From the NCBI RefSeq assembly GCF_011038975.1, contig NZ_JAAKEC010000003.1, positions 124,001 through 188,000 of the forward strand: a stretch of 64,000 nt of DNA, in the 5' to 3' direction. A model generated the notes under the pieces. It searched no databases, was not told the origin of the DNA, and saw only the letters and a list, made by a program, of their open reading frames with translations. Shown piece after piece: positions 1-64,000 of the stretch. The translations under genes and the position numbers were made by a program. The stretch comes from Adlercreutzia sp. ZJ176 (GTDB lineage: Bacteria; Actinomycetota; Coriobacteriia; Coriobacteriales; Eggerthellaceae). The stretch's first letter is position 1. The number at the start of each line of letters is the position of its first letter.

Positions 1-146
1 AAAAAGATCGGCGCGATCAGGCGGCCCGCCACACGCATCTTCACGCTGTCAGGGTACTTCTTCTCGACGAACGCCGCCGTCAGAAACGCGCCCGCCGACG
101 CTCCGGCCAGGAAGAGATACCATGCGATCAAAGGTCCCCATACCAT
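1..146 (-). CDS. NrfD/PsrC-type membrane subunit of a Mo oxidoreductase (5' part only)
   Basis: The first 48 codons of a minus-strand gene that runs off the left edge. It starts with ATG at 146; an AGGTGA ribosome site lies just upstream and overlaps the stop codon of the FeS subunit gene. The visible protein opens with a hydrophobic helix beginning MVWGPLIAWYLFLAGAS, followed by a charged loop with VEKKYPDSVKMR and the start of a second helix. This pattern is typical of the polytopic NrfD/PsrC quinone-interacting subunit. Its place as third gene after a molybdopterin subunit and a four-cluster ferredoxin supports that role: electron transfer between the menaquinone pool and the FeS subunit. 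The rest of the gene is not in the window. Confidence 0.75.
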   Translation of the reverse strand, partial: MVWGPLIAWYLFLAGASAGAFLTAAFVEKKYPDSVKMRVAGRLIAPIF

Positions 147-151
147 CGTAA

Positions 152-688
152 TCACCTCACGTAGAAAATCTTGGAGTCGGTCAGGTTGCCCGCGATGGGC
201 CGTGCGTTCAGGCTCACGATCTCGCGGCTGATGTCGCTTCCGGGATCATCCAAGTCGCCGAACGTGCGAGCGCCCGAGATGCAGGTGCCCACGCACGACG
301 GAGGGTTGCCCACGTCCTCGCCGTCCCAGCAGAAGCGGCACTTCTCGATGACGCCCGTCGCCTCGATCTGGACGCGCGCGCCGTAGGGGCACGCCGCCAT
401 GCAGTACTTGCAGCCGATGCAGCGGCTCTCGTCGACGAGCACCACGCCGGAGTCGGTGGTGTAGGTGGCCTTCGTGGGGCACACGCTCTGGCACGGCGCG
501 TCGACGCAGTGCATGCATTGCGTCGGCACCACCTCGGCGTACACGCTGGGGTATTCGCCCTGCTCGAGGGTGTGGAACTTGATGAACGTCTCCTCGGGCT
601 CGAGGTGGTTCCGCATCTGGCACGCCAGGCGGCAGGCGAAGCACCCCACGCACTTCTTGGTGTTGATGAGCATTCCGTAGCGAGTCAT
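152..688 (-). CDS. 4Fe-4S ferredoxin subunit (DmsB/NrfC-like) of a Mo oxidoreductase
   Basis: A 178-residue electron-transfer subunit. Four cysteine clusters are visible in order: CVGCFACRLAC (about 14-24), CMHC...CQSVCP (about 58-71), CIGCKYCMAACP (about 90-101) and CRFC...CVGTC (about 117-136), the layout of the DmsB/PsrB/NrfC family that holds four [4Fe-4S] clusters. It has no signal peptide, as expected for a subunit co-exported with a Tat-carrying partner. Its ATG lies one base after the catalytic gene, and its stop overlaps the ribosome site of the membrane subunit, so the three genes form one operon. It passes electrons between the membrane subunit and the molybdopterin subunit. The substrate cannot be read from this gene. 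Confidence 0.9.
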   Translation of the reverse strand: MTRYGMLINTKKCVGCFACRLACQMRNHLEPEETFIKFHTLEQGEYPSVYAEVVPTQCMHCVDAPCQSVCPTKATYTTDSGVVLVDESRCIGCKYCMAACPYGARVQIEATGVIEKCRFCWDGEDVGNPPSCVGTCISGARTFGDLDDPGSDISREIVSLNARPIAGNLTDSKIFYVR

Positions 689-689
689 G

Positions 690-2888
690 TTACGCCTCCA
701 CCTTCTTCACCGTCACGGCCACTTCCTGGCTCATGGCCGAGCCCACGCCGGGCTCCATGCGGAAGGGGACGAAGTCCATGTGGTTGATGCCTAAGCCGCG
801 CGCATGCGTCTGGTACGGCGACGTGATGCCGTAATGCGTCGGGAGGAACAGCACGCCCGGCTTCACGCGCTGGGTCACGTGCACGCGCACCTTGCCCGCA
901 TGCTCGCTCGACGCCACCTCGACCAGGTCGCCGTCGGCGATGCCGCGCGCGGCCGCGTCGGACGCCGCCATCCACAGGCGCTCCAGGTCGTAGTCGCGCG
1001 AGACCGCGTTGAGCGCGGGGATGTTCATGGTCATGGTGTGCGAGTGGATGCCCTGCTTGCCGCCGATCAGGTACAGCTCGCCTTCCTTCGCCTCCACCAG
1101 GCGCGGCGCGAAGCCGATCACCGCGCTGCGGCCCGCCTCGGCCGCCTTGTCGCTCTTGAACTCGAACTTCCCCGACGGGGTCTTGAACTTCGGCACGCCG
1201 TAGGTGAAGTGCGGGTCGGCGAGCTCCACCACGCCCTTCTCGCAGACCTCCTCGAGCGTCACGCCCACGCTCTCGAGCTGCGCCGAGGCCAGCTCCTCCA
1301 GCGTGAAGTCGAAGTACTCGCCCACGCCGCACGCGCGCGCCAGCCCGGTGAAGATCTCATCGCACGAGCGCGTCTCAGGATGCACGCGCTCGAGCGCCGG
1401 CGTGCGCATGCCCACGTAGTGCTTCTTGCCGCCGATGAAGTCCGGCAGCTCCATGCGCTCCAGGTACGTGCACTCGGGCAGCACGTAGTCGGAGAGCACC
1501 GCCGTCTCGCTCATCTGCACGTCGATGGTCACCACCAGCTCGGCCTTGTCCAGGCCCTCGCGCCACACCTTCGGCTGCGCGTAGCCCTGCGCCGCGTTGG
1601 AGTTGTAGAAGAAGAACGCCTTCATGTCCCCGTCGAGCGCCGCCTGCAGGGCCGCCAGGTTGCTGCCCATGCCCGAGGGCACCAGCGGAAATGCCGCGTC
1701 GCCCACGCGCTTCTTCGCGGGCTTCGGCACGGAGGGGAACTTTTGCGCGTCGAGGCTGCCGGGCTTCGGCGAGGAGGTGATGAGCGCGCCGCCCTTCTGC
1801 CCCCAGCTGCCCAGAAGCGCGTTCACGGCCGTCACGCCGCGCGCCGTGTCGAACGAGTTCGCGTACGAGCAGCCGAACGCCGCGCGCCACGAGGGCTCGA
1901 TCGCCGCCGCCGGGGCGGCCTTCGCCAAGGCGCGCGCCAGCTCGGTGATGGTGTCGGCCGGAACCTCGCAGACGCCCTCGGCCCACTTGGGCGTGCACGA
2001 GGCGATGTTCTGAGCGAACTCCTCGAAGCCGACGGTATGCTCCTCCACGAACGTGCGGTCGTAGAGGTCCTCGGCGATGAGCACGTGGGCGATGCCCATG
2101 AGCAAGGCCAGGTCAGTGCCGGGCTTGATGGGCACCCAGTCGGTGGCGAACACGCCGGAGTTGCTCAGGCGCGGGTCCACCACCACGATGCGCTTGGCGG
2201 CGTCAGCCGCGTCGGCGAGGCTCTTCACCGACGACGGGCGGATGGCGTCGCCGTAGCTGCGGCCGATGAACACCACCATCTTGGCGTTGGCGAAGTCCAC
2301 CGAGAAGTTCGACGCGCCCGTGGTGTGGACGATGCCGCTCTCCTTCGACGAGTTGCACGCCGCGCCGTGCGTGTACACGTTGGCCGACCCGAGCGCGTTC
2401 ATGAAGCGCGGGCCGTAGTACTTGCCCGACGGGCGCGGGTCGTGGATGAGCGCCACCGACTCAGGGCCGTTCTTCGCGATGATGGATTGCACGCGCTCGC
2501 CGATCTCCGCGAACGCGTCATCCCAGCTGATGGGCTCGAACGTGCCGTCGTCCTTGCGGCGCAGCGGCTGGGTGACGCGCTCGTCCGAATACGCCATCTG
2601 GGCCAGGCCGTGGGCGCGGCCGCAGACCGTGCCCTTCGAGTAGGGGTGGCCCTTGAGCCCCTCAACCGTCCACAGCTTTCCGCCGACCGTCGTGGCCGTG
2701 AGGCCGCACTTGCTCGAGCAGCCGTTGCACAGCGACGGCGCCGTGCGAACGTCCGGGGCGGCCTCAGCCGCGTGCGCGCGCTCGGTCATCAGGCTGCCGA
2801 CGGGCGCGGCGACGGCGCCCGTCGCCGCAAGCGCCGCCGTCGCGCCTGCGCCCTTCACGAACGTGCGCCGAGACATGCTCTCTGTCAT
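690..2888 (-). CDS. Tat-exported molybdopterin oxidoreductase, catalytic subunit
   Basis: A 732-residue member of the DMSO-reductase superfamily. The N terminus has a twin-arginine signal (SRRTFVKGAG, residues 6-15) followed by an alanine-rich h-region, so it acts outside the membrane. A [4Fe-4S] motif C54-X2-C57-X3-C61-X27-C89 follows. Cys178 in the HGAACNSSKESG segment sits where the family carries its Mo ligand; a cysteine there would favour a polysulfide/thiosulfate/tetrathionate-type enzyme over a serine-ligated DmsA, but this is inference. Eggerthellaceae encode many such paralogues with different substrates (sulfoxides, catechols and others), so the substrate is unassigned. First gene of the operon, divergent from a LuxR regulator. 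Confidence 0.88.
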   Translation of the reverse strand: MTESMSRRTFVKGAGATAALAATGAVAAPVGSLMTERAHAAEAAPDVRTAPSLCNGCSSKCGLTATTVGGKLWTVEGLKGHPYSKGTVCGRAHGLAQMAYSDERVTQPLRRKDDGTFEPISWDDAFAEIGERVQSIIAKNGPESVALIHDPRPSGKYYGPRFMNALGSANVYTHGAACNSSKESGIVHTTGASNFSVDFANAKMVVFIGRSYGDAIRPSSVKSLADAADAAKRIVVVDPRLSNSGVFATDWVPIKPGTDLALLMGIAHVLIAEDLYDRTFVEEHTVGFEEFAQNIASCTPKWAEGVCEVPADTITELARALAKAAPAAAIEPSWRAAFGCSYANSFDTARGVTAVNALLGSWGQKGGALITSSPKPGSLDAQKFPSVPKPAKKRVGDAAFPLVPSGMGSNLAALQAALDGDMKAFFFYNSNAAQGYAQPKVWREGLDKAELVVTIDVQMSETAVLSDYVLPECTYLERMELPDFIGGKKHYVGMRTPALERVHPETRSCDEIFTGLARACGVGEYFDFTLEELASAQLESVGVTLEEVCEKGVVELADPHFTYGVPKFKTPSGKFEFKSDKAAEAGRSAVIGFAPRLVEAKEGELYLIGGKQGIHSHTMTMNIPALNAVSRDYDLERLWMAASDAAARGIADGDLVEVASSEHAGKVRVHVTQRVKPGVLFLPTHYGITSPYQTHARGLGINHMDFVPFRMEPGVGSAMSQEVAVTVKKVEA

Positions 2889-2978
2889 CCCGCATCCTTT
2901 CTCTCGTCCGAAGCGAGGCCGCGCACCCGGGCGGGCAAGCCGCCGCAGCGTCGCGACGCGCCTAGCGGGCCTGCCGCA

Positions 2979-3026
2979 TGCGAGCCGCAGCCGCCGGCCG
3001 CCGCGTGCGAGCCGCAGCCGCCGGCC
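2979..3026. repeat. 21-bp direct repeat in the divergent intergenic region
   Basis: The same 21 bases (starting TGCGAGCCGCAG) occur at 2979-2999 and 3006-3026, a 27-base period, in the GC-rich leader of the Mo-enzyme operon. They are probably a local slippage duplication; no function is evident. The whole 2889-3208 gap (320 bases) holds this repeat, the palindrome at 3099-3117 and the leaders of the two divergent genes. Confidence 0.7.
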
Positions 3027-3098
3027 TGCCGCAACCGCGCAGGTGGCGCAACCTCTTTCCTCCTAAGGCGCATCATAGGGAGGGGCGCGGGGGCCATT

Positions 3099-3117
3099 AT
3101 CATCAGTTTCTGATGAT
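3099..3117. promoter_or_regulatory. Perfect palindrome ATCATCAG-TTT-CTGATGAT, candidate operator
   Basis: Eight-base arms separated by three bases, in an A/T-rich patch of an otherwise GC-rich gap. It lies about 92 bases before the LuxR-type gene and 211 before the Mo-enzyme start, between the divergent transcripts. The dyad is what a dimeric HTH regulator binds; the adjacent LuxR protein is the obvious candidate, but that is inference. Confidence 0.5.
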
Positions 3118-3208
3118 TCCCGCGTTTGCGCAGATGGTAAGCTGTGCGTAAAGCGAGAAGGATACGCGGGGGAACGAGTGCCCGCAGAGGGGCGCAGAGG
3201 GGGGATGC

Positions 3209-4726
3209 ATGGGGGAGGCAGCCGTCGCCACGCCTAGCAGAACGAGCATGCGGCAGACTTGGAGGGCGCTGCGCCTGCGGCACGTGGGCATGGCGTTCTT
3301 CTGGGCTTGCAGCATGCTCACGTTCCGCAGCTCGATCTTGCTCCAAGGTCCGGCCGACACGCCGGGCATCGCGACGCTCGTGGTCGTCGTCTCCTTCGTC
3401 GTGAACATGACCGTGCTGTTCGCGTTGGCCGCGCGCGCCGAGCACAACCCGCTGTTCTTCCGCCGCATCCCTTTGCCCGCCGTGGGCGCCGTCATCGTGG
3501 CAGGGCTCATACTCGTCGAGGAGTCGGGGCGGCTCTCCTGGCCGCCGGCCCTCTACGCGTGCCTGTGCGCAGGAGCCATGCTCGCCGGCGCCGGCTACGG
3601 CTTTCTGTGGGGAAGCTGGGCCGAATGCTTCGGCCGCATGCACCCCTCGCGCACGGCGCTCTACATCCCCTTGGCCTTCCTGCTGACGGCGCTGCTGTTC
3701 CTCGGCATCACGCTCCTGGCCGACAGCACGCCCGTGCCCGCGCTGGCCCTCGTGATCCCGTTGCCGCTCATCTCGCTGGGATGCCTTGCGCGCTGCCGCG
3801 ACGAGTACGCCGCCGCCGTGGTGTCGAAGGCCCCCGCCGTCGCGCAGAGCCGCGCGGCGCTCAACTCGCTTCTGGGCCTCATCATAGCCGTCATGGTGCT
3901 GTCGACCCTGTTCGGACTCGTGTGGGAGATGGCCGTGCTCTCGGTGCGCTCCGTCACCAACGCGCACCAGATACCCCTGTTCGGCAACTTGATCATCGCG
4001 ATCGGGATCATCGTGTTCGTGCAGGCGGCGCACAAGCACATCAACCTGACCACGGCGCTGCGCGTCATCATTCCCGTCCTCGTGCTGCTGTTCGCCGTCT
4101 TCCCCTGCCTCTGGCAGTCGAACCCCGTCTTCCTCAACGCCGTCATGAGCACCTGCCACGGCCTGTTCGACGTGGTGCTCTGGTACGCCGTGGCCACCGC
4201 GGCCTACGACTTCGGGGTGTCCGGCTTCGTGACGGGCGGCATCGTGCGCGCGCTGTCCATCCTCATGCGCCTCATCGGGATCGGCATCGGATACGTGATC
4301 ATGCTCGTCCCCGAGAGCTCGACGATCCTGCTCGTCGCCACCTCCGCCGCAGCCCTCTACGCGCTCTGCATGCTGCTCGCGTTCCTCTACACGCAGCGGA
4401 GGCGCTCGCGGAAAGACGCCCTGGAGGAAGCCGAGAGGCGGGAGGCGGAAGAGGCGGCGAAGAAGCAGGCGGAGGAGAAGGGCGCCGCGCGCGACGCGCA
4501 CGAGGCGCAGCCCGACGTGTTCGCCGCCATCGCCGAGGACTACGGGCTCACGCGCCGCGAGGCCGAGGTGCTCCCCTTCCTCGCGCGCGGGCGCTCGGCG
4601 CGCGTCATCGCCGATGCGCTCTTCGTGTCGGAGAGCACCATCCGCACGCACACGCGCCGCATCCTCGAGAAGACCGACCTGCACTCGAAGCAGCAGCTCA
4701 TCGACCTCATCGAGCACTACGAGTAG
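3209..4726 (+). CDS. LuxR-family regulator with N-terminal polytopic membrane domain
   Basis: A 505-residue protein with two parts. Residues about 25-395 form roughly twelve hydrophobic helices, an MFS-like sensor domain. After a charged coiled linker rich in Glu/Ala/Lys (about 400-440) comes a LuxR/GerE helix-turn-helix at the C terminus, with LTRREAEVLPFLARGRSARV and the recognition-helix segment SESTIRTHTRRILEK. This architecture is greatly expanded in Eggerthellaceae, usually beside respiratory or catabolic Mo-enzyme operons that the regulator controls. Here it is divergent from such an operon. A purine-rich stretch before the ATG at 3209 serves as ribosome site; an in-frame ATG at 3248 is an alternative start. 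The ligand is unknown. Confidence 0.88.
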   Translation: MGEAAVATPSRTSMRQTWRALRLRHVGMAFFWACSMLTFRSSILLQGPADTPGIATLVVVVSFVVNMTVLFALAARAEHNPLFFRRIPLPAVGAVIVAGLILVEESGRLSWPPALYACLCAGAMLAGAGYGFLWGSWAECFGRMHPSRTALYIPLAFLLTALLFLGITLLADSTPVPALALVIPLPLISLGCLARCRDEYAAAVVSKAPAVAQSRAALNSLLGLIIAVMVLSTLFGLVWEMAVLSVRSVTNAHQIPLFGNLIIAIGIIVFVQAAHKHINLTTALRVIIPVLVLLFAVFPCLWQSNPVFLNAVMSTCHGLFDVVLWYAVATAAYDFGVSGFVTGGIVRALSILMRLIGIGIGYVIMLVPESSTILLVATSAAALYALCMLLAFLYTQRRRSRKDALEEAERREAEEAAKKQAEEKGAARDAHEAQPDVFAAIAEDYGLTRREAEVLPFLARGRSARVIADALFVSESTIRTHTRRILEKTDLHSKQQLIDLIEHYE

Positions 4727-4751
4727 CGGGCGGCGGCGTGCCGCCACCCGC
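4726..4751 (+). terminator. GC-rich hairpin directly after the LuxR gene
   Basis: GCGGG-c-GGCGG-cgtg-CCGCC-a-CCCGC forms a ten-pair stem with one mismatch right at the stop codon. There is no T-tract, so intrinsic termination is uncertain; it may only protect the mRNA end. Confidence 0.35.
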
Positions 4752-4977
4752 AAGTGCCCGTGCGCGGGCGCGGGAGCGAGCGGCTCTGCCCGCAAGTGCC
4801 CGCGCGCCCATGCGCCGCAAGCGCACAGCGCTCCCCGAAGGAAGGCGTTGCGCCCGCGTCCGCATGCGCTACCATGGGTCCAAGACCGCACACGCGCGAA
4901 CCGTCGCGCGCGTTCAGGCGAAAACTGCCGCATCCCTGACCGCGCACGCCGGCGCGCATCGCGAAAAGGAGGCGCCC

Positions 4978-5829
4978 ATGACGTTTCGACTCGGACTCGC
5001 CCAGTGCACGCACCCCGCCGACGGCGACGTGATCGCGCTCGTGGAGCGCTGCGCCCGCGACGCACAGGCAGCCGGCGTCGATTTGCTCGCCTTCCCCGAG
5101 TGCCTCATGACGCCGTTCGAGAAGACGCGCGAAGACTTCCTCGCCTCGGCCGAGCCGCTCGACGGCGCCTTCTCCCAGGAAATGAGCCGCATCGCCGCCG
5201 CATATAACCTCTGGATGGTCTACACGATGAACGAGCGGGCCGACGGCGCGGAAGAGGGGCTTGCGGGAAGCAGGGCGGCGGCCGGCAGCGACGCGCCCGC
5301 AGCCGACGTGCGCCTCCCCTACAACACGGCGGTGGTGGTTGACGGTGCGGGCACGCGGCGCGGGTTCTACCGCAAGATCCACCTGTTCGACGCCGGCGAC
5401 TGCCGCGAGTCGGAGCGCATGGCGGCGGGCGGGGAGCTGTTCGCGCCCATCGACACGCCGTTTTGCAAGCTCGGACTCGCCATCTGCTACGACCTGCGCT
5501 TCCCCGAGGTGATGCGCGCCGCCGCCTGCGCCGGATGCGAGCTGTTCGTGCTGCCCGCCGCGTGGGTGGACGGCCCGCGCAAGGCCGACCAGTGGACGGC
5601 GCTCCTCACCGCGCGCGCCGTCGAGAACGAGATGTACGTGGCGGGCCTCTCGCGCGCCGACGAGCGCTGCATCGGGTGCAGCCGCGTGGTCGACCCCTTC
5701 GGCGCCACCGTCGCCGAGGCGCCCGGCAAGACGCCCGCGCTCCTCACGGCCGACATCGACCTCGCGCGCGTGCGCGCGGCGCGCGCAGCCGTACCCGTGT
5801 TCGAGCACCGCCGCCCCAGCCTCTACTAA
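4978..5829 (+). CDS. Carbon-nitrogen hydrolase (nitrilase superfamily, omega-amidase-like)
   Basis: A 283-residue enzyme of the nitrilase superfamily, which hydrolyses non-peptide C-N bonds such as amides. The Glu-Lys-Cys triad is visible: Glu41 in LAFPEC, Lys133 in FYRKIHLFD and Cys170 in LAICYDLRFPE. The CYDLRFPE form resembles omega-amidase/NIT2-type members, which deamidate alpha-ketoglutaramate, but the substrate is not proven. An Ala/Gly-rich insertion at about 88-110 lengthens the loop before YNTAVVV. The ATG at 4978 is preceded by AAAAGGAGG with ideal spacing, so upstream in-frame codons are not used. It is a single gene between the LuxR gene and the convergent channel genes. It probably acts in the cytoplasm. 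Confidence 0.85.
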   Translation: MTFRLGLAQCTHPADGDVIALVERCARDAQAAGVDLLAFPECLMTPFEKTREDFLASAEPLDGAFSQEMSRIAAAYNLWMVYTMNERADGAEEGLAGSRAAAGSDAPAADVRLPYNTAVVVDGAGTRRGFYRKIHLFDAGDCRESERMAAGGELFAPIDTPFCKLGLAICYDLRFPEVMRAAACAGCELFVLPAAWVDGPRKADQWTALLTARAVENEMYVAGLSRADERCIGCSRVVDPFGATVAEAPGKTPALLTADIDLARVRAARAAVPVFEHRRPSLY

Positions 5830-5872
5830 AAGAAGGCAACCGGGCGTATCCCAGCTACCCGGGCAGCCCTGG

Positions 5873-7228
5873 TCAGCCGCGCGCCTCGGCCCGTGCATCC
5901 GCCCCTTCGGCACCTTCCGCCTGCGCGTCCGCACCTTCCGCGCCCTGCGCGCCTTCGGCACCCTTGCCCTTCGCGCCCTGCTCGCCCAGCCACGAGCGCG
6001 GCACGGGCACGGCGGCGCCGATGGCCGCGGCCGCCAGCATCACGAGCACGCCCTTCACCGGGAAGCACAGGAAGAGCAGCAGCGCCACCATGATCGGCTG
6101 GCGCATGACGCAGCCCAAGAGGCCCGCCGTGCACGCGCACAGGCAGAACACCGCGTCGGCGCCGGTGAGCGCCGCGAAGCCGTAGCCGAGGCTGATGCCG
6201 GCGAAGATGATCGGGAAGAAGTGCCCGCCGCGCCAGCCGAGGCCCAGGCACACCTGCGTCACCACGACCTTCACGAGGCACGTGACGATGAGCACGCCCG
6301 CGCCGAGCGCCGTCCACATCCCCTCGAGCTCGATGGCCTGCTCCTCGCCCGCGAACATCGCGAAGGGCAGGACCACGCCCGCGCACCCCAAGATGACGCC
6401 CGCGACCAGCGCCTTCACCACCGGGCGGTCGCCCATCGCCCGCGCGACGGCGCCCACGAGAACGCCGCTCGCAAGGTAGAGCGCGCCCGCCGCCGCCCCC
6501 GCGAGCGCCAGCGGCACGCCCCACGCCAGCTCGTAGGCGCCCACCTCGATCCCCGAGAAGTGCGGAAGGCCGCCGCCCATGCCGAACAAGTCGCCCAGCA
6601 GCATCATCATGCCGAGGGCGCCGGCCACCGCGCACAGGTACACCGCCGTCTTCGTCGCGCGCGGCACGTTCAGCTGCATCCCGCCGCGCGCGTCGCGCGC
6701 CCCGTCGGCGCTGCCCACCAGCGGCACCGCGAGGCCGAACAGCGGCGCAGCGAAGATGGCGCTCACCACCGCCGAGACGCCCACCGACGACAGCTCGCGG
6801 AACTCCGCGCCCAGAAAGCGCAGGCGGTCGCCCACCCACGTGCACAGGCCCGCGATCACGCCCGTGAGCCCCGCCTCGGGGCCGATGCTCCCGCCGAACA
6901 GAAGCGGCAGCAGCGCGCCGAAGAACGACGCGCCCATGTGGTTGTACTCGTAGCGGCTGTCGCGCTTGACCTTGCCGAGCACCTCGTTGAGCCCCTCGGG
7001 GTAGTCGCCGAACCGCTTCGTGAACAGCCCGACGGCAAGCCCGCCTGCCGCGCACACCACGACCGGGTACCATATCGGGGAGCCCAGCGCCTCGGGCACC
7101 GTCCCCCACAGAAACCCGATGCCGCTGTTCATCAGGAAGAAGAACGCCCACGCGAACGCGCCCGCCGCGGCGCCGAGCGCCACCGCGCACACCACGAAGA
7201 TCGTCCAGCGCACTGCCTTGCCTATCAT
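5873..7228 (-). CDS. ClC-family chloride channel/transporter
   Basis: A 451-residue polytopic protein with the ClC signature FGGSIGPEAGLTGVIAG at about 112-128. In Escherichia coli ClC-ec1 the equivalent motif is GREGP, whose Glu is the gating glutamate required for H+ exchange; here that position is Ile (GSIGP), so uncoupled anion conduction is plausible. Hydrophobic helices fill residues 1-415. The last 35 residues are a low-complexity Gly/Ala/Glu/Gln tail with repeated GAEGA units, probably cytoplasmic and disordered. The start overlaps the stop of the upstream K+ channel gene (ATGA), so the two are translationally coupled. Possible roles are anion homeostasis or acid stress. Confidence 0.85.
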   Translation of the reverse strand: MIGKAVRWTIFVVCAVALGAAAGAFAWAFFFLMNSGIGFLWGTVPEALGSPIWYPVVVCAAGGLAVGLFTKRFGDYPEGLNEVLGKVKRDSRYEYNHMGASFFGALLPLLFGGSIGPEAGLTGVIAGLCTWVGDRLRFLGAEFRELSSVGVSAVVSAIFAAPLFGLAVPLVGSADGARDARGGMQLNVPRATKTAVYLCAVAGALGMMMLLGDLFGMGGGLPHFSGIEVGAYELAWGVPLALAGAAAGALYLASGVLVGAVARAMGDRPVVKALVAGVILGCAGVVLPFAMFAGEEQAIELEGMWTALGAGVLIVTCLVKVVVTQVCLGLGWRGGHFFPIIFAGISLGYGFAALTGADAVFCLCACTAGLLGCVMRQPIMVALLLFLCFPVKGVLVMLAAAAIGAAVPVPRSWLGEQGAKGKGAEGAQGAEGADAQAEGAEGADARAEARG

Positions 7229-8214
7229 GGGAGCTCCTCCCCTTCCGCGCGCGCCGACACGCCCGCGCCCGCGCGCTCATCTTCCTCAGCTGGTCGCGCC
7301 GCAGGTGCCGCGCCTGCGCGCGCGTCCTCTGCGCGCTCTGCTTCCACCGCGCGCTCCGCTTCCGCCGCATGCCTCTCCGCTTCCGCCGCATGCCTCTCCG
7401 CTTCCGCTTCCACGCGCTCCGCTTCCGCATCTGCGCGCTCCGCGTCCTCTGCGTCCGCCTTGCGCCGGTCCTCCTGACGGAACTCCGCCACGAATCCCGC
7501 CGAGAAGATGCCCGCCGGTATCGCCACCACCGCAATGGAGAGCGCCATGGTGGCGAACCCGATGAGCCTTCCCGCCGGCGTGATGGGAACCAGATCGCCG
7601 TAGCCCGTCGAAGTCACCGTCGTCATCGCCCAGTACAGCCCCGTGAGCACGCTGTCGAACTGGTCAGGCTGCACCGCGTGCTCGGCCTCGTACATGAGCA
7701 CGCTCGCCGCGATGCACAGAAGCGCCAGGACCATGAGCGACGCCACGATCTCCTGCCGGTGCTTGACCAGCACGCGCGAGAGCGACTTCAGCCCGCGCAT
7801 GTAGCGCGTGACCTTGATGAGGCGCACGAGGCGGATCACGCGCACCGCGTCCGTCAGCGCCACCGACTCGGGGGCGAGAAACGCGAAGAGCGCCGGGAGA
7901 AACGCCAGCACGTCGACGATCCCCATGACCGAAAAGATGTAGCGCAGCCGCGCCCGCACCGGCGTGCACTCGGGATGATCCTTGTCAGCCACCCACACGC
8001 GGCAGAGGTACTCAACCGCGAACACGCCGGTGGAGCAAAGGCTGACGATGCTCACGGCTCCCGTCGCAAGCGGAGAGAGGACCTGGCCCGTCGTGCCCAC
8101 CAGAAGCGCGTTCGCCACGATGAGCGTCACCAGGGCGAAGCTCAGGGCGCGCCCTGCGGCGCTCGCCTCCTCGGGGCGCTCGAGCGCCAGATAGATCCAC
8201 TGCTTCGCCGTCAT
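7225..8214 (-). CDS. Voltage-gated-type potassium channel with charged C-terminal tail
   Basis: A 329-residue ion channel of the six-helix type. An S4-like segment with regularly spaced arginines (RVIRLVRLIKVTRYMR) precedes the pore, whose selectivity filter reads TVTSTGYGDLVP, the K+ channel signature TxGYGD. The C terminus from about residue 245 is an Ala/Glu/Arg-rich stretch of heptad-like repeats (RHAAEAE twice in tandem), likely a helical coiled tail. The ATG at 8214 has GGAGGTG seven bases upstream; the frame stays open further upstream, but this start best fits the family. First gene of a two-gene unit with the ClC gene, suggesting coordinated K+ and Cl- conductance. Confidence 0.87.
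   Translation of the reverse strand: MTAKQWIYLALERPEEASAAGRALSFALVTLIVANALLVGTTGQVLSPLATGAVSIVSLCSTGVFAVEYLCRVWVADKDHPECTPVRARLRYIFSVMGIVDVLAFLPALFAFLAPESVALTDAVRVIRLVRLIKVTRYMRGLKSLSRVLVKHRQEIVASLMVLALLCIAASVLMYEAEHAVQPDQFDSVLTGLYWAMTTVTSTGYGDLVPITPAGRLIGFATMALSIAVVAIPAGIFSAGFVAEFRQEDRRKADAEDAERADAEAERVEAEAERHAAEAERHAAEAERAVEAERAEDARAGAAPAARPAEEDERAGAGVSARAEGEELP
7359..7400 (-). repeat. 21-bp tandem duplication in the K+ channel tail
   Basis: Two identical 21-base units (7359-7379, 7380-7400) encode the heptad RHAAEAE twice. This is an in-frame duplication, typical of slippage in an alanine/glutamate helix. Confidence 0.85.
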
Positions 8215-8446
8215 GGGCACCTCCTTCGCCCTCCCTTGTCTCGCCCGGCCGCGCCGAGGCACGCCGGGCTCTCCGACCCCTCCGGGTGCGCCGGGCCGCG
8301 TCCGCCAGGCCCGCTCCACCGAGCCCGCCCGGCCGGGCCAGGCCCGCCGGACCGCGCAAACCCCTGCATTTCGTCACAACCTCTTATGGTAAAGCAAAAG
8401 GCGCGCGAGGGCACGCACGTTCGCGCATCACCGCGCCGCTTCGCAC

Positions 8447-8452
8447 TATAAT
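8447..8452 (+). promoter_or_regulatory. -10 box TATAAT before the DUF2130 gene
   Basis: A perfect TATAAT stands out from the surrounding GC-rich DNA, 38 bases before the start codon. No convincing -35 box was found at normal spacing. Confidence 0.45.
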
Positions 8453-8490
8453 AGGCAGATCGAGACAACGAGAGCGACAGGACGTGACCC

Positions 8491-10101
8491 ATGAGCGAGA
8501 TCAAGTGCCCCCACTGCGGGAAGACCTTCGTCGTCGACGAGAGCGGCTACGCCGAGCTTCTGCGCCAGGTGCGCAGCGAGGAGTTCGCCCGCGAGATCGC
8601 CGCGCAGAGAAAGCAGGTCGAAGCAGCCGCGAAGGCGCGCGAGGAAGCCGCCGCCGCGCGCGCCCAGGCGGAGCTCGCCGAGGCCGTCACTGCGAAGGAC
8701 GCCGAGATCGCCAAGCTCGCCTCGCAGCTCGACTCCCAGCGCGAGGCCGCGCGCGCCCAGGTCGAGCTCGCCGCGCGCGAGGCCGCCGACGCGCAGGCCC
8801 GCGCGCTGCAGGAGGCCGAGCGCGAGCGGGACGCGCTCAAGGCGCAGCTCGAAGCGCAGGCCGCGCGCGCCGAAGCCGAGACGAAGCTCGCCCTGCAGCA
8901 AGCCGAGCACGAGATCGGCGCGCTCAAGGCCCAGCTCGCCTCCCAGGCCGATCGCGCCGAGGCCGCAGCCGAGCTCGCCCTGCAGAAGGAGCGCGCCCGC
9001 GCCGCCGAAGAGGCCCGCGCCGCCGAGCGGAAGCGCGACGAGCAGGCCCGCGCCGCCGAGCGCGCCTGGGATCAGCAGTCCCGCGCCGCCGAGCGCGCCA
9101 TCGCCGAGCTCAAGTCGCAGCTCGACCTCGCCAAGCTCGACCAGGAGCGCGTCGCGGCGCAGCACCAGACCGAGCTCGCCACGCGGGAGGCCCTCATGCA
9201 GGAGCAGATCGACGCGCGCGACCGCGAGATCGACAACATCAAGCACATGCGCGCCGAACTGTCGGTGAAGATGATCGGCGAGAGCCTCGAGCAGTTCTGC
9301 GAGAACGAGTTCAACAAGCTGCGCGCCACCGCCTTCAGGACCGCCTACTTCCAGAAGGACAACGACGCGAAGGACGGATCGAAGGGCGACTACATCTACC
9401 GCGAGCGCGACGAGGACGGCAACGAGGTCGTCTCCATCATGTTCGAGATGAAGAACGAGGCCGACGACTCCACGCACAAGAAGCGCAACGAGGACCACTT
9501 CGCCAAGCTCCATCGCGACCGCACCGCCAAGGGCTGCGAGTACGCCGTGCTCGTGTCGCTGCTCGAGCGCGACAGCGACCTGTACAACACCGGCATCGTC
9601 GACGTGTCGTACTCGTCGGGCTTCGAGAAGATGTACGTGATCCGCCCGCAGTTCTTCATCCCGCTCATCACGCTCATCCGCAACGCCGCGCTGCGCTCGC
9701 TCGACTACCGCCGCGAGCTCGCCGAGGTGCGCCAGCAGAACGTCGACGTCACCTACTTCGAGGACCAGCTCGAGGACTTCAAGGGCAAGTTCGAACGCAA
9801 CTGCACGCTCGCGCGCACCAAGTTCCAAGCCGCCGTCAAGGACATCGACGCCACCATCAAGAAGCTCGAGAAGATCCGCGACGAGCTCACGAGCTCGGAC
9901 AACAACCTGCGCCTGGCCAACAACAAGCTCTCCGACATCACCGTGAAGCGCCTGACGCGCAAGAACCCCACGATGAAGGAGAAGTTCGCCGAGGCGCGCG
10001 CGGCGAAGGAGTCCGGCGAAGTGCCCCCCTACGCCCCCGAAAAGGAGTGGGAGGAAGTCGTGGAGGCCGAGCTCATCGAAGTGGAGGACGCCGAAGGATA
10101 G
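8491..10101 (+). CDS. DUF2130 protein: zinc ribbon, long coiled coil, PD-(D/E)XK-like C-terminal domain
   Basis: A 536-residue protein. It begins with a zinc-ribbon half-motif, CPHCGKTF (residues 6-13). Residues about 20-265 are an uninterrupted Ala/Glu/Arg/Gln coiled coil. The C-terminal part matches the DUF2130 family, with the sequence order GDYIYRERDEDGNEV...IMFEMKNE...YAVLVSLLE. A D...ExK arrangement (GDY, then FEMKNE) fits the proposal that the family belongs to the PD-(D/E)XK nuclease-like fold, as does the overall resemblance to RmuC-type DNA maintenance proteins; function is not established. It stands alone on the plus strand and is followed by a low-GC accessory island. The ATG at 8491 has only a weak ribosome site. 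Confidence 0.8.
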   Translation: MSEIKCPHCGKTFVVDESGYAELLRQVRSEEFAREIAAQRKQVEAAAKAREEAAAARAQAELAEAVTAKDAEIAKLASQLDSQREAARAQVELAAREAADAQARALQEAERERDALKAQLEAQAARAEAETKLALQQAEHEIGALKAQLASQADRAEAAAELALQKERARAAEEARAAERKRDEQARAAERAWDQQSRAAERAIAELKSQLDLAKLDQERVAAQHQTELATREALMQEQIDARDREIDNIKHMRAELSVKMIGESLEQFCENEFNKLRATAFRTAYFQKDNDAKDGSKGDYIYRERDEDGNEVVSIMFEMKNEADDSTHKKRNEDHFAKLHRDRTAKGCEYAVLVSLLERDSDLYNTGIVDVSYSSGFEKMYVIRPQFFIPLITLIRNAALRSLDYRRELAEVRQQNVDVTYFEDQLEDFKGKFERNCTLARTKFQAAVKDIDATIKKLEKIRDELTSSDNNLRLANNKLSDITVKRLTRKNPTMKEKFAEARAAKESGEVPPYAPEKEWEEVVEAELIEVEDAEG

Positions 10102-10172
10102 CAAAGGGTAGCGGCGCCCGCCCAGAGCAGACGGCGCTTGAAGAAGCTTGGGGCAGCAAAGTAACCTACAAT

Positions 10173-10360
10173 TACAAGCGGTCAGATCAGCCCACCTGGC
10201 TTTGCTTCATCGAGCTGCCGAGGCAACGGGGACATGCTTGCTAAGCGTGGTGCTTTTGGTTGACCCTCGCCTCGCACGCGTCAGATCAACTTTTCATCGC
10301 CTGTCACCAAAGTCTGCGCCCCCTAACGTTGCGCCAAGTATGGAAAGTTAGGGCTGACTA
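10173..10360 (+). ncRNA. Candidate structured RNA upstream of the Abi_2 gene
   Basis: The gap 10102-10433 (332 bases) has no convincing ORF but clear secondary structure. A TACAAT box at 10167-10172 could start a transcript near 10180. CGAGGC (10219-10224) pairs with GCCTCG (10269-10274), enclosing the hairpin CATGCTT-GCT-AAGCGTG (10233-10249). A second stem pairs CCCTAACGTT (10321-10330) with AAAGTTAGGG (10344-10353), with one mismatch. The nonamer GTCAGATCA occurs at 10181 and 10280, bracketing the first structure. AbiF-type members of the Abi_2 family are known to carry a conserved ncRNA next to the gene, acting as an antitoxin, which is why the region is flagged. The limits and strand are inferred; no covariance was tested. 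Confidence 0.3.
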
Positions 10361-10433
10361 TGATATGCAGTAAGCGGAGGCTTTAAGTACCAGGCATCGA
10401 AGATTCGTTGACATTCGAGAGGATGATGGTAGG

Positions 10434-11519
10434 ATGAGCAATGACAGAGCCGGGGGTATCCGCCATAGCGCGCGTATAAAGCCCCCGGCCGTTTCGTTTT
10501 CTGAGATGTTCGAGCCAAAGACGAGCGAGCCTTCTCCGCTCCGCATCGCAGACCTCGGATCCATGGCGAAGCGTCGCGGCTTCTCCGACGGAGAAGCTCC
10601 TCAGAGTACCGCAATTCTGAATCGCATCGGGTACCAACATGCGAGCAGCTATTTCGACCTCTTCAAAAAACCCGATGGGACGGTAGAAAACGACGCCTCC
10701 ATGAAGGAGCTTAACCGCGTTATCCTGTTTGACAGGAAATACCAGGCTTTGCTATTCGAGCATATAGGCTTGTTTGAGCTGCAATTCAGGGCGCAGTATG
10801 CCTACCACATGTCAGAGAAGAGAGGGGCCTTCGCCCATCGCAATCCAAAGAACTTCAAGGATAGGGATCACTTCAACGAATTCCTCAAAAGATACGGCAG
10901 TGAGTACAACAGGCAAATCAGAAACCACAATCCCGATATCACGAAGGCGAACGAAAAATACGGGGACGCCCCCACTTGGCTCGCCGTTGAGATAATGTCC
11001 TTCGGAACGCTATCGATGCTTTACAACAACACCAAGAGCAAAGACGTGAGGAAGGGCGTCGCCATGTCCTTCGGATGCACTGCAGAAGAATTGTCGAGCT
11101 GGGCAAGGTGTCTGTCAGGAGCGCGAAACACGTGCGCACATTTCGGAAGGCTCTGTGGGACGCAGCTGACGTCGAAGCCAAGGACAATCAGCGGGACGAA
11201 GGGATGGGACAATGGGAGCCCGTTCTATGTCGCCCTGATCCTGCTTTACGTATTCAGAACATGCGATTTCTTCGACGATGACGCCACGCTGTCCTACAAC
11301 CTCTCGATGATGTGCGACCTGCTGCAGCTGTTCAACGACTTCGACGACGTCTTGACTCGATGCGGCGTACCACGGAACTGGCTCAGCATGATGATAGACA
11401 AGCGCGTCACTGGACTGGACATCGCCTTGGCGAACGACTTCGCGCAGAACAGGGGAAAGCCAGGCAGAACGTGGCTGACCGTCAAAAGGGAGGACGGAAC
11501 GGTGTCGAGACTTGCTTAA
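10434..11519 (+). CDS. Abi_2 (AbiD/AbiF-like) abortive-infection protein with HEPN-type motifs
   Basis: A 361-residue member of the Abi_2 family of abortive-infection proteins, which stop phage spread by damaging the infected host. The conserved core GARNTCAHFGRL carries R231-X4-H236, the RX4-6H signature of HEPN ribonucleases; a second candidate, R119-X5-H125 (RAQYAYH), precedes it, so a pair of RNase motifs is possible. Other family features are the N-terminal LGSMAKRRGF...LNRIGYQHASSYFDLF and the ELQFRAQYAYH segment. Base composition is distinctly less GC-rich than the flanks, indicating transfer. A small ORF follows 109 bases later, then a terminator. The ATG at 10434 sits after GGATGATGGTAGG. 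RNA target and trigger are unknown. Confidence 0.75.
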   Translation: MSNDRAGGIRHSARIKPPAVSFSEMFEPKTSEPSPLRIADLGSMAKRRGFSDGEAPQSTAILNRIGYQHASSYFDLFKKPDGTVENDASMKELNRVILFDRKYQALLFEHIGLFELQFRAQYAYHMSEKRGAFAHRNPKNFKDRDHFNEFLKRYGSEYNRQIRNHNPDITKANEKYGDAPTWLAVEIMSFGTLSMLYNNTKSKDVRKGVAMSFGCTAEELSSWARCLSGARNTCAHFGRLCGTQLTSKPRTISGTKGWDNGSPFYVALILLYVFRTCDFFDDDATLSYNLSMMCDLLQLFNDFDDVLTRCGVPRNWLSMMIDKRVTGLDIALANDFAQNRGKPGRTWLTVKREDGTVSRLA

Positions 11520-11628
11520 TGCAGCAAGCCCTGCGCATGTGGGCTGACGTCCAGTCGTGGCTATCAGACTCGCCAAAAGCCTAGCCAAGCTTGCAATGAC
11601 CACGCTCAGGAAGATCGGAGGCTTCGCA

Positions 11629-11859
11629 GTGCAAAACGAGGTCACGGAGACCAACAAGCTCAGAATATCCTGCGTCATACCGATCCGGCGCTACCGCCCC
11701 AAAACGCCCGAGGAGCGACTCGAGCGCCTGCTAGACGAAGCCGAGCGTGACATCTGCGCAGGGAGCGTATCGGACGCCCGTGCCGGCCTTGCAGCGATAA
11801 GGGACCGCAACGGGTTGCGCAGCCCGCCTGCGCGCCTCGGGCGCCGCCGGCCTGCGTGA
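11629..11859 (+). CDS. Small hypothetical protein downstream of the Abi_2 gene
   Basis: A 76-residue ORF, starting at GTG 11629 behind GGAGG seven bases upstream; the same frame is open from GTG 11557, giving 100 residues but with no ribosome site. The middle (RPKTPEERLERLLDEAERDI) is a strongly predicted charged helix followed by SDARAGLAAIRDRNG, a plausible second helix; the last 15 residues are Arg/Pro-rich and encoded by the terminator stem. No family was recognised. Being co-directional with the Abi gene and in front of a shared terminator, it could be an antitoxin or accessory protein, but nothing in the sequence proves this. Confidence 0.45.
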   Translation: MQNEVTETNKLRISCVIPIRRYRPKTPEERLERLLDEAERDICAGSVSDARAGLAAIRDRNGLRSPPARLGRRRPA

Positions 11860-11872
11860 GCGGCGCCTTTTT
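11840..11872 (+). terminator. Rho-independent terminator closing the Abi island
   Basis: GGCGCCGC (11840-11847) pairs perfectly with GCGGCGCC (11860-11867), followed by TTTTTG. The stop codon of the small ORF lies inside the loop, so gene end and terminator overlap. Confidence 0.85.
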
Positions 11873-11916
11873 GTTTCTGGTTTATTAAAAGATCGTCACG
11901 CGGGAAAGCGCGACCA

Positions 11917-13349
<1,433 letters not shown>

Positions 13350-13405
13350 GGCCCCGCCTTCCACGTCGCATGCGCCGCGCGGGTGCCCCCGCCCGCGCGA
13401 CCATG

Positions 13406-13439
13406 AGCCCCCGCCTCGGTCACGAGACGGGGGCTTTTT
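13406..13439 (+). terminator. Rho-independent terminator of gdhA
   Basis: AGCCCCCG-c-CTCG-gtca-CGAG-a-CGGGGGCT followed by TTTTT: a twelve-pair stem with one mismatch and a T-tract. Confidence 0.93.
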
Positions 13440-13497
13440 CGTGCATTCTGCCCCCACCGCGACGCGCCTGCGCCAAGCCTGCGCTAAGCTTCTCGGC

Positions 13498-14361
13498 ATG
13501 AGAAAAACCACTCGGAGAAAACCTGCGCGAAAGCCCGCACGAAGACCCGCGCGAAGGCTTGCGCGATCACCGCTTATCATCCTCGTCGCCGCCATCGTCG
13601 CGGCCCTCGCCTGCGCGATGCTCGCCTTGGGCACGTGCGCCGCCGAATCCCCGCGCGCGACCGGTCCCTCCGCGGCCTTCGTCTCCGACAAGATGTACGA
13701 CTGGGCGAACCTGCGCGACGTCGGCGGACGGCTCGTCTACGAGGAGGGCGGGCAGGTCACCTCGCGCGCGGGGATCGACGTCTCCGAGCACCAGGGGTAC
13801 ATCGACTGGGAGGCCGTCGCAGCTGACGGCATCGACTTCGCCATGGTGCGCGCGGGCAGCCGCGGGGCCACGGAGGGCGGGCTCGCCGTCGACGACTACT
13901 TCGCCTACAACCTCGACGGCGCCACGCGGGCGGGGCTTGACGTGGGCGTCTACTTCTTCTCGCAGGCCGCCACCGAGCAGGAGGCCGTCGAAGAGGCCGA
14001 CTTCGTGCTCGAGCTCCTCGGCGGCGCGGCGCTCTCCTACCCCGTCGCCTACGACCACGAGCGCATCGCTGGCATAAGCGGGCGCGCCGACGCGCTCACC
14101 CCCGAGCAGATGACCGCGAACGCGCGCGCCTTCTGCGACCGCATCGCGCAAGCGGGCTACGCCGCGATGATCTACGGGAACGCGGGCGACCTGGCCCGCT
14201 ACCAGCTCGCCGAGCTCGGCGGGTACGGCGTGTGGTTCGCCGAGTACGGCGTGAGCGCGCCGAAGCGCAACCGGGACCTGGCCATCTGGCAGTACAGCAA
14301 CGAGGGCCGCGTGGCAGGCATCGACACCGTCGTCGACCTGGACATCCGCCTCGCCGGCTGA
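13498..14361 (+). CDS. Membrane-anchored GH25 lysozyme-like muramidase
   Basis: A 287-residue cell-wall hydrolase. An Arg/Lys/Pro-rich N terminus (residues 1-22) precedes one hydrophobic helix (about 24-45) that is a signal anchor or uncleaved signal. The catalytic domain of glycoside hydrolase family 25 follows: GIDVSEHQGYIDW, DFAMVRAGSRG, VYFFSQA and the acidic PVAYDHE segment, then YGNAGDLARY and AIWQYSNEGRVAGI, where the family closes its barrel. GH25 enzymes cleave the beta-1,4 bond between MurNAc and GlcNAc. The ATG at 13498 lacks a clear ribosome site; an upstream GTG abuts the gdhA terminator and is less likely. The gene ends 11 bases before the convergent neighbour. Confidence 0.85.
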   Translation: MRKTTRRKPARKPARRPARRLARSPLIILVAAIVAALACAMLALGTCAAESPRATGPSAAFVSDKMYDWANLRDVGGRLVYEEGGQVTSRAGIDVSEHQGYIDWEAVAADGIDFAMVRAGSRGATEGGLAVDDYFAYNLDGATRAGLDVGVYFFSQAATEQEAVEEADFVLELLGGAALSYPVAYDHERIAGISGRADALTPEQMTANARAFCDRIAQAGYAAMIYGNAGDLARYQLAELGGYGVWFAEYGVSAPKRNRDLAIWQYSNEGRVAGIDTVVDLDIRLAG

Positions 14362-14372
14362 CGCGGAACTCC

Positions 14373-15380
14373 TTACAGCGAGGTTATCACGCGCGCCGAG
14401 GGGACGTTGTTGGAGCTGAGCAGCACGACGCCGACCTGCCCCTTCTCCGGCGAGCGCGTGACGAGCGTGCCGTCGCGCGTCTCGCCGTCAACCGAGATCC
14501 CCTCTGAGTCGGTCGTCACGATGACCACGTCAGTCCCCTCGTACGTGGCGAGGTAGGAGGCGCGCGGCGTCAGGCACACCACCACGTCGACGTCGCGGCT
14601 GTCGAAGTACGCGAGGTAGCGCTTGAGGCGCACGCTGTTCGTGTACGTGTTGATGGAGTAGACGCCCACGCGCTTGCCGTTCACGTAGAACACCTGCAGG
14701 TCAGCGTAGTAGTCGGCGTCGGCGACGTTCAGCGTGAGCGCATGCGCGCCCTTGTCCTCGTACAGACGGCACACGTCCGACGCATACACCGCCTCCTCGC
14801 CCTCCTCGACGGGACGCGGGACGATCGACAGGATGCCGAGGCCGATGCTGTCCGCAGCCGAGGGAGGCTCGTCCTTGGCGGCCTCGGCGCTGCGGTCGGG
14901 GAACACGATCGAGAACCCGGGCGGGTCGGGAACGGGAATGGAGGAGCCTTCGGGATCGGCAGCGCCGGAATCGCCTGCGGCTGAATCAGAGCCGGCGGAA
15001 CCCTCAGGGCTCTCGGCAGGCGCGCCAGCCGCGTCGGGTGAAGGATCGTTCGCAGGATCAGTCGCTCCCCCAGCCGCGGCGCCTTCGGGATCGGCAGCGG
15101 CGCCAGCTGCACCCCCGGCCGCTTCGCCCGCGTCAGCAGACGCGGCAGGCTCGGCGGGACCCGCGGCGACGACCTTCTCAGGCTCGGGCTCGGGTTCGAC
15201 CACGCCCGCATACACGATCGCCGTGTAGCCGTCCATGCGCCCCATCGTGTCGTCGACGAACGACGCAGCGATGCTCCACGAGCGGCCCGTCGTGAAGTAG
15301 CTCGTCAGCACCACCCCCGCGAACGCGACGAGCAGCACGAACAGGACGAGCGCTATTTTCTCCCGTGTCCGTTTTTGCAT
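14373..15380 (-). CDS. Membrane-anchored protein with low-complexity linker and nucleotidase-like C-terminal half
   Basis: A 335-residue protein of unassigned function. Residues 8-28 are a single N-terminal membrane helix. From about 60 to 150 there is an Ala/Gly/Pro/Glu/Asp-rich linker, probably crossing the cell wall. The C-terminal 140 residues contain YVNGKRVGVYSI, a DVVVCLTPRASYLATYEGTDVVIV segment (given in two parts: DVVVCLTPR and YEGTDVVIV) and GTLVTRSPEKGQVGVVLL. Their order and spacing resemble the second half of 5'-nucleotidase/UshA-type metallophosphoesterases, but the metal-binding His residues expected after the LT and in a GGHSH motif are absent. If related, it is a degenerate binding domain, not an enzyme. 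Monocistronic with a -10 box nine bases upstream. Confidence 0.5.
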   Translation of the reverse strand: MQKRTREKIALVLFVLLVAFAGVVLTSYFTTGRSWSIAASFVDDTMGRMDGYTAIVYAGVVEPEPEPEKVVAAGPAEPAASADAGEAAGGAAGAAADPEGAAAGGATDPANDPSPDAAGAPAESPEGSAGSDSAAGDSGAADPEGSSIPVPDPPGFSIVFPDRSAEAAKDEPPSAADSIGLGILSIVPRPVEEGEEAVYASDVCRLYEDKGAHALTLNVADADYYADLQVFYVNGKRVGVYSINTYTNSVRLKRYLAYFDSRDVDVVVCLTPRASYLATYEGTDVVIVTTDSEGISVDGETRDGTLVTRSPEKGQVGVVLLSSNNVPSARVITSL

Positions 15381-15388
15381 AATGGCTC

Positions 15389-15394
15389 ATTATA
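15389..15394 (-). promoter_or_regulatory. -10 box TATAAT eight bases before the start codon
   Basis: On the minus strand TATAAT is followed by GAGCCATT and then the ATG at 15380. Transcription should begin at or next to the A of the ATG, giving a leaderless mRNA; no ribosome site is present. Confidence 0.5.
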
Positions 15395-15510
15395 GAGCAT
15401 CGAGCCAGCCAATCAGCGAACACGCCCCCGACCTGCGATTGTATTACCAAAAGGAGAACGGCGGGGACGATGGAGCCAAGGACGGCCAAGGGCGGCAGCC
15501 GCCCTTGGCC

Positions 15511-16389
15511 TTAGAGAAACTCCCGTACCTGGCGCTTGCACTCCAGGAACTCGGGCGTGAGGGCGAAGTCGGGAGTGCGCGCCGCCGGCCCCTCGACAGC
15601 CACGTCGGCGGCGATGCGGCCCTCGGCGAGCACGAGCACGCGGTCGGAGAGCAGCACCGCCTCGTCGATGTCGTGCGTGACGAACAGCACCGAGAGTCCC
15701 AGCCGCCGCTGCATCTCAAGGAACCACGCGTGCAGCTCCGACTTGGTGATGGCGTCGAGTGCCGAGAAGGGCTCGTCGAGGAGCATCACGTCACGCGAGA
15801 AGAGGTACGTGCGGGCGAGCGCCGCCCGCTGACGCATACCGCCGGACAGCTGGGACGGCCACAGGTCGCCGGCGCCCGCGAGGCCGAAGCTGGGCAGGAG
15901 GGCCTCGGCCTCGGCCCGCGCCGCCGCCTTCGCGGCGCCGCGCAGCCGCAGCGGCAGGCCCACGTTGTCCGCCACCCGCATGCTCTCCAGCAGCAGGTCC
16001 TTCTGCATCATGTAGCTCACGTGCCCCGTCAAGCCGTCGATCGGCCGCCCGTCCAGCAGCACGCGCCCCTCGTCAGGCGCCAGCAGGCCGGATATCACGT
16101 TGAAGAGCGTGGTCTTCCCGCCGCCGCTCGCGCCCAGCAGGCTCACGAGCTCGCCGCGGTGCAGCTCAAGCGACACGCCGCGCAGCACAGGGCGCCCCTC
16201 AAAGGAGACGGCCACGTCCTGCACGTGCAGAAGAGGGCGCTTCTCCTCCGGGCGCGAGGCGCTGCCGCCGGTGGTCCCAGCGGCAGCGGCCCCAACAGCG
16301 CCGGCAGCGCCGCCGGCAGCCCTGGCGGCAGCGTCGCCTCCGACGGCCCCAGCCCCAACGACGTTCGATATAAGGCGCTCCTCGCCCAT
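15511..16389 (-). CDS. thiZ: ABC transporter ATPase of a thiamine/HMP uptake system
   Basis: A 292-residue ATP-binding subunit of the NitT/TauT-like subclass. The first 45 residues are an unusual Ala/Gly-rich extension; the ATPase begins near PLLHVQDVAVSFEG. Walker A is GASGGGKTT, the signature LSGGMRQR and Walker B VMLLDEPF, with the switch histidine in VTHDIDEA. It energises import by the permease encoded upstream. Its start lies three bases after the binding-protein gene. The specificity (hydroxymethylpyrimidine or thiamine precursor) is inferred from the TPP riboswitch, the thiamine-binding-family gene and the ThiY-like binding protein of the same operon; the symbol is therefore provisional. 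Confidence 0.82.
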   Translation of the reverse strand: MGEERLISNVVGAGAVGGDAAARAAGGAAGAVGAAAAGTTGGSASRPEEKRPLLHVQDVAVSFEGRPVLRGVSLELHRGELVSLLGASGGGKTTLFNVISGLLAPDEGRVLLDGRPIDGLTGHVSYMMQKDLLLESMRVADNVGLPLRLRGAAKAAARAEAEALLPSFGLAGAGDLWPSQLSGGMRQRAALARTYLFSRDVMLLDEPFSALDAITKSELHAWFLEMQRRLGLSVLFVTHDIDEAVLLSDRVLVLAEGRIAADVAVEGPAARTPDFALTPEFLECKRQVREFL

Positions 16390-16392
16390 GGG

Positions 16393-17460
16393 CTACAGGT
16401 ACTCGTTGGTGAAGCCGGACGTCGGGTCGAGCGCGGCGTCGATCAACTGGTTGTCCAGCAGCCACTGGTAGAAGGCGCTCCAGCGGCCGGAGTCGATGAC
16501 GCCCCACGCCGCCGCGTCCGCGCGGTACTGGTCAGCCAGGTAGCGCTGGGACGCGCGGATGAGGTCCTCGGAGCCCGCCAGCTCCGGCACCTGCTCCATC
16601 AGGATGTCCGCCGCCGCATCCGGGTCGTCGATGGCGAACTCGTACCCCTTCTTCAAAGCCGCCAGGAACTTCTTGGCCACGTCCGGGTGCTGCTCCAGGT
16701 ACTCGTCATTGCCGATGACCACCGGCGTGTAGTAGTCGAACACCGGGTCGATGTCGGCGAAGCTGAAGTAGTCGGTGTCCAAGCCGGCCACGTCGCAGGC
16801 CACGCCGCCCCATCCGCGGAACACCCAGATGGCGTCAACCTGCTTCGACTGGAGCGCCGAGACCTCGTCGGTCACTGACTCCGGGTACAGCTCCACCTTG
16901 GCGAAGTCGCCGCCGTCATCCTTCATCACCTGAGCGATCGTCGCCTGCTCCACCGGCATCTCCCACGTGGCGTACTTATGCCCCTCGAGGCCGCGCGGAC
17001 GGTCCATCCCCTCGCCCGCCCGGGAGATGATGCCGGACGTGTTGTGCTGGATGATCGCCGCCACCGCCGTGATGGGCATGGCGTCATCGCCGACGAGCGC
17101 CGGCGCCAGGGTGTCCTGGAAGCTCACCCCGAACTGGGCCTTCCCCGAAGCCACCAGCGGCTCGGCCGCGCCGTCGGGAGGCTGGACCACCTCGACGTCC
17201 AGCCCCTGCTCGGCGAAGTAGCCCTTCGCGGCGGCCACGTAGAGGCCCGTGTGGTTGGTGTTGGGCGTCCAGTCCAGCGCGAACGTGATCTTCTCCGTCG
17301 GCTGGGAGGTCCCGCCTGCGCTCTCGCCGGACGCGGCCGACGAGCCCGAGCCCTGGGGCGCCTGCCCGCCGCAGCCGGCGAGCGCCAGGGCCAGCACGGT
17401 CCCGCACGCCGCGGCGGCGATGAGGGCCGCCCTCTTCAAGTGCCTTGAACGTTTCATCAT
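16393..17460 (-). CDS. thiY: Substrate-binding lipoprotein, ThiY/NMT1 type (HMP or thiamine precursor)
   Basis: A 355-residue lipoprotein. The signal peptide ends in a lipobox (LALAGCGG), so the mature protein is anchored by Cys at about residue 30, followed by a Gly/Ser linker. The binding domain begins with ITFALDWTPNTNHTGLYVA, the hallmark of the NMT1/THI5-like family that binds the pyrimidine moiety of thiamine. The start overlaps the permease stop (ATGATGA); either of two adjacent ATGs could be used, and AGGAG lies upstream. The binding protein presents substrate to the permease outside the membrane. Ligand identity is inferred from family and riboswitch context. Confidence 0.85.
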   Translation of the reverse strand: MMKRSRHLKRAALIAAAACGTVLALALAGCGGQAPQGSGSSAASGESAGGTSQPTEKITFALDWTPNTNHTGLYVAAAKGYFAEQGLDVEVVQPPDGAAEPLVASGKAQFGVSFQDTLAPALVGDDAMPITAVAAIIQHNTSGIISRAGEGMDRPRGLEGHKYATWEMPVEQATIAQVMKDDGGDFAKVELYPESVTDEVSALQSKQVDAIWVFRGWGGVACDVAGLDTDYFSFADIDPVFDYYTPVVIGNDEYLEQHPDVAKKFLAALKKGYEFAIDDPDAAADILMEQVPELAGSEDLIRASQRYLADQYRADAAAWGVIDSGRWSAFYQWLLDNQLIDAALDPTSGFTNEYL

Positions 17461-18227
17461 TTCTCCTTTTCGGAATGTACGTGACGCCACGGCATCGCGC
17501 GCCGCTCGACGAGGCCCACCAGCATCATGAGCACGAGCGAGATCGCCGACACCACGAATATCACGGCAAACATCTTGTCGAAGGCGAACGCCTTCTGAAC
17601 ACGGGTCATGTAGACGCCCAGCCCGCTGAACCCGCCCAGCCATTCGCTGACGACCGCCCCCACCACCGCGTACGCGGCGGCGATGCGCAGGCCCGAGAAG
17701 AACTCCGGCAGCGCGCCGGGAATCTTGACGAAGCGGAACACCTGCCAGCGGCTGGCTCCCATGGAGCGCATCAGGCTCACCTCGTCCGGGTCGACCGACT
17801 GGAACCCCTGCAGCAAGCCGACCGCCACGGGGAAGAACGTCACAAGCGCCACGAGCACCACCTTCGGCGCGATGCCGTAGCCCAGCCACAGCACCAGAAG
17901 CGGCGCGATGGCGACCACGGGGACCGTCTGGCTGAGGACCAGCAGCGGGTAGACGGCGCGGCGCAACGTTACGAACGCGTCCATGAGCACTGCGAACGCG
18001 AAGCCCGCCGCCACGCCCGCCGCCAGGCCGAGCGCCGCCTCCTGGAGCGTCACGAGCGTGTGGTGCGCGAGCAACGCGCCGTCCTCGGGGAACACCGCCA
18101 GCACGTCTCCCGGCGAGGGGAGCATGTAGCGCGGCACCGCCCCGCTCGTGGCCAGCACCTGCCACAGCGCCAGCAGCGCCACGAGCGCGATCGTCGCCGG
18201 AAGGTATTTTTTCGCAAGTCGCTTCAC
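17457..18227 (-). CDS. thiX: ABC transporter permease of the thiamine/HMP system
   Basis: A 256-residue inner-membrane permease of the binding-protein-dependent type with about six helices. The conserved cytoplasmic loop that contacts the ATPase is MGASRWQVFRFVKIPGALPEFFSGLR (here EAA loop residues SRWQVFRFVKIPGALPE). It forms the membrane channel with the ATPase thiZ and receives substrate from the thiY lipoprotein; both follow immediately downstream, with start/stop overlap to thiY. A 182-base gap containing a long palindromic element separates it from the thiamine-binding gene upstream, but no terminator interrupts the co-directional genes. Specificity rests on context. Confidence 0.85.
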   Translation of the reverse strand: MKRLAKKYLPATIALVALLALWQVLATSGAVPRYMLPSPGDVLAVFPEDGALLAHHTLVTLQEAALGLAAGVAAGFAFAVLMDAFVTLRRAVYPLLVLSQTVPVVAIAPLLVLWLGYGIAPKVVLVALVTFFPVAVGLLQGFQSVDPDEVSLMRSMGASRWQVFRFVKIPGALPEFFSGLRIAAAYAVVGAVVSEWLGGFSGLGVYMTRVQKAFAFDKMFAVIFVVSAISLVLMMLVGLVERRAMPWRHVHSEKEK

Positions 18228-18252
18228 GTTCAGTCCTCATGTGGTCGAAGGA

Positions 18253-18375
18253 GGGCGCCAGGGCACGGCGGCGGAGCGGAGGCAAGCCAAAGGAGGCCTG
18301 AGATCCACTCCGCCGAAGGCGGAGTTAGCTCAGGGCGACGACGCGTCGGAGCGGAGCCGCCGCGTCCTGGCGCCC
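18253..18375. repeat. 123-bp structured palindrome (second member of the trmD-type element)
   Basis: Outer arms GGGCGCCAGG (18253-18262) and CCTGGCGCCC (18366-18375) are perfectly complementary; after four unpaired bases on each side come inner arms GGCGGC (18267-18272) and GCCGCC (18356-18361). In the middle is a perfect hairpin ACTCCGCC-GAA-GGCGGAGT (18307-18325). The octamer GGAGCGGA lies next to both inner arms. The 10 + 4 + 6 layout, total length and central three-base-loop hairpin mirror the element inside trmD at 48122-48247. It fills most of the gap between the thiamine-binding gene and the permease. It may be a mobile palindromic element or an mRNA processing/stabilising structure. 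Confidence 0.7.
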
Positions 18376-18409
18376 GGACAGCCCCGAGGCGGCATCAACG
18401 CCGACAACG

Positions 18410-18712
18410 CTAGCCGATATGGTGCTTCGTGACCTTGCGGTCGATCGAGAGCACCTCGCCCTCCGGCTTCCACTCCACCTTGATGTAGGCGGTCACCTTG
18501 GGGGCGCCAGCGGCGATGGCCACGTGCTGGCACTCCTTCAAGACGTCCATCAGCTGGTCGTAGTCGTCCCCCTCGATGGTGGTCTCGAACGGCCCCACGT
18601 AGTAGGACAGGCCGGTGGACTTGATGTAGTCGATCACCTCGTCGACGATGCGCACCACCTCGTCATCGTCGAGCGTGGCGGGCAGCACCTGGATGGCGAC
18701 GCTTGCTTGCAT
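18410..18712 (-). CDS. MTH1187/YkoF-family thiamine-binding protein
   Basis: A 100-residue protein of the thiamine-binding Pfam family that includes MTH1187 and YkoF domains, small ferredoxin-like alpha-beta folds. Recognisable segments are SVAIQVLPATLDDDEVVRIVDEVIDYI, shown here only by its ends SVAIQVLP and VDEVIDYI, then LSYYVGPFETTIEGD and the strand AYIKVEW. The ATG at 18712 has GAGGAG six bases upstream; a longer open frame to 18793 would run back through the riboswitch terminator and is rejected. It is the first gene after the TPP riboswitch, heading the thiamine/HMP transport operon, and probably binds thiamine or its pyrimidine part in the cytoplasm. Confidence 0.85.
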   Translation of the reverse strand: MQASVAIQVLPATLDDDEVVRIVDEVIDYIKSTGLSYYVGPFETTIEGDDYDQLMDVLKECQHVAIAAGAPKVTAYIKVEWKPEGEVLSIDRKVTKHHIG

Positions 18713-18732
18713 GGAAAACTCCTCACGGTCGA

Positions 18733-18772
18733 GAAAAACAAAGGCCCCGCCTGCGAAATGCAAGCGGGGCCT
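18733..18772 (-). terminator. Expression-platform terminator of the TPP riboswitch
   Basis: On the minus strand AGGCCCCGC pairs with GCGGGGCCT across a 13-base loop and is followed by TTGTTTTTC. It lies between the aptamer and the first gene, so TPP binding probably favours premature termination. Confidence 0.88.
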
Positions 18773-18794
18773 CATGCGCTCAACCGGTGTCACG

Positions 18795-18888
18795 CTAAGT
18801 CCCTACGCTGGCATTACCCAGATCAGGTTCGCGGGTCGCAGGAGCACCTGCCTCTCAGCCCTTCAATTCGGGCTCCCCGTAGCAAGGG
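18795..18888 (-). promoter_or_regulatory. TPP (THI-box) riboswitch aptamer
   Basis: The minus strand carries the THI-element core: GGGCTGAGAGG, then GAACCTGATCTGGGTAATGC (20 bases shown) and CCAGCGTAGGGA at the 3' end. CTACG near the 5' end pairs with CGTAG at the 3' end to form P1. The element senses thiamine pyrophosphate and sits between a good promoter and a terminator, upstream of the thiamine-binding protein and transporter genes, so it represses uptake when TPP is plentiful. Confidence 0.96.
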
Positions 18889-18890
18889 CC

Positions 18891-18919
18891 ATTGTGGGCG
18901 ATGCGCCCCGGCTTGTCAA
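18891..18919 (-). promoter_or_regulatory. Promoter of the riboswitch-controlled operon
   Basis: Minus strand: TTGACA (18914-18919), 17-base spacer, CACAAT (18891-18896). The predicted start falls a few bases later, at the 5' end of the aptamer. 18920-19087 shows nothing else except short CGACCAGCG repeats. Confidence 0.75.
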
Positions 18920-19087
18920 GCGGCCTTCGGCATGCGGACGAAAGAGGCCCGGGCGGGCGGCACGCGCGACCAGCGCGACCAGCGACCAGCCGCAGGCGCC
19001 CGGCGCACATGCGGATGCAAGCTGCCTCCCCTCTTCCGGCAAACGATGAAGCACGTCCTCGCCCCGCCAGCGCAGGCCTATGGGGCA

Positions 19088-22018
<2,931 letters not shown>

Positions 22019-22073
22019 GAGCTTCGCTTTCCTGCTCGTTCGTTTTCTCGAACACGCATTGTAGCTCAAAAAG

Positions 22074-22087
22074 CGAAACTTTGTTCG
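22074..22087 (-). promoter_or_regulatory. Candidate LexA (SOS) box upstream of uvrA
   Basis: CGAAACTTTGTTCG (plus strand) differs at one base from the Gram-positive/actinobacterial SOS consensus CGAAC-N4-GTTCG. It overlaps the promoter region of uvrA, whose TACAAT -10 box lies just downstream. A second dyad, GTTCG-N6-CGAAC, is at 22038-22053. uvrA is a classic SOS gene, so control by LexA is plausible but untested. Confidence 0.45.
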
Positions 22088-22258
22088 TAAAATATGCGGC
22101 GTTTTCCGCGACTTCAGCGATTTCGCACATCTCGCTCGGCGCGACGCGGGCGCACGCTCAGCGCGCTGCACCGCGCTCGACGTGACGCACCCGCACCTTT
22201 GCCCTGCGCCTCTGCAGCTGGAAGCGTCGGCACGTTCGCTGCGGGGGAAGCGGCGCGC

Positions 22259-22333
22259 CTACATGAAGAACGGGGCGAACGACAGGGCGGTCAGGGCGGC
22301 GGCGAACAGGGCGCGGGCTTTCTTGCGGCTCAT
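22259..22333 (-). CDS. Candidate 24-residue hydrophobic peptide
   Basis: A 24-codon ORF starting MSRKKARALFAAALTAL and ending in SFAPFFM. It has an excellent ribosome site (AAAGGAGG, five bases before the ATG), unusual for a chance ORF. The basic start and hydrophobic core look like a tiny membrane peptide, or the signal peptide of a gene lost downstream. No family was recognised. It stands alone between uvrA and the recombinase gene. Confidence 0.4.
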   Translation of the reverse strand: MSRKKARALFAAALTALSFAPFFM

Positions 22334-22463
22334 GGCGACCTCCTTTGCGACGAGGCGTTTCCGATGCCGCCAGCATACGGGGAGCAGAGCGCGCCCACGG
22401 GACGCGGCCGGCATCCGTCAGCGCCCCACCGCCAACCCGTAACCGCCCCGGAATGTCCTGGGG

Positions 22464-22598
22464 CTAGACGACGGTCGGCCCGTAGACCAGCGCGAGAACG
22501 TCTACCACCTCGCCGTCGAAACGATAGGCTATGACGAACGTGGAGACGGGTATCTTCCCAAGCCACTTCCGTATCGCGCGCGCAGGCTCTCGCGCACA
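22464..22598 (-). pseudogene. Remnant of a RelE/ParE-type toxin, C-terminal end only
   Basis: The minus-strand frame ending at TAG 22464 reads IRKWLGKIPVSTFVIAYRFD followed by GEVVDVLALVYG. The pattern 'fviaYr.dg..v.vL.l.yG' is the C-terminal strand pair of RelE/ParE toxins. The frame is blocked by TGA 44 codons upstream and has no start codon, so only a fragment remains. Assignment rests on a short match and is tentative. Confidence 0.35.
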
Positions 22599-22646
22599 TC
22601 ACCGTTTCGGGGGTCTGAGAGCGACCTGGCATGACGCTCGGCGCCC

Positions 22647-23690
22647 CTACCCGCGGGGGTGAGCCTGGGCGTGGACGGCACGCAGGCGCTCGGGCGAGAC
22701 GTGCGTGTAGATCTGCGTGGTGGACAGGCTCGCGTGCCCGAGCATCTCCTGGACGCTGCGCAGGTCGGCGCCGCCGGAGAGCAGGTCGGTGGCGAAGGTG
22801 TGCCGCATAGCGTGGGGCGACAGGCTCTCGTCGAGCCCTGCCGCGCGCACCGTCGCCTTGAACATCTTGCGGATGGCATCGGTCGACATCCGGTTCCCGC
22901 GCGCAGAGACGAAGAAGAACTCGGATTCCCTCCCCCTCAGCAGCTGGGGTCGGCCCTTTGCGGCGTAGGCGCGCATGGCTTGCGCGGCGAGCTCGTGGAT
23001 GGGGATGATGCGCTCCTTCGCGCCCTTGCCGAACACCTTCACCTGGCCGCGCGCGAGGTCGACGTCGGCCGCCTTGAGGCCCGACGCCTCCGACACGCGC
23101 GCGCCGCACGCGTAGAGGAGCTCGAGCAGGGCCAGGTCGCGCAAGTCCTCGCAGGTCTGATCGCGCGGAGTGCCGTCGAGGGCGCGCGGGGCATGCACCG
23201 ACAGAAGCCGCGCCATGTCAGCCGGCTTGATCACCTTCGGCAGGCTCCGGGGCGTCTTGGGGCCCTGCAACACGCTCGCGGGATCGGCGTCCACGCGGCC
23301 CTCGCCCACCAGCCAGCGGAAGAAGCTGCGCAGCGCCGACAGGCGCCGGTTCACCGTGGTGCGACGGTAGCGCGCCTGGTCGAGCTCGCCCAGGTAGAGG
23401 CGCAGCTGCTTGTGCGTGACGCGCAGCGGGTCAAGCGAGGCGCGCGCGGCCCAGCGCAGGTAGTCGGTCAGGTCGACGCGGTAGTTGCGCACGGTGTGCG
23501 CGCTCGCATTGCGCTCGACGACGAGCGCGCGGCAGAAGCCCTCGACGTGCTCCGCGCCGGGAAGCGCGGAGGCGTGCTCGGGCGAGCATGCGAGCGCTTC
23601 GGATGCGCGCGCGGATTCGACCTCGCCAGCGGCGGTCGCCTGCTCTACAGCCGCAGCCTCAGCCGCGGGCCCATCAGGGCCGGACGTCAT
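22647..23690 (-). CDS. xerC: Tyrosine recombinase XerC/XerD (chromosome dimer resolution)
   Basis: A 347-residue tyrosine recombinase. After an Ala/Glu-rich extension of about 45 residues comes the SAM-like N-terminal domain (VEGFCRALVVERNASAHTV). The catalytic domain has Arg in ACGARVSEA, Lys in GKGAKERI, the H-x-x-R box in SPHAMRHTFA, the second His in LGHASLST and the nucleophilic Tyr in TTQIYTHV. The start ATG 23690 overlaps the trmFO stop (ATGA). XerC-type enzymes resolve chromosome dimers at dif; position after trmFO matches the xerC/codV locus of Firmicutes. XerC versus XerD cannot be settled from sequence alone. Confidence 0.88.
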   Translation of the reverse strand: MTSGPDGPAAEAAAVEQATAAGEVESARASEALACSPEHASALPGAEHVEGFCRALVVERNASAHTVRNYRVDLTDYLRWAARASLDPLRVTHKQLRLYLGELDQARYRRTTVNRRLSALRSFFRWLVGEGRVDADPASVLQGPKTPRSLPKVIKPADMARLLSVHAPRALDGTPRDQTCEDLRDLALLELLYACGARVSEASGLKAADVDLARGQVKVFGKGAKERIIPIHELAAQAMRAYAAKGRPQLLRGRESEFFFVSARGNRMSTDAIRKMFKATVRAAGLDESLSPHAMRHTFATDLLSGGADLRSVQEMLGHASLSTTQIYTHVSPERLRAVHAQAHPRG

Positions 23691-25129
23691 GCGCCCTCCC
23701 CTTCGCCCGCCAGCCCGCATCCAGCGGGCGAGTCCGCGTCCGCCGCGCTTCGCGAGGCCCACGCGGGGAGGAGCCCCGCCGCCTCGAGCGCGCTGCGGTA
23801 GCGCGCGAGCGCCTCGTTCGCGCGCACGGCGTAGGCGTGGTAGCGCGCCGCCTTGTTGCGGATGCGCTCGGGCAAAGGCGGCATGATGCCGAAGTTCACG
23901 TGCATGGGCTGGTAGTCGGCGGTCGCCGCATCGGTCGCATAGGCCAAAAGCGCGCCGTACACCGTCTCGCGCGGCAGCGCCGGCAGCGCAGCTCCGCGCA
24001 GGTCGGCCGCCACGGCGAGCGCCACGTGCAGCCCCGAGCGGATGGCCTCGCAGTACCCCTCCGTGCCCGCGAGCTGCCCCGCCACGTACACGGGCGCGGG
24101 AAGGGCGCGCGCAGCGGGCGTGGTCAGGCGCCCGTGCGCGTCGAGCAGGCGCGGCGCGTCGATGAACGTGTTGCGGTGCATGACGCCGAACCGCGCGAAC
24201 TCGGCGCCCTCGAGGCCGGGGATCATGCGGAACACGCGCTTCTGCTCGGGGAAGGTGAGGTTGGTCTGAAACCCCACCAGGTTGTAGCTCGAGCCGAAGG
24301 CATCCTCGGCGCGCAGCTGCAGGGCCGCCCATGGGCGGCGCCCCGTGCGCGGGTCGGTGAGGCCGACCGGCTTCAAGGTGCCGAAGCGCGGGGCGTCATG
24401 TCCCGCGCGCGCGATCTCCTCAATGGGCTGGCAGGCTTGGAACAAATCCTTGCTCTCGAAGTCCTTCGCGATCACGCGGTCGGCGGCGAGCAGCGCCTCG
24501 ATGAAGGCGTCGTACTCCTCACGCGTGAACGGCGCGTTGAGGTAGTCGCCCGCGCCTCCCGAGGCGTCCTCGTAGCGGCTCTGGCGGAAGAGCTTGCCGA
24601 AGTCGAGCGAGTCGGCCATGACCACCGGCGCCGCCGCGTCGTAGAACGCGAGCGACTCCGTGCCCGTGAGGCGCGCGATCGACGCCGCCAGCGCATCGGA
24701 GGTGAGCGGACCCGAGGCCAGCACCACCGCGTCGGCGCGCGCGGCCTCCGCCTCCACGTCGACGACTTCCTCGCGCACTACCTCGATGAGCGGGTGCGCC
24801 TCGACGAGCGCCGTCACGTCGCGCGAGAACTCCGTGCGATCCACCGCGAGCGCGCCGCCCGCCGCCACCTCATGGCGGCGGGCCGCCGAGAACACCTGCG
24901 ACCCGAGCGCCTCGAGCTCGGCCTTGATGAGCCCCGCCGCGCTGTCGGGCTTCATGCTCTTGAGCGAGTTCGAGCACACGAGCTCGGCGAGGCCGTCCGT
25001 GTGGTGCACCGGCGTGGGAACGCGCGGGCGCATCTCCGCCAGGCGCACGCGCATGCCCGCGTCGGCGAGGGTGAGGGCGGCCTCGCTCCCCGCGAGGCCG
25101 CCGCCAACGATTGTCACGAGTTTTTTCAT
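23687..25129 (-). CDS. trmFO: TrmFO, folate/FAD-dependent tRNA (uracil-54-C5) methyltransferase
   Basis: A 480-residue flavoprotein that makes ribothymidine at position 54 of tRNAs using methylene-tetrahydrofolate and FADH2. The N terminus has the FAD-binding Rossmann motif IVGGGLAGSEAAL, followed by the family marks EMRP, LVCSNSLKS and, further on, LQLRAEDAFGSSYNLVGFQT and YVAGQLAGTEGYCEA. Length is slightly above the usual 430-450 because of an Ala/Gly-rich tail. It overlaps the downstream xerC gene by four bases. In Bacillus subtilis the neighbours are topA and xerC; here a JAB-domain gene and a small ORF replace topA upstream. Confidence 0.95.
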   Translation of the reverse strand: MKKLVTIVGGGLAGSEAALTLADAGMRVRLAEMRPRVPTPVHHTDGLAELVCSNSLKSMKPDSAAGLIKAELEALGSQVFSAARRHEVAAGGALAVDRTEFSRDVTALVEAHPLIEVVREEVVDVEAEAARADAVVLASGPLTSDALAASIARLTGTESLAFYDAAAPVVMADSLDFGKLFRQSRYEDASGGAGDYLNAPFTREEYDAFIEALLAADRVIAKDFESKDLFQACQPIEEIARAGHDAPRFGTLKPVGLTDPRTGRRPWAALQLRAEDAFGSSYNLVGFQTNLTFPEQKRVFRMIPGLEGAEFARFGVMHRNTFIDAPRLLDAHGRLTTPAARALPAPVYVAGQLAGTEGYCEAIRSGLHVALAVAADLRGAALPALPRETVYGALLAYATDAATADYQPMHVNFGIMPPLPERIRNKAARYHAYAVRANEALARYRSALEAAGLLPAWASRSAADADSPAGCGLAGEGEGA

Positions 25130-25165
25130 GCCGAGAAGGATACCAAACGAACGGCCGTCAGACCG

Positions 25166-25321
25166 CTATACTGCGGCCTTTTGCTCATCCTTGACGACAA
25201 AGCGCGCGATAACCTCATCAAGCTCCGCACGAAGCTGAGGCGAAATCTCCAGTGAAGGCGCGTCCTTGTACTTCATTTCAGCGCGATCATCATGCACAAA
25301 GTAAAGCTCTTCGTCCGTCAT
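25166..25321 (-). CDS. 51-residue protein coupled to a JAB-domain gene
   Basis: A small acidic protein starting MTDEELYFVHDDRAEMKYKD and ending with the predicted helix LRAELDEVIARFVVKDEQ. The ATG overlaps the stop of the JAB gene (ATGA), and AGGAGG lies seven bases upstream, so translation is coupled and the ORF is very likely real. No family was recognised; it does not show a beta-grasp or HTH pattern. It may be a partner or regulator of the JAB protein. Confidence 0.65.
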   Translation of the reverse strand: MTDEELYFVHDDRAEMKYKDAPSLEISPQLRAELDEVIARFVVKDEQKAAV

Positions 25322-25908
25322 CTCAACCTCCTCATCTCAAATGAGCGGTGCTTTTTATCAATTCGGAGAAGCTCCTTCAAAACCTCCACGTCAGCTCGAT
25401 CACCATAGCTCGCCTTAAAGCTCCTCCGCAGGGCTTCCGCAAAACGAACGTCTAAACCCTTGGCCGCATAGTACCATACACTGCCGTCATGCCCTACGAC
25501 AACCCCACCGTGAACGCACTCATAGGCCGCAGCTGTCATGACGTCGGCAAACGAAGGCTGCGTGCTCGCAGGGTGGTTGTGTACGAAGAGAACACCGTTC
25601 TCGCAGGCCAGCACAGCTTTCGCCTCCCTTATGCCGAAGCCTGTCCGGCCTTCGCCTTTAGGATCGCGGCTCAGGTTGTCAGCCACCAGAGCCCCTGTGC
25701 GGGCGTCAACCGCAACGAGATACTCGAACTGCGTGCCATCGGCGCGCTGCAAGACCCGACCCGCCTGCGTATAGACGGAATGCGCAACGGCCTTCGAAAC
25801 GGGAATTCTCATGAATGCATCATGGTACGCCTTTGCGTTAACGACAGGAGCCACCGAGAACGCATTTCCCCCTTTTCCCAAGCGCACAAGGGACTCATTG
25901 TGCCTCAT
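25318..25908 (-). CDS. RadC-like JAB/MPN+ metalloprotease-fold protein
   Basis: A 196-residue protein with a JAMM motif, VLFVHNHPASTQPSFADV (H-x-H, then S and D), at about 126-143, preceded by a strand carrying EYLVAVDARTGAL; this is the RadC/JAB zinc-binding fold. True RadC proteins carry an N-terminal HhH domain, which is missing, so this is a stand-alone JAB domain. Members may act as isopeptidases or be catalytically obscure; the role is unknown. The start ATG 25908 lies seven bases after the dprA stop; an in-frame extension upstream overlaps dprA. GC content is somewhat lower than the neighbours, consistent with insertion into the dprA-trmFO interval. Confidence 0.72.
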   Translation of the reverse strand: MRHNESLVRLGKGGNAFSVAPVVNAKAYHDAFMRIPVSKAVAHSVYTQAGRVLQRADGTQFEYLVAVDARTGALVADNLSRDPKGEGRTGFGIREAKAVLACENGVLFVHNHPASTQPSFADVMTAAAYECVHGGVVVGHDGSVWYYAAKGLDVRFAEALRRSFKASYGDRADVEVLKELLRIDKKHRSFEMRRLR

Positions 25909-25915
25909 ATCTTCA

Positions 25916-26881
25916 TCACCCGGCGTTCTTGAGGTAGGGGCCGTACCTGCCATCGGGGTACTGGGCTACGAGGCCGTCGCGCTGGGCTTGGGCGAGCCAC
26001 ACCATGAGCCAGGTGAGGGCGTCGTCTTGCGGACCCGCCTGGGCGGCGAGGTTCCGCAGCGCCTCCATCCCCAGAGGCTCGGCGCGCAGCGCCTCCAAGA
26101 TCACCCGCGCCCGTTCGTCGCGCACGAGCGCGCCCGCCTCCCCGCGGCCCGTGCCGCCGACGTCGGGCGCCCCTGCGCGCGCGTCCTCCTGCTTGAGGCA
26201 GCCGAACAGGCTGAAGAGCTGGTCGGCGAACGTCTCGTCGTCCACCACGGGCGTAGCGCCCTGGTACAGCAGGCGGTTGGCCCCGCGCGAGTTCGCCGAC
26301 GTGATGGCGCCGGGCACCACGAGCACGTCGCGGTTGGCGGCCAGCGCCTCGTCAGCCGTGGAGAACGTGCCCGAGGGCAGCCCCGCCTCCACGATGAGCG
26401 TCGCCTTCGCCAAGCCTGCGATCAGGCGGTTCCGCTCGCGGAACGCGAACGGCAGCGGCTTGAAGCCCCAGTCGTGCTCCGAGGCCACCGCTCCGCCCGC
26501 ATCGACCACGCGCTGGAAGAGCCCCGCGTTCTCCGCAGGGTAGAGCTCGTCGCACCCGCCGCCGAGGAACACCACCGTCGGCGCGCCCGCCGCGAGCGCC
26601 GCCTCGTGCGCCACCGCGTCGCACCCGCGCGCGCCGCCCGAGATGATCGCGATGCCGCGCGCAGCCGCAAGCCCCGCGAAGCGCCGCGCGCAGCTCTTCC
26701 CGTACGGCGTCGCCTTGCGCGCGCCCACCACGGCCAGCCCCTCCTGGAGCGCCTCGGGGTCCCCCACCACGCGTAGGCACGCAGGCGGGTTCTCGATCAC
26801 CTCGAGCGCCGCAGGGTAGCCCGCGTCGCCGCGCCTGATCTCGTGGCGCTCGCCCGAGAGCGCCGGCTTTGCCATGGGCAT
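25916..26881 (-). CDS. dprA: DNA processing protein DprA
   Basis: A 321-residue DprA/Smf protein, which binds incoming single-stranded DNA and loads RecA in natural transformation. The Rossmann-like core shows the family marks AVVGARKATPYG, GGARGCDAVAHEAAL, FLGGGCDELYPAEN, FRERNRLIAGLA and GTFSTADEALAANRDVLVVPG (shown by GTFSTADEAL). A DprA winged-helix-like region follows near the C terminus. The ATG at 26881 has GGAGG five bases upstream and begins one base after the comM stop, so the two are co-translated. Together with comM it suggests potential for DNA uptake processing, although no uptake genes are in view. Confidence 0.95.
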   Translation of the reverse strand: MPMAKPALSGERHEIRRGDAGYPAALEVIENPPACLRVVGDPEALQEGLAVVGARKATPYGKSCARRFAGLAAARGIAIISGGARGCDAVAHEAALAAGAPTVVFLGGGCDELYPAENAGLFQRVVDAGGAVASEHDWGFKPLPFAFRERNRLIAGLAKATLIVEAGLPSGTFSTADEALAANRDVLVVPGAITSANSRGANRLLYQGATPVVDDETFADQLFSLFGCLKQEDARAGAPDVGGTGRGEAGALVRDERARVILEALRAEPLGMEALRNLAAQAGPQDDALTWLMVWLAQAQRDGLVAQYPDGRYGPYLKNAG

Positions 26882-26882
26882 G

Positions 26883-28409
26883 TCAGCCTCCTATCCCCTC
26901 GCGCAGGCGGAAGCCCAGCGCCTCCGCCAGATGGTCCGCGCCCACGGCGTCGCGCTCGGCGATGTCGGCTATGGTGCGCGCCACGCCGAGCACGCTCACG
27001 AGCGCGCGGCCGCTCATCGAGTACGCCTGCGCCGTGGACACGATGAACGCCTCGGCCTCCGGCGAGAGCCGGCACGCCGCGATCACCTCCTGCGGCCCTC
27101 CGCGGCGCGCGCCCGCCGCCGCGCCGCCAGCCTCGGCCGCGTCGCGCGCATGCCGCCAGGCCGCGAACTCCCGGCCGCGCATGACGCCTTCGCGCAGCTG
27201 CGCCGAACTCGTCCCGCGCCCTGAATCGAGCACGCCGCTCGGATCGAGGCGCGCCACGTCGAGCTGCAGGTCGATGCGGTCCATGAGCGGCCCGCCGATG
27301 CGCCCCTGGTACTGCCTGATCTGCGGCAGCGTGCACGTGCAGGCGCGCTCCGGGTCGCCGAAATACCCGCAGGGGCAGGGGTTCGACGCCGCCACCAGCA
27401 TGAAGCGCGCGGGAAACGACACGTTCCCGTCAGCGCGCGTGAGGCACACCACCCCTGACTCCATCGGCTGGCGCAGCGCCTGGAGGGCCGCGCCCTTGAA
27501 CTCCGCGAGCTCGTCGAGAAAGAGGACGCCCTGGTGGGCAAGGGATATCTCACCTGGGCGCAGCGGGTTTCCGCCTCCGACGAGCCCCGCCGGGGTCGCT
27601 GAGTGATGCGGGTGACGAAACGGCCGCTTGCCCGCCAAGATGCCGGAGACGTCCTCCCCGGCCACCGAGTGCACCACCGCCGCCTCGAGCATCTCGTCTT
27701 GCCCGAGCGGCGGCAGGATGGAGGCGATGCGCGAGGCGAGCATGGTCTTGCCCGATCCCGGAGGCCCCATCATGAGCAGCCCGTGCCGGCCGGCTGCCGC
27801 TACCTGCAGCGCGCGCTTCGCCGCCTCATGGCCCGACACATCCCTGAAATCGGGGGCGGAAGCGTCGGTCGGGCGCAGCTGCGCGGCGCTCGAGCACGCC
27901 ACGGGCGCAAACGGCTCCTCCGCGTGCAAGCGGCCCAGCGAGGGCAGCGCCAGCTGCACGAGGCTGTCGAGCGGCACCGCCTGCTCCCCCGAGCTCACCA
28001 GCGCAAGCCCCTGGCGCGCGGCGCAGATCCCGAAGGCGAGCGCACCCGCCACCGACCGCACGCTCCCCTCGAGCGAGAGCTCCCCCACGAAGAGCCGGCC
28101 CGCGAGCAGCCCCAAGTCCACCTGGCCCGTCGCAGCCAAGATGCCCAGCGCTATAGGCAGGTCGAACCCCGATCCCGTCTTGCGCACGTCCCCCGGCGCC
28201 AGGTTCACGACGATCTTCTCGTTCGGCATCGCAAACCCCGACGCCCGTATGGCGGCGCGCACGCGCTCGCGCGCCTCCTGCACGGCCACGTCGGGCATGC
28301 CCACGATGGCCATGCCGGGAAGCCCGCTCGACACCACAACCTCCACGGCCACGGGCCGCGCCTCCACACCCCGCAGCGTTGCACCCACGACCATGCACTG
28401 CGCGCCCAC
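26883..28409 (-). CDS. comM: ComM/YifB-type AAA+ ATPase (Mg-chelatase-like)
   Basis: A 508-residue protein of the YifB/ComM family, a hexameric helicase that promotes branch migration during transformation in species studied. The N-terminal Lon-like domain has GMAIVGMPDVAVQEARERV and GELSLEGSVR; Walker A is GPPGSGKT, Walker B GVLFLDELAEF, sensor region FMLVAASNPCPCGYFGD with four cysteines nearby (CPCGYFGDPERACTC). The C-terminal helical part begins near LSPEAEAFI. The GC-rich coding is typical of the core genome. It starts three bases after the yraN stop and precedes dprA by one base, forming a yraN-comM-dprA unit. Confidence 0.94.
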   Translation of the reverse strand: MGAQCMVVGATLRGVEARPVAVEVVVSSGLPGMAIVGMPDVAVQEARERVRAAIRASGFAMPNEKIVVNLAPGDVRKTGSGFDLPIALGILAATGQVDLGLLAGRLFVGELSLEGSVRSVAGALAFGICAARQGLALVSSGEQAVPLDSLVQLALPSLGRLHAEEPFAPVACSSAAQLRPTDASAPDFRDVSGHEAAKRALQVAAAGRHGLLMMGPPGSGKTMLASRIASILPPLGQDEMLEAAVVHSVAGEDVSGILAGKRPFRHPHHSATPAGLVGGGNPLRPGEISLAHQGVLFLDELAEFKGAALQALRQPMESGVVCLTRADGNVSFPARFMLVAASNPCPCGYFGDPERACTCTLPQIRQYQGRIGGPLMDRIDLQLDVARLDPSGVLDSGRGTSSAQLREGVMRGREFAAWRHARDAAEAGGAAAGARRGGPQEVIAACRLSPEAEAFIVSTAQAYSMSGRALVSVLGVARTIADIAERDAVGADHLAEALGFRLREGIGG

Positions 28410-28412
28410 CTC

Positions 28413-28874
28413 TCACGCCGTCCCGAACGCGCTGATGATGTGACGCACGAGCGCCCGATCGGGCGAGACCGCCACGATGGACACCACGTCGAACCGCACG
28501 GGCAGGTCGACGTCGGTCTCGTAGCGCGACAGGAAGGCGAGCGCGATCTTCTCGTACTTGTCGCGCTTGCTCGCGCTCACCGCCTCGGCGGGGAACCCTT
28601 TGCTGCAGTTCGAGCGCGTCTTCACCTCCACGAACACGAGCGCGTTGCTGTCGCGCGCGATGATGTCAGCTTCGCCGAAGCTGCACGCCCAGTTGCGCGC
28701 CACGATGTCGTAGCCGCGGCGGTACAGAAAGCGCGCCGCGGCGTCCTCCCCGCGCTGGCCGAGCTCGCGGTTGCGCTGGCCGCGGCTCCTCCCCCTCTTC
28801 TTGGCGGCGACGTCAGCGCACCCTCGCTCCTCGGGACCGAGCTCGACGTACTCCGCCTGACTTGACCGTGCCAT
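28413..28874 (-). CDS. yraN: YraN/UPF0102 endonuclease-like protein
   Basis: A 153-residue UPF0102 protein. The nuclease-like core is GEDAAARFLYRRGYDIVARN, then FGEADIIARDSNALVFVEVKTR, given here by GEADIIARD and FVEVKTR; the E...D...ExK order fits the Holliday-junction-resolvase-like fold. Residues 1-35 are a basic, variable N terminus. The start ATG 28874 has GGAGG six bases upstream; an upstream in-frame extension is rejected. The family is nearly universal in bacteria and often next to rnhB and dprA, as here, but its biological role is unsettled. Confidence 0.88.
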   Translation of the reverse strand: MARSSQAEYVELGPEERGCADVAAKKRGRSRGQRNRELGQRGEDAAARFLYRRGYDIVARNWACSFGEADIIARDSNALVFVEVKTRSNCSKGFPAEAVSASKRDKYEKIALAFLSRYETDVDLPVRFDVVSIVAVSPDRALVRHIISAFGTA

Positions 28875-29257
28875 AGCCTGCCTCCTTGTCTCTCGCAAGG
28901 CAAGCATAGAGGCGTCGTCTGACGCGCATATGGCGCAGGTCGGGCAAAAAGGCGCGCGAACTTCGCCCGCCATGCGGCAGCCAAGTCGCGCAAGACCGGC
29001 AGCAGCGCGCCGCCGCGACGCCGGCAAGCCGCGCGCATCTGGCGCGTATCAAGCGGAGGCAGCATGCGTTTCGGGCGGAATCATCCGCGCAGCCTGGCGG
29101 AAGCTCCGAAGGCGACGAGGCGGAAAGGAGGAAGGAAGGAAGGAAGGAAGGAAGGAAAAAGGGGAAGCGAGGCGGCAAGCTGCGCCTGGGGCTCGCCCTT
29201 TGCTGCGCCCCAGGCTCGCCTCGAAAAGAGCTTCGGAAGGAGAAGAGGGCCGCTCTC
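28875..29257. other. 383-base gap between rnhB and yraN
   Basis: No credible ORF. It contains the GGAA tetranucleotide array (29130-29157) and, nearer rnhB, a nine-pair stem GCCTGGGGC (29184-29192)/GCCCCAGGC (29207-29215) with no adjacent T-tract. Confidence 0.6.
29130..29157. repeat. (GGAA)7 tetranucleotide repeat
   Basis: Seven uninterrupted GGAA units upstream of yraN on its transcript, followed by AAA. Such arrays change length by slippage. It lies outside coding DNA, so any effect would be on transcription or on RNA of the rnhB-yraN unit. Confidence 0.95.
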
Positions 29258-30049
29258 CTAGAACAGCGTCGGCTGCGTGAAGGCCGTGCAGAACGACGCA
29301 CGATGCGCGGGGCTCAGCCCCCGCTCCTTGATGGCGCGGATGTGCTCCTCGCTCCCGTAGCCCTTGTTGGAGGCGAGGCCGTAGCCCGGGTACTGCGCGT
29401 CGAGCTGCGTCATGAGGGCGTCGCGCTCCACCTTCGCCACGATGGAGGCGGCGGCGATCGAGGCGCACCGGGCGTCGCCCTTGACCACGTTGACCTCGCG
29501 CGCGTCCAAGTGCAGCGGGTTTCCGTCGAGCAGGATGACATCGGGGGCAACACCCGCCGCCTCGACGGCGGCCACCGCGCGCCTGAACGCCGCCGTGAGC
29601 GAGGCCGTCATGCCCGCCGCGTCGATCTCGTCCGGCTGCACGTACTGGACCGTCCACGCGAGCGCGCGCTGCCTCACCTGCGCGGCGATCGCCTCACGCT
29701 GCTCGGGCTTCACCTGCTTGGAGTCGTTGAGCCCCTCGATCACGTCGCCCTCGCGCAGCACCACCGCGCCCACCGCGAGCGGACCCGCCAGAGGCCCGCG
29801 GCCCACCTCGTCGAGCCCCACGCACACGCGCCCGCCGCGCTCGGCGGCAAGCGCGCGCTCGAAGGCGTACATGCCCGCCACGCGCTCGCGCTCGGCGGCC
29901 TCGGCCTCGAGGCGGCGGCGCGCCACCTCGACCGCGCGGCGCACGCCCTTGCGCGTGTCAGCTACCAGCGAGCGCTCGAGCACCGCGAAGGCCGCCTCGT
30001 CGGCCTCCTGCAGCTTGCGCTTGATCTCGGGAACCGTCAGGTCCAGCAC
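29258..30049 (-). CDS. rnhB: Ribonuclease HII
   Basis: A 263-residue RNase HII, which removes misincorporated ribonucleotides and RNA primers from DNA. The catalytic segment GLDEVGRGPLAGPLAVGAV gives the first Asp-Glu pair; a further Asp lies in ILLDGN and another in the KGDARCASIAAASIVAKV region. As in Bacillus subtilis, an N-terminal extension of about 70 residues (MLDLTVPEIKRKLQEAD...) precedes the core. It lies downstream of rplS, but the rplS terminator separates them, so read-through or its own promoter is needed. Synteny with rplS-rnhB is conserved across many bacteria. Confidence 0.95.
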   Translation of the reverse strand: MLDLTVPEIKRKLQEADEAAFAVLERSLVADTRKGVRRAVEVARRRLEAEAAERERVAGMYAFERALAAERGGRVCVGLDEVGRGPLAGPLAVGAVVLREGDVIEGLNDSKQVKPEQREAIAAQVRQRALAWTVQYVQPDEIDAAGMTASLTAAFRRAVAAVEAAGVAPDVILLDGNPLHLDAREVNVVKGDARCASIAAASIVAKVERDALMTQLDAQYPGYGLASNKGYGSEEHIRAIKERGLSPAHRASFCTAFTQPTLF

Positions 30050-30156
30050 GTCTTGACCTCCTTCGTCACGTCTCGCCTTGCGCCCCGCCGCGCGCGTCGC
30101 GGAAGGCGGGGCGGAAACAAGCGCCGCATGCCACCGCCCTGCGCTTCATCGCACCT

Positions 30157-30190
30157 CAAACAAAGAGCTCCCCCAAAGGAGAGCTCTCAG
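30157..30190 (-). terminator. Terminator after rplS
   Basis: Minus strand: AGAGCTCTCC-TTTG-GGGGAGCTCT followed by TTGTTTG. The stem has nine to ten pairs with a minor bulge; the 3' run is moderately T-rich. Confidence 0.8.
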
Positions 30191-30211
30191 ACAGGTTATG
30201 CGGCGTGAGCC

Positions 30212-30559
30212 TTAGCGGAAGGACTTCTCCTTGATCTTGGCAGCCTTGCCCACCTTGTTGCGCAGGTAGTAGAGCTTGGCGCGACGCACGTCGCCGCGGC
30301 GGGTGATCTCGATCTTCTCGATCTTGGGGGAATGCACCGGGAAGGTACGCTCGACGCCCACAGAGAAGCTGATCTTGCGCACGGTGAACGTCTCGCGCGA
30401 GGAAGCGCCCTGGCGGCGGATGACGTCGCCCTGGAACACCTGGATACGCTCGCGGTTGCCCTCGGTGATGCGATAGTGGACCTTCACGTTGTCGCCCACG
30501 TTGAAATCAGGGATGTCCTGCTTGATCTGCTGTTGCTCGATAGCGCGAATGATGTCCAT
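30212..30559 (-). CDS. rplS: Ribosomal protein L19 (bL19)
   Basis: A 115-residue 50S subunit protein located at the 30S-50S interface. The sequence is a full-length match to bL19: [29 protein letters not shown], the [20 protein letters not shown] region (shown by SVGVERTFP) and [20 protein letters not shown]. It has its own promoter and terminator. In most bacteria rplS follows trmD directly; here it is about 17 kb from trmD, with lepB, glyQS, ppdK, mtnA, dgt, azlCD and the nickel transporter genes between. It is still co-oriented with those genes. Confidence 0.98.
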
Positions 30560-30625
30560 TGTCGATTTCCTTCTATATTCCCACGGTTACACTTAAGTAT
30601 CGTTTAGGTAAAGACACGATTTGAA

Positions 30626-30654
30626 AGCATATCACCTCATGCCGCAGTTTGCAA
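30626..30654 (-). promoter_or_regulatory. Promoter of rplS
   Basis: Minus strand: TTGCAA (30649-30654), 17-base spacer, TATGCT (30626-30631), about 67 bases before the start codon. The -35 box is the same as that of the rpsP promoter at 49.6 kb. Nothing else is seen in 30655-30786. Confidence 0.7.
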
Positions 30655-30786
30655 GCAAAACGGCACGATCAACGGCGAATTTTTCCGAAAGGCGCGTTCC
30701 TGACTGGCCTTTTCGGGCGCACAGGCGAAAGCGACGAGGCGCTCGAACCCCGCGGGCGCCTCCCCCGTGCCTCCCTCGCGCCTCCC

Positions 30787-31419
30787 CTACCGCTTCCCCG
30801 CCGCCGCGTGCTCGGCGCGCGCGGCTGCCAGGTCGACCGTGCGCGTGGCGATGCGCGCGGTGAGCGCCGGCGAGTGCGAGACGAGCACGATCCCCATGCC
30901 GCGCTCGTCCGCTGCCGCGACGATGAAGCGCCACAGCTGCGCCTGGGTGACCGCGTCGAGCATGGTGGAGATCTCGTCGGCGACGAGGTAGCGCGGGCCC
31001 GCGGCGAGGGCGCGCGCGATGCAGAAGCGCTGGAGCTCGCCGCCCGAGAGCTCGTGCGGGAAGCGGCGCAGCCACGCGTCCCGGATGCCGAGCGCGTCGA
31101 GCAACTCGGCCGGCACCGCGCCCGCCTCGGCGAGCGACGCCTCCATGCGCATGCGCGGGTCGAGCACGCTCTCCGGGTGCTGGCCGATCAGCTGCACGAG
31201 GCAGGCGCCGCGGCGCGGCAGGGGCTCGCCGTCAACCGTCACCACGCCGCCCTGCGGGCGCTCATATCCCGCCAAGATGCGGCAGAGCGTCGTCTTGCCG
31301 AACCCCGAGGGCGCGCTCAGGGCCACGCGCTCCCCCGGCGCCACCTCGAGCGAGAAGCCCGCGTAGAGCGCGGGGCGCCCCGCGTACCCGAACATGATGT
31401 CACGCGCCGCAAGCGTCAC
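30787..31419 (-). CDS. nikE: ABC transporter ATPase, NikE/DppF-like
   Basis: A 210-residue ATPase of the peptide/nickel family, short because it ends soon after the ATPase core. Walker A is SAPSGFGKTT, the signature ELSGGELQRFCIARAL and Walker B RYLVADEIS, with VSHSPAL supplying the switch histidine. Its start overlaps the stop of nikD (ATGA). As second ATPase of a five-gene nikABCDE-like set it would pair with NikD to drive import. Nickel specificity is inferred from the NikR-like box upstream of nikA and the His-rich neighbours. Confidence 0.78.
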   Translation of the reverse strand: MTLAARDIMFGYAGRPALYAGFSLEVAPGERVALSAPSGFGKTTLCRILAGYERPQGGVVTVDGEPLPRRGACLVQLIGQHPESVLDPRMRMEASLAEAGAVPAELLDALGIRDAWLRRFPHELSGGELQRFCIARALAAGPRYLVADEISTMLDAVTQAQLWRFIVAAADERGMGIVLVSHSPALTARIATRTVDLAAARAEHAAAGKR

Positions 31420-32528
31420 AGCGCCTCGCCTCCCTCGCTCGGCGCAGCTGCGGCCCCAGCCGCGCGCCGCGCGCCTGCTTCCGCAGGCCCCTCACCAGGC
31501 GCATCCGCGCTCTTCCTGCTCGTCGCGGTCCCCGCGCCCGCGCCGGCGAACGCGGCGAAGCCGTGCTCAGGCAGCGCGTGCCAGAGCGCGCGCGAGAAGG
31601 GGTGCTCGAGCAGCTCGGGCGCGGCGAAGTTCGCCACCGCCGTCTCCTCGACCACGGTGCCGTCCTTGAACACCGCCACGCGGTCGGCCACGCGCAGCGC
31701 GAGCTCGATGTCGTGCGTGATGAGCATCACGCCGCCGCCCGCGTCGGCGAACGCGCGGAAGTCGTCCATGGCGCGCACGGCGAGCTCCAGGTCGAGCCCG
31801 GGCGTGGGCTCGTCGGCCACGATCACGCGCGGCGCGTCCATGAGCGCGCAGCACAGAAGCACGCGGCGCGCCATGCCGCCCGAGAGCTCGTGCGGGTAGA
31901 GGTCCTCGACCTCGGGAGCCAGCCCGTAGCGCGCGAAGAGCTCGCGCTGCCGGCGGGCCCGCTGCGCCGCGTCCTCGCGCCGTGCCCGCCCGCGCCCGCA
32001 CGCCGCGCCGCGCACGAACGCGCCCACCTTCATGAGCGGGTCGAGGCTCGCCACGCTCTGCGGCACGAGCGCGATCCCCCGCCCGCGCACACGCGCAAGG
32101 GCCGCGGCGTCCATGGGCTCGCCGTCGAACCAGATGCGCCCCGTCACCGTGGCGTTCGGCTCGAAGAGCCCCATGACGGCGTCAGCCAGAAGCGACTTCC
32201 CCGAGCCGCTCGCACCGACCACAGCCACGATCTCGCCTGCATGCACCGAGATCGACAAGCGCTCGATGGGCCGCACCTCGCGCTGCCTTGCCGCAAGGTA
32301 GGGCTCCTCGGCGTCGTACATGCGGAACGACACCGTGAGGTCCTCCACCTGCAGCAGGTGATGCCCGTGCGCATGCCGCGACGCAGGCGCGTGCGTGTGG
32401 TGGTGGTGCGCCTGCGCGTCCTCGTGCCGCGTCTGCTCGTGGCGTGCGTCCTCGTGTCGCATTCGCTCGCGCTGCGCATCCTCACGTTGCGCGTCCTCGC
32501 GCAGGGCCCTCTTCCCGTCCTCGGTCAT
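31416..32528 (-). CDS. nikD: ABC transporter ATPase, NikD/DppD-like, with His-rich N terminus
   Basis: A 370-residue ATPase. The first 60 residues are exceptional: charged Arg/Glu/Asp repeats (REDAQ, RHEDA) merging into a histidine-rich stretch containing AHHHHTHAPASRHAHGHH, which should bind Ni2+ or another transition metal. The ATPase core follows: Walker A GASGSGKSL, signature LSGGMARRVLL, Walker B VIVADEPTPGLD, switch His in ITHDIELAL. The C-terminal 60 residues are Ala/Gly-rich. The ATG at 32528 is chosen because AGGTGGGG is suitably placed; a GTG three codons earlier is possible. It overlaps nikE and follows nikC by 13 bases. Confidence 0.82.
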   Translation of the reverse strand: MTEDGKRALREDAQREDAQRERMRHEDARHEQTRHEDAQAHHHHTHAPASRHAHGHHLLQVEDLTVSFRMYDAEEPYLAARQREVRPIERLSISVHAGEIVAVVGASGSGKSLLADAVMGLFEPNATVTGRIWFDGEPMDAAALARVRGRGIALVPQSVASLDPLMKVGAFVRGAACGRGRARREDAAQRARRQRELFARYGLAPEVEDLYPHELSGGMARRVLLCCALMDAPRVIVADEPTPGLDLELAVRAMDDFRAFADAGGGVMLITHDIELALRVADRVAVFKDGTVVEETAVANFAAPELLEHPFSRALWHALPEHGFAAFAGAGAGTATSRKSADAPGEGPAEAGARRAAGAAAAPSEGGEAL

Positions 32529-32541
32529 CTTCCCCACCTGC

Positions 32542-33399
32542 CTACTCCTGGGCCGAGTGCGGATCGACGAGCTTGCGCAGGCTCGATCCCGCCACGTCGA
32601 ACAGCATCACCACGCCGATGAGCGCCAGGCCCGGGAACAGCGCGAGCCACCAGGCGCCCGCCGACAAATACGTCATCGACTCCGACAGGATGATGCCGAT
32701 GGCCGGCTGCTCGGGCGGCAGGCCGAAGCCCAGAAACGTCACGGCCGCCTCGTGGAGGATGGCGTGCGGGAACATCAGCACAAGTCCCACGAGGAACTGC
32801 GGCAGCACGTAGGGCAGCATGTGGCGCAGCGCGATGCGCACGCGCCCCACGCCGAGCTGGCGCGCTGCGCCCACGAAGCCGGCCTGCTTGCACTGAAGGA
32901 TCTCGGCGCGGATCACGCGCGTGAGGCTCGGCCAGTGCGTGAGCGCCACGCCGACGGTCACGCCCCAGAACCCCTTCCCCAGCGCGAACGAGATGAGGAT
33001 GAGCAGCACGATGTGCGGGACGCCCATCATGAGGTCCACGAGCCACGACACCACCGCGTCGGCGCGCCGCCCGCCGAGCGCCGCCGCCGCGCCGAGCGCC
33101 AGCGCGATCAGCGACGACGCCACCGCCGCGATCAGCCCCACGAGCACGCTGGTCGAGAGCCCCGCAAGCGTGCGCGTGAGCATGTCGCGGCCCATCCAGT
33201 CGGTGCCGAAGGGGTGCGCGAGCGAGGGCGCGAGGTTCTTCTGCGTGAAGTCGGTGGCCGTCGCCGCGTCGAAGCAGGCCAGGCCCGCGCCCACCACGCA
33301 CGTCAAAAGCAGCGCCGACGCCGCGCATGCCAGAAGCGTCGCGCGGCGGTTCGCCATGCGCCGCGCCCGCGGCCGGTGGAAGGTGGTGACGGCGCTCAT
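32542..33399 (-). CDS. nikC: ABC transporter permease, NikC/DppC-like
   Basis: A 285-residue polytopic permease with about six helices. The N terminus is basic (FHRPRARRMANRR) before the first helix at about 20-42; the soluble segment HPFGTDWMGRDMLTR is the family mark of DppC/NikC proteins. The EAA loop lies at GAARQLGVGRVRIALRHMLP. The start ATG 33399 overlaps the nikB stop (ATGA); the longer frame to 33888 lies antiparallel in another frame of nikB and is rejected. It forms the membrane channel with NikB. Confidence 0.85.
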   Translation of the reverse strand: MSAVTTFHRPRARRMANRRATLLACAASALLLTCVVGAGLACFDAATATDFTQKNLAPSLAHPFGTDWMGRDMLTRTLAGLSTSVLVGLIAAVASSLIALALGAAAALGGRRADAVVSWLVDLMMGVPHIVLLILISFALGKGFWGVTVGVALTHWPSLTRVIRAEILQCKQAGFVGAARQLGVGRVRIALRHMLPYVLPQFLVGLVLMFPHAILHEAAVTFLGFGLPPEQPAIGIILSESMTYLSAGAWWLALFPGLALIGVVMLFDVAGSSLRKLVDPHSAQE

Positions 33400-34379
33400 C
33401 GCGCACCTCCCCTTCGCCGCATGCGCGGGTCGACCACGCCGTAGAGCACGTTCGCCGCCAAGTTGCCGCCGAACACGAGCGCCGCCGACACGAGCGCAAT
33501 GCCCGCGAGCAGCGCCACGTCGCCGCCGAGGCCCGCCGTCACGGCCGCCTGCCCGAGCCCCGGGTAGGAGAACACCTGCTCGACGAGGACCGACCCGCCG
33601 AAGATCTCCGAGATCTGCGCGAACTGCAGCGTGATGGCGGGAAGGACCAGGTTGCGCAGCCCGTGGCGCCGCGCGACCTGCCAGGTGCTCATGCCGCGCG
33701 CCCGCGCGAAGCGCACGTAGTCGCTCTCCATGACGTCGATCGTCTTCTCGCGCGTGTGCAGCGCCACGTTCGCCACCCCCACCACCGACAGCGTGATGGC
33801 GGGCAGCGCGATGTGGTGCAGGGCGTCGAGCAGCGTCACGTCGGCGGCGGCCTTGCCCACCGGCACCGAGAAGCCGAGCGGGAACCACCCCAGCCCCACG
33901 GCGAACACCATGAGGAACAGCAGCCCGATCCAGAACGTCGGGCTCGCCGCCAGCACGAAGCAGTAGCCCTTCACCAGCTTGTCCGCGAGGCTGCCGCGGC
34001 GCACGCCCGCGAGGACGCCGAGCGCAAAGCCGATCACCCCGCTCGCCACCCAGGCGATCGCCATGAGCGCCAGCGAGTTCGCGGCGCGCGCGGCGATCAC
34101 TTGCGCCACCGGCGCGTTGTAGCGCAGCGACGTCCCCATGTCGCCCTGCAAAAGCGCCGACGCCCAGCTGAGGTAGCGCTCGGGGAGCGGCGTGCCCACG
34201 CCCCAGTACGCGTCGAGCTGCGCGCGCTTCTCGGGGCTCATGGAGAGGAGCGCCGCCTGCCCCACGTTCGCCTGCACGGGGTCAACCGGCGAGAGGCTCA
34301 CCAGCGTGAACACGACCACGCTCACCGCCGCCATGAGCAGCAGGAACCTGAGCGCGTTATGTAGGATGTACTTCGCCAT
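33396..34379 (-). CDS. nikB: ABC transporter permease, NikB/DppB-like
   Basis: A 327-residue permease of the dipeptide/nickel class. The N-terminal helix (LRFLLLMAAVSVVVFTLVSL) and the following extracytoplasmic segment with LSPVDPVQANVG and GDMGTSLRYNAPV are typical of DppB/NikB. The EAA loop is YVRFARARGMSTWQVARRHG, and the protein ends in VVDPRMRRRGGAR, also a family mark (DPR near the end). It follows nikA by 23 bases and overlaps nikC by four. Nickel rather than peptide transport is inferred from operon features. Confidence 0.86.
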   Translation of the reverse strand: MAKYILHNALRFLLLMAAVSVVVFTLVSLSPVDPVQANVGQAALLSMSPEKRAQLDAYWGVGTPLPERYLSWASALLQGDMGTSLRYNAPVAQVIAARAANSLALMAIAWVASGVIGFALGVLAGVRRGSLADKLVKGYCFVLAASPTFWIGLLFLMVFAVGLGWFPLGFSVPVGKAAADVTLLDALHHIALPAITLSVVGVANVALHTREKTIDVMESDYVRFARARGMSTWQVARRHGLRNLVLPAITLQFAQISEIFGGSVLVEQVFSYPGLGQAAVTAGLGGDVALLAGIALVSAALVFGGNLAANVLYGVVDPRMRRRGGAR

Positions 34380-34402
34380 GGCGCGCTATCGTAGCATAAA
34401 AG

Positions 34403-36067
34403 CTAGCGCCATTCCCACTTGTCGACGTTGTTGACGAGCGACCACCCGTGGCCGTGCGGATGCGGCTTCTGCTCGGCCACGTGCAGGCCCGTGCGCTGGA
34501 AGTACAGGTGGTCGACGTTGGCGAGCCACACCCACGTGGAGGCCGCCTGAGGCGCCACACCCGTGTGAGTCTCGGAGTCCCACTGGGCCTTCTGGTAGAA
34601 CGCGTAGGAGTCCTCGATGTCCGTCTGGGCGAGCGCGGCGTCGAGGTTGGCGTCCACCTCGGCGTTCTCGTAGCTCGCGTAGTTGCCCCAGCCCTTCGAG
34701 TGCGAGAGCTCGTAGAGCTCCACCGGGGCGTTGGAGCCCCAGCCCCACAGCACCGGGTCGCTGTACTGGTGGGGGTAGATGTCGTCCCAGCTCGCGCCCT
34801 TGACGCTCACCTCGATGCCGAGCTTCTTGCACTGGTCGGCGAAGTCGGCGGCAAGCGCCTGGCGCGTGGAGTCGCCGGCGGAGTAGTACAGGTCGAACGC
34901 CGCGCGGACGCCGTCCTTCGCGCGGACGCCGTCGGCGCCCGCCGTCCAGCCGCCCTCCTCGAGCATCTGCCGCGCGCGGTCGGGGTCCACCTCGACGCGC
35001 ATGTCGGACGACGACCACGGCATGCCGTCGCCGACGCTCCACGCCTCGGTGCCGTAGCCGTTGAGCACGTGCTCGATCATGCGCACGCGGTCGACGCCGT
35101 AGTTGAGCGCCTGGCGCAGCGCGAGGTCGCACGTCACGTCGTTGCCCACCTGGTAGGTCGTGCCGTCCCCCTCCGCCTTGTCGGGGCTGCCCGCGGGCAC
35201 GCACGGCAGCGAGATGCCGCGCGAGTCGACCGTCTTGCAGTCGAGCAGCTCGTAGCCTGCCGGAGCGGCGCCGGCGAGCGTCGCCGAGGTGTACGCCACG
35301 TCAACCTGGCCCGACTGCGCCGAGGCCAGAGACGCGTCCTCCTCCATGAACAGCACCACCACGCGCTTCATCAGGGGCGCTTCGCCGTAGTAGTCGGGGT
35401 TGGCCGCAAGGATCACCTGCTGGCCGCGGTCCCACTGCTCGAGCACGTAGCGGCCGGACCCCACGGGGTTTGACCCGTAGTCGGCGCCGTAGGCGTGCGC
35501 GGGCACGATGCCCACCACGGCGAGCGTATACAGGAGCGCGTTGTTGGGCTTGGCCATGGCCAGCTCGACCGTGACGGCGTCGAGGGCGCGCGCCTCGCGC
35601 ACCGACGACAGGTCGGCCTCGGCCGCCTCGTTGTTGATGATGCCGTTGACGGTGAACGCCACGTCCTCGGCCGTGAGCGGCTGGCCGTCGGTGAACCTCA
35701 CATCGTCGCGAATGGTGAACGTCCAGGTCATGCCGTCGGGCGCGCACTCGTAGGAGGTGGCGAGGTCGTTTTTGAACTCGAGGTTGACATCCGTGGTGAT
35801 GAGCGTGGACTGGATGAGCGGCTCGTGCACGTGCTCGCCGCAGCCCCAGGAGTACAGAGGGTCGAAGCCGGCAGCCGGCTCGGAGCCCGGGGTCATGGAG
35901 ACCACCACCTGGTCCTTCGTGCCCGCGTCACCCGCGGCGCCCGCCGAGGAGGCGCTCTGGCCGGAGGATCCCGCGCCCGCGCAGCCCGAAAGCGTGCCCC
36001 CGAGGGCCGCCGCCAAGGCGCTCATGCCGGCGACCTTCACGAACGATCGACGCGTTATCTCGGACAT
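34403..36067 (-). CDS. nikA: Tat-type lipoprotein substrate-binding protein, NikA/DppA-like
   Basis: A 554-residue solute-binding protein of family 5. The signal combines a twin-arginine motif (ITRRSFVKVAG) with a lipobox (TLSGCAG), so a folded, lipid-anchored protein is exported by Tat. Family marks are WTFTIRDDVRFTDGQPLTAEDV (shown by DDVRFTDGQPLTAEDV) and ALNYGVDRVRM. Near the C terminus EQKPHPHGHGWS is histidine-rich, as expected for a metal ligand region. The ATG 36067 has AAGGAG six bases upstream. It heads the five-gene operon and is preceded by a NikR-like operator overlapping the transcription start. Confidence 0.83.
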   Translation of the reverse strand: MSEITRRSFVKVAGMSALAAALGGTLSGCAGAGSSGQSASSAGAAGDAGTKDQVVVSMTPGSEPAAGFDPLYSWGCGEHVHEPLIQSTLITTDVNLEFKNDLATSYECAPDGMTWTFTIRDDVRFTDGQPLTAEDVAFTVNGIINNEAAEADLSSVREARALDAVTVELAMAKPNNALLYTLAVVGIVPAHAYGADYGSNPVGSGRYVLEQWDRGQQVILAANPDYYGEAPLMKRVVVLFMEEDASLASAQSGQVDVAYTSATLAGAAPAGYELLDCKTVDSRGISLPCVPAGSPDKAEGDGTTYQVGNDVTCDLALRQALNYGVDRVRMIEHVLNGYGTEAWSVGDGMPWSSSDMRVEVDPDRARQMLEEGGWTAGADGVRAKDGVRAAFDLYYSAGDSTRQALAADFADQCKKLGIEVSVKGASWDDIYPHQYSDPVLWGWGSNAPVELYELSHSKGWGNYASYENAEVDANLDAALAQTDIEDSYAFYQKAQWDSETHTGVAPQAASTWVWLANVDHLYFQRTGLHVAEQKPHPHGHGWSLVNNVDKWEWR

Positions 36068-36119
36068 GTCCCGCTCCTTCCCTCGCACCCTGCGTACCGG
36101 CCACGCGGGCCGGCGCAGG

Positions 36120-36152
36120 GTGTTACCAATTCCATATGCGTAACACAGTATA
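36120..36152 (-). promoter_or_regulatory. NikR-type operator overlapping the nikA promoter
   Basis: GTGTTAC-N13-GTAACAC at 36120-36146 matches the NikR box described by comparative genomics outside enterobacteria (GTGTTAC-N13/14-GTAACAC). A -10 box TATACT (36147-36152, minus strand) is directly adjacent, so bound NikR would cover the transcription start and repress when nickel is sufficient. A further half-site GTGTTAC is at 36172-36178. Confidence 0.75.
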
Positions 36153-36331
36153 GCAGGGAACGCCGACGGTGGTGTTACGAATTTTTGATCGGTAACCTGC
36201 GACGGGCGCGAGCGGCAAGGGGAAGCGGCAGGCGGAGGATCGCGCGGGCGGAAAGCCGCGGTCGAGACGCGCGAACGACAGGCGGCGCGAAAGGCAGGCG
36301 GCAAGCCGCCGCAGCTGAAAGCGCCGACGCG

Positions 36332-36655
36332 TCAGATCGCGAGCAGGAGCGCGTAGGCCGCCACGCCGGCGACCGCGCTCCACAGAAGCGAGCGCGTCTT
36401 GGCGGCGACGAGGACCACCACGAGCGCCGCGACCAGGGGCACCGCCGCGGGCCAGATCCCCGCGGCGAACATGCCGGGCGAGAGCAGGTCGTTCGCCACC
36501 AGGGCGGCAAAGGCGGCAGGCGGGATGAACCCGAGCGCGCGGCTCAGGGCAGGCGGCAGCTCGCGGCCCTTGAGGAAGAGCAGGGGCAGCGTGCGGCACG
36601 CGAGCATGCACGCGCCACAGATGACGAGCACCATCCAAAACTCTTCCCAGCTCAC
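36332..36655 (-). CDS. azlD: AzlD-type branched-chain amino acid exporter subunit
   Basis: A 107-residue membrane protein of the AzlD family with about four helices. It starts with GTG at 36655, overlapping the azlC stop (GTGA), and reads MSWEEFWMVLVICGACMLAC, followed by the conserved CRTLPLLFLKGRELPPALSRAL (seen here as RTLPLLFLKG) and FIPPAAFAALVANDLL. AzlC and AzlD together export branched-chain amino acids and their analogues. Upstream in-frame codons overlap azlC and are not used. Confidence 0.88.
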   Translation of the reverse strand: MSWEEFWMVLVICGACMLACRTLPLLFLKGRELPPALSRALGFIPPAAFAALVANDLLSPGMFAAGIWPAAVPLVAALVVVLVAAKTRSLLWSAVAGVAAYALLLAI

Positions 36656-37392
36656 GAGCGCTCCTCTCGCCCCTGCTCGCCGGATGCGGCGCGGGCGGCG
36701 GCCACGATGCGCCGGTCGCGCGCGCCCGCGTACGCCATGGCGCCCGCCACGCCGAGAAGCGCGCCCACCAGGATGGCCGGGCCGGTGAGGCCCGCGGCCT
36801 TGCACGCGTACACGCCGAGCATCGCCAGCACGATGGCCACGATGTTCGCCGAGGTCATCTTCTGCGTGACGAGCAGGCAGATGAAGATGGACGTCATGGC
36901 GAACGCCGCGATGTCAAGCGGGATGCCGATGGCGCTCCCCACCAGCACGCCCACCACGTTCGAGACGGTCCAGGAGGTCTGCGAGAACAGGTTCACCATA
37001 AGCGCGCGGTCAACCGACCAGCCGCCCTCCGCGAACTTGGCCGTAGAGACGCCGTAGCTCTCGTCGGTCACGGTGGCCGCGAAGAAAAACGCGAGGCGGC
37101 GGCTCACGTTCTGGCACTCCGGCGCGAACGACGCCGCGTAGAGCATCTGCCGCGTGTTCACGAGCGACACGCTCGCGATGATGGAGGCCAGAGGCGAGGC
37201 CGCCAGGTACATGTTCGGGATCATGAACTGCCCCGCACCCGAGTAGAACAGCGCCGAGAGCAGAAGCACCTGCAGGGCGTCGAGGCCGATGGAGTCGCAC
37301 AGGATGCCGCAGGGGATGCCGATGGCGACGTAGCCCAGCATGATGGGCACCGCCGCGTGGAACGCGTCTTTGATGTGGTCACGGGTAAACAT
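36652..37392 (-). CDS. azlC: AzlC-type branched-chain amino acid exporter subunit
   Basis: A 246-residue polytopic protein of the AzlC family. Key segments are AFHAAVPIMLGYVAIGIPCG, the conserved LFYSGAGQFMIPN, NTRQMLYAASFAP and FAATVTDESYGV. It forms the larger subunit of an AzlCD exporter for branched-chain amino acids. The start is set at ATG 37392 because a TATAAT box lies ten bases upstream; two further in-frame Met codons would lie within or before that box. A leaderless or nearly leaderless transcript is therefore likely. Translation is coupled to azlD downstream. Confidence 0.88.
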   Translation of the reverse strand: MFTRDHIKDAFHAAVPIMLGYVAIGIPCGILCDSIGLDALQVLLLSALFYSGAGQFMIPNMYLAASPLASIIASVSLVNTRQMLYAASFAPECQNVSRRLAFFFAATVTDESYGVSTAKFAEGGWSVDRALMVNLFSQTSWTVSNVVGVLVGSAIGIPLDIAAFAMTSIFICLLVTQKMTSANIVAIVLAMLGVYACKAAGLTGPAILVGALLGVAGAMAYAGARDRRIVAAARAASGEQGREERS

Positions 37393-37402
37393 AAGCCTAG
37401 CC

Positions 37403-37408
37403 ATTATA
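37403..37408 (-). promoter_or_regulatory. -10 box TATAAT immediately before azlC
   Basis: Ten bases separate this box from the ATG at 37392, too few for a normal 5' leader. It also excludes the upstream in-frame ATG at 37404, which overlaps the box. Confidence 0.5.
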
Positions 37409-37530
37409 GCCGTGCGGCCCGCCGTTTCCAAATTATTCCGCGAAAGGCGGCGAGGCCCTGGCGCGGCCCGCCGTGACTCGCCGCGGCCCGCTGCCGCCCT
37501 GCCACAGCCCGCCGCCTCTCGCCGCGGCCG

Positions 37531-38574
37531 CTAGTAGTGGATCGAGCTCGGCTCGAACAGCAGGCGGAACTGGCTCTTGGCGTAGCGGTCGGTCATACCG
37601 GCCACGTAGTCGGTCACGGCGCGCAGGTCATCCCCCGCCGAGATCGCCCGGTACTCGGCGGGCACCTCGCCCACGTGCTCCACGTAGTAGGAGAACAGCG
37701 CCTCGATCAGGCGCTGCGCCTTCTCCACCTCCTCGAGCACCACGCTGGCCTGGTACACGTTGTCGAACAGGAAGGCGCGCAGCTCCATCATGGCGTCCCA
37801 CACCGGCGTGCTCATGCGGATGTCGTCCTCGCGCGCCGAGGTGACCACCATGTCGGTCACGAGCGTCTGGATGCGCGAGGAGTGGTCGGGGCCGAGCAGC
37901 GCGTGCGTGGAGGCGGGCAGGTCGCGCTCGCGCAGGACGCCCGCACGGATGGCGTCGTCGATGTCGTGGTTCACGTACGCGATGCGGTCCGCCACGGCCA
38001 CGATGCGCCCCTCGAGCGTCTCGGCGCGCTCGCACCCGGTGTGGTGCACGATGCCGTCGCGCACCTCGGGCGTGAGGTTCAGCCCGCGCCCGTCGTTCTC
38101 GATCACCTCCACCACGCGCAGCGACTGCTCGTTGTGCCGGTAGAGCGCCGCAGCCTCGGGCGAGGCGGGGTCGATGCCCCGCAGGCGCGCCAAACAGCCC
38201 GCGAGGGCGTCTTCGCCCGTGTGCCCGAAGGGCGTGTGCCCCAGGTCGTGCCCGAGCGAGATGGCCTCGGTCAAATCCTCGTTCAGACCGAGCGCCCGCG
38301 CGATGGTGCGCGCGATCTGCGCCACCTCGAGCGTGTGCGTGAGGCGCGTGCGGAAGTGGTCGCCCTCGGCGGCCAGGAACACCTGCGTCTTGTGCGACAG
38401 CCGCCTGAACGACTTCGTGTGCAGGATCTTGTCGCGGTCGCGCTGGAAGTCGCCGCGCAGCATGTCAGGCTCCGTCGAGCGCTCGCGCCCCTCGCTCTCG
38501 TCGGAGAAGCACGCGTCCTCCGACAGGTTCACGTGCTCGAGCTGCTCGCGATCCTCGCGGTAGACGATGCGCAT
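37531..38574 (-). CDS. dgt: Deoxyguanosinetriphosphate triphosphohydrolase-like HD phosphohydrolase
   Basis: A 347-residue dNTP triphosphohydrolase of the Dgt type 2/3 group, which cleaves dNTPs to nucleosides and triphosphate. The HD metal site is seen as HTKSFRRLSHKTQVF, RTRLTHTLEVAQIAR (first His), ISLGHDLGHTPFGHTGE (HD pair) and, later, VADRIAYVNHDIDDA (Asp). The protein length matches the family. It starts three bases after the mtnA stop with ATG 38574 and ends 138 bases before azlC. It could limit dNTP pools in mutation control or phage defence; which is not shown by sequence. Confidence 0.92.
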   Translation of the reverse strand: MRIVYREDREQLEHVNLSEDACFSDESEGRERSTEPDMLRGDFQRDRDKILHTKSFRRLSHKTQVFLAAEGDHFRTRLTHTLEVAQIARTIARALGLNEDLTEAISLGHDLGHTPFGHTGEDALAGCLARLRGIDPASPEAAALYRHNEQSLRVVEVIENDGRGLNLTPEVRDGIVHHTGCERAETLEGRIVAVADRIAYVNHDIDDAIRAGVLRERDLPASTHALLGPDHSSRIQTLVTDMVVTSAREDDIRMSTPVWDAMMELRAFLFDNVYQASVVLEEVEKAQRLIEALFSYYVEHVGEVPAEYRAISAGDDLRAVTDYVAGMTDRYAKSQFRLLFEPSSIHY

Positions 38575-38577
38575 CTC

Positions 38578-39726
38578 TCACTCCTTCCTGTAAGCCTCCG
38601 CCAGCTTGCGCGGCGGGAACGCGCCGTGCTCGGTGATGATCTTGCAGACGAGGTCAGCCGGCGTCACGTCGAAGGCGGGGTTGAGCACGTCGACGCCGGG
38701 GATGGCCTCAGGGCACACCTCCGAGGCCGCGCGCTGCTCGATGGGGATGTCCGCGCCCCGCTCGAGGCTGAAGTCGATGGTCGATGACGGGGCCGCCACG
38801 TAGAAGGGGATGCCGTGGTGCGCCGCGAGCACCGCTACGCCGTACGTGCCGATCTTGTTGGCCACGTCGCCGCGCGCCGTGATGCGGTCGGCGCCGACCA
38901 CCACCGCGTCGACGAGCCCGGCAGCCATCGCCGACGCCGCCATGTCGTCGCAGATGAGCGTCACGGGCACGCCCGCACGCGCGAGCTCCCACGCCGTCAG
39001 GCGCGCGCCCTGCCCCACCGGGCGCGTCTCGTCGGCGTACACGCGCTCGATCTTGCCCTGCTCGGCGGCCGCGTACACCACGCCGAGCGCCGTGCCGAAG
39101 AAGGAGGTGGCGAGGCTGCCCGCGTTGCAGTGCGTGAGCACGCGCGCGCCTTCGGGCAGAAGGCCCGCCCCGTGCGCGCCGATGGCGCGGTTGGCCGCCT
39201 CGTCCTCGGCGGCGAGCGCCCGCGTGAAGTCGAAGAGCGCGTCAGCCACCTCGCGCGGCCCGGAGCCCATGTCGAGCGCCGTGCGCGCCACCGCGCACGC
39301 GCGGCGCACGGCCCACGAGAGGTTCACCGCCGTCGGGCGCGCGTCGGCGATCATGCGCGCCGCCAGCTCGAGCGCGTCCCAGTAGAGGTCGGGGTCGAAG
39401 TCGCGCTCGTCGAGCACGAAGACCCGCTCGAAGTCGCCCGCGTCGGCGCGGTGGTCGTCGGCGCGCGCCCACACGAACTCTGCCGCGCGCAGCGCCACGG
39501 CCGCCGCTCCCGCGATGCCGATGGCAGGCGCCCCGCGCACGCGCAGCGCCTTGATGGCCTCGATCACCTCGCGCCAGTCGAAGATCTCGCAGTACACCTC
39601 GCGCGAGGGAAGCTGCGTCTGGTCGAGCAGGCGCAGCGCGGGCACGAACCCCTCGACGCCCGCAGCGCGCTGCCCCGTGCGCACGAGCTCGACGGTGCGC
39701 GGCAGTCGTTCCAAGTGAAGTTCCAT
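38578..39726 (-). CDS. mtnA: Methylthioribose-1-phosphate isomerase
   Basis: A 382-residue aldose-ketose isomerase of the eIF2B-like family that converts 5-methylthioribose-1-phosphate to the ribulose form in methionine salvage. Signature segments: VRGAPAIGIAGAAAVAL (family motif RGAPAIG), LTHCNAGSLATSFFGTALGV with the catalytic Cys, YADETRPVGQGARLTAWEL and VVGADRITARGDVANKIGTY with the catalytic Asp. Starts at ATG 39735 or 39726 are both possible; the latter gives the usual N terminus. It forms a two-gene unit with dgt. Other salvage genes are not in the window. Confidence 0.93.
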   Translation of the reverse strand: MELHLERLPRTVELVRTGQRAAGVEGFVPALRLLDQTQLPSREVYCEIFDWREVIEAIKALRVRGAPAIGIAGAAAVALRAAEFVWARADDHRADAGDFERVFVLDERDFDPDLYWDALELAARMIADARPTAVNLSWAVRRACAVARTALDMGSGPREVADALFDFTRALAAEDEAANRAIGAHGAGLLPEGARVLTHCNAGSLATSFFGTALGVVYAAAEQGKIERVYADETRPVGQGARLTAWELARAGVPVTLICDDMAASAMAAGLVDAVVVGADRITARGDVANKIGTYGVAVLAAHHGIPFYVAAPSSTIDFSLERGADIPIEQRAASEVCPEAIPGVDVLNPAFDVTPADLVCKIITEHGAFPPRKLAEAYRKE

Positions 39727-39820
39727 AGCAACCATTCCCCCGAGAAAGTCAGCCAAGGTAAAACACACCCCATTTTAGCGCAACTGAGGAGAAACGCACC
39801 CCGCAGGCCGCTCCCGCCTC

Positions 39821-39849
39821 AAAAAGAAGCGCCCCCGCAGGGGCGCTTC
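39821..39849 (-). terminator. Terminator of ppdK
   Basis: GAAGCGCCCC (39826-39835) and GGGGCGCTTC (39840-39849) form a perfect ten-pair stem with a four-base loop; TTTTT follows on the minus strand. Confidence 0.95.
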
Positions 39850-39905
39850 CTGATGAAGCAGAATTCAAGCCGCCTCCCCGCGGCGTCAAAGCCGCGCGGA
39901 CGCGC

Positions 39906-42623
<2,718 letters not shown>

Positions 42624-42731
42624 CTTTTTCTCCTTATAATGCGTTGCACCAAAAGTGTGCGGTTGCCTACCTGCGCGCCCCACCTCCCGGCCGGGAGCGC
42701 GCATTGGAAATCCAGACCCGGTAAACGAGTC

Positions 42732-43622
42732 CTAGTCAATAGTACCAGTTAGCGGGGGGTGCGAGCGCTCGTAGTACCGTAAAATTTCCTGAGCGGTCTC
42801 CTCAACGGCGCGTTTTTCGGTGTGTACGATAATGCAGCCGAGCTGCCGCATGAGGGCGCGGGCGCGGTCGAGGTCCTCGAAGACGTACTCGAGCTCGGCG
42901 TAGCGGCCCGCCACGAGGCTCGCCTTGCCCGTGCCGAGCCGGCGCTGGCGGATGTCGACGAGCACCTCGGCCGTGGTCATGAGCCCGAACAGCCGCGTGC
43001 GGTCGACGTCGTAGATCTCGCGCGGCGGGGTGGTGGACGGGTCGAGCGGGATGTTCGCCACCTTGTAGCCCTGCTGCGAGAGGTAGATCGACAGCGGCGT
43101 CTTCGACGAGCGCGACACGCCGATGAGCACGATATCGGCCTCCGTGAGGTCCTGGGGGTTGCGCCCGTCGTCATGCTCGATGGTGAACTCGATGGCCTCG
43201 ATGCGGCGGAAGTAGTGCGGGTCGGCCACGCGCAGCGAGCCCGGCTTGGAGGCGGGCTTGAGGCCGCTCATGCGCGCGATCGCGCCGACCGCGCCCGTCA
43301 TGAGGTCGACCGCCACGATGTTGGGGTGCTCCTCCAAATACGCGAGCATGCCGCGACGCACGTCGTTGCTCACGAGCGTGTAGAACACGAGCATCTCGTC
43401 GTTGCCGAGGTCGTCGATGTGGTAGTGCACGTGCTCGTCGAGGAAGTCGCTGATCTCCTCGCAGGTCTTCACCTTCGACAGCGTCTCGATCTTGGGATTC
43501 ATGACGCCGAACTGCGCGGCGGCGGCGCGCGCCACCGCCTGGGCGGTCGCGCCCACCGAGTCGGAGATGATGTGGATGGTGGGGATGCGCGCGGCGCGCT
43601 CCTTGGGGCTGTGGTTCTCCAT
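42732..43622 (-). CDS. PPDK regulatory protein (bifunctional kinase/pyrophosphorylase, DUF299)
   Basis: A 296-residue DUF299 (PPDK/PEP synthase regulatory) protein. It opens with IHIISDSVGATAQAVARAAA, has the P-loop-like IGVSRSSKTPLSIYLS and ends with a conserved region around LGCIIVHTEKRAVEETAQEI, shown by IIVHTEKRAVEE. The family inactivates PPDK by ADP-dependent phosphorylation of the Thr near the catalytic His and reactivates it with phosphate. It lies just upstream of ppdK on the same strand, separated by 108 bases with a probable promoter. The ATG 43622 has GGAG five bases upstream. Confidence 0.94.
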   Translation of the reverse strand: MENHSPKERAARIPTIHIISDSVGATAQAVARAAAAQFGVMNPKIETLSKVKTCEEISDFLDEHVHYHIDDLGNDEMLVFYTLVSNDVRRGMLAYLEEHPNIVAVDLMTGAVGAIARMSGLKPASKPGSLRVADPHYFRRIEAIEFTIEHDDGRNPQDLTEADIVLIGVSRSSKTPLSIYLSQQGYKVANIPLDPSTTPPREIYDVDRTRLFGLMTTAEVLVDIRQRRLGTGKASLVAGRYAELEYVFEDLDRARALMRQLGCIIVHTEKRAVEETAQEILRYYERSHPPLTGTID

Positions 43623-43725
43623 GAGAGGCTCCGATCTCACAGGTCCAGCAATGACGGCAAGCAGGCGGGTAAGCGGATGAACGGGCAGGCAGGCGAACGA
43701 GCGGGCAGGCGGCAAGCGAAGAGGG

Positions 43726-43755
43726 GCCCGCCCCCGGACGCGGCCGGGGGCGGGC
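43726..43755 (-). terminator. Very stable hairpin after glyS
   Basis: GCCCGCCCCCGG and CCGGGGGCGGGC form a perfect twelve-pair stem with a six-base loop, eight bases after the glyS stop. No T-tract follows, so efficiency as an intrinsic terminator is uncertain. The adjoining 43640-43725 is made of GGCAGGC/GGCAAGC near-repeats. Confidence 0.55.
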
Positions 43756-43763
43756 GGTGCGGG

Positions 43764-45857
43764 CTACTTCTTGGCCATGAGGCCGAAGTCGGCCACGTGG
43801 GCGAACACGCCCACGAAGCGGTTGAGCAGGCGCAGGCGGTTCGCGCGCAGCGCCTCGTCGTCGGCCATGACCATGACGTCCTCGAAGAAGCGATCGACGG
43901 GCGCCCGCAGCGCGGCGAGCGCGCGCAGGGCGGCGGCGTAGTCGTCGGCCGCAAGCGCCGCGGCGCAGGCGCCCTCGGCCGCCTCGACGGCGCCCACAAG
44001 CTCGCGCTCGGCGGCGTCGGCGAGCAAGCCGGCGTCGACGTCGGCGCCGAGCGCCTCGTCGCGCAGGTTGTTCGCGCGGGCGAAGGCCGTGGCCAGGTCG
44101 TCGAACGTCTCGCGCTCGGCGCGGCGCGCCACCTCGAGCGCGCGCACGCGCCTCACGAACTCCACCGGCTCCTGCACGCCCGCGGCGAGCACGGCGTCAA
44201 CGGCGTCGGCGCCCATGCCGGCGTCGCGCAGCATGACCTTCGTGCGCGTGACGAAGAAGTCCACCACCTCGGCGCGCACGGCCGCGCGGTCGAACGCAAG
44301 GCCCGCCTCGGCGTAGGCCGCAAGCGACGCGTCGATGGCGGAGAGCAGCGACGCCTCGAGCGCGCCCTCCTCAGCGAGCAGCATGGTCATGATGCCGAGC
44401 GCGCTGCGGCGCAGGGCGAACGGGTCGGACGAGCCCGTGGGGCCCTGGCCTGCGGCGAACAGGCCGCAGATGGTGTCGAGCTTGTCGGCCGTGGCCACCA
44501 CCTTGCCCACGAGCGACGCGGGGGGCTCGTCGCCCGAGAAGCGCGGGCGGTAGTGGTCGCCGATGGCGCACGCCACCTGCTCGCCCTCGCCCGAGGCGAG
44601 CGCGTAGTAGTAGCCCATGACGCCCTGCACGCTGGTGAACTCCACCACCGCGCCCGTGACCAGGTCGGCCTTGCACAGAAGCGCCGCGCGCTCCGCGTCG
44701 GCGGCGTCGGCGGCAGGCAGCTGCGCGTCGGCGGCGAGGTGGGCGGCCACGCGCGCGATGCGGTCGGCCTTCGCGCGCATGGTGCCGAGGCTCTCCTGGA
44801 ACACCACCTCGTCGAGGCGCTCCACGTAGTCGGCGAGCGGGCGCTTGCAGTCCTCGTCGTAGAAGAACTTCGCGTCGTAGAGGCGGGCGGCCACCACGCG
44901 CTCGTTGCCGTCGACGATGTTGGCCTCGAAGGCCGGGTCGCCGTTGGACGTGATGAGGAACTTGTTGGCGAGCGTGCCGTCGGCGTTGAACAGCGGGAAG
45001 TAGCGCTGGTGCACGAGCATGGCGTCGACGGTGATCTCCTTGGGCACGGCCAGGAACAGCTCGTCGAAGGTGCCGACCATGACGGTGGGGTACTCGGCGA
45101 GGTTCACGACCTCCTCCATGATCTTGGCCGGGAGCTCGGCGACCAGGCCGGTTGCCGCCTCGGCGGCGCGCACCTGCTCGCGGATGATGGCCTCGCGCGC
45201 GTCCTCGCTCGGCACCACGAAGGCGCCGCGCAGCACGTCTGCGTACTCGTCGGCGCACGCGACCTCATGCGGGCCGGGGGCCAGGAAGCGATGGCCGCGC
45301 GTCAGGCGGTCGGCGGCGAGGCCCGCCCACTCGACCGGCACCACGTCCTCGCCGAACAGCGCCAGAAGCCAGCGCACCGGGCGGCTGAACTGCTCGGAGC
45401 GGCTCCCCCAGCGCTGGGTCTTGGGCCACGAGATGGCACCGATCACGCCCTCGAGCACCGCCGGGAGCAGCTCGACCACGTCGCGCTCGGGCGTGCTCTT
45501 CACGGCGTACACGTACTGGGTGCCGTTCTCGTCGCGCAGCTCGAGGCTCGACGCGTCAACGCCCTTGCCGCGCGCGAACCCGAGGGCGGCCTTGGTGGGG
45601 TTGCCCTCCGCGTCGAACGCGATCTTTGCCGCGGGGCCGCGGAACACCTCCTCGGTGGCCTCGGTGCGCGCGGGCACGTCGTGCGCCACCACCGCGAGGC
45701 GCCGCGGCGTGGTGTACACCTCAACCTCACCCGCGGGGATGCCCTCGGCGTCGAGCGCGGCGCGGAAGAGGCCCTCAAGCTTCCCCGTGACCGCGTGCAG
45801 GTCAAACGCCGGCAGCTCCTCGGTGCCGATCTCGAAAGCAAGCGTCTTGTTCGCCAT
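43764..45857 (-). CDS. glyS: Glycyl-tRNA synthetase beta subunit
   Basis: A 697-residue beta subunit of the bacterial alpha2beta2 glycyl-tRNA synthetase, which binds tRNA-Gly. It starts MANKTLAFEIGTEELPAFDL, the conserved opening EIGTEELP, and carries the TTPRRLAV, SWPKTQRWG and FSRPVRWLLALFG (P.R W) marks, the HD-like GDHYRPRFSGDEPP and the C-terminal anticodon-binding helical region ending in DVMVMADDEALRANRL (shown by VMVMADDEALR). The ATG 45857 lies five bases after the glyQ stop, with AGGGGAG directly before it. Actinobacteria mostly use the one-subunit enzyme, but Coriobacteriia and Firmicutes commonly have the two-subunit form. Confidence 0.96.
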   Translation of the reverse strand: MANKTLAFEIGTEELPAFDLHAVTGKLEGLFRAALDAEGIPAGEVEVYTTPRRLAVVAHDVPARTEATEEVFRGPAAKIAFDAEGNPTKAALGFARGKGVDASSLELRDENGTQYVYAVKSTPERDVVELLPAVLEGVIGAISWPKTQRWGSRSEQFSRPVRWLLALFGEDVVPVEWAGLAADRLTRGHRFLAPGPHEVACADEYADVLRGAFVVPSEDAREAIIREQVRAAEAATGLVAELPAKIMEEVVNLAEYPTVMVGTFDELFLAVPKEITVDAMLVHQRYFPLFNADGTLANKFLITSNGDPAFEANIVDGNERVVAARLYDAKFFYDEDCKRPLADYVERLDEVVFQESLGTMRAKADRIARVAAHLAADAQLPAADAADAERAALLCKADLVTGAVVEFTSVQGVMGYYYALASGEGEQVACAIGDHYRPRFSGDEPPASLVGKVVATADKLDTICGLFAAGQGPTGSSDPFALRRSALGIMTMLLAEEGALEASLLSAIDASLAAYAEAGLAFDRAAVRAEVVDFFVTRTKVMLRDAGMGADAVDAVLAAGVQEPVEFVRRVRALEVARRAERETFDDLATAFARANNLRDEALGADVDAGLLADAAERELVGAVEAAEGACAAALAADDYAAALRALAALRAPVDRFFEDVMVMADDEALRANRLRLLNRFVGVFAHVADFGLMAKK

Positions 45858-45862
45858 CTCCC

Positions 45863-46807
<945 letters not shown>

Positions 46808-46870
46808 GGCTCTCCTCGAATATGTCACGTGTGCCACTTCGCGCGCAGTGGCCGCGCCTGTCTCCTTGCG

Positions 46871-47452
46871 TCAGCCCTCGGACGAGAGCAGGCCGAACCG
46901 GCTGAGCGGCCAGTACGTGAGCACTGCCTTGCCGGTGACCGTGGAAGCGTCGATCGCGCCGAAGTAGCGCGAGTCCTGCGAGTTCGTGCGGTTGTCGCCC
47001 ATGACCCACAGCTCGCCCTCCCCCACGGTGTAGGGGTAGGTGACGTCCTCGCCGTAGGCCGGGGTGAGCGGGTAGGAGGGGAGGTTGCGCGTGTAGGGCT
47101 CCACGAGCGCCACGCCGTCGACCACCACGCGCCCGTCGATGAGCTCGACCGTCTCGCCCGCGGTGGCGATCACGCGCTTGATGAGGACGCGCGAGGGGAT
47201 CTCGGGGTCGGCGAAGGTGACGATGTCGCCGCGCTCGGGCTCGCCGAGGTAGTAGCTGACCTTCTCGGAGAACACCATGTCGCCGGTCATGATGGTCTCC
47301 TCCATGGAGCCCGACGGGATCTCGTAGGCTTGGAACACGTACGTGCGCAGGCCCCACGACAACGCGACGATCAGGGCGACCATGCCCAGCAGGGACACGA
47401 GTCGGCGTCCGATGCTCGGCTTGTGCGCGTCAGCGTGTTGACCGGAGTACAT
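46871..47452 (-). CDS. lepB: Signal peptidase I
   Basis: A 193-residue type I signal peptidase with one N-terminal membrane helix (about 17-37). The catalytic Ser is in YEIPSGSMEETI and the general-base Lys in RVLIKRVIATAGETV; box E is seen as LWVMGDNRTNSQDSRYFG. It removes signal peptides of Sec- and Tat-exported proteins on the outer face of the membrane. In many Gram-positive operons lepB sits near rplS and rnhB after trmD; here it follows trmD, with rplS/rnhB displaced. A 99-base gap separates it from trmD. Confidence 0.95.
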   Translation of the reverse strand: MYSGQHADAHKPSIGRRLVSLLGMVALIVALSWGLRTYVFQAYEIPSGSMEETIMTGDMVFSEKVSYYLGEPERGDIVTFADPEIPSRVLIKRVIATAGETVELIDGRVVVDGVALVEPYTRNLPSYPLTPAYGEDVTYPYTVGEGELWVMGDNRTNSQDSRYFGAIDASTVTGKAVLTYWPLSRFGLLSSEG

Positions 47453-47551
47453 GTGGGCTCAAGCTCCCCTTTCAGAAAAACGCGCCGCGCCGCAGGCGCA
47501 AACGCGTGGAGTCGACAGGTTGCAGTAATCGCTTATGATAGCGCTTCGGGC

Positions 47552-48502
47552 CTAACTCCCCTGCTCACCTGCTAAAGTCTCCAGAAATTCCCGATCAGCG
47601 GGCGTAAGGTTGCCCGCGCGCTCGGCCTCCTCGAGCAAGTCGGGGCGCCACCGCGCCGTGCGCTCGAGGCTCATGTTCCGCCGCCAGCGCGCCACCGCGC
47701 CGTGGTCCCCCGAGAGGAGCACGGCCGGCACCTCCTGCCCGCGGAAGCTCGCCGGGCGCGTGTACTGGGGGTACTCCAGAAGACCGCTCGTGAACGACTC
47801 GTCGACGGGGCCGTCGGGGGCGCCGAGCACGCCGGGCAGCTTGCGCACCACCGCGTCGATCACCACCATGGAGGCGAGCTCGCCGGAGGTGAGCACGTAG
47901 TCGCCGAGCGATATGACCTCGTCGGCAAGGACGTAGGCGCGCTCGTCGATGCCCTCGTAGTGCCCGCAGATGAACAGCAGCCGCTCGCGCTGCGCCAGCT
48001 CGGAGGCGTACGCGTCGTCGAAGGGGCGGCCCTGCGGGGCAAGGAAGATGACGGTAGGCCTTGCATGCCCGGGGGCGTCGGCGCGCTCAGGGGAGCCCTC
48101 CCCGCAAGCAACGGCAGAGCAGCCCTGCTCCGCGGGCGGGGGTGTGCTCACCAAGCGAGTTCCGCACGAGCCGAAAGCGCCTGTGGCGCTTTCGCGCGAG
48201 CAGGACTGTCTGAGCGACTGAGCATTCCCCCGCTCGTGGAGCAGGGCGGCGGAAACAGGGGCGAAAGCACTTGCGCCGACTATGTCCTCGTAGGCTTCGA
48301 AGATGGGCTCGCACTTCATCACGAGGCCGGCGCCGCCGCCGTAGGGGTCGTCGTCGGTGGTGCGGTGCCGGTCGTGGGTCCAGTCGCGCAGGTCATGCGC
48401 GTGAAACGCGATGATCCCCTTGTCCTGGGCGCGCTTCATCATCGACGACCCCATGACCGAGTCGTACATGCGGGGAAACGTGGAGAGCGTCTCGATGATC
48501 AC
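47552..48502 (-). CDS. trmD: tRNA (guanine-37-N1) methyltransferase with a palindromic-element insertion
   Basis: A 316-residue SPOUT-fold TrmD, about 70 residues longer than usual. Conserved parts are intact: IIETLSTFPRMYDSV, WTHDRHRTTDDDPYGGGAGLVM (shown by DRHRTTDDDPYGGGAG), LFICGHYEGIDERA and SLGDYVLTSGELA, which form the knotted AdoMet site, and EYPQYTRPASFRG. The extra residues begin near ALLHERGNAQSL and run to PERADAPGHARP, replacing a loop that in E. coli TrmD is about eleven residues; the first 42 are encoded by a palindromic element (48122-48247). The start is GTG 48502, six bases after AGGAGG inside the rimM end. It makes m1G37 to prevent frameshifts. Confidence 0.93.
   Translation of the reverse strand: MIIETLSTFPRMYDSVMGSSMMKRAQDKGIIAFHAHDLRDWTHDRHRTTDDDPYGGGAGLVMKCEPIFEAYEDIVGASAFAPVSAALLHERGNAQSLRQSCSRESATGAFGSCGTRLVSTPPPAEQGCSAVACGEGSPERADAPGHARPTVIFLAPQGRPFDDAYASELAQRERLLFICGHYEGIDERAYVLADEVISLGDYVLTSGELASMVVIDAVVRKLPGVLGAPDGPVDESFTSGLLEYPQYTRPASFRGQEVPAVLLSGDHGAVARWRRNMSLERTARWRPDLLEEAERAGNLTPADREFLETLAGEQGS
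48122..48247. repeat. 126-bp palindromic element inserted in frame within trmD
   Basis: Outer arms GCCCTGCTCC (48122-48131) and GGAGCAGGGC (48238-48247) are perfectly complementary. After four unpaired bases each, GCGGGGG (48136-48142) pairs with CCCCCGC (48227-48233); further in, TGCTCA (48145-48150) pairs with TGAGCA (48219-48224). At the centre is a perfect ten-pair hairpin CGAAAGCGCC-TGT-GGCGCTTTCG (48172-48194). The length is exactly 42 codons and the trmD frame has no stop through it. Layout and size match the element at 18253-18375. Comparable in style to Rickettsia palindromic elements, which also enter coding sequences in frame. Confidence 0.85.
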
Positions 48503-48513
48503 AGGCGGCCTCC

Positions 48514-49038
48514 TCACAGGTCGAGCAGGCCGGCCGGACAGTCGAGCTCGATGCGGCGCGCGTCCTCATCGATGCGCACGACGAACTCCTCCACGAGCGG
48601 CACGAGCGCGGGCGAGCCGCCCGCGCGCGCCACCACGAGCAAAGGCTGCAGCGGGCGGTCCTCCACGGCCTCGACCTCGCCCACGCGCCCCGCGCGCACG
48701 TCATGCACGCTCCACCCCTCCCACGAGGGCAGGTCGGACGCGGCGTCAGGCGAAGGGAGGTCAACCTCGTCGCGGCGCATGAGGCAGTGGCAGCCCACGA
48801 GCAGCTCGGCCACGTCGGCGGTCTCGACCTCCTCGAAGAACACGAGCGCCTCGCCCTCGGAGCGCGGTGAGATGCGCGCGACGGTCACGTCGCGCGGGGC
48901 GTCGAGGACCGGCGGCACCAAGGCGACGCGCGCGCCCTCGGACAGCAAAAGAGGAAGGCCCGACGCAGCACGTGCGACGAGCCCTCCGTTCAGGTTTTTC
49001 GTATGCGCCAACGTGGCGACATCAATCCAGCTGCGCAT
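48514..49038 (-). CDS. rimM: Ribosome maturation factor RimM
   Basis: A 174-residue RimM, which assists 30S head assembly with ribosomal protein S19. The N-terminal domain has IDVATLAHTKNLNGGLVARA, aligning with the usual 'GKPHGLKGEV' region though divergent; the C-terminal PRC barrel has LVGCHCLMRRDEV, VRAGRVGEVEAVEDRPLQPL (20 residues) and LVPLVEEFVVRIDEDARRI, ending GLLDL. It lies directly downstream of khpA (no gap) and overlaps the trmD ribosome site, in the conserved rpsP-khpA-rimM-trmD order. Divergence of the N-terminal motif is moderate. Confidence 0.88.
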   Translation of the reverse strand: MRSWIDVATLAHTKNLNGGLVARAASGLPLLLSEGARVALVPPVLDAPRDVTVARISPRSEGEALVFFEEVETADVAELLVGCHCLMRRDEVDLPSPDAASDLPSWEGWSVHDVRAGRVGEVEAVEDRPLQPLLVVARAGGSPALVPLVEEFVVRIDEDARRIELDCPAGLLDL

Positions 49039-49293
49039 CTAGTCGATGAGCTCCACTTCGACGGGAGCGCCCGAGCGCGACGCGGCAGCGCGGGCGAGCG
49101 TGCGAACAGCCTTGATGACACGGCCCTGACGGCCGATGACTTTGCCGGCATCCTCCTCGTTGACGCGAATCTCAACGACGATGGCGCCGTCCTCAGCCTC
49201 GTCGGCAGTGATCTCGAGGTCCTCCTCGAACTCGATCAAGGGGCGGACGACCGCGTCCACCAAGCCCGCGAGATCCTCTGTCAGCTCAGACAT
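49039..49293 (-). CDS. khpA: KH-domain RNA-binding protein KhpA
   Basis: An 84-residue single KH-domain protein of the KhpA/UPF0109 family. The RNA-binding loop is seen in EEDAGKVIGRQGRVIKAVRT (GxxG = GRQG). KhpA with KhpB binds RNAs and affects cell elongation and division in Firmicutes studied. It sits between rpsP (three-base gap) and rimM (adjacent), its usual place. The acidic N terminus and short length are typical. Confidence 0.94.
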   Translation of the reverse strand: MSELTEDLAGLVDAVVRPLIEFEEDLEITADEAEDGAIVVEIRVNEEDAGKVIGRQGRVIKAVRTLARAAASRSGAPVEVELID

Positions 49294-49296
49294 GGC

Positions 49297-49542
49297 TTAC
49301 GCGTCCTCGCGCGCGCCCTTGAGCAGACGAGCGACGGTGTCAGTGGGCTGAGCGCCGTTGGCGATCCACTTCTCAACCTTCTCCATGTCGAACTTCACCG
49401 TGGCAGGCTCGGTCAGCGGGTTGTAGCGGCCCACCTCGTCGATGAACTTGCCGTCGCGCGGGGCGCGCGAGTCGGCGACGACGATGCGGTAGTACGGGCG
49501 CTTCTTGGCGCCATGGCGAGCGAGGCGAATCTTAACAGCCAT
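49297..49542 (-). CDS. rpsP: Ribosomal protein S16 (bS16)
   Basis: An 81-residue 30S protein; the opening [20 protein letters not shown] and the following [20 protein letters not shown] (each 20 residues) and NPLTEPATV are diagnostic. It is the first gene of the rpsP-khpA-rimM-trmD operon, with a consensus-like promoter about 85 bases upstream and AGAAGGAG before the ATG. Length and sequence are normal for the family. Confidence 0.98.
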
Positions 49543-49625
49543 GAAGTGTGACTCCTTCTAAAAAATACTCTCATTCGATATAGGCATGCACTGCTCACGC
49601 AGCACAGCGAAAACAGCAATTGTTT

Positions 49626-49654
49626 ATTCTACGGCTCACACGAACATTTTGCAA
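49626..49654 (-). promoter_or_regulatory. Promoter of the rpsP operon
   Basis: Minus strand: TTGCAA (49649-49654), 17-base spacer, TAGAAT (49626-49631). It lies in an A/T-rich 5' region of about 80 bases before rpsP, consistent with a strong housekeeping promoter. Confidence 0.78.
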
Positions 49655-49850
49655 GAGAGCTGTGGCAAATTGACCGTCCGACCACCCCACGAGCACAAAC
49701 CGAGCCGCAACTTGCGTCAACGGACGCGCCCCTCCTCGGACTTGGCGCTCCTTCTTGACGCAGAAGCGGCCCCGCTGATCGTCCCTGAGGCCTCGCTTTC
49801 ACCGACGGTCCCTTCCTCTGCGCAGGACGCGATCCGGATGTTCGGAAAGG

Positions 49851-50855
49851 TCAGCTGCTCGGCATGCCCTCTATCACTATGAAGGTCGTAGAGGCTCCGA
49901 ACCGGAGCTGGTCGCCAGGGCGTACGGGAACGGGCGCCGACATCTGGCCAACCGCCGACGCCGCCGAGCCGCAACCCTCGCATGGCGGCCTCACTTCCAC
50001 GCGATCGCCGGAAAGCCCGCTCACGAGCACCGTGCCGTTGCGCGAGCCCAGGTCCTCCACGTACCAGACGTCCTCCCCGCTGCGCCAGATGCGTGCATGA
50101 CGAGCCGATACGTCTGCTTCCACCTCGTTCACCGCACCGTCGGACAAGGCCAGCGCGCCCACCTCGCTGCCCTCGGGCGCAGAGCTGAGCCAATGCGGCG
50201 CGCCGACGACGAGGCCGTCCTTCACGCGCAGCAGGCCGAGCACGGGCGCAGGAGCGGTTGCCGCCTCGTCTTCGCCCCGCGCCGAAGCTTCTCCCTCACC
50301 CTGCGAGGCTAAAGCCATGCGCGGCGTGGAGAGTCCGCCGCCGTACGTCGTCTGAACGAACTGCTGCGCATGGTCAACGGCGCGCCGCACGTCGGCCGTG
50401 CACGCCGCCGTCACGAGCAGCACCATGGCGGCCTCCGCGCGCTCGTCAACGCACAGCGCGTTCTCGCCCACGATGCGCTCGAGCATGTTGCGATACAGCG
50501 TTGGATCCCGCCCGCACGCCCGCAGCGCGTCGTCCATGGCGCGCCCATCGGGCCCGCATACGATCTCAAGCACCTGAGAGCCCGAGAGGGTCCGCCTCCC
50601 CCGCGACTTCATGCGCGCCACGATGCGCAGGGCGCCCACCGCGTAGTCGCAGAAGTACTGGTCGGACAGGTCATCTGCCGCAGCATGCACCAGAAAGCGC
50701 GAGACCCACGTACGGTCGTCGATGCGGCTCTTGGCGCTGCGCCCGTCCGAGAGAGGACGTCCCGAGAGGATCAGGCCCGCCAGCTCCTTGTTGCTGATCC
50801 CCCCCTGCTTCTTCATGAGGGAGAACAAAACCGAGATGGGGGTACCTGTCGTCAT
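49851..50855 (-). CDS. FHA-domain protein of a kinase operon
   Basis: A 334-residue protein. The C-terminal third is a forkhead-associated domain that binds phospho-threonine: ADVSARHARIWRSGEDVW (S-x-R-H core), YVEDLGSRNGTVLVSG (GSRNGT) and a last strand PGDQLRFGASTTFIVI. An inserted segment with CEGCGS interrupts it. The N-terminal 180 residues are helical, with KELAGLILSGRPLSDGRSAK and no recognised fold. ATG 50855 overlaps the kinase stop (ATGA) and has GGAGG seven bases upstream. As last gene of a three-gene set after a Ser/Thr kinase, it is probably a reader or substrate of that kinase. Confidence 0.8.
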   Translation of the reverse strand: MTTGTPISVLFSLMKKQGGISNKELAGLILSGRPLSDGRSAKSRIDDRTWVSRFLVHAAADDLSDQYFCDYAVGALRIVARMKSRGRRTLSGSQVLEIVCGPDGRAMDDALRACGRDPTLYRNMLERIVGENALCVDERAEAAMVLLVTAACTADVRRAVDHAQQFVQTTYGGGLSTPRMALASQGEGEASARGEDEAATAPAPVLGLLRVKDGLVVGAPHWLSSAPEGSEVGALALSDGAVNEVEADVSARHARIWRSGEDVWYVEDLGSRNGTVLVSGLSGDRVEVRPPCEGCGSAASAVGQMSAPVPVRPGDQLRFGASTTFIVIEGMPSS

Positions 50856-52795
50856 GAAACTTCCTCCGGACACTCATAGGCAACGTCGCCTTCGCCAACT
50901 CCTTGGCCCGCAGCCGCGCCACCTGGGTCCGAGGTGACGAGCAGGGCAGCCGAAGGCCCGTCGTCAGCCTGCGCAGCCGACAGCTCAAAGGCCGGCGCGT
51001 CCGCGGCGGAAGCCAGCCCCAAGGACGTAAGCACGCCCTCAGAGGCTCCCCACGGGAGGGTCGGACGAGAGCTGTCCCCCGCGGGCTTCTTCGCCCTGTC
51101 GGAGCCGGCGGGAACCATGCGGTCGACTGCAAACGCGCACAGCGGCGCGGACGCAGCAGGAACAAACGCCAAAGCGAGATAGGCCGGGATGTCCTGCGAG
51201 GGCCATGAGGCCACGAACAGGCTCACGCCTAGGAAGGCTGCTGCGAGGACGTCACCGGCTGCCGCCCGAGCGAACCCCTCCGACCCCGACACGTCGGTCC
51301 ACCGCGCAGCCAGCCCCACGACCCCGGGGAGCAGCAGAGCAGTCGCGACGACTGCGCCGGGAAGGCACCCCGACCACAGCGGCGTCCCCGCGGGAAAGGC
51401 GACGGACATGCCGTCGGAAAGCACGCCCGCGCTCACCGCCACCGCCACACACGCCGCCGCGCAGACGGCACGCACGCCGACGCGAGCGAGGCGCCGCAGC
51501 GTGCGCTTGCGCGCCGCCTGGCGCTCGGCACGCTCGCTGAGGGGATGCGTCGCCAGCGGCTCGCCGCGCAGAGCGCGACCGACGTTCGCCGCATAGCCGT
51601 CGCAGAAGTCTGCGAGCATCTGCTGCATCTCAGACGCCGTCGGGCGCTCGCGCTGATCCGCGCGCAGGCACGCCAGAACGGGCTCGGCAAGCAGGTCATC
51701 CACGCGCGACAAGGCCAGACGCAAGCCGGAGGCCGTCGGCACGACGTCAGCGTCGGCTGCGCCGCGGCCCGCCGCCACGGCCACCTCGGGCTCGCATGAC
51801 AGCACCGCCACGACATCAGCCGCACTCGCGTGGGCGCCCGCCGGCGGCGCGGGAGCGAACTCGGTCTTGAGGCGGTAGGCCGATCCTCCGACGCGCTGGC
51901 ACCTCGACGCGATGCCCAGATCGTAGGGAGGGTGCCCCTCGAGCAGCGCGTACAGCACGCTTGCCGCCGCATACACGTCGACGGCCGCGGACTGGCGCAG
52001 CCGCTCGACCGAGGCTATGTCGTCGGTGAGCATCTCCGGTGACGCGAAGTCGGCCGTCGCGTGGCGCCTGCTGCCGAAACGCGACGTGATCGAGGGGCTT
52101 TCCCCGCAGGACGCCACGGCAGACCCGAAGTCGATCAGACGCAGCTCGAAGGAGCCCTCCTCAACCTGATCGGCCAGAGAAAGGCGCGAGGTGTCCACCA
52201 TCACGTTGCGCAGCGACACGTCGCGGTGAACCACGCTCGCGTCAAGGCACCCCATGCACACCAGCAGATCGAACAGATCACGGCCGATGCGCGCCGCCGT
52301 CAAGGGGGACAGCCTCCCCTCCTCGTCGACGGCGAGGGCGCGCGCGGCTTCCTCGAGGGTGACTCCCTCGATCCACTCCATGACCACGACAGGATCGCCC
52401 TCGCAAGAGCCGCGGCCGAACAGCCGCGGAAAGCCCCTCAGGCCCGAGAGGTGCCGATGGGTCTCGTATTCCGCCTGAAACGCCGCGACAAGGGCAGCCG
52501 CAAGGCCCTCGTCCGCCTGCGCGTCGCCGAGACGCAGGCGCTTCACGGCCACGCGCTCGCCGCGCGCGCTCATGGCGCGCGACACCTCCCCGATGCCGCC
52601 GCGTCGCGTGGAGCCCTCGTCGACGAGCAGTATGGAGAACCTGCGCGCGTAGTCGTCACGCTCCCCCGCCGCCAAGGCGACGGCGGCCTCGAATCCCTCG
52701 ACGCGCATGAGGCGCGCACCCGCGAGGGAGGCTTCGCCCGCCACAGCCCCTCCCTCGGTCGAGGAGGCCGCCGGCAGGCCTTCCGACGGGAGCAT
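50852..52795 (-). CDS. Membrane-bound Ser/Thr protein kinase (Hanks type)
   Basis: A 647-residue eukaryotic-like kinase. The ATP-binding Lys85 lies in RVAVKRLRL, the catalytic loop is VVHRDVSLRNVMVD (His190-Arg-Asp), the metal site LIDFGS (222-224) and an APE-like ADFASPEML. The Gly-rich loop is atypical (EGSTRRGGIGEVSRA). After the kinase core, at about 440-556, four hydrophobic helices anchor the protein, followed by a soluble tail; no PASTA domains are present, so it is not PknB-like. It overlaps the upstream membrane-protein gene (TGATG) and the downstream FHA gene, forming a tight signalling operon. Signal and substrates are unknown. Confidence 0.84.
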   Translation of the reverse strand: MLPSEGLPAASSTEGGAVAGEASLAGARLMRVEGFEAAVALAAGERDDYARRFSILLVDEGSTRRGGIGEVSRAMSARGERVAVKRLRLGDAQADEGLAAALVAAFQAEYETHRHLSGLRGFPRLFGRGSCEGDPVVVMEWIEGVTLEEAARALAVDEEGRLSPLTAARIGRDLFDLLVCMGCLDASVVHRDVSLRNVMVDTSRLSLADQVEEGSFELRLIDFGSAVASCGESPSITSRFGSRRHATADFASPEMLTDDIASVERLRQSAAVDVYAAASVLYALLEGHPPYDLGIASRCQRVGGSAYRLKTEFAPAPPAGAHASAADVVAVLSCEPEVAVAAGRGAADADVVPTASGLRLALSRVDDLLAEPVLACLRADQRERPTASEMQQMLADFCDGYAANVGRALRGEPLATHPLSERAERQAARKRTLRRLARVGVRAVCAAACVAVAVSAGVLSDGMSVAFPAGTPLWSGCLPGAVVATALLLPGVVGLAARWTDVSGSEGFARAAAGDVLAAAFLGVSLFVASWPSQDIPAYLALAFVPAASAPLCAFAVDRMVPAGSDRAKKPAGDSSRPTLPWGASEGVLTSLGLASAADAPAFELSAAQADDGPSAALLVTSDPGGAAAGQGVGEGDVAYECPEEVS

Positions 52796-53781
52796 CACGG
52801 GCGACCGCCCTTCCGCGTCGCCTCGTACTCCTCCATCTTGATCACCTTGCCCGTGCTCGGATTCACCGGCATCTTGCCCGACCAGTAGGCGACGTCGACG
52901 GTGGGGTCTTCGAGGGCGACGTTGCTGGTCCACGCGGCATCAAGCTGGTAGAGCGCCTCTGTCAAGCGCCCGTACGAATACGAGAGCTTGTTATAGTTGT
53001 CGATATAGCGCGATGTTACGGGCATGCCCGGATCGGACGGATTCGCCGCCGCGCCAACCCGGTCGATCGCCGCCACGTCAGCAACCTGGACCGTGTAGAG
53101 AAAATCATAGACCCGCTGCGCCTGCGCGATCCGCTGCTCCTGCGACCCGGTCTTGCTCAGGCGGTTGAAATCTGCGATGAACTGGTAGACCTGGGAGGCA
53201 TAGCCGTCAAGCTCGTCATAGCAATAGCGGAGCTCGGCGCAGATGCGCGCCTCGGCAGCCTCGTCGAGGCCGTCAGTCTCAGGCTCGGGAGCAGATTGGG
53301 AAGACGAAGGCGGCGCCGACCCTTGCGAAGCGACGTCAGAGGGAGCGGAGCCTCCCGACGTCGTCGACTGCCCACCCGCAGCGGCGGCCCCATCGGAGCC
53401 CCGAGCAGCGACATCAGCCAGCATGTCTGCTGCCGCGACGACCACGCGCGATGCGCCCAGCCGAGCATCGGCCGCCCCGGCAGCCGATCCCTCCGAGCCG
53501 TCGAGGTTTTCCTCGGCCCGCGACTCTCCCCAAGCGCCGTCCTGATCGGCGTCAGCAGACGCGCCTTGGGCGGCAGACGCGCCCTCTTCGTGCAGGTAGC
53601 GCTGCACAAGCGGACTCTGCGCCGCGAGGCCGGGCACCGCGGCGAAGTAAGCCGCCAGCCCGAACAGCATGAGCGCAAAGGAGAACGCGCAGACGCCCGC
53701 GGCCGCGCGCGGAACGTGCGCTCGGCGGAAGCTGCCGCCCGCTACCGACCAGAAGCGAAACGGTTTTTCCCGACGAGCCAT
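52795..53781 (-). CDS. Single-pass membrane protein heading the kinase/FHA operon
   Basis: A 328-residue protein of unknown function. One helix (about 27-50) follows a basic N terminus. An Ala/Ser/Gly/Asp-rich linker (about 60-175) precedes a helical domain containing ARICAELRYCYDELDGYASQ (20 residues), VYQFIADFNRL and SYSYGRLTEALYQLDAAW, then the end segment VAYWSGKMPVNPSTGKVIKM. The extracellular domain could be the sensor or the regulated client of the kinase. ATG 53781 is chosen, though its ribosome site (GGAGGAGG) is 13 bases away; GTG 53814 would add 11 residues. Confidence 0.6.
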   Translation of the reverse strand: MARREKPFRFWSVAGGSFRRAHVPRAAAGVCAFSFALMLFGLAAYFAAVPGLAAQSPLVQRYLHEEGASAAQGASADADQDGAWGESRAEENLDGSEGSAAGAADARLGASRVVVAAADMLADVAARGSDGAAAAGGQSTTSGGSAPSDVASQGSAPPSSSQSAPEPETDGLDEAAEARICAELRYCYDELDGYASQVYQFIADFNRLSKTGSQEQRIAQAQRVYDFLYTVQVADVAAIDRVGAAANPSDPGMPVTSRYIDNYNKLSYSYGRLTEALYQLDAAWTSNVALEDPTVDVAYWSGKMPVNPSTGKVIKMEEYEATRKGGRP

Positions 53782-53906
53782 TAAGCGAAATCTTCCTCCT
53801 CCGACAAACGCCACGACGCGGCGCGAGCCATCACGTGCTCACCCAGTATAGCAAACATCCGCCTGAGGCAGGCTCAGCCTGCGCTTGGACAAATGGCAGA
53901 CATAAC

Positions 53907-55313
53907 TTACTGGTCCATCATCTGCTGCAGCTTCTTCAGGTCCCCCATCGACATGCCGCCCATGCCGGGAAGCGCGCGGCCGCGGCGCGACTTGCCGCGC
54001 TTGCCCTTGCGCTTCTGCTGCTGCTCGACGGTGCCCATCATCTTCTTCATCATCTTCTTGGTCTCGTTGAACTTCTTGACGAGCTGGTTCACGTCGGTCA
54101 CCGTGACGCCCGCGCCCTTCGCGATGCGCGCGCGGCGGCTGCCGTTGAGGACCTCGGGCTTGGCGCGCTCCTCCTTCGTCATGGAGTTGATGATGATCTC
54201 CATGGCGTCGAGCGCCCCCTCGTCCACCTGCCCGCTCCCGAGCGCCTTGTCGCCGCCGGGCAGCGCGCTGATGAGCTTGGCGATGCCGCCCATCTTGTGC
54301 ACCTGGCGGTTCATGGTGATGAAGTCGTCGAGCGTGAGCTGGCCCTTCGCCATGCGCTCGGCTTCGACGGCCTCGGCCTCCTCCTGCTGCACCTTCACGG
54401 CGCTCTCGATGAGCGACACCACGTCGCCCATGCCGAGGATGCGCTTGGCCATGCGGTCGGGGTGGAACACCTCGAGCGAGTCGGGCTTCTCGCCCGAGGA
54501 GATGAACTTGATGGGCTTGCCCGTGACCTCGCGGATGGACAGCGCGCCGCCGCCGCGGGCGTCGCCGTCCATCTTCGACATGATGACGCCGTCGAAGTCC
54601 ACGCGGCTCGCAAACGCCTCGACCACGTTCACCACATCCTGGCCGGTCATGGCGTCGACCACCATGAGGATCTGGTCGGGCTTGACGGCGTCGCGGATGG
54701 CCTCGGCCTCGGCCATCATGTCCTCGTCGACGTGCAGGCGACCCGCCGTGTCGATGATGACCACGTCGCGCAGCGAGTCGATGGCGTCGCGCACGCCCTC
54801 CTGCGCGATGCGCACCGGGTCCACGCCGTCGCCGCGGTACACGCGCACGCCGATCTCGCCGGCGAGCGTGGCCAGCTGGTCGGCCGCAGCGGGGCGGTAC
54901 ACGTCGCAGGCCACGAGCAGGGGCACGTGGTTCTCCTGCTTCAGGCGGTAGGCGAGCTTGGCGGCCGCGGTGGTCTTGCCCGAGCCCTGCAGGCCCACGA
55001 GCATGATGACGTTGGGGATGCGGCTGCCCATGACGAGCTTCGAGTCCGTGCGGCCCAGAAGCTCGGTGAGCTCGTCGAGCACCACCTTGATCACGTTCTG
55101 CGCCGGGGTGAGCGAGTCGAGCACCTCGGCGGCGAGGCAGCGCTCCTTGGTGCGCGCGACGAACGCCTTGACTACTTTGAAGTTGACGTCAGCTTCGAGA
55201 AGCGCGAGGCGGATCTCGCGCATGGCGGCGTTGATGTCCTCCTCGGTGAGGCGGCCCTTCGACTTCAGACCCGAGAAGATGCCCTGGAGGCGCTCGGAGA
55301 GGTTCTCAAGCAT
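53907..55313 (-). CDS. ffh: Signal recognition particle protein Ffh
   Basis: A 468-residue SRP54 GTPase that, with 4.5S/6S RNA, delivers nascent membrane and secreted proteins to FtsY. The NG domain has the P-loop GLQGSGKTTAAAKLA, DVYRPAAADQL, IIDTAGRLHVDEDM and the closing motif SKMDGDARGGGALS. The M domain is Met-rich, with the RNA-binding SRRARIAKGAGVTVTDVN and the tail GMGGMSMGDLKKLQQMMDQ. Length is normal. It is preceded by an HTH gene and followed, after 125 bases, by the kinase operon, which separates it from rpsP, its usual neighbour. Confidence 0.98.
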   Translation of the reverse strand: MLENLSERLQGIFSGLKSKGRLTEEDINAAMREIRLALLEADVNFKVVKAFVARTKERCLAAEVLDSLTPAQNVIKVVLDELTELLGRTDSKLVMGSRIPNVIMLVGLQGSGKTTAAAKLAYRLKQENHVPLLVACDVYRPAAADQLATLAGEIGVRVYRGDGVDPVRIAQEGVRDAIDSLRDVVIIDTAGRLHVDEDMMAEAEAIRDAVKPDQILMVVDAMTGQDVVNVVEAFASRVDFDGVIMSKMDGDARGGGALSIREVTGKPIKFISSGEKPDSLEVFHPDRMAKRILGMGDVVSLIESAVKVQQEEAEAVEAERMAKGQLTLDDFITMNRQVHKMGGIAKLISALPGGDKALGSGQVDEGALDAMEIIINSMTKEERAKPEVLNGSRRARIAKGAGVTVTDVNQLVKKFNETKKMMKKMMGTVEQQQKRKGKRGKSRRGRALPGMGGMSMGDLKKLQQMMDQ

Positions 55314-55381
55314 AGTGTTCTGCTCCTGTTGAAACGAGCTTGCATGTCGGCTAGCCGAACGATTATACCCCAGGCGAGCGC

Positions 55382-55672
55382 CTACAGGCTCACGATGGCC
55401 ACCTTCACGTTGCTGTTGCGGAAGACGGGGCGCAGGAACTCGGGGTCCTGCAGCTCGGGCAGCACCTGCTGCAACGCGATGAAGATGTCGGCTGACGGGG
55501 CGCGCGAGGCGTCCTCGAGCGCGTAGACGGTGCGCTCCGAGATGCGCATGCCCGTCTTCTCCTCCACCGCCTTCACGAGCGACAGCCCGCGCGAGTAGCC
55601 GTTCGCCAGGCGCGACGCCTTGAGCAGCACGCCGTATGCCTCCCAGTCGATGACGCTGTTCTCCTTAGCCAT
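55382..55672 (-). CDS. Small XRE-like HTH protein
   Basis: A 96-residue protein with a helix-turn-helix of the XRE/Cro kind: YGVLLKASRLANGYSRGLSL, then TGMRISERTVYALEDASRAP (recognition region) and ADIFIALQQVLPEL. The C-terminal segment FRNSNVKVAIVSL is a short strand. ATG 55672 has GGAGG seven bases upstream. It lies 68 bases before ffh on the same strand, where Firmicutes have ylxM, but no similarity to YlxM was seen. Probably a DNA-binding regulator; its targets are unknown. Confidence 0.7.
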   Translation of the reverse strand: MAKENSVIDWEAYGVLLKASRLANGYSRGLSLVKAVEEKTGMRISERTVYALEDASRAPSADIFIALQQVLPELQDPEFLRPVFRNSNVKVAIVSL

Positions 55673-55714
55673 GATATGACCTCCGATTCGTCGCGTGCTT
55701 CTCCTTAGTGTTGC

Positions 55715-55720
55715 ATTATA
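55715..55720 (-). promoter_or_regulatory. -10 box upstream of the HTH gene and ffh
   Basis: TATAAT on the minus strand, 42 bases before the HTH start; preceded by a poor -35 region. It may drive HTH-ffh. Confidence 0.5.
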
Positions 55721-55781
55721 GTACGATTTCGGGACGCGCGCCAGGGACGCAGGCACGCAGATGCGGGCAGGCGAGCCTGCG

Positions 55782-56342
55782 CTAGTCGAGGAAGTCAACC
55801 TCGCCCGAGTGGGTGTGGTAGACGGCGCCGCGTATCTCAAGCCCGTCATGCGCGGCGAGGCGCGCAAGCTCCTCGTCGGACCCGAGCGCCGCCATGCTCG
55901 CGCGCACGTTGCGCACGACGGCCTCGTAGGGGTCGGTCGTATCGCCGATGACCTGGGTGATCTTGTCGGTGATCGCCGCCACCGCGCCGGCGCAGCCGCC
56001 CTCCATCGCCGCGGACACCGCGCCGCAGCGCGTGTGGCCGAGCACGAGCAGGAGCTTCACGTGCAGGTGCTCGCACGCGTACACCGCGCTCGCCAGCTCG
56101 GAGGGGCCCACCACGTTGCCCGCCACGCGAATGGTGAACAGGTCACCGAGGCTCGCCATGAACATGTGCTCGGGCACCACGCGCGAGTCCGAGCAGGTGA
56201 GCACGATGGCGTACGGGCTCTGCCCGTACTCGTAGAGCTCCGTGATGCGCTCGAGCGACGTGTCGAGCTTGTGCTGCCGCAGCGTCAGGAAGTCGCGGTT
56301 GCCCCGTTTCAGACGGTCGATGGCGGCGCTTGCCGAGATCAT
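55782..56342 (-). CDS. Beta-class carbonic anhydrase
   Basis: A 186-residue zinc enzyme that interconverts CO2 and bicarbonate. Zinc ligands and active-site residues are in TCSDSRVVPEHMF (Cys, Asp, Arg) and VLGHTRCGAVSAAM (His-x2-Cys), with IRVAGNVV between. Length matches short bacterial beta-CAs. It starts three bases after the GNAT gene stop and ends before the HTH gene, within the ftsY-ffh interval. It likely supplies bicarbonate for carboxylations in an anaerobe. Confidence 0.93.
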   Translation of the reverse strand: MISASAAIDRLKRGNRDFLTLRQHKLDTSLERITELYEYGQSPYAIVLTCSDSRVVPEHMFMASLGDLFTIRVAGNVVGPSELASAVYACEHLHVKLLLVLGHTRCGAVSAAMEGGCAGAVAAITDKITQVIGDTTDPYEAVVRNVRASMAALGSDEELARLAAHDGLEIRGAVYHTHSGEVDFLD

Positions 56343-56345
56343 GGC

Positions 56346-56864
56346 TCAGCCCTCCTCGCGGTCGCGTGAGGCGCAGGGGATGCCCGCGGCCTCGTGGTAG
56401 AAGATGTGCATGTCCTCGTAGGCGCCCTCTTTGTTGAGGAAGCCCCGGGGGATGGCGCCGACACGGGTGAATCCAAGGCTCTCGTAAAGGCGGATGGCGC
56501 GCGCGTTGCTCGCCACCACCGCGTTGAACTGCAGGCCGCGAAAACCGCAGGGAGCGAGGTGCGCGAGCGCGTCGGACACGAGCGCGCGGCCCGCTCCCCT
56601 GCCGCGCGCCGCGCTGCTCACCGCGAAGCTCGCGTTCGCCACGTGGGAGCAGCGCCCCACGTTGTTGGGATGCAGGATGTACAGGCCGATGACGCGCCCC
56701 TCGTCAATGGCCACCGCCGCGTAGGTCTGCGCGGCGAAGAACGCCGCGCCGGTCTGTTCGTCAAGCTCGTCGAGCTGCGGGAACGCCCGGCCGTCGCGCA
56801 CGACCTCGTTCCAGATGGGGACCATGGCCGCCACGTCGGCGGGCGTGTAGGCGCGCACCTCCAT
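56346..56864 (-). CDS. GNAT-family N-acetyltransferase
   Basis: A 172-residue acetyltransferase of the GNAT fold. The acetyl-CoA pyrophosphate-binding loop is seen as VSSAARGRGAGRALV (Q/RxxGxG/A), after the strand IDEGRVIGLYILHPN, and the C-terminal LYESLGFTRVGAIPRGF is characteristic. The substrate is not evident; the HPNNVGRCSHVANASFAV segment resembles phosphinothricin-type or other small-molecule acetyltransferases. ATG 56864 lies two bases after the ftsY stop; a GTG 12 bases earlier is an alternative. It is co-transcribed with ftsY and the carbonic anhydrase. Confidence 0.85.
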   Translation of the reverse strand: MEVRAYTPADVAAMVPIWNEVVRDGRAFPQLDELDEQTGAAFFAAQTYAAVAIDEGRVIGLYILHPNNVGRCSHVANASFAVSSAARGRGAGRALVSDALAHLAPCGFRGLQFNAVVASNARAIRLYESLGFTRVGAIPRGFLNKEGAYEDMHIFYHEAAGIPCASRDREEG

Positions 56865-56866
56865 GG

Positions 56867-58216
56867 CTAGAACCACTTCTCCCAGAAGTGCTTCTTGCGC
56901 GGCTGCTCGACGGGCGCGGGCTCGGCGGCGACGGAGTCGGCGTCAGGGTCGGCGGCCGCCAGGGCGAGCTCGGCCAGCTCCTCGTCGGTGAACGCGGCGT
57001 CATCGGATTCAGGCTCTGCCGACGCGACCGCCTCCGCAGGCTCGGGCTCGAACTCCGCCGCGGCTTCCGCGGCTTCGGGCTCCACCCCTTCCGCAAGCTC
57101 TTCCGCGACCTCAGCCTCGGCTTCGGGCGCGGACTCCGCGGGTTCCTCGGCCTCCACAGGCTCCTCGGCCTCCTCAACCTCCGCAGGCTTTTCGGCCGCC
57201 GCCGTCGCGGGCGCGCCCTCAAGCACGTCGCGGCGACGCTCCCCGGCGGTCATGGCCGCCTGCTTGGCGTTCTCGCCGACAGGCTCGGCATCCTCCTCGT
57301 AACGCTCGTCGAAGTCGCCGATGAGCGCGCTCGAGAACGCATGCGCGTCGAAGTCGCGCAAATCGTCGATCCCCTCGCCCACGCCGATCTTGATGATGGG
57401 CAGCTCGAGCTCGTGGCTCACGGCGAGCGCGATGCCGCCCTTCGCCGTGCCGTCGAGCTTGGTGACGATGAGCGCGTCAAGGTCGAGCGCGCGGTTGAAC
57501 TCGCGCGCCTGCTGCAGGCCGTTCTGGCCCGTGGTGGCGTCGATCACGAGCACCGTGTACACCGGCAGCTCGGAGCGCTTGCGCACCACGTTCACCACCT
57601 TCTCGAGCTCGCGCATGAGGTCGGCCGAGGTGTGCAGACGGCCCGCCGTGTCGATGAGCACGAGGTCGGAGCCGGCCGCCTCGGCGCGCTCGATGGTGTC
57701 GTAGCACACGCTCGCCGGGTCGCTCCCGCGCTCGCGCGTGACCATCTCCACGCCCGCGCGGCGCGCCCACACCTCGAGCTGCTCGATGGCCGCGGCGCGG
57801 AAGGTGTCGGCCGAGCCCAGGATGACGGAGCGGCCCGCGTCGGTCTGCTCCTTGGCGATCTTGCCCACCGTGGTGGTCTTGCCCGTGCCGTTGATGCCCA
57901 CGAACAGCAAAAGAGCGGGCCCGCCGCCGAGGATCTCCTCGCCGCCAGGCGTAAACGTGGCGCTGATCTGGTCGTTCAGAAGGTCGAGCACCGCGTAGGC
58001 GTCAGGCAGCGCGAGTCGCGTGGCCTGGTCGCGCAGCCGCTCCACGATGTCGAAGGCCGCTGAGCCGCCGATGTCGGAGAGGATGAGCGTCTCCTCGAGC
58101 GTCTCCCAGAAATCCTCGTCGAGGTTCGGCCCGCGGTCGAGCAGGACGTTCATCGACTCCTTGAACTTGTCACGGGAGCGCGAAAGCCCCTCGCTGATCT
58201 TGTCGAAAAAACCCAT
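56867..58216 (-). CDS. ftsY: SRP receptor FtsY with C-terminal acidic domain
   Basis: A 449-residue SRP receptor GTPase. The NG domain occupies residues about 1-315: GINGTGKTTTVGKIA (P-loop), ADTFRAAAIEQLEVWA, LIDTAGRLHTSADLM, VTKLDGTAKGGIAL and GVGEGIDDLRDF. From about 330 to 440 follows a long Glu/Ala/Pro-rich acidic region, ending in the basic-aromatic motif QPRKKHFWEKWF. In E. coli the acidic A domain and its membrane-binding amphipathic motif are N-terminal; here the arrangement is reversed. The terminal motif may bind phospholipid. It starts with ATG 58216 and begins a run of co-directional genes toward ffh. Confidence 0.96.
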   Translation of the reverse strand: MGFFDKISEGLSRSRDKFKESMNVLLDRGPNLDEDFWETLEETLILSDIGGSAAFDIVERLRDQATRLALPDAYAVLDLLNDQISATFTPGGEEILGGGPALLLFVGINGTGKTTTVGKIAKEQTDAGRSVILGSADTFRAAAIEQLEVWARRAGVEMVTRERGSDPASVCYDTIERAEAAGSDLVLIDTAGRLHTSADLMRELEKVVNVVRKRSELPVYTVLVIDATTGQNGLQQAREFNRALDLDALIVTKLDGTAKGGIALAVSHELELPIIKIGVGEGIDDLRDFDAHAFSSALIGDFDERYEEDAEPVGENAKQAAMTAGERRRDVLEGAPATAAAEKPAEVEEAEEPVEAEEPAESAPEAEAEVAEELAEGVEPEAAEAAAEFEPEPAEAVASAEPESDDAAFTDEELAELALAAADPDADSVAAEPAPVEQPRKKHFWEKWF

Positions 58217-58327
58217 GGCAGACTACCTCCATGCCAACGTCGCACCTTGCACCATGCCATTCTATGCCATCAGGCGCACGTTAGCCCCCACCCCGCCGAA
58301 AAACAAGGCGCCAACACGAGGGAAAGG

Positions 58328-58834
58328 TCAAGCTCCCCGCTCTGCGCGCAGCTTGAGGTAGGTGAGCATGTCGGCACTTGAGTAGGCTTTGACGGTCGAT
58401 GTGCGAGCGAGCCTCACGTCGTTGGTCACGAGGAAATCGATACCCGCGAGCTCAGCCGCAGCTGCCACCAGGCCGTCCTCTAGATCGAAGAAGAGCGTCT
58501 TCTGCTGGCGCGCGAGCCAAACGGTACGCAGGTCAAGCGGGAGGGGAATGGCGAGGTCTCGAATGGCGTCAACGACACCCCATGCCATCTCGTTACAGGC
58601 GAGTGCCTCGGACCCCGTCACCTCCTTCCCCGCCGCCCTCAGGCGTCGCTTATGGATGGAGCCCACAAGGTAGTAGACGTCCTTCAGGCTGCCCGCGAAG
58701 TACGCAAGGCCAATCCCTTCCACGTATGCGTAGTCAATGAGAGCGAAGGCGTCCTCATGGAACGTACGCCACGGGTCGAAGTAGTCAAGCCACACGTTGG
58801 TATCAAGGAGAAGCGACATCTCCCCCGCGTTCAC
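58328..58834 (-). CDS. PIN-domain toxin (VapC-like)
   Basis: A 168-residue PIN-domain ribonuclease, the toxin of a type II TA pair. Acidic residues of the active site appear in SLLLDTNVWLDYF (first Asp), DLEDGLVAAAAE (Glu/Asp) and FLVTNDVRLARTS (last Asp). The start is taken as GTG 58834, which overlaps the antitoxin stop (GTGA) and has a good purine run upstream; an internal ATG five codons on is possible. It probably cleaves tRNA or mRNA when free of its antitoxin. It lies at the ftsY-proximal end of the accessory island. Confidence 0.83.
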   Translation of the reverse strand: MNAGEMSLLLDTNVWLDYFDPWRTFHEDAFALIDYAYVEGIGLAYFAGSLKDVYYLVGSIHKRRLRAAGKEVTGSEALACNEMAWGVVDAIRDLAIPLPLDLRTVWLARQQKTLFFDLEDGLVAAAAELAGIDFLVTNDVRLARTSTVKAYSSADMLTYLKLRAERGA

Positions 58835-59190
58835 AAAAGGCCCCTCTCCTCATAGCGGTCGACAAGCGCCTCCTCATAGAGCTCGCGGTCACCTAACATG
58901 CTCGGAAGCGGGTCACGCGTGATGCCACGTTCCGCGTAGAACGCCGTCACCTGCCGCTGCATGGCATGGAAGTCATCGAGCTTGCGCAGGCGCTCTTCAC
59001 GCCCACCGTCACGCGGCGTCGGCTCGATGACCGTGCGAACGTCGGCGTCTCGCACGCCCTCGCGACTCAGGAAATCATAGAAGCCCTGTACGGCCTTCGA
59101 CGGCGTGAACCCTAAGGAGGCTAGCCGCGCGTCGCCGTCGCGCTTTCGCTGAACCCCAATGCGCACGTTCATCTGCTGAGTTGCCTCCAT
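58831..59190 (-). CDS. RelB/DinJ-type antitoxin paired with the PIN toxin
   Basis: A 119-residue antitoxin. The N-terminal ribbon-helix-helix reads MNVRIGVQRKRDGDARLASL, then FTPSKAVQGFYDFL, the RelB/DinJ pattern. The C-terminal half is charged and presumably binds the toxin; it ends DRELYEEALVDRYEERGLL. ATG 59190 has GAGGAGG seven bases upstream. A dyad (59228-59244) overlaps its promoter, consistent with autoregulation by the TA complex. Its 3' end is the source of the 30-bp sequence found again at 59735 and 61111. RelB-like antitoxins usually pair with RelE-like toxins, so pairing with a PIN domain is less common. Confidence 0.82.
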   Translation of the reverse strand: MEATQQMNVRIGVQRKRDGDARLASLGFTPSKAVQGFYDFLSREGVRDADVRTVIEPTPRDGGREERLRKLDDFHAMQRQVTAFYAERGITRDPLPSMLGDRELYEEALVDRYEERGLL

Positions 59191-59227
59191 CAGCGCACCT
59201 CCTCGACACAAGCGTGTTCATGATGCT

Positions 59228-59244
59228 TGCTATATTGTATAGCA
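59228..59244 (-). promoter_or_regulatory. TA operator: TGCTATA-TTG-TATAGCA
   Basis: A perfect seven-base dyad with a three-base centre, 38 bases before the antitoxin start. It contains the likely -10 sequence (TATACAAT on the minus strand), so binding of the antitoxin complex would block transcription. Confidence 0.65.
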
Positions 59245-59383
59245 TTCTATTGATACAAGGCAATACGGAGGTTGCGATCCGATCTTGTCACAGATACATT
59301 GCCGTCGATCTTTTGCCTGCAATGATTCGCCATGGTCACTTGACAATAGGCACTAGCGAGATCGAATCTGACGTTTCGTGGTT

Positions 59384-59545
59384 TTAACTTCTTCTGAACC
59401 GGGCAGAGGATGCCCTTAGGGACTCGACGTTATCGCACGCCAAGCCCCTCTCGTTCACGAGAATCTCGCAAAGCTCGTCAAGTGTCCTGAACGACTTGTC
59501 AGACATTGGAGTTTCTTTCCGCAAATGCAGGAAGGCCCACCGCAT
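59384..59545 (-). CDS. Short hypothetical ORF, possible gene remnant
   Basis: A 53-codon ORF from ATG 59545 (a second ATG at 59506 gives 40 residues). The protein reads MRWAFLHLRKETPMSDKSFR, then TLDELCEILVNERGLACDNV and ends ASSARFRRS. The frame is open for eight or so further codons upstream (PPKPLNDAE) without a start, suggesting the 3' end of a truncated gene. No family was recognised, and the ribosome sites are weak. Confidence 0.35.
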   Translation of the reverse strand: MRWAFLHLRKETPMSDKSFRTLDELCEILVNERGLACDNVESLRASSARFRRS

Positions 59546-59662
59546 TTCAGCATCGTTGAGAGGCTTGGGTGGGCGCTGATGGGTTCATTCTAATTACTCC
59601 AGAAAAGAACGTCCATAGGGATGAAGCGATAAAGCAACCTTTTGCACTGGACCAAGCGTTTG

Positions 59663-59785
59663 GTTGTTCAGCTACCCCCTGCAAAATAGCTCATGCTCCT
59701 CACGCTCACAGGAGGCCGCGCTCCTCAGAGCGCTCGACAAGCGCCTCCTCATAGAGCTCGCGGTCGCTCAACGTGCTCGGAAGCG
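59663..59785 (-). pseudogene. Decayed TA copy: antitoxin tail plus toxin stub (copy 2)
   Basis: The minus strand encodes LPSTLSDRELYEEALVERSE followed by ERGLL and a stop, matching the C-terminal end of the intact antitoxin (58831). A GTGA stop-start overlap is retained, as in the intact pair, but the following reading frame (VSVRSMSYFAGGS) ends after 13 codons. Bases 59735-59764 are identical to 58861-58890 and 61111-61140. The 5' part of the antitoxin is replaced by the repeat gene's 3' end. Confidence 0.7.
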
Positions 59786-60682
59786 ATTCTCGGATAACGC
59801 ACACTTATCGGGGTTGGCGGCTATCCACTCTTCGATCGACTTGTAGTCATTGTCCCTTAGACAGGATGAAACGGTCTCGCAGACACCACGGTCGATATCG
59901 TCAACCAACACATCCAACCCATAACCTTGCTCGGCAACTACGCCGCGTACCCACTCTTCGGGGTCATTGACCAATACATCAAGGCCATATCCTTGCTCGG
60001 CAACAGCTACACGGACTCCCCAAAAGGGATCGTTTACCAGAACGTCGAGACCGTAGCCTTGTTGCGCGACGGCGCTGCGAACAACCGCGTTGGAGTCATT
60101 AACAAGTTGGTCCAGCCCGTAACCGTACTCGGCCACTACGGCACGAACCCACCGCTCAGAATCATTAACGAGAACATCAAAGCCATGCCCTTGTCGCGCC
60201 ACAGCTGCTCTTACCGGCCAATCTTGATCTTCAACCAGCTGATTCAGGCCGTAACCTTGTTGAGCAACAGCCTCACGAACAAACACATCGGGATCATGCA
60301 TCAGTTTATCTAAGCCGTAACCTTGCTCGGCTACGGTTTCACGAACCTCCCAATCAGGATCGTTGACGAGCGCATCCAACCCGTAGCCTTGCTCGGCAAC
60401 AGCGACGCGAACATCAACCTCAACGTCGGTTATCAACCTTTCGAGTCCATACCCTTGTTTTGCGACGACCACGCGAACATGCCAGTCCTCATCATCGACA
60501 AGCTGATCGAGTCCATACCCTTGTTCGGCAACGGCAATACGAACATAATCGCTACGATCATTCACGAGCTTTTCCAGTCCATAGCCTTGTTGCGCAGCGT
60601 TGTAACGCTCAAGATAATCCTCGCTGTCAACCATTTCGCGCTGCTCGTCGCTCAAAGCACCATATGGCACAAATTCACTCAT
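59768..60682 (-). CDS. LRV/HEAT-like alpha-solenoid protein with eleven 22-residue repeats
   Basis: A 304-residue protein dominated by eleven tandem 22-residue units of the form A-x-Q-G-Y-G-L-D-x-L-V-N-D-x(4)-V-R-x-A-V (residues about 29-272), resembling leucine-rich-repeat-variant/HEAT solenoids used for protein or nucleic-acid binding. A short N-terminal cap (MSEFVPYGALSDEQREMVDS) precedes them. The DNA units are 66 bp and recently related, so copy number can change by recombination. The last six codons (RFRAR and stop) are encoded by antitoxin-derived DNA, so the original 3' end was lost in a rearrangement. Lower GC than the core genes. Function unknown. Confidence 0.75.
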   Translation of the reverse strand: MSEFVPYGALSDEQREMVDSEDYLERYNAAQQGYGLEKLVNDRSDYVRIAVAEQGYGLDQLVDDEDWHVRVVVAKQGYGLERLITDVEVDVRVAVAEQGYGLDALVNDPDWEVRETVAEQGYGLDKLMHDPDVFVREAVAQQGYGLNQLVEDQDWPVRAAVARQGHGFDVLVNDSERWVRAVVAEYGYGLDQLVNDSNAVVRSAVAQQGYGLDVLVNDPFWGVRVAVAEQGYGLDVLVNDPEEWVRGVVAEQGYGLDVLVDDIDRGVCETVSSCLRDNDYKSIEEWIAANPDKCALSENRFRAR

Positions 60683-60784
60683 CGTGCATTGCCTGTTCTA
60701 CTCGTATCAACTTCTGCCTTATCGTTCATCGTTACCGCTTTTCTGGTGTTTTATGTGCGATGGTGCCCATTGCTACCATCCTAC

Positions 60785-60994
60785 TTATTCGCTCCCCGAA
60801 CGTGCGAGGAAATTGGAGAAAAAGACCAAAGAGAAAACCGTATCGACTCGCTCGACTTCGGAAACGAGCTGCGAGCACCCCTCTCGGATGAGATCACACC
60901 GACGCTCAAGCTCTTTCAAAACCTCAACGCTCTCGACGCTTCTCGTTTGAATCTGATCGCTTGCGATGATCTTCTCGGCCAACGCTGATGGCAT
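60785..60994 (-). CDS. 69-residue hypothetical protein upstream of the repeat gene
   Basis: Starts at ATG 60994 behind GGGGAGGTGGG; an in-frame ATG 18 bases earlier is less well placed. The protein has a helical, charged body (SVEVLKELERRCDLIREGCS) and a hydrophobic end (VFSLVFFSNFLARSGSE). No family was recognised. It lies 102 bases before the repeat gene on the same strand, between the two decayed TA copies, and may be transcribed with it. Confidence 0.5.
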   Translation of the reverse strand: MPSALAEKIIASDQIQTRSVESVEVLKELERRCDLIREGCSQLVSEVERVDTVFSLVFFSNFLARSGSE

Positions 60995-61037
60995 GGCCCA
61001 CCTCCCCTTCACCTATTGCGGAGCATTCTAGCACCGC

Positions 61038-61143
61038 GGTTGTTGCTCAGCTATCCCCCGCGAAAAGCTCGAGCTCTCCGCTCACGGGAGACCGCGTTCG
61101 CCGGAGCGCTCGACAAGCGCCTCCTCATAGAGCTCGCGGTCGC
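61038..61143 (-). pseudogene. Decayed TA copy: antitoxin tail plus toxin stub (copy 3)
   Basis: The minus strand encodes DRELYEEALVERSGERGLP and a stop, then after a GTGA overlap the stub VSGELELFAGDS and a stop. It is homologous to copy 2 over about 105 bp (40 bp identical around 61105-61143) and to the intact antitoxin over 30 bp. It has no 5' antitoxin part. With copy 2 it forms direct repeats around the repeat gene and the 69-residue ORF. Confidence 0.7.
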
Positions 61144-61217
61144 AAATGACAAGTTGGACCAATCGAGTTGAGCAGATCACCATTTGCACTTAGAATGTCT
61201 GCTATCATCTGTTTAAC

Positions 61218-61252
61218 GGTACCAGTTTTGAAATTGTGACGACTTTGGTACC
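61218..61252 (+). promoter_or_regulatory. Inverted repeat GGTACCA...TGGTACC before the ATPase gene
   Basis: Seven-base arms (61218-61224, 61246-61252), each containing palindromic GGTACC, enclose 21 bases, ending 31 bases before the start codon. Candidate operator; no known regulator matched. Confidence 0.4.
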
Positions 61253-61283
61253 CTTAAAGTGACCATAAGAGGAGATACGAGCG

Positions 61284-62528
61284 ATGGGCGACTCCAAGAT
61301 TCAGAAGCGCTATCGGCGCGAGCGCTACCTCGAGAAGGTGCGCCCGTTCGTCCACGACGCCGGCCTCATCAAGGTCATCACGGGCATCCGCCGCTGCGGA
61401 AAGTCGTGTCTCATGGAATCCATTGCCTCAGAGCTCGTGGACGGCGGGGTGCCGCTCAAAGACATTATCTACCTCGACCTGGAAAAACGAGGCCTGCGCT
61501 CCGTTAAGACCCCCGACGCGCTCGACGCAGCCATCGACGAGCGCGTCATAGACAGCGACTTCAAGTACCTCTTCATCGACGAGGTACAGAGCGTGAAGGG
61601 GTTCGAGGAGGTCGTCAACTCCTATCGCGCTGACGGCGGCTTCTCGGTCTTCATCACCGGCTCGAACTCCTACCTGCTATCAGGGGAGCTCATCACCAAG
61701 CTCACCGGCCGCTACGTTGAAATCGAAATGTTCACGCTGTCCTTCGACGAGTACCTTGGCATGCGCTCCTTCCTCGGTAAACCCGAGCAGCCGCGTGCGC
61801 AGAGCTTTCGCGAATGGCTGCGCTACGGAGGCTTCCCGAAGTCCTTAGAGTTCGATGACACGCGCGCCAAGTCGCGCTACATAGAGGACGTGGTGGACCA
61901 GATCATCAAGAAGGACGTCTACGCTCGAAGCCGCGTGCGCAACCGCGCCACGTTCGAGCGCGTCATGACCTACATTATCAACAACTTCGCGGCACCCACG
62001 AACCTCGAGGGCATCGCCCGGTATCTCAACGAGGCGGCACACTTGCCCATCAAACGCCAGACGCTCGCCCGATACATCGACCTGCTCGTGGCAGCCAAGG
62101 TCATCTACCGATGCGACCGCTTCGACCTCAAGTCGAAGAGATCCCTGCAGGGCGGCGAGAAGTACTACCTGGCCGACCCTGGCATCTACTTCGCACGCAA
62201 CGTAGACGCCACCATGAACTACGGTCCTCTGTTGGAGAACACCGCCTACACCTGGTTGCGCGCCAAGGGATACGCGGTGAGTGTAGGCATCATCGGGAAG
62301 CTTGAAGTCGACTTCATCGCCCGTCGGGCCGATGAGGGATACGCCTACGTCCAGGTGTCCATGTCGGTTGCCGATCCGGCTGTCGAGGAGAGGGAGTACC
62401 GGCCCTTCGGAAACGTGCGGGACAACTGGCCCCAGTACCTGCTGACGCTCGACCCGCTCCCCTTGGAGCGAGACGGCGTGACCCACCTCAACATGATGGA
62501 ACTCATGGCCGACGGCGGAGATCTCTAA
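61284..62528 (+). CDS. AAA_14/DUF4143 ATPase
   Basis: A 414-residue ATPase of the AAA_14 plus DUF4143 architecture common in accessory regions of gut anaerobes. Walker A is ITGIRRCGKSCLM, Walker B KYLFIDEVQSV, sensor-like FITGSNSYLLSG, then FDEYLGMRSF. The DUF4143 part has LARYIDLLVAAKVIYRCDRF and YLADPGIYFARN, and ends with a nuclease-like EVDFIARR...YVQVSMS (D-x-E-x-K-like with Gln for Lys). Biological function of the family is unclear; roles in mobile elements or regulation have been proposed. ATG 61284 has AAGAGGAG upstream. It stands alone on the plus strand. Confidence 0.87.
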   Translation: MGDSKIQKRYRRERYLEKVRPFVHDAGLIKVITGIRRCGKSCLMESIASELVDGGVPLKDIIYLDLEKRGLRSVKTPDALDAAIDERVIDSDFKYLFIDEVQSVKGFEEVVNSYRADGGFSVFITGSNSYLLSGELITKLTGRYVEIEMFTLSFDEYLGMRSFLGKPEQPRAQSFREWLRYGGFPKSLEFDDTRAKSRYIEDVVDQIIKKDVYARSRVRNRATFERVMTYIINNFAAPTNLEGIARYLNEAAHLPIKRQTLARYIDLLVAAKVIYRCDRFDLKSKRSLQGGEKYYLADPGIYFARNVDATMNYGPLLENTAYTWLRAKGYAVSVGIIGKLEVDFIARRADEGYAYVQVSMSVADPAVEEREYRPFGNVRDNWPQYLLTLDPLPLERDGVTHLNMMELMADGGDL

Positions 62529-62621
62529 AAGCTTGAATTGGCACCTGCCTCAATGCTCATCAGGCTCAGGCGAAGGATAACATTTTCGACTGCATTAGGC
62601 ATCGGCTAAGCCACCGGGTAG

Positions 62622-62864
62622 CTCGTTTCGAAAAGAGAAGGGGCAGATGATGGCCCACATGACCTGAGATATTTGGCCGAGCGCGGCTATGGCAATCTTC
62701 ACTTAAGGTACATAGGTACTGCTAACTTTCTTGGAGCAACAAGATTCTCTAGAGAGGCATGTAGGTGCTTTTTCCAGCAGATGTTTCAGCTTGGGTATTT
62801 GGAGATAAAAACATCCTCTTCCGTTGCCTGTGATAAAGCTAGTGGGATTAAGTCGAGCGAGTGA
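62622..62864 (+). pseudogene. Open-frame remnant, possible winged-helix end of a helicase-like gene
   Basis: An 80-codon open frame with no plausible start (only TTG 62673) and low GC. Residues include LRYLAERGYGNLHLRYIGTA and SREACRCFFQQMFQLGYLEI; the 'W/F..xxQxxxxGYLx' pattern recalls the RQC winged helix of RecQ helicases, but the match is weak. It probably represents the end of a gene whose 5' part was lost. Confidence 0.3.
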
Positions 62865-63332
62865 AACTGTGCTGCTCCGAAGAACAAGACGCCTCGAGAA
62901 ACAAGATGACGAGGGGAGCGCGAGGGAGCAATGGTTAGTTCGTGAGGTTCCTCATCCGCACAGTATTCAGGTTCATACAGGCACTGCATGAACGAATGCG
63001 TGCGCCTCAAATCAGGCTATAAAAAATCAGGTATTTTGATGAGAGGTTGTTTTTTCGCTTTATGAGTACAATTGATCGATTAAATGCAACGAAATACGCA
63101 GGATTCTTGTTTTAGGAAGAGCCCAAATGGGTATGATAGGAAGAGTTTTATGGGTAAGAGAATGTCTACCTATTGATAAAGACCACTGTTGGTGCTTGAC
63201 TTGCTTACATGAGTTCTTGGGGCGAGCCGCCTCCCCTTCCCTGCTTCAGCTTGATTTGATTCTGGTTTCTCGGGTAATCGCCATTGCGTGGAATGCAGCA
63301 CCCCTTCCTCTGAGAGCGTTAAAACTCCGCCG
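62865..63332. other. 468-base A/T-rich gap without a supported gene
   Basis: Short ORFs on both strands have no ribosome site and no family resemblance. The sequence is much less GC-rich than the core genome and shows only short near-repeats such as AGGAAGAG at about 63113 and 63138. It is the smc-side end of the accessory island. Confidence 0.6.
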
Positions 63333-63371
63333 AAAAAGAACCTCCGTCGCACGTCAATCGCGACGGAGGTT
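63333..63371 (-). terminator. Terminator of smc
   Basis: AACCTCCGTCGC (63339-63350) and GCGACGGAGGTT (63360-63371) form a perfect twelve-pair stem with a nine-base loop; on the minus strand C-TTTTT follows. It ends the smc transcript before the island. Confidence 0.95.
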
Positions 63372-63405
63372 TCAGACTAAGACTACGGGTTTCGAAAACG
63401 CAACC

Positions 63406-64000
63406 CTACTCGGCGTAGCGCAGGGCCTTCTCGAGCTTCTGGCTGATCACCTTCGTCACGCCGTCGGACTGCATGGAGACGCCGAACAGGACGTCGGCCA
63501 TCTCCATAGTGCGGCGCTGGTGGGTGATCATGATGAGCTGGGTGGTGCCGCGCAGCTTGTCGACGTAGGCCACCAGGCGGCGCAGGTTCGTGTCGTCGAG
63601 CGCGGCCTCCACCTCGTCGAGGATGTAGAACGGCGTGGAGCGCGTGCGGTAGACCGCGAACAGCAGGGCGAGCGCCGTCAGGGACTTCTCGCCGCCCGAC
63701 ATGAGCATCATCTTGGTGATGCGCTTGCCCGCGGGCTGCGCGTTCACCTCGACGCCAGTGTTCTCCAGGTCATCGGGGTCCACGAGCGCCAGATTGGCCG
63801 CGCCCCCGGGGAACAAGGTGGCGAAGATCTCCTGGAAGTAGCCGTTGACCTCGTTGAACGTACGCACGAAGTCGTCTTTCATGCGCGCGTCGATGACCCG
63901 GTTGATCTTGGCGAGCGACTTGCGCGCCGCGTCGAGGTCGGCCAGCTGCCCGGCCAGGTAGTCGTAGCGGCTCTTGAGCTCGTCGTACTCGGCGGCAGCG
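63406..64000 (-). CDS. smc: Chromosome segregation ATPase SMC, C-terminal part
   Basis: The last 198 codons of an SMC gene that enters from the right edge. The end of the coiled coil (AAEYDELKSRYDYLAGQLAD) leads into the C-terminal ATPase lobe: FVRTFNEVNGYFQEIFATLF, the ABC signature MLMSGGEKSLTALALLFAVY and Walker B PFYILDEVEAALDDTNLRRL, then the H-loop MITHQRRTMEMADVLFGVSM (each 20 residues or fewer). SMC-ScpAB compacts and segregates chromosomes. In many Gram-positives ftsY follows smc directly; here a 5-kb island separates them. Confidence 0.96.
   Translation of the reverse strand, partial: AAAEYDELKSRYDYLAGQLADLDAARKSLAKINRVIDARMKDDFVRTFNEVNGYFQEIFATLFPGGAANLALVDPDDLENTGVEVNAQPAGKRITKMMLMSGGEKSLTALALLFAVYRTRSTPFYILDEVEAALDDTNLRRLVAYVDKLRGTTQLIMITHQRRTMEMADVLFGVSMQSDGVTKVISQKLEKALRYAE

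Follow-up and report, generated by a model that had tools for sequence, protein, structure and literature searches.

A putative abiF-type RNA antitoxin gene nested in frame within an Abi_2 HEPN toxin gene of Coriobacteriia

Introduction

In the AbiF systems described so far the RNA lies outside the toxin gene, and read-through of its terminator sets the level of toxin. An Abi_2 gene of Adlercreutzia sp. ZJ176 raises the question of where its RNA partner could be encoded and how the toxin would then be controlled. The gene is found in a stretch of 64,000 nucleotides (NCBI RefSeq assembly GCF_011038975.1, contig NZ_JAAKEC010000003.1, positions 124,001 to 188,000 of the forward strand), here called the window, and plain coordinates below refer to that stretch. 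An initial annotation made from the sequence of the window had proposed that an actinobacterium has a HEPN toxin of the AbiF type together with an RNA of the abiF family. The core of this idea held, as the protein is a relative of PDB entry 8VZ6 and the locus encodes an abiF-type RNA under a promoter of its own; the position of the RNA, a second HEPN motif, a small ORF and a terminator had to be revised.

Results and Discussion

The module and its flanks

The module is indeed lower in GC than the core genes around it (0.52–0.58 inside, 0.63–0.75 outside), and it holds one Abi_2 ORF. Its features are collected in Table 1. In a sibling genome (G028) the similarity to the window ends at 10102 on the rmuC side and starts at 11823 on the dehydrogenase side, and the toxin is absent there. 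Within the genus, the interval between rmuC and gdhA is variable.

Two further components that had been ascribed to the module were not retained. The small ORF at 11557–11859 has no homologue among the loci, Pfam, PADLOC, NCBIfam or PHROGs and overlaps the native flank, and was therefore rejected as an antitoxin. The terminator near 11840 sits in the flank common to G028. Because that shared flank, which begins at 11823, occurs in a genome lacking the toxin, neither the terminator nor the end of the small ORF is the module's own.

The RNA partner had been expected in the 332-base gap between the rmuC-like gene and the toxin ORF (10102–10433), with a transcript at 10180–10360. Compared to dinucleotide shuffles, four tiles of the gap gave fold z-scores of +0.64, +0.17, +1.04 and -0.63, which is no excess of structure. 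With folding like that of shuffled DNA and no Rfam match, an RNA partner at 10102–10433 was rejected. A hairpin at 10233–10249 in the gap scores as a terminator in the scan, and a similar stem is found after rmuC in G028. The candidate RNA lies instead at 10443–10495, within the toxin ORF.

Table 1. Features of the module and its neighbors in the window
Feature	Position	Strand	Details
Neighboring genes			rmuC-like gene (DUF2130), stop at 10101; glutamate dehydrogenase-like gene on the other side
Promoter of the nested RNA	10408..10435	+	-35 TTGACA 10408-10413, 16-nt spacer, -10 TAGGAT 10430-10435
Nested abiF-type RNA (putative antitoxin)	10443..10495	+	encodes toxin residues 4-21 (DRAGGIRHSARIKPPAVS) in frame
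RNA outer stem	10449-10457/10481-10489
RNA inner stem	10461-10463/10472-10474		extended by 10458-10459/10476-10477
RNA 3' bulge	10478-10480
T-rich stretch (CGTTTCGTTTTC)	10490..10501	+	possible terminator tail; also toxin codons VSFS
Abi_2/AbiF-type HEPN ribonuclease toxin (predicted)	10434..11519	+	361 aa; Pfam PF07751, 124 bits
HEPN catalytic motif R231-N-T-C-A-H236	11124..11141	+	invariance, alignment with PbAbiF

The predicted toxin

The assignment of the ORF to Abi_2 was confirmed by Pfam, and the protein is an AbiF/AbiD homologue. Among all PDB chains, 8VZ6 (the PbAbiF dimer with its ncRNA) is the only relative by sequence, with a phmmer E-value of 7e-19 and a profile E-value of 7e-72. 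An AF2 model made with a 40-sequence alignment has a mean pLDDT of 89.8 and matches 8VZ6 with a Foldseek E-value of 4e-11 and a VIA Z-score of 22.6 for 285 residues, spanning residues 28–327. The pLDDT is 36 for residues 1–10, 52 for residues 11–20 and above 90 from residue 31 on.

The R231-X4-H236 motif (RNTCAH) named in the initial annotation was confirmed, with R231, N232 and H236 invariant across 40 homologues. The R231/H236 pair aligns with R210/H215 of the RNSCCH motif in PbAbiF. Mutation of R210/H215 inactivates PbAbiF, and R202/H207 of C. difficile AbiF are equally required for activity (PMC12373285). The proposed second motif, R119-X5-H125, is absent in the closest relatives, which have RSRYSNE (L006) and RSRYSRD (L037) at this position. 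It was thus rejected, and since it is unconserved the protein has one HEPN motif, not two.

The PADLOC match of the toxin is AbiD. Structural grouping with AbiD-type proteins that lack an RNA partner had been put forward as an argument against an RNA-dependent system. It does not apply here, because AbiD, AbiD1 and AbiF are handled as a single structural group (PMC12373285) and close relatives of the toxin carry the RNA.

A hairpin RNA with its own promoter

The segment 10440–10505, within the 5' end of the ORF, has a fold z-score of about -2.3, which is modest. Nineteen homologous RNAs, aligned without those of the window, L006 and L037, were used for a covariance model (R1). For these 19 RNAs RNAalifold gave a structure of 7+3 pairs with double changes in 9 of the 10. 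R1 matched the window at the position of the nested RNA with 23.3 bits (E 8e-4 in 327 kb), and this was the best match in an unfiltered search of 10000–12000 (E 5e-6); the nearest homologues, L006 and L037, score just 10.6 and 8.3 bits. The Rfam check that had been suggested left RF03085 unmatched in 9900–12100 up to an E-value of 5, and to the same limit Rfam returned nothing at the locus except two irrelevant matches. The window RNA is therefore a homologue by way of R1 and not a member of RF03085. A single-sequence scan of genome contigs found nothing, while the alignment-based scan succeeded.

In the window RNA the outer stem is conserved, together with the 5' ACAG and the AA-containing 3' bulge. 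The usual CCUCUC-GAUG loop is replaced by a derived form that the window shares with L006 and L037; the nested RNAs of L065–L067, L010, L014, L040 and L045 have a loop similar to CCUCUCAACGAUG, which the window RNA lacks. Changes that preserve pairing are seen in L006 (G-C to A-U) and L037 (C-G to G-U). Over the nested loci 99.5% of the RNA pairs are kept in spite of the coding constraint, and the covariation is 0.473 versus 0.155 after shuffling, a value obtained with an alignment fitted to the model and of which much separates two clades, maybe in few events. Judged by sequence, the window encodes a divergent abiF RNA that is served by a promoter of its own and followed by a U-run.

The promoter scores 10 of 12 in a consensus scan, with a start expected near 10442–10444, and in the homologues of related genomes the hairpin is found right at the expected start site. 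At a fixed distance from the RNA start, a -10 box with at least 4 of 6 matches is present in all 24 nested loci. The mean score over these loci is 4.54 of 6 for the -10 box and 4.04 for the -35 box, compared to control values of 2.46 and 2.34. The start codon of the toxin is located at the -10 box or ahead of it, and in the window ATG 10434 overlaps the box, so that a transcript from the RNA promoter has no toxin start codon. A search for a separate upstream toxin promoter yielded none above chance (7.04 versus 6.98 for shuffled sequences). Read-through from rmuC is one possibility for the source of toxin mRNA.

In G028 (L186:772–939) the promoter region and the RNA are retained with 84.5% identity to the window, including the -10 box TAGGAT, while the toxin ATG has become ATA and the toxin body is gone. 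The inner stem of this RNA carries a double change from A-U to G-C that preserves pairing. This fits an RNA gene that may persist alone, with a recent relic as the alternative.

The hairpin could also be a transcription attenuator, a translational control element or an accidental coding structure, with no trans-acting antitoxin being made. Such an explanation, for which the loss of the conserved abiF loop in the window hairpin, its escape from Rfam and the modest folding score can be cited, has to account for an independent promoter with its start site at the conserved 5' end of the RNA in 24 of 24 nested loci, for the sibling that preserves RNA pairing and -10 box with its toxin gone, and for the full abiF signature borne by other nested loci. 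We consider it conceivable but unlikely.

Nesting in frame in two clades

The arrangement was examined in 24 nested loci, divided into groups N1 and N2, and 42 canonical Abi_2 loci. Loci were initially classed as nested by the analyst on the basis of sequence and frame, and since many are related they do not count as independent. In an ML tree N1 (10 rows, support 100/99) and N2 (14 rows, 99/98) form two separate supported groups. Among the closest relatives of the window locus, the RNA lies inside the open toxin frame in L006, L037, L065, L066 and L067, and further in L010, L014, L040 and L045. The peptides that the RNA encodes in these relatives resemble DRAGGTSxRSGNPPAV or, where the RNA has the derived form, DRAGGIRHSARIKPPAV. 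In a second set of 14 loci an RNA of the same topology encodes DSTPHA...ANQAGSF.

Several properties separate the nested from the canonical loci. The length of the RNA is constant modulo 3 in each nested group (50/53 in N1; 52/55/58/61 in N2) and mixed in canonical loci. The distance from the RNA to the toxin domain, located by HMM alignment, is likewise constant modulo 3 in the nested groups and mixed in the 42 canonical loci. The frame is open through the RNA in 24/24 nested versus 15/42 canonical loci. An in-frame start with a Shine-Dalgarno (SD) sequence upstream of the RNA is present in 20/24 nested versus 2/42 canonical loci (Fisher p 5e-11), and the other two frames of the nested loci have 3 and 1 such starts. 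For in-frame SD starts 3–32 nt downstream of the RNA the situation is reversed, with 0/24 nested versus 22/42 canonical loci (Fisher p 5e-6). With a DNA pattern that allows any loop of 3–30 nt, the length is 41, 44 or 47 nt for all 14 genome matches, and all 8 viral matches are of corresponding lengths, with the same residue modulo 3. The codons right after the hairpin have a pN/pS ratio of 0.51 when read in the toxin frame, compared to 0.93 and 1.25 in the other two, so that purifying selection is seen for the toxin frame alone.

In the window, ATG 10434 is the sole in-frame ATG ahead of the RNA, and it has a weak Shine-Dalgarno sequence (GAGG) 11 nt upstream. Seven nested loci, namely six of N2 and that of the window, have an ATG 2–10 nt after the RNA that is usable without SD. 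This brings up the option that the layout is canonical and the start mis-called, in which case an ordinary upstream abiF RNA would be followed by a toxin start at a weak or non-canonical codon (ATG 10506 or 10563 in the window), and the frame would be open by chance in GC-rich DNA. The position of ATG 10506 directly after the hairpin, with another around 10563, the ATG found 2–8 nt past the RNA in the six N2 loci and the failure to detect an upstream toxin promoter agree with this option. So does the fact that GC-rich hairpins seldom hold stop codons, as the 15 canonical loci open by chance illustrate. However, no nested locus has an SD start 3–32 nt downstream, 20 have one upstream in frame, and ten loci (L010, L014, L013, L015, L044, L048, L051, L052, L058, L065) have no ATG, GTG or TTG at all between RNA and domain. 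The constancy of RNA length and frame modulo 3 also speaks against it, as does a conserved AVxFSxxFxPK motif directly after the hairpin, which evolves as codons and in L067 and L006 includes residues ahead of any usable start. We therefore regard a mis-called start as quite improbable, and the nested arrangement as the preferred reading. That the locus is a chance finding or a decaying, functionless relic, as loss of the toxin in G028 and the abi_2 remnant beside an abiF RNA at 59.4–59.6 kb of the same window might hint, is highly improbable in view of the full-length toxin ORF, intact catalytic residues, confident AF2 model, and intact promoter and stem at the window locus.

Locus L013 contains two tandem abiF-type RNAs (1237–1294 and 1351–1405), both in the open toxin frame, which recalls the two abiF motifs of RCd22 from C. 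difficile. Outside the class, a search for nesting in about 300 Actinomycetota genomes gave few matches, of which L230, checked by eye, looked canonical. From these surveys the nested arrangement appears to be found only in two lineages of AbiF/Abi_2 systems, within one bacterial class. No description of a nested abiF RNA was found in the literature searched, which covers the original abiF reports incompletely.

Proposed mechanism

The protein family and fold, the homology of the RNA, its promoter and the in-frame nesting in two clades are computational observations. With good confidence we propose that the locus is a toxin-antitoxin or abortive-infection module, type III-like and related to AbiF-AbiFr, whose RNA antitoxin gene sits in sense orientation and in frame within the first codons of the toxin gene. 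The broader proposal, that in two Coriobacteriia Abi_2 clades the gene of a trans-acting RNA antitoxin evolved to lie in frame in the toxin coding sequence, so that transcription of the antitoxin is uncoupled from production of the toxin and the toxin-binding site is part of the toxin's own mRNA, is held with reasonable confidence.

The strong internal promoter over the toxin start codon would direct synthesis of a short hairpin RNA of the abiF type that stops at the GC stem and U-run. This short RNA could bind the dimer of the HEPN ribonuclease and keep the toxin inactive; in the systems studied, RCd22 and AbiFr occupy the toxin dimer (PMC12373285; PMC12737573). Toxicity, RNA binding and neutralization would be expected by analogy with those AbiF systems. 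A longer transcript from further upstream would be translated through the RNA sequence, giving the toxin a disordered N-terminal tail. Transcripts from the antitoxin promoter begin past the toxin start codon. Full-length toxin therefore cannot come from their read-through and would need a transcript begun further upstream. Each toxin mRNA would then carry one copy of the toxin-binding element near its start. Binding or cutting of this element by the toxin could provide feedback and self-repression. The upstream toxin transcript and the autoregulation are speculative parts of the scheme.

Inability of a nested RNA to work by read-through makes for a clear, testable prediction on toxin regulation. 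The locus would also be a case of strong dual coding, where promoter, RNA fold and protein share the same bases. With this variant the abiF RNA family extends past the Rfam model, which is relevant to searches for Cas13 ancestors and for their guide-like RNAs and accounts for why such RNAs would escape annotation.

Solitary RNAs and other observations

A canonical abiF RNA (RF03085, 41.1 bits) is present at 59536–59572 on the minus strand of the window, about 49 kb from the nested locus. It is followed at about 59506–59384 (minus strand) by a truncated abi_2 start (MSDKSFRTLDELCEILVNERGLACDNVESLRASSARFRRS*), a toxin remnant beside an orphan antitoxin RNA. Directly upstream of the orphan RNA, at 60682–59768 on the minus strand, a 304-aa protein with about ten near-identical repeats (EQGYGLDxLVNDxxxxVR) is encoded.

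For about one third of the abiF-type RNAs that R1 detected in the class, no Abi_2 gene lies closer than about 1.5 kb (for example L085, L088, L101, L104, L106, L109, L110 and others). On three viral contigs an N2 RNA is present (L203:275–321, minus strand; L204:11374–11420, plus strand; L205:2760–2806, minus strand) with no Abi_2 gene in the 8–14 kb examined. These may be phage-borne antidotes or relics, and solitary copies on phage-like contigs raise the question of whether antidotes are carried by phages.

The genome that contains the nested locus has three more Abi_2 genes (G000:C44:169672, G000:C11:205800 and G000:C33:203963), and no abiF RNA was found beside these three. A TPP riboswitch (RF00059, 66.7 bits) is located at 18781–18889 on the minus strand of the window.

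Comparison with known systems

The possible relation to Cas13 can be considered first. PbAbiF-AbiFr has been proposed as a relative of the Cas13 ancestor. Cas13 membership calls for two HEPN R-X4-6-H motifs per chain, and in the toxin only R231/H236 is conserved. After 8VZ6, the next VIA matches are Cas13d (9eca, Z 6.3) and Cas13bt3 (7vtn, Z 5.3), both below the level at which the tool is reliable for helical proteins. A CRISPR array was not found either: there are no array-like direct repeats in 9000–13000, and TRF on 8000–14000 detected none in the module. A Cas13 assignment was rejected; Cas13 is a weak structural neighbor, with Z-scores too low to count by themselves.

In the type II toxin-antitoxin systems MqsRA and Axe-Txe, the antitoxins are proteins from a separate ORF, not RNAs sharing codons with the toxin. 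In these systems too the antitoxins have promoters separate from that of the toxin (PMC6918082, PMC3760812).

The nearest counterparts are AbiF systems. AbiF-RCd22 of C. difficile phi027 likewise combines an Abi_2 HEPN toxin with an RNxxxH motif and an abiF-type hairpin RNA that has a SigA promoter and a terminator and adjoins the toxin gene (PMC12373285). RCd22 differs in that it lies in the 5' UTR, with a transcription start 168 nt before the ATG, and has two abiF motifs, unlike the window locus with its one diverged abiF motif inside the toxin coding sequence. RCd22 and its toxin share one promoter and the toxin arises by read-through from it, whereas the promoter of the window RNA overlaps the toxin start codon (PMC12373285).

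PbAbiF-AbiFr (8VZ6) has the same fold and the same catalytic R/H positions as the toxin at 19–23% identity, but no part of 8VZ6 aligns with residues 1–27 of the toxin, some of which are encoded by the RNA gene. The window RNA shares with the abiF RNA of RF03085 an outer stem, an inner stem and an asymmetric 3' bulge with AA. The 5' ACAG is a conserved feature of the local RNA family, and the kinship with RF03085 is by way of the covariance model. A further difference lies in the gene arrangement: in described AbiF systems the RNA is upstream of the toxin coding sequence, a position that need not define the group, whereas in the clade of the window it is nested in frame within it.
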